Positions 1 to 40,282 of a stretch of DNA of 40,282 nucleotides are shown piece after piece. The notes below the pieces were generated by a model. The model was not told the origin of the DNA. It saw nothing but the letters and a program-made list of their open reading frames with translations, and did no database searches. Where the stretch lies: the NCBI GenBank assembly GCA_029227635.1, contig JAQYAH010000063.1, forward strand, positions 1 to 40,282, in the 5' to 3' direction. Source of the stretch: Clostridiales bacterium (GTDB lineage: Bacteria > Bacillota > Clostridia > Lachnospirales > Lachnospiraceae). Numbering within the stretch: the stretch's first letter is position 1; every line of letters starts with the position of its first letter. The translations under genes and the position numbers were made by a program.

Positions 1-546
1 ATCTGTGGTGAGAAAAGGAGCGATCCACTGGGCAAGGAGAGTTATTCCCCCCTGAAAGACCAGGACAAAAACTGCGGAGAGCAGAACTCCGATTCCCATG
101 GTGGAGGCAAAAATGATGGAGGAACAAAAATCCATCAGAGATTTGGTGAAGATCATGGCGCTGTCTCCGGTGAGTCCCGCCTGCAAAGAGCCAACAATGG
201 TCATCGCTCCCACGCAAAAGAGCAGCGAGGCGGAGACGAAGCCCTCCGCAATGGAGATGGTGCCGTTCTCATTCTGAAAACGTTTCTCTATTCCGCTAGC
301 AAAACTGTTAAGATGATCATCCAGTCTCAAAACCTCACCGATCAGAGTACCGACTATCAGAGAAATGATGATGACCATGACCTTGGCACTGTCGTCTAAA
401 ATCCCGGTTATTCCTATATATAAGGTGACAAATCCCATGGCTTTCATGAGGGGGTCACCCTGTTTTTTGGATATGAATCTGTGCAGCAGCAGTCCGATAA
501 GGCTTCCGACGGCCACTGCGATGGTGTTTACTATGGCTCCTATCAT
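1..546 (-). CDS. DUF554 family membrane protein (3' end cut by the window edge)
   Basis: The reverse strand is open from an ATG at 546 to the window edge, giving 182 codons with no stop, so the C-terminus lies outside. The start MIGAIVNTIAVAVGSLIGLL and the later stretch VIIISLIVGTLIGEVLRLDD are typical of the DUF554 (YdfK-like) family of multi-pass inner-membrane proteins; at least four hydrophobic segments are visible. The family has no established biochemical role. AAGGAG lies 7 nt upstream of the ATG, and a sigma-A-type promoter is visible at 593-621. It is divergent from ygeY and separated from it by 365 nt. Family assignment is confident; function is unknown. Confidence 0.85.
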   Translation of the reverse strand, partial: MIGAIVNTIAVAVGSLIGLLLHRFISKKQGDPLMKAMGFVTLYIGITGILDDSAKVMVIIISLIVGTLIGEVLRLDDHLNSFASGIEKRFQNENGTISIAEGFVSASLLFCVGAMTIVGSLQAGLTGDSAMIFTKSLMDFCSSIIFASTMGIGVLLSAVFVLVFQGGITLLAQWIAPFLTTD

Positions 547-911
547 TTTGGTCTCCTTCCGATATGTCGCTTTAATGCGATAAAGCAGATTCATTATAAT
601 ACGAAAAAAAGTATAAATCAAACTCAACATAGATTATTCCGGAAACACAGCAAAAAATATTTTTTAAGAATCGGGAAATAGATTTTGAAATACGACTGAT
701 AACTTGGACAATATTACAAAATTGTATAAACAATGTCGTGTTTATCCGATGGGTTTTTGTCAAAATTGTAAAAATTGTAGTTTTTTCACAAGAGCAACAA
801 AAATTTTTTAGGCATTATGCAAATTGTTTTTGCAAAAAAATTGGTTTATCATAGGTTTATAAACAGAATTACCATATGATTTCATCATGTTCCAGAATAA
901 GGAGGATCAAA
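547..911. other. AT-rich intergenic region between divergent DUF554 and ygeY
   Basis: No gene is seen. The 365 nt hold the DUF554 promoter on the reverse strand and a weak forward candidate for ygeY, TTGTTT (824-829), 17 nt, TATCAT (847-852). The core AATTGT recurs near 720, 764, 772 and 823, partly paired with ACAAT (ATTGTATAAACAAT at 721-734). The heptamer GGTTTAT occurs twice, at 843 and 854. These may be regulator sites for ygeY-ygeW, but the region is so AT-rich that chance repeats are possible. Confidence 0.4.
593..621 (-). promoter_or_regulatory. Predicted promoter of the DUF554 gene
   Basis: On the reverse strand TTGATT (621-616) is followed after 17 nt by a perfect TATAAT (598-593). 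This places transcription start near 586, giving a leader of about 40 nt before the ATG at 546. Confidence 0.6.
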
Positions 912-2309
912 ATGAATTTCGAAGCAATCAAAAAAGCAGCAGAAGATTACAGACCTGCCATGTCAAAGTTCCTTAGGGATATGATCTCCATTCCCAGTGA
1001 GAGCTGTGATGAGGAAGGCGTAGTAAAACGCATTGCTGAAGAACTTAACGCATTAGGTTATGACAAAGTAGAGTTTGATAAGCTTGGAAATGTTATCGGC
1101 TGGATCGGTGACGGCGACAAGATTATCGCGATTGATTCTCATATTGACACAGTTGGTATCGGAAACATCGAGAACTGGGAGTGCGATCCCTATGAAGGTT
1201 ATGAGACCGATACCATTATCTACGGCCGCGGCGCATCCGACCAGGAAGGCGGTATGGCAGCAGCAGCTTACGGCGGCAAGATAATGAAGGATCTGGGACT
1301 TATCCCCGAGGGTTACAAGATCATGGTCGTGGGAAGTGTTCAGGAGGAAGACTGTGACGGTATGTGCTGGCAGTCTATCGTCAATGAATACTTCGACGGA
1401 CCCGAGGATGCAAGAGAGAAGGTAGAGTTTGTCATCTCCACAGAGCCCACCGACGGTGGTATCTACAGAGGACACAGAGGACGTATGGAGATCCGTGTTG
1501 ATGTTCACGGAGTATCCTGTCACGGTTCCGCACCTGAGCGCGGAGACAATGCGATCCACAAGATGGCAGAGATCATAGAGAACGTTCGTGACCTCAACGA
1601 GAACGATGCAGCAGATGAGACAGAGATCAAGGGTCTCGTTAAGATGCTGGATCCCAAGTACAACCCCGATCACTATGAAGATGCAAGATTCCTTGGAAGA
1701 GGAACCTGCACAACCTCCCAGATCTTCTATACTTCACCTTCAAGATGTGCGGTAGCAGACTCCTGTGCGATCTCCATCGACCGTCGAATGACTGCCGGAG
1801 AGACCTACAAGTCCTGCCTTAAGGAGATCGAGGATCTTCCTGCCTGCAAGAAGTATGCAGATGACGTAAAGGTATCCATGTACATGTACGATCGTCCCGC
1901 ATGGAACGGCCATGTATATGAGACAGAGTGCTTCTTCCCTACCTGGATCAACAAGGAGACCGCACCTCATGTTCAGGCTCTCATCGATGCACACCACGGA
2001 CTCTGGGGTGAGGAGAGACTCTATGCTGATGACACAGCTAAGGCTAAGAGAGAGGGACGTCCTCTTACTGACAAGTGGACCTTCTCCACAAACGGCGTTT
2101 CCATTCAGGGCCGTTACGGAATCCCTTGCGTAGGTTTCGGACCCGGTGCCGAGTCCCAGGCTCACGCTCCCAACGAGATCACCTGGAAGCAGGATCTGGT
2201 AGTATGTGCAGCACTCTATGCAGCTGTACCCGGACTTTATAAGCCCGAGAACAAGGACGGCTCCGCTACATCCTTCCGTCAGGAGCTCACAGGCAACGAC
2301 ATTAAATAA
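912..2309 (+). CDS. ygeY: YgeY-family M20 metallohydrolase (selenium-metabolism-linked)
   Basis: A 465-aa peptidase-M20-fold amidohydrolase. Metal-ligand motifs occur in the expected order: [32 protein letters not shown] and a late HAPNE. It matches the YgeY family, whose genes accompany ygeW, ygeX, hyuA and ssnA in anaerobic purine (uric acid) degradation clusters; it probably hydrolyses an acyl or ureido amide of a purine-derived intermediate. The start at 912 is preferred over an upstream in-frame ATG at 876 because AAGGAGG lies 8 nt before it and family members begin about here. It is followed after 24 nt by ygeW, the opposite order to E. coli. Codon use (AGA, CGT, GGA) looks optimised, which suggests high expression. 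The exact substrate is inferred, not shown. Confidence 0.9.
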
Positions 2310-2333
2310 GGGATATAACAGGAGGATATGACA

Positions 2334-3527
2334 ATGAGTAAGGCGGTAGAACTTGCAAAACATCTTGAGACTCTCAAGATCAACAACATGTATAAGAACG
2401 ATTTCTATTGGACCTGGGATAAGACCGATGATGAGCTGGATGCGATCTTCACAGTAGCAGACGCGCTCAGAGATCTCAGAGAGAGAAATAAAGACACAAG
2501 AGTATTCAACAGTGGACTTGGAATCTCTCTTTTCAGAGATAACTCCACCCGTACAAGATTCTCCTATGCATCAGCCTGCAACCTTCTCGGATTAGAGGAG
2601 CAGGTGCTTGATGAGAAGAAATCTCAGATCGCTCATGGCGAGACCGTAAGAGAGACTGCCAACATGGTATCTTTCATGGCTGACACTATCGGTATCAGAG
2701 ATGATATGTTCATCGGAGAAGGCCACAAGTATCAGAAGACCTTCATGGAAGCGCTGGACGAGGGCTATGAGAAGGGAATCCTTGAGCAGAGACCTACCCT
2801 TGTAAACCTTCAGTGCGACGTGGATCACCCGACTCAGTGTATGGCAGACTTCCTCCACCTTATTCACGAGTTCGGAGGAGTGGAGAATCTCAAGGGTAAG
2901 AAAGTTGCAATGTCCTGGGCATACTCACCTTCCTACGGCAAGCCTTTATCCGTACCTCAGGGTGTTATCGGACTTTTCACAAGATTCGGAATGGACGTAG
3001 TGCTTGCACATCCCGAGGGATATGAGGTAATGCCTGAGATCGAGGAGATCGCAAAGGCTAATGCTGAGAAATCCGGCGGTACTTTCACAAAGACCAACTC
3101 CATGGAGGAGGCGTTTAAGGATGCGGATATCGTATATCCTAAATCCTGGGCACCTTTCGCAGCTATGGAAGAGAGAACCGAGCTCTACAAGGCCGGAGAC
3201 CAGAAGGGAATCGACGAGCTGGAGCAGAGACTTCTTGCGCAGAATGCAGAGCACAAGGACTGGGCATGCACCGAGGAGATGATGAAGCTCACAAAAGACG
3301 GCAAGGCTCTTTATATGCACTGCCTGCCTGCGGACATCACCGGACTTTCCTGTGAGGAAGGCGAAGTTGACAACTCAGTATTTGACCGTTATATCGAGCC
3401 TCTCTATAAGGAAGCTTCTTTCAAGCCTTATATCATCGCCGCAATGATGTTCCTTGCTCAGGTAAAGGACCCTGTGCGTGCTCTCATGGAGATGGACAAA
3501 AAGGACGACGAGAGAAAGATGTTCTAA
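2334..3527 (+). CDS. ygeW: Knotted carbamoyltransferase YgeW
   Basis: A 397-aa member of the aspartate/ornithine carbamoyltransferase superfamily, of the YgeW type. It carries the carbamoyl-phosphate loop DNSTRTRF, then DVDHPTQCMAD and MHCLPADITG in the expected order. The family is linked to anaerobic purine/ureide breakdown, where a carbamoyl group is recovered for ATP production. GGAGG at 2321-2325 is only 2 nt from an ATG at 2328 but 8 nt from the ATG at 2334, so 2334 is chosen. It is the second gene of a two-gene operon and ends just before a strong terminator. No ygeX, hyuA, ssnA or carbamate kinase gene is adjacent, so the rest of the pathway must be encoded elsewhere or the pair has another role. 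Confidence 0.9.
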   Translation: MSKAVELAKHLETLKINNMYKNDFYWTWDKTDDELDAIFTVADALRDLRERNKDTRVFNSGLGISLFRDNSTRTRFSYASACNLLGLEEQVLDEKKSQIAHGETVRETANMVSFMADTIGIRDDMFIGEGHKYQKTFMEALDEGYEKGILEQRPTLVNLQCDVDHPTQCMADFLHLIHEFGGVENLKGKKVAMSWAYSPSYGKPLSVPQGVIGLFTRFGMDVVLAHPEGYEVMPEIEEIAKANAEKSGGTFTKTNSMEEAFKDADIVYPKSWAPFAAMEERTELYKAGDQKGIDELEQRLLAQNAEHKDWACTEEMMKLTKDGKALYMHCLPADITGLSCEEGEVDNSVFDRYIEPLYKEASFKPYIIAAMMFLAQVKDPVRALMEMDKKDDERKMF

Positions 3528-3559
3528 CATCCGATTCTCTTCGAAATAAACTGCTGAAT

Positions 3560-3596
3560 CATAAAAAGTGCCCTCTGGGCACTTTTTATGATTTTT
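3560..3596 (+). terminator. Intrinsic terminator of ygeY-ygeW
   Basis: A 13-bp stem (ATAAAAAGTGCCC with GGGCACTTTTTAT) closes a TCT loop, and the sequence after it is T-rich (ATTTTTATG). It lies 32 nt after the ygeW stop. Confidence 0.9.
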
Positions 3597-3655
3597 ATGA
3601 CTTTATGCGATCGCAAAAAGTCCGAGTCTGCACGGACCTTTGCTCGTTGCTCTTA

Positions 3656-3700
3656 CAAAAAACGAACCGCCTGTTCAAAAGAACAGGCGGTTTCGTTTTA
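3656..3700. terminator. Second strong hairpin, terminator-like in both directions
   Basis: AACCGCCTGTTC (3665-3676) and GAACAGGCGGTT (3681-3692) pair perfectly around an AAAA loop. The stem continues as AAAACG/CGTTTT after a single bulged T, so both flanks carry U-tracts. A third, smaller hairpin (GTCCG at 3620-3624, CGGAC at 3633-3637) sits between this and the first terminator. Confidence 0.75.
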
Positions 3701-3871
3701 GGAAAAAGAGAATTGAAAGAAGAATATTTCTACTAACATACTTTCGTATGTCTGTATAAGGCATCATATACCAAACCCCCGAAAAATACAAGAATATTTA
3801 GGATAACAAAAATATCTTCATCAATTTACACAATAAAACCCCGATGCCTTTGGTTAAAGTAGAGATAAAGA

Positions 3872-3901
3872 TTGTGAAAAAATGCATGGATAGCATATAA
3901 T
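3872..3901 (+). promoter_or_regulatory. Promoter of the amidase-alaX operon
   Basis: TTGTGA (3872-3877), 18-nt spacer, perfect TATAAT (3896-3901). Transcription should start near 3908. An in-frame ATG at 3900 lies inside the -10 box and so cannot be the translation start of the main transcript. Confidence 0.75.
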
Positions 3902-3923
3902 GGTGTCATCGGAGGCCGAAAAA

Positions 3924-4775
3924 ATGAGAAAAATCAGGGTCATGGCGGTGCAATTTGCACCCGGGACAGATAAAACTGCAAATTTTGACAAGGTGAAAGA
4001 CACGCTTAGAGCGGCTTTTGACACTTTGCCGGGAGATGCCCTCCCGGATTTCGTAATTATTCCCGAAATGTTCTGCTGCCCCTATGATTCCGCTCTTTTT
4101 GAGGAGTACGGAGAGCGAGAAGGGGGAGAACTTTACAGAGCACTTTCCCACCTTGCAAAGGATCACGGCATATATCTGGTAGCAGGGAGTGTTCCCGAGA
4201 TCGATGACAAGGGACATGTATACAACACAGGATATGTTTTTGACCGGAAGGGGATAATGATCGCAAAGCATCGGAAGGTGCATCTTTTCGATGTGGACTT
4301 CGGACCTGGAAAACGATTTTTCGAGTCGGACACCCTGACTCCCGGAGATAGGTACACCGTCTTTGATACCGAGTTTGGAAAGATGGGATTGTGTATATGC
4401 TACGATCTTCGGTTCCCGGAGCTTTTCCGTTTAATGGCCCTGGAGGGGGCGAAGGTCACTTTTGTTCCGGCATCTTTCAGCACTAAGACCGGAAGGCCCC
4501 ACTTCAGCCTCACCTGCCGGGCCCGGGCAGTGGACAACCAGATGTTCATCGTCAGTTGTTCCTCGGCCTACAGCGAGGAGGCGGGATATAAGGCCTACGG
4601 ACACACTCTGGCGGTAGACCCCTGGGGAGAGGTCCTTGGGGAGCTTGATGAGAAGGAGGGAGTCCTCATGGTGGAGCTTGACCTTTCAAGGGTCGACGAG
4701 ATAAAGGGGAGTCTTCCCCTGATGAAACACAGAAGAGAAGACCTCTACGAGGTTAGATGGAATCGGAGGAAATAG
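3924..4775 (+). CDS. Carbon-nitrogen hydrolase, nitrilase superfamily (omega-amidase-like)
   Basis: A 283-aa cytoplasmic amidase of the nitrilase superfamily. The Glu-Lys-Cys triad is visible: Glu in IIPEMF (about residue 50), Lys in KHRKVHLF (about 114) and Cys159 in GLCICYDLRFPEL. The sequence after the Cys resembles Nit2/omega-amidases, which hydrolyse alpha-keto acid omega-amides. The ATG at 3924 is chosen because GGAGG at 3911-3915 sits 8 nt upstream and the alternative ATG at 3900 overlaps the -10 box. It directly abuts alaX: its TAG ends at 4775 and the alaX ATG is at 4776. It probably shares a transcript through the DUF218 gene. The substrate is not determinable here. Confidence 0.88.
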   Translation: MRKIRVMAVQFAPGTDKTANFDKVKDTLRAAFDTLPGDALPDFVIIPEMFCCPYDSALFEEYGEREGGELYRALSHLAKDHGIYLVAGSVPEIDDKGHVYNTGYVFDRKGIMIAKHRKVHLFDVDFGPGKRFFESDTLTPGDRYTVFDTEFGKMGLCICYDLRFPELFRLMALEGAKVTFVPASFSTKTGRPHFSLTCRARAVDNQMFIVSCSSAYSEEAGYKAYGHTLAVDPWGEVLGELDEKEGVLMVELDLSRVDEIKGSLPLMKHRREDLYEVRWNRRK

Positions 4776-5957
4776 ATGTTTTCAGAGCTTTTTTATAAGG
4801 ATCCTTACATAAAAGAGTTTGAGGCCGCGGTGGTGAGCTGCGAGAAAAGCAAAAAAGGCTGGGAGGTAGTCCTCACTCAGACAGCCTTTTACCCGGAAGG
4901 GGGTGGCCAGAGTGCCGACAAAGGTTGTCTTGTTTTTGGAGGGGAAAAGGCAGAGGTGCTGGATGTCCGCCGAAAGGAAGATAAAATCTGTCACCTGACG
5001 GACCGGGAGATACCCGTGGGTTCTTCTGTGAAGGGGGTCGTCGATTGGGAGCAGCGCTTCGATAACATGCAGAACCACTCTGGGGAGCATATTTTTTCCG
5101 GACTGGTGCACAGAACTTTCGGTTATGACAATGTGGGCTTTCATATGGGAGCGGAGTTCATGCAGCTGGATTTTAACGGCCCTATGTCTTTTGACCAGAT
5201 GCAGGAGATAGAGGCGGCGGCGAATCGCATCATCTGGAGCAATGTGGAGATCGGAGAACTTTTTCCGGAAAAAGAAGAGCTTGATGAGATCGATTACCGC
5301 AGCAAAAAAGAACTCACCGGAGAGGTGAGGCTCATCGACATTCCGGAGGCGGATCTCTGTGCCTGCTGCGGAACTCACGTTAAGCGCACCGGAGAGATCG
5401 GACTTATCAAGTGTCTCTCGCTCATCAACAATAAGGGGGGAGTCAGGATCGAGGCGGTGGCCGGAAGAAAGGCCCTGGATATGGTGGGAAAAATTCAGGC
5501 TCAGAACACAGAGGTCTCCCATCTTCTGTCCGCAAAACCCCTGGAGACAGCAAAAGCGGTGGAACGTCTCATGAGTGAGAATACTTCTGCAAAAGAAGCT
5601 TTTGTCCGGGGAATCAACATGTATCTTGAGCTTAAGGAGAAGTCCCTGGTTCCGGAGGAGGATATGATCCTGGATTTTGAGGAGAACCTATCCCCGGTGC
5701 AGATCCGTCAGTTCTGCGACCGGCTGGTGAAGCGGGGAGATGCAAAGATCTGCGGTGTATTTTCCCGTAAAGAGGACGGGGAAGAGGGCTGGAATTATTG
5801 CCTTGGCTCAGAGAGCATCGACCTGAGAGCTGCCTCAAAAGACCTGAATCGGGAGCTGAACGGCAGAGGCGGAGGCTCCCCGGTGATGATTCAGGGAATG
5901 TACCTTTGCGGCAAAGAGGCCATCTGTGAGGCACTCAAGAAATTGGTATTAAAATGA
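4776..5957 (+). CDS. alaX: Alanyl-tRNA editing protein, AlaX long type
   Basis: A 393-aa free-standing homologue of the AlaRS editing domain, expected to hydrolyse mischarged Ser- or Gly-tRNA(Ala) in trans. The tRNA_SAD zinc ligands are visible as H101-SGE-H105 and the pair C197/H201 in CCGTH. An N-terminal beta-barrel with GGGQSADKG precedes them. The C-terminal 150 residues are DHHA1-like and begin after VRIEAVAGRKAL, which makes it the long AlaX form. The ATG follows the amidase stop directly, and its own 3' end overlaps the next start (ATGA), so translation is probably coupled. Confidence 0.88.
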   Translation: MFSELFYKDPYIKEFEAAVVSCEKSKKGWEVVLTQTAFYPEGGGQSADKGCLVFGGEKAEVLDVRRKEDKICHLTDREIPVGSSVKGVVDWEQRFDNMQNHSGEHIFSGLVHRTFGYDNVGFHMGAEFMQLDFNGPMSFDQMQEIEAAANRIIWSNVEIGELFPEKEELDEIDYRSKKELTGEVRLIDIPEADLCACCGTHVKRTGEIGLIKCLSLINNKGGVRIEAVAGRKALDMVGKIQAQNTEVSHLLSAKPLETAKAVERLMSENTSAKEAFVRGINMYLELKEKSLVPEEDMILDFEENLSPVQIRQFCDRLVKRGDAKICGVFSRKEDGEEGWNYCLGSESIDLRAASKDLNRELNGRGGGSPVMIQGMYLCGKEAICEALKKLVLK

Positions 5958-6718
5958 TTTTAAGAATATTGCTGGGAGGAGCGGGGGTTTTTGCTTTTGT
6001 GATCTTCTGCCTCCCCTTCAGAACGAAAAGTCTTAACCCGGGAAACGCCACCGGGCTGGTTCTTTCCCTTTTTTTGGTGTGCTATATGGCTTTTTTTTCT
6101 GAAATCAACTATTATATTTTAGAGATGTATCGTCGGCCCGGGGGAAAGATTCTTTTGATTTTCCTGGGAATCCTTTTCGGTATGATCCTTTTATATACCG
6201 GGGTCATAACCGGGGAGATGATTCGGTCGGTGAGAAATAAGCCCCATGAAGGGGCGGTGATAATCGTACTTGGCTGCAGAGTGAGGGGAACAAGGCCCTC
6301 GCTGATGCTTATGGAGCGGATTCTTGCCGCGAAAGACAGACTCGATGCGGATCCGAAGGCGGTGGCGATCGCCTCCGGGGGAGCCGGAAAGGGAGAGGAG
6401 ATCACCGAGGCGGAGTGCGTGAGACGAGAGCTTATTGGGCTTGGAGTCAGTGAGGATAGGATCCTTTTGGAGGACAGATCCACAAGTACTTTGGAGAACC
6501 TTGTGTTTTCCCGGGATATTGCAAATAAGAGAGGTCTTGGCGGAGAGTTTGCCATAGTCACAAACGAGTATCACGAATACAGAGCCCTTAAGATGGCCGG
6601 GCGCCTTGGAATGAGGGCCGGGGCGGTGCCGGCGAGGACAGTGTGGTGGCTTTTACCCACCCACTACTTAAGAGAGCTATATGCCGTTGCCTATGCAATG
6701 GTTAAATCCAGATTATAG
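5954..6718 (+). CDS. YdcF/SanA-like DUF218 membrane protein
   Basis: A 254-aa protein with three predicted N-terminal membrane helices (about 3-20, 32-52 and 64-84), followed by a DUF218 domain. The domain starts at VIIVLGCRVRG and continues through SGGAGKGEEITEAE, LLEDRSTSTLENL and VTNEYHEYRA. DUF218 proteins (SanA, ElyC, YdcF) are envelope-associated, and some affect cell-wall integrity or vancomycin sensitivity. The enzymatic role is unknown. The start overlaps the alaX stop by 4 nt. Confidence 0.85.
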   Translation: MILRILLGGAGVFAFVIFCLPFRTKSLNPGNATGLVLSLFLVCYMAFFSEINYYILEMYRRPGGKILLIFLGILFGMILLYTGVITGEMIRSVRNKPHEGAVIIVLGCRVRGTRPSLMLMERILAAKDRLDADPKAVAIASGGAGKGEEITEAECVRRELIGLGVSEDRILLEDRSTSTLENLVFSRDIANKRGLGGEFAIVTNEYHEYRALKMAGRLGMRAGAVPARTVWWLLPTHYLRELYAVAYAMVKSRL

Positions 6719-6736
6719 TGTTGTAGGAGAGAGAGT

Positions 6737-7459
6737 ATGCTTCTTCGAGATTCAAGCTCATTGGGAGACCGGGTCAAAGACGCGATCATCCACATGATAA
6801 TGACAGAGGAATTCGAGAATAACAAGCTTCCGTCGGAGTCAAAGCTCGCGGAGCGTTTTGGGGTAAGTGTTGCGGTGGTGAGAGACGCACTTCTGCTTTT
6901 GCGGGAAGAGTGTGTTGTCACCAAGAAGCACGGCTCGGGCAACTATTTTCATCGCAGTGCGTTGGAGAACGCAGCCAGAGTCGATCAGTTCAGAGGTTTC
7001 ATGAAGCTGGTGGAAGGTCAGGGATACAAGGCGACGGACTCAGTGAGCCCCGCCAGGATCATTAAGCCGGATGAGCGCATGCAGAGAATTCTGAAGCTTG
7101 GCCCCGAGGAGGACATCGTGTACTGTGAGCGGACGATCTTTGCCGACGGAAATAAGGCGATCCACTGCTCCAACTATCTGCCCAGGAGACACTTCAAGAG
7201 ACAGCCCACGGAGGAGGATCTGAAGAAGAGTCTTTTCACTGTGTTTGAGGAGTTGTTTCTTAAGGAGCTGGCCTACGGGCAGTTGAGCTTTTTGCCCTAT
7301 CTGGCAAAACCTGAGGATGAAGAGAAGATTGGAATCAGGGAAGGATGTCCCGTGATTCTCATGGAAGAAGTCTATTATTCCCTGGGAGATATTCCCATGG
7401 CGTTTTCCGGTAACCTGTTTAACGATGACTACATTACGGTAAGCATCCTCACCCGTTAG
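6737..7459 (+). CDS. GntR-family transcriptional regulator with UTRA domain
   Basis: A 240-aa regulator. Residues 8-75 form a GntR winged helix-turn-helix (DRVKDAIIHMI, KLPSESKLAERFGVSVAVVRDAL, KKHGSGNYF). Residues 95-235 form a UTRA-type ligand-binding domain. AGGAGAG precedes the ATG by 6 nt. It lies 38 nt upstream of the cysteine desulfidase gene in the same direction, so local control of that gene, possibly in response to a sulfur compound, is a reasonable inference. The ligand is unknown. UTRA regulators more often sense sugars or amino acids. Confidence 0.85.
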   Translation: MLLRDSSSLGDRVKDAIIHMIMTEEFENNKLPSESKLAERFGVSVAVVRDALLLLREECVVTKKHGSGNYFHRSALENAARVDQFRGFMKLVEGQGYKATDSVSPARIIKPDERMQRILKLGPEEDIVYCERTIFADGNKAIHCSNYLPRRHFKRQPTEEDLKKSLFTVFEELFLKELAYGQLSFLPYLAKPEDEEKIGIREGCPVILMEEVYYSLGDIPMAFSGNLFNDDYITVSILTR

Positions 7460-7497
7460 GAGTGACGGTCCCGCTGTAGTGAATTATGGAGTGAGAC

Positions 7498-8775
7498 ATG
7501 AGATTTACAGACAAAGAATACGAAGAAATTCTGAGAAGTGAACTGATCCCGGCAATGGGCTGTACTGAACCTATAGCGATCGCCCTGGCTTCAGCAAAAG
7601 CTAGAGCAACTCTGGGAGAGATCCCTGATTCAATGGTTCTCTTTTTGAGTGGTAACATCATAAAGAACGTAAAAGGTGTGACCGTTCCCAATTCCGGCGG
7701 AATGAAGGGAATGGACACTGCAGCTATCCTCGGGGCTCTCTGCGGAGATGAGAAGAGAGAGCTGGAAGTGCTTTCTTCCGTGACAGAGGCAGACATCGAG
7801 AAGATGAAGGAATTAAGAGATAAAGGCTACTGTGAGTGCCGGCTGCAGGAGGGAGTGGAGAATCTCTATGTGAGAGCCGTGGTGACCAAAGGTGAACACA
7901 CCGCCAGCGTTACCATCTCCGACAACCACACTCACATCATTGATATCACAAAGGACGATGAGGTTCTCTACCACGAGGATGTAATGTCCAGCGAGGAGAA
8001 GAAGTTAAAGAAGCAGGCTATGACCCTGGACGGTATTTATGATTATGCCACCACCTGTGATCTGGAGCCGGTACGCCCTATCCTTGAGAGACAGCTTCAG
8101 ATGAATGAGGCTATTGCAAAAGAGAGTCTCACCGGACACTACGGAGCTCAGGTGGGAAGGACCCTGATCAAATCCGAGGCCCCTTCTGTCAACGTCAGAG
8201 CCAGAGCCTACGCGGCAGCAGCTTCTGATGCCAGAATGGGAGGCTGTGCCCTTCCTGTTGTAATTAACAGTGGTTCCGGAAATCAGGGAATCACCGTTTC
8301 CCTTCCTCTCCTTGTGTATGCCAAGGAGTATAACCTTTCCGAGGAAAGACTTTTCAGGGCCCTGATTCTGGCAAACCTGACGGCGATCCACCAGAAGTCC
8401 TACATCGGAAGCCTCTCAGCTTTCTGCGGTGCGGTGAGTGCGGCCTGCGGAACCGGCGCCGGCATCACCTATCTCTACGACGGCAGCTTCGAGCAGATCG
8501 CCAACACCATAGTCAACACCCTGGCCAACACGTCCGGAATCATCTGTGATGGAGCCAAGGCCTCCTGTGCGGCGAAGATCGCCTCAGCGGTGGAGGCGGC
8601 GATCCTGGCTCACAACATGAGCATGGATGACCTTTCCTTCCATCCCGGAGACGGTGTTGTTCTGGAGACTGTGGAGGAGACCATGAAGAGTATCGGCTAC
8701 GTTGGAAGAGTAGGAATGAAGGAGACCGATCACGACATCCTTCAGATCATGCTGGGCAACGTGAAATTTCAGTAA
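7498..8775 (+). CDS. cyuA: L-cysteine desulfidase family protein (CyuA/UPF0597)
   Basis: A 425-aa member of the YhaM/CyuA family. It carries the family's GCTEPIAIALA near the N-terminus, NSGSGNQGITVS in the middle, and the Cys-rich AFCGAVSAACGTGAG with a later ICDGAKASCAAKI. These cysteines match those thought to hold an oxygen-labile [4Fe-4S] cluster. The enzyme breaks cysteine down to pyruvate, sulfide and ammonia in anaerobes. Length is typical. The ATG at 7498 has GGAG 8-11 nt upstream. A perfect hairpin follows the gene. No CyuP-type transporter is adjacent. Confidence 0.88.
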   Translation: MRFTDKEYEEILRSELIPAMGCTEPIAIALASAKARATLGEIPDSMVLFLSGNIIKNVKGVTVPNSGGMKGMDTAAILGALCGDEKRELEVLSSVTEADIEKMKELRDKGYCECRLQEGVENLYVRAVVTKGEHTASVTISDNHTHIIDITKDDEVLYHEDVMSSEEKKLKKQAMTLDGIYDYATTCDLEPVRPILERQLQMNEAIAKESLTGHYGAQVGRTLIKSEAPSVNVRARAYAAAASDARMGGCALPVVINSGSGNQGITVSLPLLVYAKEYNLSEERLFRALILANLTAIHQKSYIGSLSAFCGAVSAACGTGAGITYLYDGSFEQIANTIVNTLANTSGIICDGAKASCAAKIASAVEAAILAHNMSMDDLSFHPGDGVVLETVEETMKSIGYVGRVGMKETDHDILQIMLGNVKFQ

Positions 8776-8780
8776 GTTTT

Positions 8781-8813
8781 CTGAGCATCCGAGAGTATCG
8801 GGTGCTCAGTTTT
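8781..8813 (+). terminator. Probable terminator after cyuA
   Basis: CTGAGCATCCGA (8781-8792) pairs over 12 bp, one of them G-U, with TCGGGTGCTCAG (8798-8809) around a GAGTA loop. Only four T residues follow, so termination may be partial and the methyltransferase gene may be reached by read-through. Confidence 0.7.
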
Positions 8814-8833
8814 GATAACAGGGAGAGCGCCGA

Positions 8834-9772
8834 ATGGCAAAAGGACGCAACAAGACAATTTCACTCACATTGGAGGAGGGAAGGGAGTACCTGGACAAGG
8901 TACTGATTCCGGAAAAGGATCGCCCCATACCCCTCTCAGAGTGCAGAAACCGCACTATCCTTGGGGATGTGCTGGAGACGGCAGAACTTTTGCCCCGGGA
9001 GAGTTTCAATCTGATCATCGCGGATCCCCCTTACAATCTCACCAAGGAGTTCCACGGAAGTACTTTTGCAAAAAAAGACCCGAAGGAATACGAGGATTAC
9101 ACCAGAAGGTGGCTCTCGGCAGTGATTCCCCTTCTCAAAGAGAACGGAACCATCTATGTGTGCTGTGACTGGGAGTCATCTCTCATCATAGGACAGGTCC
9201 TTGGGGAGTTTGTCCGGATCCGAAACCGCATCACCTGGCAGCGAGAGAAGGGCCGGGGGGCGAAGGATAACTGGAAAAACAGCATGGAGGACATCTGGTA
9301 CGGAGTGAAGGGCAAAGAACCCACCTTCAACCTGGATGCGGTGAAGCAAAGACGCCGGGTCATTGCCCCTTATAAAAAAGACGGAGTCCCCAAAGACTGG
9401 ACCCAGGATGGCTCTATGAAATACCGGGACACCTGTCCCTCAAACTTTTGGGATGACATCACCGTGCCGTTCTGGTCCATGCCGGAGAACACGGAGCATC
9501 CTACCCAGAAGCCGGAGAAGCTCATGGCGAAGCTGATCCTGGCCAGTTCAAACGAGGGGGATGTGGTTTTTGATCCTTTTCTCGGTTCAGGCACCACCTC
9601 GGTGACGGCCCTGAAGCTAAAACGGGACTACTGTGGCTGTGAGATCAACCCAAGATATGCACTGTGGGCGGAATACCGGCTGTCCAAAGCAAAAGAAGAT
9701 CCCAGGATCCAGGGCTATGAAGACCGGGTTTTCTGGGAGAGAAATACGAAACCGGAGAAGATCAAGGAGTAA
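8834..9772 (+). CDS. DNA methyltransferase, N6-adenine/N4-cytosine type, beta-class order
   Basis: A 312-aa SAM-dependent DNA methylase. Motif IV, D64-PPY in IADPPYNLT, comes before the SAM-binding motif I, F-D247-PFLGSGTT. This order defines the beta class (CcrM/HinfI-like). A GTEHPTQKPEKL-like element (NTEHPTQKPEKL) precedes motif I as is usual. No restriction endonuclease or specificity subunit is next to it; the neighbours are cyuA and an HD hydrolase, so it looks like a solitary methylase. DPPY is most often adenine-specific, but N4-cytosine activity cannot be excluded. The recognition site cannot be read from sequence. Confidence 0.88.
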   Translation: MAKGRNKTISLTLEEGREYLDKVLIPEKDRPIPLSECRNRTILGDVLETAELLPRESFNLIIADPPYNLTKEFHGSTFAKKDPKEYEDYTRRWLSAVIPLLKENGTIYVCCDWESSLIIGQVLGEFVRIRNRITWQREKGRGAKDNWKNSMEDIWYGVKGKEPTFNLDAVKQRRRVIAPYKKDGVPKDWTQDGSMKYRDTCPSNFWDDITVPFWSMPENTEHPTQKPEKLMAKLILASSNEGDVVFDPFLGSGTTSVTALKLKRDYCGCEINPRYALWAEYRLSKAKEDPRIQGYEDRVFWERNTKPEKIKE

Positions 9773-9777
9773 GGAAA

Positions 9778-10347
9778 ATGCTGACACTTGAAAGAGCAAA
9801 AGAATTAAACGCAACAATGGTAACCGAACCTCATCTCATAAAGCATGCCTTAAGCGTAAGTGCGGCGATGGGCGCTATGGCGGAGAAGTTCGGAGAGGAT
9901 AAGGAGCACTGGGAGGCAGTGGGCTACCTTCACGATTATGACTACGAGAAGTTCCCTGAGGAGCATCTGGCTCACACAAAGGAACCTCTTTTGGAGGCAG
10001 GAGTTTCGGAAGAAGACGTGAGAGCGATCCTCTCCCACGGCTACGGCATCTGCACCGATGTGGAGCCGGTAACCAACATGGAGAAAAGCCTTTTCACCGT
10101 GGATGAGCTCACCGGAATAATCTCTGCGGCGGCACTCATGCGCCCCACCGGAATCACCGACCTTTCTGTAAAAAGCTTCATGAAGAAATTCAAAGACAAG
10201 CGCTTCGCGGCAAAATGCGACAGAGAACTCATCTTAAAAGGCTGTGAGATGCTGGGTATGGAGATCAGAGAGGTTGCGGAGATCTGTATCAGAGGCATGC
10301 AGGTATACGCCGAGGAATTGGAGCTTGCCGGAAAAGCTGAGGAATAA
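9778..10347 (+). CDS. HD-domain hydrolase
   Basis: A 189-aa protein with an HD-type phosphohydrolase fold. The conserved His in IKHALSVSAAMG, the HD pair in VGYLHDYDYEKFP and a later Asp in TVDELTGII are present, which suggests a divalent-metal site. The substrate may be a nucleotide or other phosphoester; the family alone does not say. It starts 5 nt after the methylase stop, and its TAA overlaps the next ATG by 1 nt (TAATG), so the three genes probably form one transcript. Confidence 0.8.
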   Translation: MLTLERAKELNATMVTEPHLIKHALSVSAAMGAMAEKFGEDKEHWEAVGYLHDYDYEKFPEEHLAHTKEPLLEAGVSEEDVRAILSHGYGICTDVEPVTNMEKSLFTVDELTGIISAAALMRPTGITDLSVKSFMKKFKDKRFAAKCDRELILKGCEMLGMEIREVAEICIRGMQVYAEELELAGKAEE

Positions 10348-10964
10348 TGATCTACCTTTTGCGCCACGGTCAGACCGAACTGAATAAGCAAAACCTGATG
10401 CAGGGACAGTGCGATCATCCCCTAAACGAGCAGGGACGACTTCAGGCAAAGAACGCCGGAAAAGTGATCAGGGACAGCGGACTTAAGTTTGACAGGGTTT
10501 TCTCCAGCCCTTTGAGGCGGGCGGTGGAAACCGGTGAGATCGCCCTTTGCGTTTCCGGGGAGGAGTTCATCTTGGATGATCGCCTCATGGAAATGTCCTA
10601 TGGTCCCTACGAGGAGACGGACGTGAAGGAGCTGACCCTTTTTGCTATGAATTTTCTGAAGGACCCGGAGAGTTATCCCGCCCCTGAGGGAATCGAGGGG
10701 GGACTTGAGCTAAGAGCCAGGCTTTTGGAGTTTGCCCGGGAAAATCTTTTTGCAAAAGATGAGGAGAACATCCTGGTCATCTCCCACCAGATTGCCCTCA
10801 GGGAGCTGCTCTGCGTACTCATGGGGCTTTCCTGGAGAGACCTGAAGGGACACTGGCTCTCAAACTGTGACATCTGTGAGGTAAAAGGGGCCGACGGCAA
10901 AAACCCGGTTCCCGTGAGGATTCTGGGAAGGGACGAAAAACATGATACCAACTTCAGTCTCTGA
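10347..10964 (+). CDS. Histidine phosphatase family (phosphoglycerate mutase-like)
   Basis: A 205-aa histidine phosphatase. The catalytic motif LRHGQTELN lies at residues 4-12, with an SSPLRRAVETGEIA arginine motif and the second catalytic His in ISHQIALRELL. It resembles broad-specificity phosphatases such as CobC or PhoE more than glycolytic mutase. Translation is coupled to the HD gene by TAATG. No cobalamin genes are nearby, so a CobC role is not supported. Confidence 0.83.
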   Translation: MIYLLRHGQTELNKQNLMQGQCDHPLNEQGRLQAKNAGKVIRDSGLKFDRVFSSPLRRAVETGEIALCVSGEEFILDDRLMEMSYGPYEETDVKELTLFAMNFLKDPESYPAPEGIEGGLELRARLLEFARENLFAKDEENILVISHQIALRELLCVLMGLSWRDLKGHWLSNCDICEVKGADGKNPVPVRILGRDEKHDTNFSL

Positions 10965-10967
10965 GTG

Positions 10968-10996
10968 TTGAAAGGGAGAAATTCTTGTATTATAAT
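10968..10996 (+). promoter_or_regulatory. Promoter of the DUF1858 gene
   Basis: TTGAAA (10968-10973), 17-nt spacer, perfect TATAAT (10991-10996). Transcription should start near 11003, leaving a leader of about 60 nt before the ATG at 11066. A strong AAGGAGG lies at about 11050-11056. Confidence 0.8.
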
Positions 10997-11065
10997 TATT
11001 CCGTTACGCGGCAAAGCAATTCATTGTATGTCATAGGAAAGTGACATAATAAGGAGGACAAATAG

Positions 11066-11269
11066 ATGGCTGAAGTAAACAAGTCAATGACTATGGGCGA
11101 GATTCTTGATATCGATATGGGTATCGCAGAGATCCTTCTTGAGGCTGGAATGCACTGTGTAGGTTGCCCCGCACATGCTATGGAGCCCCTGGAAGACGGT
11201 GCAGCAATGCACGGAATCAATGCGGACGAGCTTGTTGCTGAGATCAACAAATATCTTGCATCCAAATAG
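11066..11269 (+). CDS. DUF1858 small redox-disulfide protein
   Basis: A 67-aa protein of the DUF1858 family, also called hybrid-cluster-protein-associated redox disulfide domain. After a helical N-terminus (TMGEILDIDMGIAEILLEAG) comes C31-VG-C34 in MHCVGCPAHA. Function is unproven; the CxxC suggests thiol redox chemistry or metal binding. It has its own promoter and terminator, so it is a monocistronic unit. Its position directly before the copper operon may or may not be meaningful. Confidence 0.85.
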   Translation: MAEVNKSMTMGEILDIDMGIAEILLEAGMHCVGCPAHAMEPLEDGAAMHGINADELVAEINKYLASK

Positions 11270-11292
11270 GATAATAATTTAGAATGAATCTG

Positions 11293-11328
11293 TATCCGGC
11301 AGGCATAAAACCCTGCCGGATAATTTTT
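11293..11328 (+). terminator. Terminator of the DUF1858 gene
   Basis: TATCCGGCAGG (11293-11303) pairs perfectly over 11 bp with CCTGCCGGATA (11312-11322) across an 8-nt loop, followed by TTTTT at 11324-11328. Confidence 0.9.
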
Positions 11329-11331
11329 GTC

Positions 11332-11360
11332 TTGACAGATACCCTCAGGGGGTATAGCGA
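11332..11360 (+). promoter_or_regulatory. csoR-copA promoter with CsoR operator
   Basis: A consensus -35 TTGACA (11332-11337) is followed by the inverted repeat ATACCC-N5-GGGTAT at 11339-11355. This is the dyad form of known CsoR/RcnR-class operators (TACCC...GGGTA). It fills the space between -35 and -10, so a bound repressor would block RNA polymerase. The -10 is unclear: TATAGC at 11353-11358 is the best candidate but has a 15-nt spacer. Autoregulation by the CsoR encoded 40 nt downstream is the natural reading. Confidence 0.8.
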
Positions 11361-11395
11361 TAGATATACCGTTATCTGGATATAGGAGAATCGAA

Positions 11396-11707
11396 ATGGA
11401 AGAGACTAACAAGGGCTGCGGATGCTGCAACAAGACCACCCACAGGACCCCGGAGGAGCAGCGGCTTCTCATCAACCGGCTTAATCGTATCGAAGGGCAG
11501 ATCAGGGGGCTTAAGCGCATGGTGGAGACGGACACCTACTGCACCGACATTCTTACCCAGTCGGCAGCGGTGAATGCGGCGGTTAATTCTTTTAACAAGG
11601 AGCTGCTTGCCAGCCACATAAGGGGCTGCGTGGCAAGAGACATAAGAGAGGGCAAGGACGAGGTGGTTGATGAACTCGTTGAGGTCCTCAGGAAACTGAT
11701 GAAATAG
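11396..11707 (+). CDS. csoR: CsoR-family metal-sensing repressor
   Basis: A 103-aa four-helix DUF156 repressor. The Cu(I) ligand set Cys-His-Cys is present as C49 (TYCTDI), H74 and C78 (SHIRGC), which matches copper-sensing CsoR rather than formaldehyde- or nickel-sensing relatives. The DNA-contact helix LLINRLNRIEGQIRGLKRMV is typical. An extra Cys-rich N-terminal tail (C8, C10, C11) is present and could add metal binding. The ATG has AGGAG 8 nt upstream (TATAGGAGAATCGAAATGG). It is transcribed with copA, only 11 nt before it, and is expected to release the operator when copper binds. Confidence 0.9.
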   Translation: MEETNKGCGCCNKTTHRTPEEQRLLINRLNRIEGQIRGLKRMVETDTYCTDILTQSAAVNAAVNSFNKELLASHIRGCVARDIREGKDEVVDELVEVLRKLMK

Positions 11708-11718
11708 AGGTGATGATA

Positions 11719-14244
11719 ATGAAACAATACTTGGTGTCAGGCATGAGCTGTGCCGCCTGTCAGGCCCGGGTGGAGAAGGCAGTCTTAAAGGTGCCCGGGG
11801 TGGAGAGCTGCGCCGTGAGCCTTTTGACCAACTCAATGGGGGTGGAAGGTACCGCAAAGCCTGAAGAGATAATGAGAGCTGTGAAGGCGGCAGGTTATGA
11901 AGCTAAGGAGAAGGCTGATTCCGGGGCAAGGAGCACTGCCTGCCAGGGCGAGGATATTTTGGAGGACACTGAGACCCCGGCGCTTAAGCGGAGACTTGTA
12001 TGTTCCCTCGGCTTTCTAATAGTTCTGATGTACATATCCATGGGACACTCTATGGCAGGGCTCCCCTTGCCGGAGGGACTGGCGGGAAACCCCGGAACGC
12101 AGGGGCTTCTTCAGCTCCTTTTAACCACCGCGGTGATGATCATCAACCGGAAGTTTTTTGTAAGCGGAGCAAAGAGTATCCTTAACAAAGCTCCCAACAT
12201 GGATGCCCTGGTTTCCCTTGGAGCAGCTTCAGCTTACGGTTACAGCACATGGGAGCTTTTCGTGATCCTGGATCTCATGAATAAGGGTCTTTCGAAGCAG
12301 GCCATGATGACTTTGCATGGACTCTATTTTGAGTCCGGAGCCATGATCCTGACCCTCATCACAGTGGGAAAGATGTTGGAGGCCCGTTCTAAGGGCAAGA
12401 CCACAGATGCACTGAAGAGCCTCATGAAACTGACTCCGGACACGGCAGCGGTGGAGATTGACGGGGAGGAGAGAAGGATCCCGGTGGGGGAACTGAACAT
12501 TGGAGATATCTTCCTTGTACGCCCGGGAGAGAATATACCTATTGACGGTACCGTAATAGAAGGAGTCACCGGGGTGGACGAATCCACTCTCACCGGAGAG
12601 AGTATTCCGGTGGACAAGGGAGAGGGAAGCAGAGTTTATGCAGGAACCACCAACTGCAACGGTTTTATCCGGTGCCGGGCGATCTGCAGGGGAGAAGATA
12701 CAACTCTTTCCAAGATAATTCAGATGGTGAGTGAGGCGGCGGCAACCAAGGCGCCCATTGCCAAGATCGCAGACAAAGTCTCCGGAGTTTTCGTTCCCGC
12801 GGTCATCGCCATTGGGGTGGTGACAGGGGTTATCTGGCTTTTGCTTGGGAAGGATATTGGTTATGCCCTTGGGAGAGCCATATCAGTGCTGGTGATAAGC
12901 TGTCCCTGCTCACTGGGGCTTGCAACCCCTGTAGCCATAATGGTGGCAAGCGGCAAAGGTGCCCGAAACGGCATCCTGTTTAAGACCTCCGCGGTCATGG
13001 AGCGCACCGGCAGGACGACCATTGCAGTGTTGGATAAGACCGGAACCATAACTCAGGGAAAGCCCGAAGTCACAGATATCCTTCCCGGAAAGGGAACGAC
13101 GGCGGAAGAGCTTATGGAGACGGCCTACTCCCTGGAGATAAAGAGCGAGCACCCGTTGGCCAATGCTATAATAGCAAAAGCGGAAGAACTTTCCCTTTCG
13201 GCTTTTCCGGTTTCGGAGTTTGAGGCCCTGACCGGCCATGGTCTTTTTGCAAAAGCCGGGGAGGACCGGATCCTCGGAGGCAGCATGGACTTTCTTGAGA
13301 GCCGAATCCCTGAGGCAAAAGCCTTCCGACAGGAGGCAGACAGACTTTCCGAGGAGGGTAAGACCCCTCTCGTTTTTTCAAAAGGAAACGCTGTTCTTGG
13401 AATCATTGGGGTGGCGGACACCCTCAAGGAGGACAGCACAAAAGCCATTGCGGAGCTGAAAAATATGGGTATCCGGGTGGTAATGCTCACCGGAGACAAT
13501 AAGCGAACTGCAAGTGCCATAGGGGCAAAAGCCGGAGTGGACGAGGTGATCGCAGGAGTTCTCCCCGAGGGCAAGGAAAAAGCCGTGAGAAAGCTCAAAG
13601 AAGAGGGAGTAGTGGCCATGGTAGGAGACGGAATCAATGACGCCCCGGCCCTTACTTCTGCGGATATCGGAATCGCCATTGGGGCAGGAGCTGACGTGGC
13701 AGTGGACGCAGCGCAAGTGGTGCTCATGAAAAACAGCCTTCTGGATGTGCCGGCGGCAATAAGACTCAGCAGAGGAGCCCTAAGAAATATTCACCAGAAT
13801 CTGTTCTGGGCCTTTTTCTACAACTGCCTGGGAATCCCCCTGGCGGCAGGAGCTTTCGTAAAACTACTGGGATGGCAGCTGAACCCCATGTTTGCTGCAG
13901 CGGCCATGAGCCTTTCCAGCTTCTGTGTGGTGACTAATGCCCTGAGGCTGAATCTTTTGAACATATATGACCCCGGAAAGGACTTCCGGATCAGAAATAA
14001 AAACAACAAATCTGAAGAAAAGGAGATAGTAAACATGGAAAAAACAATTATAATAGAGGGTATGATGTGCGGTCATTGTGAGGCCCATGCAAAAAAGGCT
14101 CTTGAGGCCATCGACGGAGTTGAGGAGGCAATAGCAAGCCACACCGCCGGCAATGCGGTGGTTACTCTCTCAAAGGAAGTTTCTGATGCGGAGCTCAGAA
14201 GCGCTGTGGAGGGTGAAGGCTACAAGGTGATCGAGATCCGATAA
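11719..14244 (+). CDS. copA: Copper-exporting P1B-type ATPase with a fused C-terminal CopZ domain
   Basis: An 841-aa P-type ATPase that pumps Cu(I) out of the cell. An N-terminal HMA domain carries C11-AA-C14 (GMSCAAC). After membrane helices come the TGES actuator loop, the C395-P-C397 transport motif, the phosphorylated D439 in DKTGT, H478-P479 of the nucleotide domain, and GDGINDAPAL. Unusually, after the last helices a linker leads in frame into a second HMA domain (residues 773-841) with C784-GH-C787, the same size as a free CopZ chaperone. The GTG at 11710 and ATG at 11713 are passed over for the ATG at 11719, which has AGAGG 8 nt upstream. The gene is controlled with csoR. Confidence 0.92.
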   Translation: MKQYLVSGMSCAACQARVEKAVLKVPGVESCAVSLLTNSMGVEGTAKPEEIMRAVKAAGYEAKEKADSGARSTACQGEDILEDTETPALKRRLVCSLGFLIVLMYISMGHSMAGLPLPEGLAGNPGTQGLLQLLLTTAVMIINRKFFVSGAKSILNKAPNMDALVSLGAASAYGYSTWELFVILDLMNKGLSKQAMMTLHGLYFESGAMILTLITVGKMLEARSKGKTTDALKSLMKLTPDTAAVEIDGEERRIPVGELNIGDIFLVRPGENIPIDGTVIEGVTGVDESTLTGESIPVDKGEGSRVYAGTTNCNGFIRCRAICRGEDTTLSKIIQMVSEAAATKAPIAKIADKVSGVFVPAVIAIGVVTGVIWLLLGKDIGYALGRAISVLVISCPCSLGLATPVAIMVASGKGARNGILFKTSAVMERTGRTTIAVLDKTGTITQGKPEVTDILPGKGTTAEELMETAYSLEIKSEHPLANAIIAKAEELSLSAFPVSEFEALTGHGLFAKAGEDRILGGSMDFLESRIPEAKAFRQEADRLSEEGKTPLVFSKGNAVLGIIGVADTLKEDSTKAIAELKNMGIRVVMLTGDNKRTASAIGAKAGVDEVIAGVLPEGKEKAVRKLKEEGVVAMVGDGINDAPALTSADIGIAIGAGADVAVDAAQVVLMKNSLLDVPAAIRLSRGALRNIHQNLFWAFFYNCLGIPLAAGAFVKLLGWQLNPMFAAAAMSLSSFCVVTNALRLNLLNIYDPGKDFRIRNKNNKSEEKEIVNMEKTIIIEGMMCGHCEAHAKKALEAIDGVEEAIASHTAGNAVVTLSKEVSDAELRSAVEGEGYKVIEIR
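14020..14244 (+). other. copZ: Internal ribosome binding site and possible free CopZ inside copA
   Basis: AAGGAG at 14020-14025 stands 9 nt before an in-frame ATG at 14035, inside the copA reading frame. Initiation there would give a 69-residue protein beginning MEKTIIIEGMMCGHCEAHAK, a complete CopZ-like Cu(I) chaperone. The preceding linker NKNNKSEEKEIVN looks like a translated intergenic region. The fusion protein is read directly from the sequence; production of the short form is an inference from spacing and quality of the ribosome site. Confidence 0.55.
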
Positions 14245-14285
14245 TGTTTCTTCCTAATAAGGCTCCGAAGTAAAGGAGAGATAAG

Positions 14286-15299
14286 ATGAACTACAACGAA
14301 GTGATCGAAAATGCAAGACCGGTGATCGGCAGATTCTGCAAAGCCTGCCCTGAGTGCAACGGACGGGCCTGCAAAAATCAGATTCCCGGCCCCGGCGCCA
14401 AGGGCGTGGGGGATACCGCAATGAGAAACTATGATGCCTGGAAAGAGATCCGGGTACAGATGGATACTCTTATAGAGAACAAGCCTGTGGACACTTCCAT
14501 AGAGCTTTTCGGTAAGAAGTTCAAGTACCCGTTTTTTGCGGGACCGGTTGGCGCAGTAAACCTTCACTACGGGGACAAGTATGACGACGTTACCTACAAT
14601 GACATCCTGGTCTCAGCCTGTGCCGGGGCCGGAATTGCGGCTTTTACCGGCGACGGAACTAATCCTGAGGTCATGAAGGCGGCTACCCGGGCAATAAGAG
14701 CAGTGGACGGACTTGGAATCCCAACTGTAAAGCCCTGGAACTTCGGTACAGTCCACGAGAAGCTGGAGATGGTTAAGGAAGCCGGAGCTTTTGCGGTGGC
14801 TATGGATGTGGACGCGGCTGGACTGCCGTTCCTTAAGAACATGACTCCTCCTGCCGGAAGCAAATCAGTGGAGGAGCTTAAGAAAATTATTGAAGACGGA
14901 GGTCTTCCCTTCATCGTAAAGGGAGTTATGACCGCAAAGGGCGCCCTTAAGGCAAAAGAAGCCGGGGCCTCAGCCATCATCGTTTCCAACCATGGAGGCC
15001 GGGTGCTTGACCAGTGTCCTGCCACAGCGGAAGTGTTGGAAGAGATTGTTGAGGTCGTAGGGGATTCAATGAAGATACTGGTGGACGGCGGAATCCGATC
15101 CGGTGTGGATGTGTTCAAGGCTCTCGCCATGGGGGCAGACGGGGTGCTGATTGCCAGACCTTTCGTCACCGCGGTTTACGGCGGAGGCAAAGAGGGCGTG
15201 GAAGCCTATGTCAGCAAGATTGCCGGAGAGCTGGCGGATACCATGGCCATGTGCGGGGTGCACAAAATTGAGGATATTGGTCCGGAACATATTTGGTAA
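14286..15299 (+). CDS. FMN-dependent alpha-hydroxy-acid dehydrogenase/oxidase family
   Basis: A 337-aa TIM-barrel flavoprotein of the lactate oxidase/glycolate oxidase superfamily. The catalytic His and Arg are in IIVSNHGGRVLDQ, and the phosphate-binding end is ILVDGGIRSGVDVFKALAMGAD. An uncommon N-terminal cysteine cluster, C18-x2-C21-x2-C24-x4-C29, precedes the barrel and could bind a metal or Fe-S cluster. AAAGGAG sits 8 nt upstream of the ATG. It lies 41 nt after copA with no terminator or clear promoter between, so copper-controlled expression is possible. The physiological substrate is unknown. Confidence 0.85.
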   Translation: MNYNEVIENARPVIGRFCKACPECNGRACKNQIPGPGAKGVGDTAMRNYDAWKEIRVQMDTLIENKPVDTSIELFGKKFKYPFFAGPVGAVNLHYGDKYDDVTYNDILVSACAGAGIAAFTGDGTNPEVMKAATRAIRAVDGLGIPTVKPWNFGTVHEKLEMVKEAGAFAVAMDVDAAGLPFLKNMTPPAGSKSVEELKKIIEDGGLPFIVKGVMTAKGALKAKEAGASAIIVSNHGGRVLDQCPATAEVLEEIVEVVGDSMKILVDGGIRSGVDVFKALAMGADGVLIARPFVTAVYGGGKEGVEAYVSKIAGELADTMAMCGVHKIEDIGPEHIW

Positions 15300-15319
15300 T
15301 ATAAGATTTAATGCTAAGG

Positions 15320-15357
15320 GGCATCGAAACACAGCAGTGTGTTTCGATGCCTCTTTG
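15320..15357 (+). terminator. Terminator after the alpha-hydroxy-acid dehydrogenase gene
   Basis: GGCATCGAAACACA (15320-15333) pairs perfectly over 14 bp with TGTGTTTCGATGCC (15338-15351) around a GCAG loop; a short T-rich stretch follows. Confidence 0.8.
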
Positions 15358-15439
15358 ATCTTGAAACAATGACCTGGATTTGGCTTTTGGAAAATGCGGT
15401 CACCAAAGTCAGGGCTTTGTCCCGTCCCTAATCGCCGCA

Positions 15440-15486
15440 AAAACAAAAAAGGATGTGACCCCGAAATGAGGTCACATCCAAAAAAG
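15440..15486 (-). terminator. Terminator of mecA
   Basis: On the reverse strand GGATGTGACC (15480-15471) and GGTCACATCC (15460-15451) form a 10-bp stem flanked by TTTTTTGTTTTT on the 3' side. It is placed just after the mecA stop. Confidence 0.88.
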
Positions 15487-15492
15487 TTCACC

Positions 15493-16152
15493 TTAGAATT
15501 CTGCAAGGGTCTGAAGCGCATTGGCTCCGATCATAAGCTCGCAGTGTTCTTCAAGGAAGGCGAGTATTCCGCCGTTAGTGTAGTTCTGAATACCGTACTC
15601 GGTGAGCATATTGCAAACCCGGAAGTAGTCAGTACCCTCCTTACCTTCTGCAGAGACTACAAGAATATAGTCGTTGGTTACCTGATCTTTGTATAAGGAA
15701 TTCGAACCGTCGTACACGCCCTTCAACATGTGGGCGGCACGGATGATGGAGTCAAGGTGCTGGAACACGAAGACCCTTATCATGTGGAACGGGGACGAAT
15801 CATTATTATTGTTATCAAAACCCTCAAGTTTCATATCCGTTTCCGGAATGGGAGTCTCACCTAAAGCTTTGGAAAGCTTGGGAAAACGGCTGTCTATAAG
15901 TTCGGGAGTGTCTACCTTGGTGATGATCAGGGAGATGGAATCCTGAGAGGTTGGAACGGCCTCGATCATAAGAGGAGCGTTTCCGACTTCGAAACCGAAT
16001 TCATCATTGGCCTGATCCATCATATCCTGAAAAAGCATCTTGGCCTTCTCTGTTCCGTAGGCAAGCTCGCTGAGCTTAAGCTGTCGGGCTATTAAATCTG
16101 CAGAAGTAAGTGTACAGCGGATCTGATGGTCATTAATCTTCTCTATTTTCAT
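15493..16152 (-). CDS. mecA: Adaptor protein MecA
   Basis: A 219-aa MecA adaptor. The start MKIEKINDHQIRCTLTSADL and the C-terminal half (IRVFVFQHLDSIIRAAHML, then a final VRFHV-like region and LAFLEEHCELMI) match MecA/YpbH, which deliver substrates to the ClpC-ClpP protease. In Bacillus it targets ComK. A central low-complexity linker GFDNNNNDSSPF separates the substrate-binding and ClpC-binding domains, as is usual. AAAGGAG stands 9 nt before the ATG. It is a single-gene unit with its own promoter (16209-16237) and terminator. Confidence 0.92.
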   Translation of the reverse strand: MKIEKINDHQIRCTLTSADLIARQLKLSELAYGTEKAKMLFQDMMDQANDEFGFEVGNAPLMIEAVPTSQDSISLIITKVDTPELIDSRFPKLSKALGETPIPETDMKLEGFDNNNNDSSPFHMIRVFVFQHLDSIIRAAHMLKGVYDGSNSLYKDQVTNDYILVVSAEGKEGTDYFRVCNMLTEYGIQNYTNGGILAFLEEHCELMIGANALQTLAEF

Positions 16153-16208
16153 TGAATCATCTCCTTTGTACTTATTTTACAGCAACCCATAGTATTGGGA
16201 TTCTTGTT

Positions 16209-16237
16209 ATTATATCCAAAAAAAGTGATTCTGTAAA
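16209..16237 (-). promoter_or_regulatory. Promoter of mecA
   Basis: On the reverse strand TTTACA (16237-16232), 17 nt, perfect TATAAT (16214-16209). Start of transcription near 16202, about 50 nt before the ATG. Confidence 0.8.
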
Positions 16238-16274
16238 GGGTGCCGGGAGTATCTTTGCTCCAGCAAAAAAAGAC

Positions 16275-16303
16275 TTGCAAAAAGAACACACAACATATAT
16301 AAT
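16275..16303 (+). promoter_or_regulatory. Promoter of a probable non-coding RNA
   Basis: TTGCAA (16275-16280), 17-nt spacer, perfect TATAAT (16298-16303). It is divergent from the mecA promoter. No coding gene starts within 290 nt downstream. Confidence 0.78.
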
Positions 16304-16309
16304 ATGTTA

Positions 16310-16500
16310 CATAAAAAGGCGAGCCGATTAAGGTGGTGATACGGCTCCTATAAGACGTTTTGTTGCTGGGTTCGAAGCAGACTCCGAACCTATCTGAGAA
16401 TACTATCATAATTCAAATCTATCCTTACATATTATCAGGAACATTTTTCCATATTTTCGTTTGTTACACGTAGTTCTTTTCAAGGGCCCGCCTTTTTCCG
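16310..16500 (+). ncRNA. Probable structured RNA, 6S-like architecture
   Basis: Downstream of a consensus promoter lies a gene-free stretch of about 190 nt whose ends pair. AAAAAGGCG at 16313-16321 matches CGCCTTTTT at 16489-16497, and after one mismatch GCC (16323-16325) pairs with GGC (16485-16487). The T-run forms the 3' strand of this closing stem and could end transcription. Inside are the hairpins GGTTCG/CGAACC (16369-16390) and an alternative GAGCCG/CGGCTC (16321-16347). The length near 190 nt, the terminal closing stem, and fragments such as GAGCCGAT that resemble bacterial 6S RNA suggest 6S RNA. This is pattern resemblance only; a covariance search is needed to name it. Confidence 0.42.
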
Positions 16501-16604
16501 ACACAGCCATCGGCTGCCGCCAATGATTACCACATAATCATCCTTTGCACTATCACGGTTTTTTCGGTGGTGCCGGTGAGTTCTTTTTGCAGCAGGAGAG
16601 TTTT

Positions 16605-16814
16605 ATGATTTACGAAGACAAGGTAGAGAGCCTTTTATACCGGGAGCTGTCGGCACTGGAAGCCGAGGGTGTGATCCTGAAGGTAGATAAACGCAGGATG
16701 AGCCCCTGCCAGATCATCAGAGAGCTTTGTCTCGATGAGGATGCCCAGTATATGAGAGATTACTGTTTTGACGAGAACGGCATGGCGGAACTTCATTTCG
16801 ACAGGATATCATAG
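16605..16814 (+). CDS. Small hypothetical protein
   Basis: A 69-aa acidic protein starting MIYEDKVESLLYRELSALEA. It is predicted mostly helical at the N-terminus, with three Cys residues (about 34, 41 and 53) and no membrane segment or signal peptide. The open frame extends upstream to a TTG at 16545, but AGGAG 7 nt before the ATG at 16605 makes the latter the likely start. It is not recognised. The ribosome site and codon use favour a real gene. No terminator follows within the 240 nt before the GH18 gene. Confidence 0.55.
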   Translation: MIYEDKVESLLYRELSALEAEGVILKVDKRRMSPCQIIRELCLDEDAQYMRDYCFDENGMAELHFDRIS

Positions 16815-16925
16815 TTTCCTTTAGACTGCTGACACTATATTAATGAAAGGTGAGGCTGTAGATATCCTGAAACGGAACCATGCGTATTTAGCTGCTGTTA
16901 TTTGATACGTCATCAATAGCTTTTT

Positions 16926-16957
16926 TGACAAACGGGGGAGAAATCGTCCGTTTGTCA
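16926..16957. repeat. Perfect 10-bp inverted repeat, possible operator
   Basis: TGACAAACGG (16926-16935) and CCGTTTGTCA (16948-16957) are exact reverse complements separated by 12 nt. No U-tract follows on either strand, so it is not an intrinsic terminator. A TATAAT at 16964-16969 lies just downstream without a good -35, so the repeat occupies the position of a regulator site or a 5' leader hairpin upstream of the GH18 gene. Confidence 0.55.
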
Positions 16958-17014
16958 GTACGCTATAATGGCTTTTCGGAGAGTGTGCCTTAAAAACACA
17001 GGAATATGCCAAAC

Positions 17015-17042
17015 TTGCACGAAATTTTGATTATGTTATAAT
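17015..17042 (+). promoter_or_regulatory. Promoter of the GH18 gene
   Basis: TTGCAC (17015-17020), 16-nt spacer, extended -10 TG-T-TATAAT (17034-17042). Transcription should start near 17049, so the leader is very short and the ATG at 17057 or 17066 follows almost at once. Confidence 0.75.
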
Positions 17043-17065
17043 ACGCTCGTGGAGGTATGCAATCT

Positions 17066-18766
17066 ATGAGCAGAAGAAGACGAAGAAGAAATGGTCTTAT
17101 TATAAAGATCGTTCTTACCATAGCAATACTGTTGATCGCTCTTGGATTTATTATTTTTGGAATAAGGAGCGTCCTTTCTTCCGGAAATAAGATCACCGAT
17201 CTCAACGCGTATTTCGGAACAGGAAACGACGGAACCGGTCTTGTGATCAATGATCAGGTGATTCCGGGAGACAGTGTAATTAAGAGCGGAGATAATATCT
17301 ACGTTGACTATGATGAGATCAGAACCAAGGTCAACACCAAGGTTTATTTTGATATGAATGAACAGCTCCTTCTCTATGCTCTTCCCACAGAAGTGGTGGA
17401 GGAGTCAGCAGGAAGTGATTCTTTTATCGTTGAGGGTGAAAGAGCCTTCATCTCTCTTGATTTTGTGAGTCAGTATACCGATATGGACTATAAGGTATAC
17501 GAAGATCCGGACAGAGTGGTGATCCGCTCGAATTTTGAAGGGGTCCGGACAGTGGAGGCAAGGAAGAAAACACAGGTGCTTCTTGATCCCAACAAGAAGT
17601 CCGAGGCTCTTTCGGATGTAGAGAAGGGAACTGATCTTTATTATCTGGAAGAGGGGGATAAGTTTTCCCGGGTGGCTACAGAGGACGGATTTGTGGGATA
17701 TGTGAAGAACTCCCACATTTCGGATCCGGTGGAGCTGGCTATTGACAGGGCATTTACTGCGCCGGAGTACACCAGTATACAGATGGATGAGACGGTGTGT
17801 CTTGGCTGGCATCAGGTGACAAGCTTAACTGCCAACGGTTCTGTATCCGAGGTTATTGCCGGAAGAAGTGGCATGAATGTAATTGCTCCTACCTGGTTTT
17901 TTGCCATGGATACAGCCGGCAACATAAAGTCTCTTGCCAGCAGCGAATATGTTGAAACCGCTCACAGTAAGGGGGTTTCAGTTTGGGCAGTGGCCAATGA
18001 TTTTGACGGAGGCTCTTTTGGAGGAATACACTCAGCAGAGGAGACAAAGGCGCTTCTTTCAAGCACGAGCTCAAGAAGAAATCTTGAGAAACAGATCGTG
18101 AATGCTGCTGTTGCCGCAAGGGTTGACGGTATCAATATCGATTTCGAGAAAGTTGGGGAGGACTGTGATCCTCACTACATTCAGTTCATAAGAGAGATGT
18201 CCGTGGCCTGCCGCAACAATGATCTGGTGCTCTCGGTAGATACTTATGTTCCCTCAGCCTGGACTTACCAGTACCACAGAGAGGAACAGGCTCAGATCGT
18301 TGACTACCTCATTATCATGGCTTATGACGAGTACGGCAGCTGGAGCGAGGAGATTGGACCCAACTCTTCAGTAAACTATGTTGCAGATGCCATAAGGGAT
18401 ACTCTGAAGGTGGCTCCGGCGGATAAGATCGTCATCGGACTTCCTTTTTACACCAAGCTTTGGGTGGAGGAGCCCATTGCGGGAACCAGCTCCTATAACC
18501 TTTCAGTTCAGACGGTAAGGATGGATGAGGCGGAGAAACTTTTAGGCGAGAACAACGCCACTCCTACTCTGGATGAGGAAGTGGGAGAGTACTTTGCCAC
18601 CTTTGAGAAGGATGGAAAGCGGCTCAGCATCTGGCTTGAGAACAAGTACTCTCTGGATCAGAAGCTTCAGCTCATGAAGGACAACAATATCGCGGGCTGC
18701 GCATTCTGGAAGCTCACCCAGGAGAATACGGATATCTGGGTAATGATCGAATCTTATGTAAATTAG
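17066..18766 (+). CDS. Membrane-anchored GH18 family cell-wall glycosidase with SH3-like domain
   Basis: A 566-aa protein. A basic N-terminus (SRRRRRRNG) and one membrane helix (about residues 10-35) anchor it with the rest outside. Residues about 55-165 form a copper-amine-oxidase-N-like wall module, about 165-225 an SH3-like module (TEDGFVGYVKNSHI), and about 245-560 a GH18 barrel. The catalytic signature is D354-GINI-D359-F-E361; an Asn takes the usual second Asp place, as in spore and wall GlcNAc-ases of the YaaH/SleL type. It probably cleaves peptidoglycan or another GlcNAc polymer. GGAGG at 17051-17055 is only 1 nt from an ATG at 17057 but 10 nt from the ATG at 17066. Confidence 0.85.
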   Translation: MSRRRRRRNGLIIKIVLTIAILLIALGFIIFGIRSVLSSGNKITDLNAYFGTGNDGTGLVINDQVIPGDSVIKSGDNIYVDYDEIRTKVNTKVYFDMNEQLLLYALPTEVVEESAGSDSFIVEGERAFISLDFVSQYTDMDYKVYEDPDRVVIRSNFEGVRTVEARKKTQVLLDPNKKSEALSDVEKGTDLYYLEEGDKFSRVATEDGFVGYVKNSHISDPVELAIDRAFTAPEYTSIQMDETVCLGWHQVTSLTANGSVSEVIAGRSGMNVIAPTWFFAMDTAGNIKSLASSEYVETAHSKGVSVWAVANDFDGGSFGGIHSAEETKALLSSTSSRRNLEKQIVNAAVAARVDGINIDFEKVGEDCDPHYIQFIREMSVACRNNDLVLSVDTYVPSAWTYQYHREEQAQIVDYLIIMAYDEYGSWSEEIGPNSSVNYVADAIRDTLKVAPADKIVIGLPFYTKLWVEEPIAGTSSYNLSVQTVRMDEAEKLLGENNATPTLDEEVGEYFATFEKDGKRLSIWLENKYSLDQKLQLMKDNNIAGCAFWKLTQENTDIWVMIESYVN

Positions 18767-18799
18767 TTCGTTTTTGTCACGGAAAGGACAGGACCTTAA

Positions 18800-20335
18800 T
18801 TGGAGACATTAGTAGCACAGATTAAACCTGAGGAGGTCAAGCTGCCTCTGGGGCTGGCTCTTTTTGCAAAAGCCGGGGAGATATTGCGAAACGGCGGACT
18901 TGTGGCTTTTCCCACGGAGACGGTGTATGGTCTCGGAGGAGACGCCTTTGATCCGGATGCGGCAGGGAAGATCTATGCCGCCAAGGGAAGGCCGTCAGAC
19001 AATCCCCTGATCGTTCACATAGCGGATGTGGCGGATCTGAACGAGGTGGCAAGGGAGATACCGGATAAGGCTAAGATGCTTATGGAGGCTTTTTGGCCGG
19101 GACCTCTGACTCTGATCTTTTTCAAAAGACAGGGGATTCCCTGCACAGTCACCGGCGGACTGGACACTGTAGCGGTGCGTTTTCCGGACAATGATATTGC
19201 AAGGGCAATGATCAAAAGCGGAGGTGGCTTCATTGCGGCTCCCAGCGCCAATCGCTCCGGAAGCCCCAGCCCTACTCTGGCAGAGCACGTCCTAAAAGAT
19301 CTTCAGGGAAGGATCGATATGGTCATTGACGGAGGCGCCTCGGTTCTCGGACTGGAATCCACCATTGTAGACATGACTGTGGATCCCCCCATGATACTGA
19401 GACCGGGATTTGTGACGAGAGAAATGCTTGAGAAGGTAATTGGCAGAGTGGATGTGGATGCGAAGATTCTGGATGCCAAATCCCCTGTGCCCCCCAAGGC
19501 TCCCGGAATGAAATACCGACACTACGCTCCAAAAGCAGAGCTTACGGTTTTTGAGGGAGAGCCTATAAGAGCGGCCAAGGAGATGCGCCGCTGTGCCGAT
19601 GAGGCTATTGCCAACAATGAGAAGGTGGGAATCATCACCACCGATGAGTTGGCGGTTCACTTTGAGGGACTTAATTACAGGAGCATAGGAAGCCGGATCG
19701 ATCCGGACACTATTGCCCAGAACCTTTATCGGGTGCTCCGGGAATTTGACGAGACGGACGTGGAGAAGATCTTTTCCGAGTCTTTTGCCCTGGATGGAGT
19801 AGGACAGGCGATCATGAACCGGCTTATGAAGGCGGCGGGACAGAAGGTGGTACACCTTGCCAATGACAATGATCTGAGCAAGGTGGACCGGATAGTTTTT
19901 CTGGACAATTCCGACAGCGACAGGGCGCCTTATGCGGCCTATGTGCTGGAGAATATGACGCTTCCGAGGCTTATATCCATTGAGAGCCGGGGAATGGTGG
20001 CGCCTTTTCCCGAGCCTATATGTCAGGGAATCCAGATGATACTGGAGAAACAGGGACGAAGAGCAATATATCACTCAGCCAGAGAACTTTCCGGTGAGGA
20101 TATCAGAAAGGATACTCTGTTCCTGACTTTTGATTTAAAACTCAAGGTCAAGCTGCTTCGGAAATATGAGGGAATAGACAATGTCTACACTCTTCCGGAG
20201 TTTCTTGAGGAACCGGCATTGGAGATTCCTTCCCCCTACGGACACGGGGAAGAAGGATACGAGGAGTGCTGTGATATAATAGAGAACGCGGTATCAAGGG
20301 TAGCGGCAAAACTCAGTCTTATTATGCTGGACTGA
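18800..20335 (+). CDS. Sua5 threonylcarbamoyl-AMP synthase fused to a degenerate low-MW phosphatase domain
   Basis: A 511-aa fusion. Residues 1-345 are a complete Sua5: YrdC core (GGLVAFPTETVYGLGGDA, KGRPSDNPLIVHI, APSANRSGSPSPT), then linker SPVPPKAPGMKYRHYAPKA and the Sua5 C-terminal domain. It makes threonylcarbamoyl-AMP for tRNA t6A37. Residues about 360-511 have a low-molecular-weight protein phosphatase fold, but the P-loop Cys is Asp369 (LDNSDSDRAP, Arg375 kept), and the general-acid DP element is S478-P479. The domain is probably inactive as a phosphatase. Translation starts at TTG (18800) with METL, matching Sua5 N-termini; no suitable ATG is present. In Bacillus the separate genes ywlC and ywlE lie close together, so the fusion has a plausible origin. 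Confidence 0.88.
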   Translation: METLVAQIKPEEVKLPLGLALFAKAGEILRNGGLVAFPTETVYGLGGDAFDPDAAGKIYAAKGRPSDNPLIVHIADVADLNEVAREIPDKAKMLMEAFWPGPLTLIFFKRQGIPCTVTGGLDTVAVRFPDNDIARAMIKSGGGFIAAPSANRSGSPSPTLAEHVLKDLQGRIDMVIDGGASVLGLESTIVDMTVDPPMILRPGFVTREMLEKVIGRVDVDAKILDAKSPVPPKAPGMKYRHYAPKAELTVFEGEPIRAAKEMRRCADEAIANNEKVGIITTDELAVHFEGLNYRSIGSRIDPDTIAQNLYRVLREFDETDVEKIFSESFALDGVGQAIMNRLMKAAGQKVVHLANDNDLSKVDRIVFLDNSDSDRAPYAAYVLENMTLPRLISIESRGMVAPFPEPICQGIQMILEKQGRRAIYHSARELSGEDIRKDTLFLTFDLKLKVKLLRKYEGIDNVYTLPEFLEEPALEIPSPYGHGEEGYEECCDIIENAVSRVAAKLSLIMLD

Positions 20336-20361
20336 GAAGGCCCCACTAAAGGAGGGTTATC

Positions 20362-20847
20362 ATGAGCAGCAAACGAACCGATTACATTTCATGGGACGAG
20401 TATTTTATGGGGATTGCAATGCTCTCGGGAATGCGTTCAAAGGATCCTAACACCCAGGTGGGGGCCTGCATCGTGAGCCGGGACAACAAGATCCTGTCCA
20501 TGGGTTACAATGGCTTCCCTATTGGCTGTTCCGACGATGACTTCCCCTGGGAAAGAGAGGGGGAGCCACTGGACAACAAGTATTTTTATTCTACCCACAG
20601 CGAGCTGAATGCCATTCTGAATTATCGGGGAGGCAGCCTGGAGGACACAAAGATCTATGTCACTCTCTTTCCCTGCAATGAATGTGCCAAGGCCATAATC
20701 CAGTCGGGTATCAAAGAGGTGATCTACGACTGTGACAAGTACTCGAACACTGCCTCAGTAATGGCTTCCAAGCGAATGTTCGAGGCGGCGGGTATCAAGG
20801 TGCGGAGGTATGCGCGCACCGACAGAACGATCACATTAGAAGTATAG
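20362..20847 (+). CDS. Deoxycytidylate (dCMP) deaminase family
   Basis: A 161-aa zinc-dependent deaminase of the ComEB/dCMP deaminase type. It converts dCMP to dUMP for thymidylate synthesis. The zinc-site motifs are THSELNA (His and the catalytic Glu) and FPCNECAKAI (two Cys). KDPNTQVGACIV and the GYNGFPIGCSDDDFPW substrate loop are typical. AAAGGAGGG lies 8 nt upstream of the ATG. It starts 26 nt after sua5 in a housekeeping run. Confidence 0.9.
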   Translation: MSSKRTDYISWDEYFMGIAMLSGMRSKDPNTQVGACIVSRDNKILSMGYNGFPIGCSDDDFPWEREGEPLDNKYFYSTHSELNAILNYRGGSLEDTKIYVTLFPCNECAKAIIQSGIKEVIYDCDKYSNTASVMASKRMFEAAGIKVRRYARTDRTITLEV

Positions 20848-20862
20848 GAGTGTTATCGGTAT

Positions 20863-21528
20863 ATGAGATTACATCATATCAAAGGTGCCGAGGAGAAGAT
20901 CGCAGCAAGCCCCTACGTGGTGGACGAGGACAAGTCCTTCACTCTGGCGGGGAAGTGGCATGAAGTTTTCGGCAATGATAAGCCGATCTATCTGGAGATC
21001 GGTATGGGAAAGGGCAATTTTATTTTGCAGCACGCCCTTGAGCATCCGGAGAACAACTATATTGGGGTGGAGATCTACTCCAGCGTTCTTCTTCGGGCGA
21101 TTCAGAAAAGGGCTGAGGAGCCCTACGATCAGCTGGACAACATCTGTTTTCTCAGAATGAATGCGGCGGAGATGGAGAGGGTTTTTGCAAAAGGGGAAAT
21201 CTACCACATCTACCTCAATTTTTCCGATCCCTGGCCCAAGAAACGTTACGCAAAAAGACGGCTTACATCCAGGCAGTTTCTTGCCAGGTACGTAAACACT
21301 CTCAGGGCGGACGGAATCGTAGAGTTTAAGACAGATAATAATGATCTGTTTGATTTTTCCCTGGAGGAAGCAAGGGAGGCCGGCTGGGAGGTGCTTTCCA
21401 GTACCAGAGATCTTCACAATGACCCGGTCCTTTGCGAGGGAAACATCATGACAGAGTACGAGGCAAAATTCTCCGCAATGGGGATGCCCATAAACAAGAT
21501 GATCATCAGACAAAGACAGGAGGTGTAA
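20863..21528 (+). CDS. trmB: tRNA (guanine-N7-)-methyltransferase
   Basis: A 221-aa TrmB that makes m7G46 in the tRNA variable loop. The SAM-binding motif EIGMGKGNFI, the NYIGVEIYSS acidic residue and the family signature FSDPWPKKRYAKRRL are all present. It lies 15 nt after the dCMP deaminase gene and 1 nt before trxA, so it is in one operon with both. Confidence 0.94.
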   Translation: MRLHHIKGAEEKIAASPYVVDEDKSFTLAGKWHEVFGNDKPIYLEIGMGKGNFILQHALEHPENNYIGVEIYSSVLLRAIQKRAEEPYDQLDNICFLRMNAAEMERVFAKGEIYHIYLNFSDPWPKKRYAKRRLTSRQFLARYVNTLRADGIVEFKTDNNDLFDFSLEEAREAGWEVLSSTRDLHNDPVLCEGNIMTEYEAKFSAMGMPINKMIIRQRQEV

Positions 21529-21529
21529 G

Positions 21530-21865
21530 ATGGTAATTAAAGTGGATGAGAAAGTTTTTGAAGCTGAAGTACTTGACCAGGATATGCCGGTGCTTGTTGA
21601 TTTTTATGCCGACTGGTGCGGTCCCTGCAAAATGATGTCACCGGTTCTTGAGGAGATCTCGGAGGATTACCGGGGGCGCCTCAAGGTGTGCAAGATCAAT
21701 GTGGATGACAACATGAATATTGCAAGAAAATATCAGGTTATGAGTATTCCCAAGTTTGTCTTTTTTGATGGAGGAAAACCCCTGAGAGGTCTGGTTGGGG
21801 CCTGCAGTAAAGAGGAGTTTTCAGAGGAAGTTGACAAAGTTCTGGCCGGGGAGTATAACGGCTAG
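21530..21865 (+). CDS. trxA: Thioredoxin
   Basis: A 111-aa thioredoxin with the active site W29-C30-G-P-C33 and the cis-Pro loop MSIPKFVFFDGG. The fold continues through ISEDYRGRLKVCKINVDDN. It reduces protein disulfides in the cytosol. The ATG follows the trmB TAA by 1 nt, and AGGAGG lies within the end of trmB. No thioredoxin reductase gene is adjacent. Confidence 0.93.
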   Translation: MVIKVDEKVFEAEVLDQDMPVLVDFYADWCGPCKMMSPVLEEISEDYRGRLKVCKINVDDNMNIARKYQVMSIPKFVFFDGGKPLRGLVGACSKEEFSEEVDKVLAGEYNG

Positions 21866-21889
21866 TAACCTAGATATGGGGGTATTGAG

Positions 21890-22405
21890 ATGACGATCAC
21901 AGAGAAACTTAAAGATATGGAGCTGGATGTTTTTCATATGTTTGACGATCAGTGGGCACTGCTTACTGCGGGCACCACAGATAAGTTCAACATGATGACC
22001 ATAAGCTGGGGAAGCCTTGGAACTATCTGGGGCGGAGCCACAAACGGAAAGCAGATCGCAACCGTATATGTGCGACCTTCCCGTTACACATATGAACTTC
22101 TCAGGAACGAGGGTGAATACTTCACTATCAGCTTTTTCCCGAAGGGCTTGGAGAAAGATTTGCTCTACATCGGAAGCCGTTCCGGAAGAGATACGGACAA
22201 GCTTGAAGATACTAAGATCCACGCAAAGATCTTAGGAGAACATGTGGTGTATGAGGAGGCTCAGCTCACCTTTATCTGCCGCAAACTTTTTGCCCAGCCC
22301 ATGCTCAAGGAGAACATGGCGCCGGAGATCGCCGAGGGCGTATATGCCGAGGACGATGATGTACATGTAATGTTTATTGGAGAGATCGTGGATCTCATCT
22401 CCTAG
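21890..22405 (+). CDS. Flavin reductase-like, FMN-binding split barrel protein
   Basis: A 171-aa protein of the flavin-reductase-like split-barrel superfamily. It shows the typical FNMMTISWGSLGTIWGGATNGKQIATVYVRPSRYTYELL core with an FTISFF strand. Such proteins bind FMN and act as flavin or nitro-reductases or reduce small molecules; this one is not specified further. It lies 24 nt after trxA, and a redox partnership is possible but unproven. Confidence 0.8.
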   Translation: MTITEKLKDMELDVFHMFDDQWALLTAGTTDKFNMMTISWGSLGTIWGGATNGKQIATVYVRPSRYTYELLRNEGEYFTISFFPKGLEKDLLYIGSRSGRDTDKLEDTKIHAKILGEHVVYEEAQLTFICRKLFAQPMLKENMAPEIAEGVYAEDDDVHVMFIGEIVDLIS

Positions 22406-22438
22406 AAGATCCGATCTCTGATATGCGAGGTTTTTGTT

Positions 22439-22765
22439 ATGAAAAAAGTAAAGATCAACCTGATTTCTGCACCGGACAAAAACGAGATACACAGACTTCT
22501 GAAGGAGGGCCTGGAGTTTCCAGATTCCTACAGCCCCAACCTGGATGCGCTTTCCGAGTGCCTTGCCGATATCGAGGAGGATACCTGTGTCGGTCTTTTT
22601 GAGCCCACAGAGGAGTCGCCTCTCGGGGGATATATCAGACTTATCAACAGTGTTTTTGTAGATGCGGAGGAGAGCAATCCCCACCTCTGTGTATTTATCT
22701 TCCAGAAGGAAGGTAAGTTCATCCAGTGGCACTTTGACCGCAGTGGTCAGGCTCTGCTTGGTTAA
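22439..22765 (+). CDS. Barstar-family protein
   Basis: A 108-aa acidic protein with the barstar fold pattern: a first beta strand KVKINLIS, then the helix and signature EGLEFPDSYSPNLDALSECLADI. Barstars inhibit extracellular RNases of the barnase type. No barnase-like gene lies in this window, so it may be an orphan immunity protein or have a regulatory role. It is followed after 12 nt by the rhomboid gene and is probably co-transcribed with it. Confidence 0.72.
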   Translation: MKKVKINLISAPDKNEIHRLLKEGLEFPDSYSPNLDALSECLADIEEDTCVGLFEPTEESPLGGYIRLINSVFVDAEESNPHLCVFIFQKEGKFIQWHFDRSGQALLG

Positions 22766-22777
22766 GGGATATCGTTC

Positions 22778-23425
22778 ATGTTCAGACGTTTTGCAGATTA
22801 TTGCCGCCGCACCAAGGCTCCGGTGAACCTGCTGATGGTTTTTATCAACATCGCGGTGTTTATTGTGCTGGAGTTCCTTGGAAACACGGAGGATGCAAAT
22901 TTCATGGCGCTTCACGGTGCCATGTGGCCCCCGCTTGTGATCTACGGGGGAGAGTGGTACACTCTTTTTACCAGCATGTTTTTGCACTTTGGGTTTTACC
23001 ACCTCTTTAACAATATGCTGGTCCTCTTTTTCCTGGGAGACAACCTGGAGAGGGCAGTGGGGCATTTTAAGTACCTGCTGATCTATATTTTCGGGGGACT
23101 TGCAGGAAACGGACTGTCTCTTTTTCTCGCAATGAGGGGTAATATTTATGGGGTGGCGGTGTCCGCGGGAGCTTCCGGGGCTATATTCGCCATGATAGGA
23201 GCCCTGGCCTACGTAGTTCTGGTGAACGGAGGGCGGCTGGAGGATATGACTTCGGGAAGATTGATGTTTCTGATCTTTTTCAGCCTCTATCACGGATTTA
23301 CCAGCGCCGGGGTGGATAATGCCGCTCATGTGGGAGGTCTTGTTGCCGGAGTTCTCCTGGCCATGCTTCTCTACCGCAGAAAAAGACGAATCAATTATGA
23401 ACCGGGAGGTAATTACTATGCGTAA
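22778..23425 (+). CDS. Rhomboid-family intramembrane serine protease
   Basis: A 215-aa multi-pass membrane protein with six predicted helices. The catalytic Ser133 lies in GASGAIFAMIG and the His184 in NAAHVGGLVAG, and HLFNNMLVLFFLG supplies the oxyanion-side Asn. It should cleave membrane substrates within the bilayer. It overlaps the HIT gene by 8 nt and follows a barstar gene by 12 nt. Substrates are unknown. Confidence 0.88.
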   Translation: MFRRFADYCRRTKAPVNLLMVFINIAVFIVLEFLGNTEDANFMALHGAMWPPLVIYGGEWYTLFTSMFLHFGFYHLFNNMLVLFFLGDNLERAVGHFKYLLIYIFGGLAGNGLSLFLAMRGNIYGVAVSAGASGAIFAMIGALAYVVLVNGGRLEDMTSGRLMFLIFFSLYHGFTSAGVDNAAHVGGLVAGVLLAMLLYRRKRRINYEPGGNYYA

Positions 23426-23840
23426 TGAGAACTGTATTTTTTGTAAGATAGCAGCAGGGGAGATTCCCAGCGCCACCCTCTATGAGGATGAGGATTTCAG
23501 AGTGTTTTTGGATCTGGGACCTGCCAACGACGGCCACGCCCTCATAATTCCCAAGGAGCACTATGCAAATTTACTTGAGCTGCCTGAGGAACTCTGCGGC
23601 AAAGCAATGGTGATCGCTAAGAAGCTGGCGAAGAGACTCAAAGACTTCACCGGAGCAGACGGAGTGAATATTGTGAATAACAATGGTGAGGCAGCAGGGC
23701 AGAGCGTTTTCCATTTCCACGTGCATGTGATTCCCAGATGGAAGAACGACGGCAAATTCCCTCTTTGGATCCCCGGAGAGCTTACCGACGAGGTGAGGGA
23801 TAAACTGGTGGAGGAGTTCAAAAAGAACCCGCTGGTATAG
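23418..23840 (+). CDS. HIT-family nucleotide-binding hydrolase
   Basis: A 140-aa Hint-like HIT protein. It begins NCIFCKIAAGEIPS with the zinc-type Cys pair, continues through GHALIIPKEHYANL, and ends with the histidine triad FHFHVHVIPRW. Family members hydrolyse adenosine phosphoramidates. The open frame extends upstream inside the rhomboid gene, but the ATG at 23418 has GGGAGGT 7 nt before it and matches the family N-terminus. The genes overlap by 8 nt, indicating coupled translation. A terminator follows. Confidence 0.9.
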   Translation: MRNENCIFCKIAAGEIPSATLYEDEDFRVFLDLGPANDGHALIIPKEHYANLLELPEELCGKAMVIAKKLAKRLKDFTGADGVNIVNNNGEAAGQSVFHFHVHVIPRWKNDGKFPLWIPGELTDEVRDKLVEEFKKNPLV

Positions 23841-23847
23841 AAGTTTT

Positions 23848-23890
23848 GGCACAGCTTACCTTTTGGTGGCTGTGCCTTCTTGTTTAAGGA
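23848..23890 (+). terminator. Terminator after the HIT gene
   Basis: GGCACAGC (23848-23855) pairs with GCTGTGCC (23869-23876). The inner ACC/GGT pairs close a TTTT loop, and TTCTTGTTT follows. This ends the long run of genes from sua5 to HIT. Confidence 0.8.
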
Positions 23891-23899
23891 GAAGAAAGA

Positions 23900-24787
23900 A
23901 TGAGATTTTACACTATAGAGACGGAGGGAAAGTGCCTCCCGGCGGTTTCCGCAGACGGAGGGAAGACGGCCTTTTTGCTCAAAGATCTGGGGGTTTGCTC
24001 AGAGAATCTTAAGGAGTTCATCGAAAAAGACGGTCAGGGTGCCCTTCCGGAAATTGAAAGGATCCTTAAGGAAAAAGACGATGCTGGAAATATTCTTCTA
24101 TCCAAGGCGAAGCTCTGCGCACCTATCATGTATCCCGGACAGGACCTTATTTGCCTTGGAATCAACTATCATGAGCATGCTGAGGAGGCGGAACGGTTTT
24201 CCCGGGAGTCCTTCGGAGGGGAAAGGCCCTACACTATTTATTTTTCCAAAAGGGTGAACCGGGCTTCCGCCCATGAGGATCCAATCCCCTTTTATGAAGG
24301 GCTGGTGGATAGTCTGGACTATGAGGTGGAATTGGGAGTGATTCTTGGAAAAGACGCTTTTCAGGTGTCAAAGGAGGAGGCCGGTGATTGTATTTTTGGC
24401 TATACTATTATTAATGATGTCAGTGCCAGAAACCTTCAGACCCGGCATAAGCAGTGGTATTTCGGCAAAAGCCTGGACGGCTTTACCCCCATGGGACCCT
24501 GCATTGTGACGAAGGACGAGCTGAATCCGAAGAATCTTGCCATCAGCTGTGAGATCAATGAAGAACTTCGGCAGAACAGCAACACCGGGCTTATGATCTG
24601 TTCTCCCGAGGAGGCGATTGCGGAGCTGAGTGCCGGAATGACCCTCAAAGCCGGAAGCATCATTGCTACAGGGACTCCCTCGGGAGTGGGGCTTGGTTTT
24701 GATCCTCCGAAGTTTTTGCAGCCCGGGGATGTGGTGATCTGCCGGATCGAAGGCATCGGGGTGTTAAGAAACAGAGTTGAAAATTGA
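23900..24787 (+). CDS. Fumarylacetoacetate hydrolase (FAH) family protein
   Basis: A 295-aa protein of the FAH superfamily. The metal-binding core YEVELGVILGKDAF, GYTIINDVSARNLQ and GKSLDGFTPMGPCIV is intact, as is the GTPSGVGLGFDPPKFLQPGD loop near the C-terminus. Members are Mg-dependent hydrolases, decarboxylases or isomerases of 2-keto acids, including 5-oxopent-3-ene-1,2,5-tricarboxylate and acylpyruvates; the substrate cannot be chosen here. It is a single gene between two terminators, convergent with murG. Confidence 0.85.
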   Translation: MRFYTIETEGKCLPAVSADGGKTAFLLKDLGVCSENLKEFIEKDGQGALPEIERILKEKDDAGNILLSKAKLCAPIMYPGQDLICLGINYHEHAEEAERFSRESFGGERPYTIYFSKRVNRASAHEDPIPFYEGLVDSLDYEVELGVILGKDAFQVSKEEAGDCIFGYTIINDVSARNLQTRHKQWYFGKSLDGFTPMGPCIVTKDELNPKNLAISCEINEELRQNSNTGLMICSPEEAIAELSAGMTLKAGSIIATGTPSGVGLGFDPPKFLQPGDVVICRIEGIGVLRNRVEN

Positions 24788-24793
24788 ATTATT

Positions 24794-24836
24794 AAAAAAA
24801 GATCCTCCATATGCCTGGCATGCGGAGGATCGATTT
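24794..24836 (-). terminator. Terminator of murG, shared with the convergent FAH gene
   Basis: GATCCTCC (24801-24808) pairs with GGAGGATC (24824-24831), with an inner ATGC/GCAT. On the reverse strand it is followed by seven T (24800-24794), so it chiefly terminates murG. The forward side has only GATTTATC. Confidence 0.85.
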
Positions 24837-24846
24837 ATCAAGAATG

Positions 24847-25911
24847 CTATTTGGAAACCTCTTCAATGAGGTTGACAATAGTATTGATGGAATCCATCTG
24901 AGGATTCTGCACCATAGTGCGCTTGTAGTCATCCCGGTGTTCGTAGAGATCCATAACTGTCTGAAGAAGCTTCTCGTTGGTGATCTCTTCCTCTTCCATG
25001 ACCAGAGAAAAGCCCTGGCGCTCAAAGGAGCGGGCATTTAAGATCTGGTCTCCCCGGCTGGCGGCCGCAGAGAGAGGAATGAGGAGGTTGGGTTTTGCTA
25101 GAGCCAGGATCTCACAGATGGCGTTGGCTCCGGCACGGGAGATTATCACGTCCGCGAGAGCAAAAAGATCCTTGAGTTCACCCTCGATGTACTCGAACTG
25201 AACATAGCCCGGGGTTGCGGCAAGAGACTCATCTACCTTTCCTTTACCGCAAAGGTGGATCACATTGAATTTGGAGAGAAGCTCCGGGAGGATTCCTCTC
25301 AAAGCGGTGTTTAAGGGGGTTGCTCCAAGGCTTCCTCCCACCGCCATGATCGTAGGCTTCTTCTCGGTGAATCCACAGAATTCAAAAGCAAACTCCGGGT
25401 CGCCCTTGAGAAGTTCTCTTCTGATGGGAGAACCGGTAAGGACGGCTTTATCTGCCGGAAGATTCCTCATAGTCTCGGGGAAGTTGCAGCAGACCTTCAC
25501 TGCGGAAGGAATGCAGAGTTTGTTGGCAAGTCCCGGGGTTATATCCGACTCGTGAAGGATCGCGGGAACCTTGGCGGATTTCGCCGCAAGAACCACGGGG
25601 ACGCTGACAAAACCTCCTTTTGAAAAAACCACATCCGGATTTATCTCACGGATGAGCTTCCTTGCTTGGGCACAACCTTTGAGGACTCTGAAAGGGTCTG
25701 TCAGATTCTGCAGGGAAAGATACCGGCGAAGTTTGCCGCTGGCAATACCGTAATACTTTACACCCTGTTCGGTGACAAGAGTTTTCTCAATGCCGTTTAA
25801 AGATCCTATGTAGTGGATCTCGTAACCCCGCTCTTTGAGAGCGGGAAAAAGTGCAATATTCGGGGTGACATGACCGGCAGTGCCTCCGCCTGTCATAACG
25901 ATTTTCTTCAT
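24847..25911 (-). CDS. murG: UDP-GlcNAc:lipid I N-acetylglucosaminyltransferase MurG
   Basis: A 354-aa GT28 enzyme that turns lipid I into lipid II at the inner face of the membrane. The N-terminal loop MTGGGTAGHVTPNIAL, ILHESDITPGLANKL, the second glycine-rich loop MAVGGSLGATPLNTAL and the UDP-GlcNAc site SRAGANAICEILALAKPNLLIPL are present. It stands alone, between convergent FAH and divergent mtnN, and not in a dcw cluster. It has its own terminator; its promoter is not clear. Confidence 0.94.
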   Translation of the reverse strand: MKKIVMTGGGTAGHVTPNIALFPALKERGYEIHYIGSLNGIEKTLVTEQGVKYYGIASGKLRRYLSLQNLTDPFRVLKGCAQARKLIREINPDVVFSKGGFVSVPVVLAAKSAKVPAILHESDITPGLANKLCIPSAVKVCCNFPETMRNLPADKAVLTGSPIRRELLKGDPEFAFEFCGFTEKKPTIMAVGGSLGATPLNTALRGILPELLSKFNVIHLCGKGKVDESLAATPGYVQFEYIEGELKDLFALADVIISRAGANAICEILALAKPNLLIPLSAAASRGDQILNARSFERQGFSLVMEEEEITNEKLLQTVMDLYEHRDDYKRTMVQNPQMDSINTIVNLIEEVSK

Positions 25912-26029
25912 ACAAAATACTCCCTCATTAAGATTTCATTAATTAGCTTACAATACAAGGATGAAAAAAGCAATTGAGCACAAGCCATTAATAATGCAAA
26001 ATAGGTTGTGATGTAGTAAAATAAAAAAA

Positions 26030-26053
26030 TAATCCGAAGGCAAGTTCGGATTA
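26030..26053. repeat. Perfect hairpin in the mtnN leader
   Basis: TAATCCGAA (26030-26038) and TTCGGATTA (26045-26053) are a perfect 9-bp inverted repeat with a 6-nt loop. On the reverse strand the stem is followed by TTTTTTATTTT and would act as a terminator. A weak forward promoter, ATGCAA (25994-25999), 17 nt, TAAAAT (26017-26022), would start mtnN mRNA right at this hairpin. Confidence 0.55.
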
Positions 26054-26079
26054 AAGAAAAGGATGAGAGGGGATTTTGT

Positions 26080-26772
26080 ATGATCGGTATTATTGGTGCA
26101 ATGGAGGAAGAGGTCCGAAGCTTACAGGAATGTATGACTCAGAAATCAGAAGAAAACTACTGTTCCATGAAGTTTTGCCGGGGTAAACTTTACGGCAAAT
26201 CAGTCGTAGTGGTAATGAGTGGGATCGGCAAGGTAAATATGGCGGTTTGCGCCCAAATCCTGCTTGGAAGATACAATGTGGATGTTCTCATCAACACCGG
26301 AATTGCAGGATCTCTTGATCCGGAGATCAACATTGGAGACATCGTCGTAGGCACAGATGCAGTGGAGCACGATATGGATGCTTCCTCTCTGGGAGATCCG
26401 GTGGGTCAGGTTCCCAGGATGGATGTTATGGCTTTTCCCTGCAGTGAGAGACTGGCAGATCTTGCGGTGGAAGCCAACAAGCGGGTGAATCCGGATATCA
26501 GAGCTTTTAAGGGAAGAGTGCTGAGCGGAGATCAGTTCATCAGCGACAGCGCAAAGAAGGATTATCTGGTAGAGAATTTCAAAGGACTTTGCTGTGAGAT
26601 GGAAGGGGCCGCTATGGCTCATACCGCATATCTCAACGGTGTGGAGTGCTTGATCTTAAGAGCAATTTCCGACAAGGCGGACGGAAGCGCCAATATGGAT
26701 TACGGAGAGTTCTCAAAAAAGGCCATTGAACATACCATGAAGCTTATTCTGGAAATGATCCCGGAAATCTAG
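26080..26772 (+). CDS. mtnN: 5'-methylthioadenosine/S-adenosylhomocysteine nucleosidase
   Basis: A 230-aa MTA/SAH nucleosidase. It cleaves adenine from MTA and SAH in the methyl cycle and can feed autoinducer-2 synthesis. Expected motifs are present: MIGIIGAMEEEVRSL with catalytic Glu12, INTGIAGSLDPEINIGDIVVG, CCEMEGAAMAHTAY and the catalytic Asp in RAISDKAD. GAGGGGATT lies upstream of the ATG. It is divergent from murG. No luxS gene is nearby. Confidence 0.94.
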   Translation: MIGIIGAMEEEVRSLQECMTQKSEENYCSMKFCRGKLYGKSVVVVMSGIGKVNMAVCAQILLGRYNVDVLINTGIAGSLDPEINIGDIVVGTDAVEHDMDASSLGDPVGQVPRMDVMAFPCSERLADLAVEANKRVNPDIRAFKGRVLSGDQFISDSAKKDYLVENFKGLCCEMEGAAMAHTAYLNGVECLILRAISDKADGSANMDYGEFSKKAIEHTMKLILEMIPEI

Positions 26773-26786
26773 ATAAACATAGTTTT

Positions 26787-26816
26787 TTGACCGAATATCA
26801 GCAGATGTGATACAAT
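26787..26816 (+). promoter_or_regulatory. Promoter of pgi
   Basis: TTGACC (26787-26792), 18-nt spacer, TACAAT (26811-26816) with an extended TG at 26808-26809. Transcription starts near 26823, giving a leader of about 42 nt. Confidence 0.75.
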
Positions 26817-26864
26817 AAGATTTGATGTTGTCAAAACCTTATTGTATTTCTATGGAGAATAATC

Positions 26865-28208
26865 ATGGCTTTAACTTTTGACTATTCAAATGCCTTAAAT
26901 GTGATCAGAAATGAAGAGATAGACCGAATCAAAGCATCAGCGGAGCTGGCAAGGGAGACCCTTTTGCAGGGGAATGGCGCGGGAAGTGATTTTCTGGGAT
27001 GGATCAATCTCCCGGCAACCTATGACAGAGTGGAGTTTGCCCGGATCAAGGATGCGGCAAACAAGATCCGCAAGGACTCAGATGTTCTTATAGTGATCGG
27101 AATCGGAGGCTCCTACCTCGGGGCGAGAGCGGTCATTGAATTCATGCAGCATTCCTTCCAGAATTCTCTGCCCTATGACAAGAAGGAGGCGCCGGATATT
27201 TATTTTGCCGGAAACTCCCTGAGCAGTGCTTACCTGGAAGATCTCTGTGAGATGCTGGAGGGAAGGGACTGGTCCATCAACGTGATATCAAAGTCCGGAA
27301 CCACAACGGAGCCGGCGATCGCCTTCAGAATATTCAGAGAGATGCTGGAGGATAAATACGGTAAGGAGGAGGCTGCAAGAAGGATTTATGCCACCACCGA
27401 CCGTTCCAAGGGAGCCCTCAAGAGACTCTCAACGGAAGAAGGTTATGAGACCTTTGTGGTTCCCGATGATGTAGGTGGCAGATTCTCAGTGCTTACTGCG
27501 GTGGGTCTTCTTCCCATAGCAGTTGCGGGAATCGATATCGACGAGCTCATGAGCGGAGCTTTAAAAGCCAGCGAGATGGCTATCCGTTCACCTTTTGAGT
27601 CCAACGATGCCATGCTATATGCGGCTATCAGAAACATCCTTTACAACAAGGGACTCAGGGTGGAGGTTCTCTCCAATTTCGAACCGTTTTTCCATTATGT
27701 AGGCGAGTGGTGGAAGCAGCTATACGGAGAGAGTGAAGGAAAGGATCAGAAGGGTATCTTCCCGGCATCCGTGGACTTCACCACCGATCTTCATTCCCTT
27801 GGGCAGTATATTCAGGATGGAAGCAGGATACTTTTTGAGACAGTGCTTGCCATCGAGGATCCCTCGGCGATCGTTGCCCTTAAGGAGGAGGAGAGCGACC
27901 TTGACGGACTGAATTACCTGAAAGGGCGCACTTTGGATTTTGTCAACAGCAGCGCCATGAACGGAACGATCCTGGCTCACAGGGACGGCAGGGTGCCGGT
28001 ACTTAAGATCACTATCCCGGACCGAAGTGCCTATTCCCTGGGTGAACTTCTCTACTTCTTCGAGTTCGCCTGCGGTGTGAGCGGCTATATGTTGGGAGTC
28101 AACCCCTTCAATCAGCCCGGCGTTGAGAGCTATAAGAGAAACATGTTCGCACTTCTTGGCAAGCCCGGCTATGAAGAGGAACGGGAAGAGTTAATGAAAA
28201 GACTGTAA
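26865..28208 (+). CDS. pgi: Glucose-6-phosphate isomerase
   Basis: A 447-aa short (Bacillus-type) phosphoglucose isomerase. [17 protein letters not shown] and [17 protein letters not shown] bind the sugar phosphate. The signature [16 protein letters not shown] and the C-terminal [24 protein letters not shown] carry catalytic His and Lys. It interconverts glucose-6-P and fructose-6-P in the cytosol. The gene has its own promoter and lies 45 nt before metG. Confidence 0.95.
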
Positions 28209-28253
28209 TCAGTATGATTTGAATAGATTAGTTGAAAGTGAGGGCTATCTGAA

Positions 28254-30230
28254 ATGGACAAGAAAAAATTCTATCTCACAACAGCCATTGCCTACACCTC
28301 CGGCAAGCCTCATATCGGAAACACTTATGAGATCGTGCTTGCGGACGCAATGGTTCGTTACAAAAGAGAGCAGGGCTATGACGTATACTTTCAGACCGGA
28401 ACAGACGAGCATGGCCAGAAAGTAGAGAATAAAGCGAAAGAACTTGGAGTTACCCCCAAGGAATTCGTGGATGACGTATCCGGAACCATAAAGGGCATAT
28501 GGGATCTTATGAATACCTCCTACGATCGATTCATCAGAACTACCGATGAAGATCACGAGAAGCAGGTACAGAAGATCTTTAAGAAGCTCTATGACCAGGG
28601 CGATATATATAAAGGAGAGTACGAAGGACTTTACTGTACTCCCTGTGAGTCTTTCTTTACCGAGTCACAGCTGGTGGACGGCAAGTGCCCCGACTGTGGC
28701 AGAGAAGTAAAGCCTGCCAAGGAAGAGGCCTACTTCTTTAAGATGAGCAAATATGCGGATCGACTCATTGAGCATATCAACACTCACCCTGAGTTTATTC
28801 AGCCTGAGTCCAGAAAGAACGAGATGATGAATAACTTCCTTCTTCCCGGACTTCAGGATCTCTGTGTATCCAGATCTACTTTCTCCTGGGGTGTGCCGGT
28901 TCCCTTTGATACCAGACACGTTACCTATGTATGGCTTGATGCCCTGACTAACTATATCACCGGTCTCGGCTACGATGCAGACGGCAACCACGGTGACCTT
29001 TTCAAGAAGTACTGGCCGGCGGATCTTCACCTTATCGGTAAGGACATTATTCGCTTCCACACAATATACTGGCCTATCTTCCTCATGGCACTGGACATTC
29101 CTCTGCCCAAGCAGGTCTTTGGACATCCCTGGCTCCTCAGAGGCAAGGACGATGACAAGATGAGCAAGTCAAAGGGCAACGTGCTCTATGCTGACGATCT
29201 GGTTAAAGTCTTCGGTGTTGATGCGGTAAGATACTTCGTGCTTCATGAGATGCCTTTTGACAATGACGGCGTAATCTCCTGGGAACTTCTGGTAGAGAGA
29301 ACTAACTCCGATCTGGCAAACACCATCGGAAACCTGGTCAACCGCACTATCTCCATGAGCAACAAGTACTTCGGCGGCATCGTGGAGAACAAAGGAGTTT
29401 CAGAGGCGGTGGATGAGGACCTTAAGGCGGTAGTTACCACAACAGCGGACAGAGCTTCTGAGAAGATGGACAAGAACAGAGTTGCCGATGCCATCACAGA
29501 GGTGCTCAACCTCTTCAAACGCTGTAACAAATATATTGACGAGACGATGCCGTGGGCTCTTGCCAAGGACGAGAGCAAGAAGGATCGTCTGGCAACAGTG
29601 CTCTACAACCTTATTGAGAGCATTGAGATCGGAGGATCCCTCCTCTACTCATTCATGCCTGAGACTTCCGAGAAGATAATCGCTCAGATAAACGGCAGCA
29701 AGAGAAGCCTTGAGAGCATGAAGAATTTTGGCCTTTACAAGTCTGGCAATAAGGTGACGGAGAAGCCGGAGATTCTTTTTGCAAGACTTGACCTCAAAGA
29801 GGTTCTTGCAAAAGCCGAGGAGCTCTCACCGAAGCCGGCTCCTGAGCCTGTGACTGAGGAGAAGGCCGAAGAGGCCGCCCCCGAGATGGAGATCGCTCAT
29901 AAGCCTGAGATCGAGTATGGCGATTTTGATAAGCTGGAGTTCAGGGTGGGAGAGATCATTGCCTGCGAGGCGGTGAAGAAGTCCAAGAAACTTCTCTGCA
30001 GCCAGGTAAAGATCGGAAATGAAGTTCGTCAGATTCTCTCAGGAATTAAGAAGGAATACTCCCCTGAGGAGATGGTGGGCAAGAAAGTAATGGTAGTTTG
30101 CAACTTAAAGCCTGCTAAGCTTGCCGGAATGGTCTCCGAGGGAATGATCATCTGTGCCGAGGACAGTGACGGAACACTGGCACTTATGACACCGGAAAAA
30201 GACGTGGCTTCCGGAAGTGAGATCTGTTAA
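28254..30230 (+). CDS. metG: Methionyl-tRNA synthetase
   Basis: A 658-aa class I synthetase with the long form domain set. YTSGKPHIGNTYE holds the HIGH-type motif. A zinc knuckle has CTPCESFF and CPDCGRE. The KMSKSKGNVL loop follows, then an anticodon-binding helical domain. A proline- and glutamate-rich linker (about 525-550) leads to a C-terminal Trbp111-like tRNA-binding domain (EYGDFDKLEFRVGEII to the end). The ribosome site is modest (GAGGG about 11 nt before the ATG). It ends before a bidirectional terminator. Confidence 0.95.
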   Translation: MDKKKFYLTTAIAYTSGKPHIGNTYEIVLADAMVRYKREQGYDVYFQTGTDEHGQKVENKAKELGVTPKEFVDDVSGTIKGIWDLMNTSYDRFIRTTDEDHEKQVQKIFKKLYDQGDIYKGEYEGLYCTPCESFFTESQLVDGKCPDCGREVKPAKEEAYFFKMSKYADRLIEHINTHPEFIQPESRKNEMMNNFLLPGLQDLCVSRSTFSWGVPVPFDTRHVTYVWLDALTNYITGLGYDADGNHGDLFKKYWPADLHLIGKDIIRFHTIYWPIFLMALDIPLPKQVFGHPWLLRGKDDDKMSKSKGNVLYADDLVKVFGVDAVRYFVLHEMPFDNDGVISWELLVERTNSDLANTIGNLVNRTISMSNKYFGGIVENKGVSEAVDEDLKAVVTTTADRASEKMDKNRVADAITEVLNLFKRCNKYIDETMPWALAKDESKKDRLATVLYNLIESIEIGGSLLYSFMPETSEKIIAQINGSKRSLESMKNFGLYKSGNKVTEKPEILFARLDLKEVLAKAEELSPKPAPEPVTEEKAEEAAPEMEIAHKPEIEYGDFDKLEFRVGEIIACEAVKKSKKLLCSQVKIGNEVRQILSGIKKEYSPEEMVGKKVMVVCNLKPAKLAGMVSEGMIICAEDSDGTLALMTPEKDVASGSEIC

Positions 30231-30240
30231 TTGAATAGTA

Positions 30241-30284
30241 AAAGAAAATGACCGCAGCCGGTGGGGCTGCGGTCACTTTTATGT
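30241..30284. terminator. Bidirectional terminator between metG and coaBC
   Basis: TGACCGCAGCC (30249-30259) pairs perfectly with GGCTGCGGTCA (30265-30275) around a 5-nt loop. CTTTTA follows on the forward strand and TTTTCTTTT on the reverse strand, so it serves both convergent genes. Confidence 0.88.
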
Positions 30285-30327
30285 TAAATAGTCAGGGTTC
30301 AATATTTCAAATATAAAAAGCTTATTG

Positions 30328-31524
30328 CTATCGGTTCATCTTCTTGAGGATAAAGCTGAGGAGTTCATCTGCCACCTCGTCTTTGGTCATGATGGGAAGA
30401 CCCACAAGGTCCTCAGGGGTTATGAAGGTCACCACATTGGTGTCTCCCGCGAAGCCGGCACCCTCAACCTTGACGTTGTTGGCAACTATCATGTCCAGGT
30501 TTTTCTTTGAGAGTTTAGCCTTTGAGTTTTCGATCAAGTCCCGGGTCTCCATGGAGAATCCGCAGAGGAACTGGGCGGGCTTTTTGTGTTCTCCCAGAAA
30601 GCCGATGATGTCCTCTGTGCGGGAGAGAGGGACGTTCAGGTCCCCGTCTTTCTTCTTGATCTTGTCTTTGGCCACGTTGGCGGGACGATAGTCTGCCACG
30701 GCGGCGGCCTTTATCACAATGTCTGCGTCTGCGGCAGATTCCTTTACAGCTTTGGCCATGTCGGCAGCGGAGATTATGGGGATGGTTCTGACATACTCCG
30801 GAGCCTTTATGTCAACGGGGCCGCTCACTAGAGTGACGTCGGCGCCGCGCCTTGCGGCGGCTTTTGCAATTGCATAGCCCATCTTGCCGGAAGAGTGGTT
30901 GGTTATGTAGCGCACCGGATCTATTGCCTCCCGGGTAGGGCCGGCGCTGACTACCACTTTCAGACCGGTGAGATCTTTGGGGGCCAGGGCCTTCTCCAGA
31001 TAGGCGTAGAGAATGTCGATTTCCGGCATTTTGCCGGCGCCTGTGTCTCCGCAGGCCAGATGGCCGGAGGCAGGGGTTATGATCTCCATTCCAAGATCCG
31101 AGAGCATACCGAGGTTGCGCTGAGTCACCGGATTCAAGTACATCTGAGTGTTCATGGCCGGGGCAATGATCTTTGGACAATTGCAGGCCAGAAAAGTAGT
31201 GGTGAGCATGTCGTCGGCGATTCCCATGGCGGCTTTTGCAATGAAGTTTGCGGAAGCTGGAGCAACAAGGAAGACCTCGGCTTTTTTGGCTAGGGCCACA
31301 TGCTCCACGCTGTACTGGAAATTCCGGTCAAAAGTATCGATAAGACACTTGTTGCCGGTTAATGTTTCAAAAGTAATGGGGTTGATAAAGTTTGTCGCAT
31401 TGGCAGTCATGATCACGGTGATGTCGGCTCCCTGCTTTTGAAGGAGGCTGGCAAGGCCTGCGATCTTGTAGGCGGCGATGCTGCCGGTAATGCCAAGGAC
31501 GATGTGTCTGCCGTTAAGGTTCAT
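30328..31524 (-). CDS. coaBC: Bifunctional phosphopantothenoylcysteine decarboxylase/synthetase
   Basis: A 398-aa bifunctional CoA enzyme. The N-terminal CoaC flavoprotein half (LGITGSIAAYKIAGL, PAMNTQMYLNP, CGDTGAGKMPE with the active-site Cys) decarboxylates phosphopantothenoylcysteine. The C-terminal CoaB half (VVSAGPTREAIDPVRYITNHSS, then KAAAVADYRPA and the KIKKK patch) joins cysteine to phosphopantothenate. The start overlaps the coaX stop by 1 nt (TGATG arrangement), so the two genes are translationally coupled and supply consecutive steps. Confidence 0.95.
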   Translation of the reverse strand: MNLNGRHIVLGITGSIAAYKIAGLASLLQKQGADITVIMTANATNFINPITFETLTGNKCLIDTFDRNFQYSVEHVALAKKAEVFLVAPASANFIAKAAMGIADDMLTTTFLACNCPKIIAPAMNTQMYLNPVTQRNLGMLSDLGMEIITPASGHLACGDTGAGKMPEIDILYAYLEKALAPKDLTGLKVVVSAGPTREAIDPVRYITNHSSGKMGYAIAKAAARRGADVTLVSGPVDIKAPEYVRTIPIISAADMAKAVKESAADADIVIKAAAVADYRPANVAKDKIKKKDGDLNVPLSRTEDIIGFLGEHKKPAQFLCGFSMETRDLIENSKAKLSKKNLDMIVANNVKVEGAGFAGDTNVVTFITPEDLVGLPIMTKDEVADELLSFILKKMNR

Positions 31525-32312
31525 CAGTTTGCACCTCCCGACTGCTTCTCGGTGTTTTTGCGATAGATGAGGCCGAGACCTTTGAGGGTGAGCTGCTCAT
31601 CATAGATGATCTCGTTGCGGCAGTAGGGGATGATCTTGTGGGAAAGTCCGCCGGTGGCAACCACGGGAACTTCCTCCCCCATATCCTCCCGGATCCTGTC
31701 GATCATGCCGTCGAGCATGGAAGCCTGACCATGGATGATGCCGCTTTTCATACAGTCCACGGTATTTTTGCCAATCAGCTTCTTGGGAACTTCCAGGCTG
31801 ATCCTGGGGAGCCTTGAGGTGCGGCTTGTGAGAGAATCCAGGGAGACTCTCACTCCGGGGATGATCATTCCGCCGATGTAGCTGCCTTTCTTGTCCACCA
31901 TGCTTATGGTGGTAGCGGTTCCCATGTCGATCATGATAAGGGGAGCGCCGTAGTCGGCAACTCCGGCAACGGCGTTGACGATGAGGTCACTGCCCACACT
32001 GGAGGGATTGTCCATGAGGATGTTGATACCGGTCTTGACCCCGGGACCGACCAACAGGGGCTTTGAGTGGAGAAGCTTCTCCAGAGCCGCGCAGATGATA
32101 TTGTCCAGTGGAGGTACCACTGAGGAGACGATGCTGCCCCTGATGCTGGCAATGTCGATGTTGTACAGATCAAGGAGAGTCTTTAAATTTACAAGGTACT
32201 CCAGTTCAGTGTTTGAAGTATTGGTGGAGAGGCGTTCCACAAAAAGAACCTTGTCCTTCTTAAGACAGCCTATCACCAGGTTGGTGTTTCCGATATCTAC
32301 TGCTAAAATCAT
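31524..32312 (-). CDS. coaX: Type III pantothenate kinase
   Basis: A 262-aa CoaX kinase, an ASKHA-fold enzyme that phosphorylates pantothenate and is not inhibited by CoA. VDIGNTNLVIGCL is the phosphate-1 motif; IDMGTATTISMVDKKG and MIIPGVRVSLDSL follow. The open frame extends upstream to 32339, but the ATG at 32312 has AGGAGG 6 nt before it and matches family N-termini. It comes after galE, 54 nt downstream on the same strand, and is coupled to coaBC. Confidence 0.94.
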   Translation of the reverse strand: MILAVDIGNTNLVIGCLKKDKVLFVERLSTNTSNTELEYLVNLKTLLDLYNIDIASIRGSIVSSVVPPLDNIICAALEKLLHSKPLLVGPGVKTGINILMDNPSSVGSDLIVNAVAGVADYGAPLIMIDMGTATTISMVDKKGSYIGGMIIPGVRVSLDSLTSRTSRLPRISLEVPKKLIGKNTVDCMKSGIIHGQASMLDGMIDRIREDMGEEVPVVATGGLSHKIIPYCRNEIIYDEQLTLKGLGLIYRKNTEKQSGGAN

Positions 32313-32366
32313 ATTCTTCCTCCTGTTACCACTCCTCAAGGGATGCAGTACAATTTATAAAAACTA

Positions 32367-33404
<1,038 letters not shown>

Positions 33405-33419
33405 TTAATATCTCATACA

Positions 33420-33448
33420 AAGATAACACAGAATGGCTTTCGGCTCAA
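33420..33448 (-). promoter_or_regulatory. Promoter of galE
   Basis: On the reverse strand TTGAGC (33448-33443), 17 nt, TATCTT (33425-33420), with an extended TG just before the -10. Confidence 0.6.
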
Positions 33449-33499
33449 CCTTTGGGAGTGTGCGGACTTTTGCAAAAGGTTCTTTTTGCCCCCTCTTTG

Positions 33500-33508
33500 T
33501 GTTATAAT
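33500..33508 (+). promoter_or_regulatory. Extended -10 promoter of tatD-ksgA-tadA-degV
   Basis: TG-T-TATAAT at 33500-33508 is a perfect extended -10; the -35 region (about 33480-33485) is poor. Transcription should start near 33515, 24 nt before the tatD ATG. Confidence 0.65.
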
Positions 33509-33538
33509 ACATTGATTAAGGTGATTAAGGAGTAAAGG

Positions 33539-34315
33539 ATGATTATAGATACACATGCCCATTACGATGATGAGGCTTTTGACAAGGACCGGGCGGAAGT
33601 CCTTCTCGGACTACGTGAGGCCGGAGTGGAAGCGGTGATAAATGTCTGCGCTTCCCCCGAGAGCCTTTTTTCCACTCCGGAGCTTGTGAGGAAATATCCT
33701 TTTGTATACGGAGCCATTGGGCTTCACCCGGATGAGGTGGGCTGGTTCAATGAGGAGAGGTTTGAGGAGCTCCCGGCTCTTTTGCAGCAGGATAAGATCC
33801 TGGCTGTGGGAGAGATCGGACTGGACTACCACTGGAACGTGGAGACCGCCGAGGTTCAGAAAGAGTGGTTTGTAAAGCAGATCCGACTGGCGGATGAGGC
33901 AAAGCTTCCGGTGATCATCCACAGCCGGGACGCGGCAAAAGATACCCTGGAGATCGTGGAGAAGGAGGACGTGGGCCGGATTGGTGGCGTGATGCACTGT
34001 TACAGCTACAGCCTTGAGGATGCGGTAAAGTACACGGACATGGGCCTTTTCCTCGGAATCGGCGGGGTGGTTACATTCAAGAACGGCAAGAAGCTCAAAA
34101 GGGTGGTCAGGGAGATCTCCTTAAGCCATCTGATTTTGGAGACGGATTGTCCCTACCTGGCGCCGGAGCCTTTCAGAGGCCGCCGGAACAATTCGGGGTT
34201 TTTGCGGCATGTGGTTCAGGAGATCGCCGAACTCAAGGGCGTAAGTCCGGAGGAAGTAGTGGAAGTGACCACGGATAATGCCAGAAGGCTCTTTGGAATC
34301 CCGAAGCAAAAATAA
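33539..34315 (+). CDS. tatD: TatD-family metal-dependent DNase
   Basis: A 258-aa TIM-barrel hydrolase of the TatD/YcfH family. Metal ligands occur in DTHAHYDDEAF, AVGEIGLDYHW, IIHSRDA, GVMHCYSYS and LETDCPYLAPEPFRG. Family members have 3'-5' DNase activity and take part in DNA repair or turnover. It starts the operon tatD-ksgA-tadA-degV; the tatD-ksgA pairing is common in Bacillota. Confidence 0.93.
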   Translation: MIIDTHAHYDDEAFDKDRAEVLLGLREAGVEAVINVCASPESLFSTPELVRKYPFVYGAIGLHPDEVGWFNEERFEELPALLQQDKILAVGEIGLDYHWNVETAEVQKEWFVKQIRLADEAKLPVIIHSRDAAKDTLEIVEKEDVGRIGGVMHCYSYSLEDAVKYTDMGLFLGIGGVVTFKNGKKLKRVVREISLSHLILETDCPYLAPEPFRGRRNNSGFLRHVVQEIAELKGVSPEEVVEVTTDNARRLFGIPKQK

Positions 34316-34338
34316 AGATAAGGATTGGATATTGATAC

Positions 34339-35226
34339 ATGGAAGATAACAGGCTGATCATACCCGCCAACACCATAGCGATTCTCAAAAAACACAACTT
34401 GACCCTTCAGAAGAAGTTCGGTCAGAACTTCCTCATCGACTCCCACGTGCTGGACAAGATCATAAGGGCGGCGGAAATAGGTCCTTCGGACATGGTGCTG
34501 GAGATCGGCCCCGGCATAGGAACTATGACCCAGGCTCTCTCAGGGGCCGCCGGCAAGGTGGTGGCGGTGGAGATCGACCGGAATCTGATCCCGGTGCTTA
34601 AGGAGACCCTGGCAGATTGTCCCAACGCGGAGGTTATCAATGCCGATGTAATGGAACTTGATCTGGCAGAACTGATAAGGGAGAAAGCAGAGGGACGAAA
34701 TGTGAAGGTGACCGCCAATCTGCCCTACTACATTACCACTCCCATCATAATGAAGCTGCTGGAGGAGAAACTTCCCATCAGCAATATCACCGTTATGGTG
34801 CAAAAGGAAGTGGCAGAGCGCATGCAGGCAGGACCGGGCAGCAAGGACTACGGCGCCCTCTCCCTGGCGGTGGCTTACTACGCCGAGGCGAATATTGCGG
34901 CATTTGTGCCCCCCAACTGCTTCATTCCGAGACCCAAGGTGGGCTCGGCGGTGATCTGTCTCACAAGGCACAAGGAGCCGGTGGTGAAGGTTAAAGACGA
35001 GAACTTCCTTTTCCAGGTGATAAGGGCTTCATTTAGACAGAGAAGAAAGACCCTGGCCAACGGCCTCAAAAACGCCCCGGAGCTCTCACTTACAAGGGAC
35101 ATGGTGGAGAGCAGCTTAAGAGAGATGGGGCTCTTAGAGACAGTGAGAGGTGAGACTCTGACCCTGGAGGAGTTTGGTGCTCTCGCAGACATACTTTTAC
35201 AGAAGAAACAGGAGTCAGATGAGTAA
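34339..35226 (+). CDS. ksgA: 16S rRNA dimethyladenosine transferase
   Basis: A 295-aa KsgA/RsmA that dimethylates A1518 and A1519 of 16S rRNA late in 30S assembly. The motifs KKFGQNFLIDSHVLDKI, LEIGPGIGTMTQAL, VVAVEIDRNL and the catalytic NLPYYITTPI are intact. It lies 23 nt after tatD, and its last 8 nt overlap tadA. Confidence 0.95.
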   Translation: MEDNRLIIPANTIAILKKHNLTLQKKFGQNFLIDSHVLDKIIRAAEIGPSDMVLEIGPGIGTMTQALSGAAGKVVAVEIDRNLIPVLKETLADCPNAEVINADVMELDLAELIREKAEGRNVKVTANLPYYITTPIIMKLLEEKLPISNITVMVQKEVAERMQAGPGSKDYGALSLAVAYYAEANIAAFVPPNCFIPRPKVGSAVICLTRHKEPVVKVKDENFLFQVIRASFRQRRKTLANGLKNAPELSLTRDMVESSLREMGLLETVRGETLTLEEFGALADILLQKKQESDE

Positions 35227-35800
35227 AGAGACAAAAGACGAGCTCTCAAAGGCAGAGCTTTTGGAAAAAGAAGATACCCGATTTATGAAGGAAGCCTTCA
35301 GACAGGCGAAGAAGGCTTACAAGCTGGGGGAGGTACCAATCGGCTGTGTAATCGTGTATGAGGGTGAGATAATTGCCAGAGGGTACAATCGGCGAAAGAC
35401 CGACAAAAACACCCTTTGCCATGCCGAGATCACCGCGATCCGCCGGGCAAGCAGGAAGATTGGGGACTGGAGGCTTGAGGGGTGCACTCTCTATGTAACC
35501 TTGGAGCCCTGTCAGATGTGTTCCGGAGCCATAGTGCAGTCCCGGATCGACAGAGTGGTCATAGGCTGTGATAATCCCAAGGCCGGCTGTGCCGGATCCA
35601 TAATAAACCTTTTGCAGATGAAAGAGTTCAATCACCAGGTGGAGATCACCCGGGGAGTTATGGGAGAAGAGTGTAGTCTTTTGCTAAAAAACTTTTTTAA
35701 AGAACTGAGAGTCAGACTAAAGAAAGAGAAGGCTCTCAAAAAAGGAGAGAATGATGAACAGCTATGTGATCAGCGGATGCTCGACAGCAGATCTGAGTAA
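35219..35800 (+). CDS. tadA: tRNA-specific adenosine deaminase
   Basis: A 193-aa deaminase that makes inosine at position 34 of tRNA(Arg). Zinc-site motifs are CHAEITAIRRAS (His and catalytic Glu) and EPCQMCSGAI (two Cys). The ATG at 35219, inside the ksgA end, has AGGAG 4 nt upstream and gives a normal N-terminus; the open frame reaches further back to 35174 without a start site of that quality. The C-terminus is extended by a Lys-rich tail (residues about 160-193) that reads through the start of degV, a 47-nt overlap. Confidence 0.93.
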   Translation: MSKETKDELSKAELLEKEDTRFMKEAFRQAKKAYKLGEVPIGCVIVYEGEIIARGYNRRKTDKNTLCHAEITAIRRASRKIGDWRLEGCTLYVTLEPCQMCSGAIVQSRIDRVVIGCDNPKAGCAGSIINLLQMKEFNHQVEITRGVMGEECSLLLKNFFKELRVRLKKEKALKKGENDEQLCDQRMLDSRSE

Positions 35801-36641
35801 GGACTATTTTGAGAGCAGAGATATTCACTATGTGTGTTTTACTTTCAAACTTGACGGGGAGGAATACCCTGACGATCTCGGTGTAAGTGTTCCCTTTGAG
35901 GAGTTTTACCGCCGAATGGCCATGGGGGCTGAGACCAAGACCTCCCAGGTCAGCGTGGGGGCTTACGAGGAGTATTTTGAAGGCTTTTTGAAGGAGGGAA
36001 AGGACATCCTTCATGTCAGCCTCTCCTCCGGACTTTCCGGAAGCTATAATTCGGCACTTATTGCAAAAGACGAGCTACTGGAGAAATACCCGGATCGCCG
36101 GATCTATGTGGTGGATTCTCTGGGAGCCTCCTCGGGCTACGGCCTTTTGCTGGATGCCCTGGCGGACAAAAGAGATGCAGGGGCGAGCCTTGAGGAAGTG
36201 AGGGATTTTGCCCTGGCGAATCGCCTCAAGGTGCACCACTGGTTTTTCTCCACGGATCTCACCTTCTATGTAAAGGGAGGCCGGATCTCCAAGGTTTCAG
36301 GCTGGTTCGGAACTGCTCTTCAGATCTGTCCCCTTCTCAACATGGACAGGGAGGGGCACCTGATTCCCAGAGAGAAGTGCCGTACCAAGAAAAAAGTCAT
36401 TAAGCGGATCGTGGAGATGATGGAGAAAAACGCCGAGAACGGTCCGGATTACTCCGGAAAATGCTTCATAAGCCATTCCGCCTGCTATGAGGACGCTAGA
36501 GCCGTGGCGGATCTGGTGGAGGAGAAGTTCCCGAAATTAAACGGCAAAGTAGAGATTTTCAGCGTGGGAACCACCATCGGAAGCCACACCGGCCCCGGAA
36601 CGGTTGCCCTGTTTTTCATGGGGGAAGAGAGAATCAATTAA
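35754..36641 (+). CDS. DegV-family fatty-acid-binding protein
   Basis: A 295-aa DegV protein. It begins SYVISGCSTADLSKDYF with the family's early Ser/Thr site, continues through TSQVSVGAYEEYF and LHVSLSSGLSGSYNSA, and ends with IGSHTGPGTVALFFMG. Members bind fatty acids and can serve as FakB subunits that present them to the kinase FakA. Of the two adjacent ATGs, 35754 is 6 nt from AGGAG (35743-35747) and 35751 only 3 nt, so 35754 is preferred. No fakA gene is in the window. Confidence 0.88.
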   Translation: MNSYVISGCSTADLSKDYFESRDIHYVCFTFKLDGEEYPDDLGVSVPFEEFYRRMAMGAETKTSQVSVGAYEEYFEGFLKEGKDILHVSLSSGLSGSYNSALIAKDELLEKYPDRRIYVVDSLGASSGYGLLLDALADKRDAGASLEEVRDFALANRLKVHHWFFSTDLTFYVKGGRISKVSGWFGTALQICPLLNMDREGHLIPREKCRTKKKVIKRIVEMMEKNAENGPDYSGKCFISHSACYEDARAVADLVEEKFPKLNGKVEIFSVGTTIGSHTGPGTVALFFMGEERIN

Positions 36642-36644
36642 AAA

Positions 36645-36673
36645 TTGACACTCCTCCTCAATGACTGTATACT
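36645..36673 (+). promoter_or_regulatory. Strong promoter of the SRP RNA
   Basis: TTGACA (36645-36650), 17-nt spacer, TATACT (36668-36673), nearly consensus. Transcription should start near 36680. The -35 begins 4 nt after the degV stop. Confidence 0.85.
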
Positions 36674-36699
36674 TGAAATGCTATCAATACGTCATAACC

Positions 36700-36970
36700 T
36701 TTCCGTGCAGCCGGGGCGCTAGCGGTGTCTTGTAACCCACAATCCGCTTTAGTGGGGGCAATGCTGTGACTGAGGGCGAACTCTTTCGAAGCCGCCCGTT
36801 GTAAGTGGTGTTGACGTCTGGGTCTTACGCAATGGGAATCCACGAACCGTGTCAGGTCAGGAATGGAGCAGCACTAAGAGGAACCTCTCATGTGACGTAA
36901 GGGTGCCTGGGCCGAATTAACTGCAGCGGTTACGTTCGCGAGAGCGAGCTCGAAGCACAGTGCACGGATA
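36700..36970 (+). ncRNA. ffs: Signal recognition particle RNA, large bacterial type
   Basis: A gene-free stretch of about 270 nt with SRP RNA hallmarks. The SRP54-binding helix 8 is seen at about 36851-36873 as GTCAGGTCAGGAATGGAGCA followed by GCA, with the GGAA loop. The Alu-type 5' region contains GCTAGCGGTGTC and TAACCCACAATCCGCTTTAG, as in other Bacillota. The two ends pair (CCGTGCA at 36703-36709, TGCACGG at 36961-36967). Length matches Bacillus-type scRNA. The primary transcript starts near 36680, so some 5' processing is expected. The RNA joins Ffh to direct membrane proteins to the translocon. Confidence 0.88.
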
Positions 36971-36991
36971 TTTCATAGAAAAGAGGCATAT

Positions 36992-38386
36992 ATGGAACAT
37001 TTAACACTGGTGAAATCCCTTTTCAGGGAGACAGACAAGTACATTGGCAAGAAAGTTAAAGTGGGCGGCTGGGTGAGAAGTGTCCGGGACTCCAAGTCTT
37101 TCGGATTTATCGTTCTTCACGACGGCTCCTACTTTGAGACACTTCAGATCGTTTACCATGACACCATGGACAATTTCTCTGAGATCTCATCGCTCAACGT
37201 TGGCGCAGCTATCCTCGTGGAGGGTACACTGGTTGCCACTCCCAATGCAAAGCAGCCTTTTGAGATTCAGGCAGACACAGTAACTGTTGAAGGTGCATCC
37301 ACTCCGGATTATCCTCTCCAGAAGAAGCGTCACTCAATGGAGTACCTGAGAACGATCAGCCATCTTCGTCCCAGAACCAATACTTTCCAGGCGGTTTTCC
37401 GTGTTCGTTCCATCCTGGCATATGCTATTCATAAATTTTTCCAGGAGAGAGATTTCGTCTATGTTCATACCCCCATCATAACCGGCAACGATTGTGAGGG
37501 TGCGGGAGAGATGTTCCAGGTAACTACTCTTGACCTTGAGAATCCTCCCAGAAACGACGACGGAAGCATCAACTACAACGAGGATTTCTTCCAGAAGCAG
37601 ACCTCTCTCACTGTAAGCGGTCAGCTGGATGTGGAGACTTACGCCCAGGCTTTTAGAAACACTTATACTTTCGGACCTACCTTCAGAGCAGAGAATTCCA
37701 ACACCACAAGACATGCGGCAGAGTTCTGGATGATCGAGCCGGAGATCGCTTTTGCAGATCTTCAGGACGACATGGAGCTTGCGGAGTCAATGCTCAAGTA
37801 TGTCATCAATTACGTGTTGGAGAATGCTCCCGAGGAGATGGAATTCTTCAACAAGTTCATTGACAAGGGTCTCATTGAGAGACTTAAGCATGTTGCCGGA
37901 TCTGATTTTGCTCATGTGACCTACACAGAGGCTATCGATATCTTAAAGAAGAACGAAGACAATTTCGATTTCAAGGTATCCTGGGGCATGGATCTTCAGA
38001 CCGAGCACGAGAGATATCTCACCGAGGAAGTATTTAAGCGCCCGGTATTTGTCACCGATTATCCCAAAGAGATCAAGGCTTTTTACATGAAGCAGAATGA
38101 CGATGGCAAGACTGTTGCGGCTATGGACTGCCTTGTTCCCGGAATCGGCGAGATCATCGGCGGAAGCCAGAGAGAAGAGGATTATGACAAGCTTCTCAAC
38201 AGAATGAACGAGCTGGGACTTAAGCCCGAAGAGTATCAGTTCTACCTGGATCTCCGCAAGTATGGAACCACAAGACATGCCGGATTTGGACTCGGTTTCG
38301 AGAGATGCGTAATGTATCTCACCGGAATGGGCAATATCCGTGACGTACTTCCGTTCCCCAGAACAGTCGGAAACTGCCAGCTGTAA
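36992..38386 (+). CDS. asnS: Asparaginyl-tRNA synthetase
   Basis: A 464-aa class IIb synthetase. An N-terminal OB-fold anticodon domain ([20 protein letters not shown]) is followed by the class II core with [37 protein letters not shown] (motif 2) and [27 protein letters not shown] (motif 3). AAGAGG lies upstream of the ATG. It begins only about 22 nt after the SRP RNA, with no clear promoter or terminator between them, and no T-box leader is present. Confidence 0.95.
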
Positions 38387-38453
38387 AAGGGAGCCGGTAA
38401 GGAGACAGAGCATTTAGCAGGCGATAAGGGTTCACACAGAAGGGGATTTGCGC

Positions 38454-39143
38454 ATGAACATTTTGATCGTAGACGATGAGAAGGAAATTGCTGACGTTAT
38501 TGAGCTGTACTTAAAGAGCAATGAGTATAACATCTTCAAGTACTATACCGGAGCGGAGGCATTGGAGTGTATTGAGAATGTCAAACTGGATCTGGCTATT
38601 CTGGATGTAATGCTTCCGGATATCGACGGATTCACCATTCTGAAGAAGATCCGTGAGAAATATACCTTCCCGGTAATGATGCTCACCGCAAAGATCCAGG
38701 ACATTGACAAGATCACCGGCCTCACTCTGGGAGCAGATGATTACATTGCCAAGCCCTTTAATCCGCTGGAGCTGGTGGCGAGAGTCAAGGCACAACTCAG
38801 GCGCTACACTCAGTACAACGATACTTCCGACAAGTCCGACGGAATCATTGATTTCAAGGGACTGGTCCTCAACCGGGACTCCCACGAATGTACTTATAAC
38901 GAGAAAGAACTCACCCTCACCCCCCTGGAGTTTAATATCCTCTGGATCCTCTGTGAGAACAGAGGCAAGGTGATAAGCTCGGAGGAGCTTTTTGAACAGG
39001 TATGGGGAGAGAAGTACTACAAGAACAGCAACAACACAGTTATGGTTCATATCCGTCACCTGAGGGAGAAGATGAGTGACCCTTCCGGAAAGTGTGATCT
39101 CATCAAGACAGTCTGGGGCGTAGGCTATAAAATTGAAGAATAG
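38454..39143 (+). CDS. OmpR-family response regulator (VanR-like)
   Basis: A 229-aa regulator. The receiver domain has the acidic pair D7-D8, phosphoacceptor D51 (LAILDVMLPDIDGF), Thr in MLTAK and Lys in YIAKPF. A C-terminal winged helix (LTPLEFNILWILCENRGKVIS, VMVHIRHLREKM) follows. The ATG at 38454 has AGGGGA 7 nt upstream; a TTG two codons earlier is less likely. It overlaps the start of the kinase gene by 11 nt. The resemblance is to VanR, but no van ligase genes are present, so the regulon is unknown. Confidence 0.9.
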   Translation: MNILIVDDEKEIADVIELYLKSNEYNIFKYYTGAEALECIENVKLDLAILDVMLPDIDGFTILKKIREKYTFPVMMLTAKIQDIDKITGLTLGADDYIAKPFNPLELVARVKAQLRRYTQYNDTSDKSDGIIDFKGLVLNRDSHECTYNEKELTLTPLEFNILWILCENRGKVISSEELFEQVWGEKYYKNSNNTVMVHIRHLREKMSDPSGKCDLIKTVWGVGYKIEE

Positions 39144-40282
39144 AAGAAATAAGCGTACAAGACTTCAGAAATATAAGAAACTTAAACTCAGCATCATGTT
39201 GAGGGCATTGTTAGTTACAGCCATTACGGGAGTTATAGGAACTCTCGTAATGGTGTATTTTGTTGACGGCTTTTTAGGCAAAGTCTTCCCCAAAGCTTTT
39301 GCAGGGTTCCTTGGAATCTTCGGGGTGGGAAGAGCCGATGCTTTCGGCATCTACAGCCGTTTTATCGGGGAGAACCGTCCTTTTATCGCCCTCTTGATTT
39401 TCCTGGTGCTGTTTTTTATTGTCTTTTATCTGGCACTGTCCTCAATCGCCGGATACTTTGAGGATATTGAGAAGTGTATAGAGAACATCGACAACGGTAT
39501 TCAGGATCCGGTTCACCTCATCGATGAGCTGAAACCGGTGGAGGATAAGCTGAACTCTCTGAAGAGCAATCTGAGCCAGAGGACCAGGGAGAATGAGGAG
39601 TCGGAGAAGAAGAAGAGTGACCTGATACTTTTCCTTGCCCATGACCTTAAGACTCCCCTGACTTCTATAATTGCCTATCTCACCCGGTTGGATGCGGATC
39701 CGGAGATGGACAAGGAAGAAAGGGTAAAATACATTCACATCGCACTTGAGAAATCCATTCGCCTCAATGAACTGATCCGGGAGTTTTTTGAGATCGCAAG
39801 ATTCAATCTCAACAAGATCGAGCTCAGCAAGGAGGTAATAAACCTCTCCATGATGCTGGAGCAGCTCTCTGATGAACTGTATGCGGTACTGGCCCAGAAG
39901 CGCATGACCTGTGAAGTACACACCGATGAGGATATTATGATCTACGGTGATCCGGACAAGCTGGCCCGGGTGTTTGACAATGTGCTGCGCAACGCCGTCA
40001 ATTACAGCGTGGAGGGGGGCGAGGTGGAGATCGAAGCCGCCCGGGAGGACGGCTGGGTGGTCATCTCCATCCGCAACGAGGGTCTGGAGATCCCGGAGCA
40101 GGAGCTGGCCCGCATCTTTCAGAAATTCTACCGGCTGGACGCCGCCCGCTCCTCCCGCACCGGCGGGGCCGGACTGGGGCTGGCCATCGCCAAGGAGATC
40201 GTGGAGGCCCACGGGGGCGCCATCCGCGCGGAGTCCAACGGCAGAAAGACCGCCTTTGTCATCAGCCTCCCCGCAAGGGATG
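39133..40282 (+). CDS. VanS-like sensor histidine kinase (3' end cut by the window edge)
   Basis: An open frame of 383 codons runs to the window end. Two membrane helices (about 22-44 and 77-101) flank a short outer loop, then HAMP-like and HisKA regions with His170 in FLAHDLKTPLTSIIAYL, and the ATPase boxes N (NVLRNAVNYS), a degenerate G1 region, F (IFQKFYRL) and G2 (GGAGLGLAIAKEIVEAHGG). The TTG at 39133 is taken as start because the residues MKNRRNKRTRLQKYKKLKLS match VanS N-termini; the ATG at 39196 would begin inside the first helix. From about 39960 the base composition jumps, which is discussed as a finding. Confidence 0.85.
   Translation, partial: MKNRRNKRTRLQKYKKLKLSIMLRALLVTAITGVIGTLVMVYFVDGFLGKVFPKAFAGFLGIFGVGRADAFGIYSRFIGENRPFIALLIFLVLFFIVFYLALSSIAGYFEDIEKCIENIDNGIQDPVHLIDELKPVEDKLNSLKSNLSQRTRENEESEKKKSDLILFLAHDLKTPLTSIIAYLTRLDADPEMDKEERVKYIHIALEKSIRLNELIREFFEIARFNLNKIELSKEVINLSMMLEQLSDELYAVLAQKRMTCEVHTDEDIMIYGDPDKLARVFDNVLRNAVNYSVEGGEVEIEAAREDGWVVISIRNEGLEIPEQELARIFQKFYRLDAARSSRTGGAGLGLAIAKEIVEAHGGAIRAESNGRKTAFVISLPARD

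Follow-up and report, generated by a model that had tools for sequence, protein, structure and literature searches.

A Sua5 protein with a phosphatase-like C terminus

The window, meaning the whole 40,282-nucleotide stretch of Lachnospiraceae DNA that was analysed, encodes a 511-aa protein whose features are collected in Table 1. The two domains by which Sua5 proteins are recognized, TsaC-like and SUA5, are both complete in this protein, and the same ORF accounts for all Sua5_C matches in the window's genome. The N-terminal part of the full-length model corresponded to Sua5 6f87 (TMt 0.95, Foldseek), and the stretches KGRPSDNP and SAN.SG, which we take to be motifs of threonylcarbamoyl-AMP (TC-AMP) synthases, were visible by eye in the translation. 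As judged from sequence and model, the ORF product is Sua5, a putative TC-AMP synthase.

A GH18 gene lies 5' of the ORF, and a dCMP-deaminase-like gene, a Methyltransf_4 gene and a thioredoxin gene lie 3' of it. TsaD is also encoded in the genome, the assembly of which is small (1.75 Mb, 86.7% complete). An antisense open frame of 260 codons (window 19292-20074, minus strand) runs over the SUA5/phosphatase region and is most likely a shadow frame.

Table 1. Features of the 511-aa ORF, with positions in the window
Feature	Position	Strand	Evidence
511-aa Sua5 (putative threonylcarbamoyl-AMP synthase) ending in an LMW-phosphatase-like domain	18800..20335	+	TTG start, Pfam, AlphaFold2, Foldseek
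TsaC/YrdC-like catalytic domain, residues 27-203	18878..19408	+	Pfam PF01300 Sua5_yciO_yrdC, 201.6 bits
SUA5 domain, residues 205-347	19412..19840	+	Pfam PF03481 Sua5_C, 131.1 bits
LMW phosphatase fold of the YwlE type with a degenerate catalytic site, residues ~364-505	19889..20314	+	Pfam, PDB, Foldseek, VIA-align
Degenerate P-loop Asp369-x5-Arg375, replacing Cys-x5-Arg	19904..19924	+	Alignment
Family signature SRGMVAPFPEP, residues 396-406 (FPEP 403-406)	19985..20017	+	F.EP in 126/128 family members
Ser478 at the general-acid Asp position	20231..20233	+	Alignment

Fold and active site of the C-terminal domain

A sequence-only reading of this DNA had placed a C-terminal pseudo-phosphatase at 19870-20335, and a domain was recovered within that span by Pfam, Foldseek and VIA-align. 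Pfam LMWPc (PF01451) matched residues 378-499 at 29.2 bits with the whole protein and 32.7 bits with the domain alone (cut-off 23.2), and the best PDB chain by phmmer was YwlE 4pic (E = 1.3e-9); an NCBIfam search with the domain alone returned no match. AlphaFold2 models were obtained for the full-length protein from a 72-row alignment (pLDDT 90.0; pTM 0.69, which fixes no domain interface) and for the domain alone (pLDDT 90.8, pTM 0.86). The C-terminal part of the model aligned with YwlE 4pic at TMt 0.85 and rmsd 2.0 (Foldseek), and VIA-align placed the YwlE entries 4etn, 4kk4 and 4pic at Z 21.4-21.5 and rmsd 1.8-2.0 over 145-148 residues, so that the comparison with YwlE proposed earlier as a check did yield a low-MW phosphatase fold. 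Chance similarity to phosphatases is ruled out by the Pfam, PDB sequence and fold matches.

The domain thus has the fold of the LMW phosphatases (PF01451) and lacks both their nucleophilic Cys and their DP-loop general-acid Asp. The residue numbers given earlier proved exact: Asp369 (GAC) stands at the nucleophile site, Arg375 (AGG) is kept, and Ser478 (TCC) occupies the general-acid site. As a prediction from sequence, a dead phosphatase fused to Sua5 was right. Assignment of the window copy as an arginine phosphatase from its neighbourhood was rejected on its lost catalytic residues. Position +4 of the P-loop, where Thr is presumably the phospho-arginine (pArg) specificity site of YwlE, is Ser373 in the window; Thr was found there in 98/128 of the family members described below and in 86/87 domains from outside the family. 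A second LMW phosphatase, intact and with the HGNICRS P-loop of the classic PTP type, is encoded in the window's genome (L001, G000:C40:30488-30913).

Distribution and linkage to Sua5

When the domain was used as query, 183 of the 397 genomes of the window's family, the Lachnospiraceae, matched at E <= 1e-4, with Muricomes intestini among the named relatives. Fetched stretches containing the domain gave a family set of 128 genomes, which leans to window-like copies because mostly better matches were fetched; the domain was absent from the fetched stretch in 21 further Lachnospiraceae genomes. Within the set, 24 domains were fused to Sua5 and 101 had a frame of their own on the Sua5 strand, in 98 cases <=250 bp from Sua5 (median domain gap 40 bp); one was on the opposite strand, and two had no Sua5 in the stretch. 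From this linkage and fusion it is plausible that the domain regulates t6A synthesis, as had been suggested.

Among loci picked by Sua5 score alone (L003-L032), the domain was present in 14/30, with Cys in 3 of those 14. The domain is therefore not obligatory for Sua5, and Sua5 without it is common in Lachnospiraceae. The fusions, the tight linkage and the frequent absence of the domain in the same family would also suit a mere folding or solubility aid for Sua5 with no ligand or signalling role, but one particular loop is better conserved than the remainder of the domain and the separate gene persists, and we regard this explanation as unlikely.

Fused homologues with intact phosphatase residues exist inside the family (G015, G339 and G131), and in another family of the class three loci (L173, L174 and L175) carry Sua5 fused to an intact CTGNTCRS phosphatase domain. 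Two further arrangements were noted. One fused copy (L036, genome G007) keeps the Cys and has lost the P-loop Arg (CSDNTCA), in a McsB-positive genome. In Clostridiales bacterium VE202-21 (L061 / L250), Sua5 and the domain lie in separate frames and the P-loop is unreadable, possibly through a frameshift in a draft assembly.

Loss of catalytic residues and a conserved loop

Across the 128 family domains, the nucleophile site was occupied by Ser (49), Cys (40), Asp (19), Ala (9), Gly (6), Glu (2) or Thr (2), with one gap, and the general-acid Asp was present in 65/128. The P-loop Arg was kept in 103/128. Cys, Arg and Asp occurred together in 27/128 domains in Lachnospiraceae versus 87/87 elsewhere in the class, the latter set being 87 fetched loci (27 + 60) from 224 matching among 291 genomes of the rest of the class.

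Family copies share the signature (S)RG..VLFxEP, and its F.EP core was seen in 126/128 family members versus 0/87 outside the family; LFPEP conservation in L196-L275 was built in by the search pattern and was left out of the counts. In the Cys-less copies of the family (n = 87), F403, P406, A379 and G481 were invariant, and E405 (85), G398 (85), Asn at 408 (83) and Lys at 410 (82) nearly so. The top conserved positions of these copies are not catalytic. Since the domain is strongly conserved even though its catalytic cysteine is usually lost, the pattern points to a second, non-enzymatic job.

It is also conceivable that the domain is still an enzyme or a phospho-switch, in which the P-loop Ser or Asp serves as the attacking residue and is converted to a stable phospho-Ser or acyl-phosphate. 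The title of PDB entry 4kk4 describes YwlE C7S with a phosphorylated active-site serine, the replacements are mostly Ser or Asp, and the P-loop Arg is kept in 72/87 Cys-less copies. Such chemistry is beyond the Ala and Gly forms (15/128), however, the general-acid Asp is gone in 54/87 Cys-less copies and the arginine kinase is mostly absent, which together make this reading quite improbable.

Phylogeny and selection

In a 150-row Sua5 tree, in which 54/147 inner branches are weak and left open, Cys is gained or lost at least 17 times, while the nucleophile letter switches 32 times and fusion status 10 times. Fusion arose more than once, because L173-L175 form their own supported group in the Sua5 tree. 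The Sua5-only tree sets the window apart from the main fused clade, at poor support, and a 57-row Sua5-plus-domain tree places it within that clade (15 rows, 95*), on an end branch flagged as long (1.67 versus a median of 0.57).

Seven close fused-protein pairs had usable dS, and their median dN/dS was 0.055 for the domain (range 0.023-0.160) and 0.049 for Sua5; L254/L257 (0.058) is of the Cys type and the other six are of the Ser type. Domain dN/dS could be computed in five of eight further pairs, three being saturated: Asp-type pairs gave 0.007 (separate genes) and 0.120, Ser-type pairs 0.046 and 0.056, and a Cys-type pair 0.055. The pair G038/G353 (0.046) looks like the same protein pair as L269/L202 (0.044). 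Values for the Cys-less domain are thus low (0.007-0.16) and mostly like those of Sua5, and the domain is not drifting in the testable pairs, all of which come from species other than the window's.

The suggestion that this copy is merely decayed finds some footing in the intact fused homologues but fails for the group, because the Cys-less copies show strong purifying selection; a single decayed copy as an account of the whole group is ruled out by the 128-domain survey and the low dN/dS. The window copy could still be a decaying remnant even with the wider group functional. Its long end branch, its departures from the signature consensus at residues 401, 402, 408 (Cys for Asn) and 410 (Gly for Lys) and the small assembly (1.75 Mb at 86.7% completeness) would fit this. 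Its genus comprises a single genome, and the dN/dS pairs come from other species. Against decay, the frame is intact to the last helix, Arg375, G398, F403, E405, P406, G481 and Y487 are kept, and the fold is predicted with confidence (pLDDT 90.8), so we consider decay of the window copy distinctly unlikely.

Co-occurrence with the McsB arginine kinase

PF00217 (ATP-guanido phosphotransferase, McsB-type) was found in 91/397 family genomes. Searches of the window's genome (86.7% complete) with the PF00217 and NF002194 profiles found no McsB-type kinase. Each profile matched 0/14 control genomes, and for this reason absence by PF00217 depends on how sensitive that profile evidently is among family genomes, and NF002194 alone says little. 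The Bacillus subtilis control, a species known to have McsB and CtsR, gave no match for PF00217/NF002194 or CtsR; the sequence used as control may have gaps or masked parts.

McsB was present in 5/87 Cys-less versus 21/40 Cys-bearing genomes (Fisher p 6e-9) and in 17/27 genomes with Cys, Arg and Asp versus 9/100 others (p 2e-8), kinship being ignored in both comparisons. A supported 68-row clade contained McsB in 0/68 and Cys in 6/68, and outside it McsB occurred in 21/34 Cys-bearing versus 5/26 Cys-less genomes (p 0.0015, kinship again ignored). A tree-aware pairwise test of Cys against McsB gave a sign test p of 1, with only 5-6 independent pairs. Loss of Cys goes with absence of McsB, an association that is not secured against shared ancestry.

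These counts bear on the earlier proposal that the domain senses phospho-arginine, which is disfavoured: the kinase was not found in the window's genome, nor in 82/87 Cys-less genomes. As a pArg reader, the dead domain would bind pArg proteins and steer them to or away from Sua5. The nearest relatives are indeed arginine phosphatases, and Thr, Ser or Asn stands at +4 in 114/128, but with McsB in only 5/87 Cys-less genomes and none found in the window's, this role is very improbable. Phosphate was the other ligand proposed earlier, and the domain may sense it; the P-loop Arg persists in 72/87 Cys-less copies.

A model for the Sua5-associated domain

We favour, with moderate confidence, the explanation that this pseudophosphatase descends from YwlE, represents a Lachnospiraceae-wide subfamily encoded immediately 3' of Sua5 or fused to it, and was retained to serve Sua5 as a non-catalytic partner. 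The fold, the missing catalytic residues, the linkage and fusions, the signature, the purifying selection in relatives and the association with McsB absence are observations; the order of events, the non-catalytic function and the partner are what we infer. In this scheme, an ancestral, active arginine phosphatase would already have borne the (S)RG..FxEP loop. Without McsB the phosphatase would have become superfluous as an enzyme, and its nucleophile and general acid would have given way to other residues several times over. Its work as a non-catalytic Sua5 partner would have preserved the fold, the FxEP loop and, in most copies, the P-loop Arg. The domain would most likely act as a docking or allosteric surface linking Sua5 to another protein, for which the TsaD/B/E complex is the obvious candidate, or to an anionic ligand. 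The FxEP loop comes after beta-2, in the part of LMW phosphatases that borders the active-site crevice, so the conserved patch would lie beside the old pocket, a place suited to binding a partner or ligand. Of the open readings, that of a t6A regulator or docking module is the best, and it is stronger for the clade than for the window copy.

A tie between YwlE and t6A existed in another lineage, because the stability of TsaD in B. subtilis is governed by McsB and YwlE via pArg282 (PMC7546277). In Lachnospiraceae this tie may have turned physical and non-catalytic. A bolder version, which we hold to be rather unlikely, is that direct, non-catalytic coupling took the place of t6A control through arginine phosphorylation of the t6A enzymes. 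What was once an arginine phosphatase would then be a subunit or domain of Sua5. Its RG..FxEP loop and dead P-loop would bind a partner, which might be TsaD or some ligand that is phosphorylated or anionic, and would gate the making of TC-AMP or its hand-over; where the P-loop has Ser or Asp, a phosphate could be stably carried there and serve as a switch.

On the favoured reading of a non-catalytic Sua5 partner, this would be a bacterial pseudophosphatase subfamily caught at many stages (intact, Cys lost and fused), with links both to an enzyme that acts in the universal t6A modification of tRNA and to the loss of the corresponding kinase. This reading raises the testable question of what use the YwlE fold is to Sua5 without dephosphorylation, and calls for caution with arginine or tyrosine phosphatase labels on such genes in common gut genera, e.g. 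Mediterraneibacter and Faecalicatena. No bacterial YwlE-type pseudophosphatase was found in print in the open-licence PMC literature.

Comparison with known systems

The closest known system is the arginine phosphatase YwlE, the opponent of McsB (PF01451; 4pic, 4kk3 and 4kk4), with which the domain shares its fold (Z about 21) and detectable sequence similarity (E 1.3e-9), and whose relatives in this class lie next to or fused to sua5. The window domain differs in having neither the nucleophilic Cys nor the general-acid Asp, in its new RG..FxEP loop and in a genome where McsB was not found. Both Sua5 domains are common to Sua5 6f87 and Thermotoga maritima TsaC2 9d3h, to which the window protein adds a C-terminal phosphatase-like domain; the word "phosphatase" is absent from the accessible portions of PMC10321239 and PMC9654439 on the Sua5 enzyme family. 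To judge from the title of 8ide, the modular t6A enzyme TsaN is also a Sua5 enlarged by fusion. In TsaN the fusion is to TsaD and TcdA modules, whereas in the window Sua5 is joined to a phosphatase fold. Eukaryotic pseudophosphatases use a dead phosphatase fold for binding, and they differ from the window domain in fold and in host.
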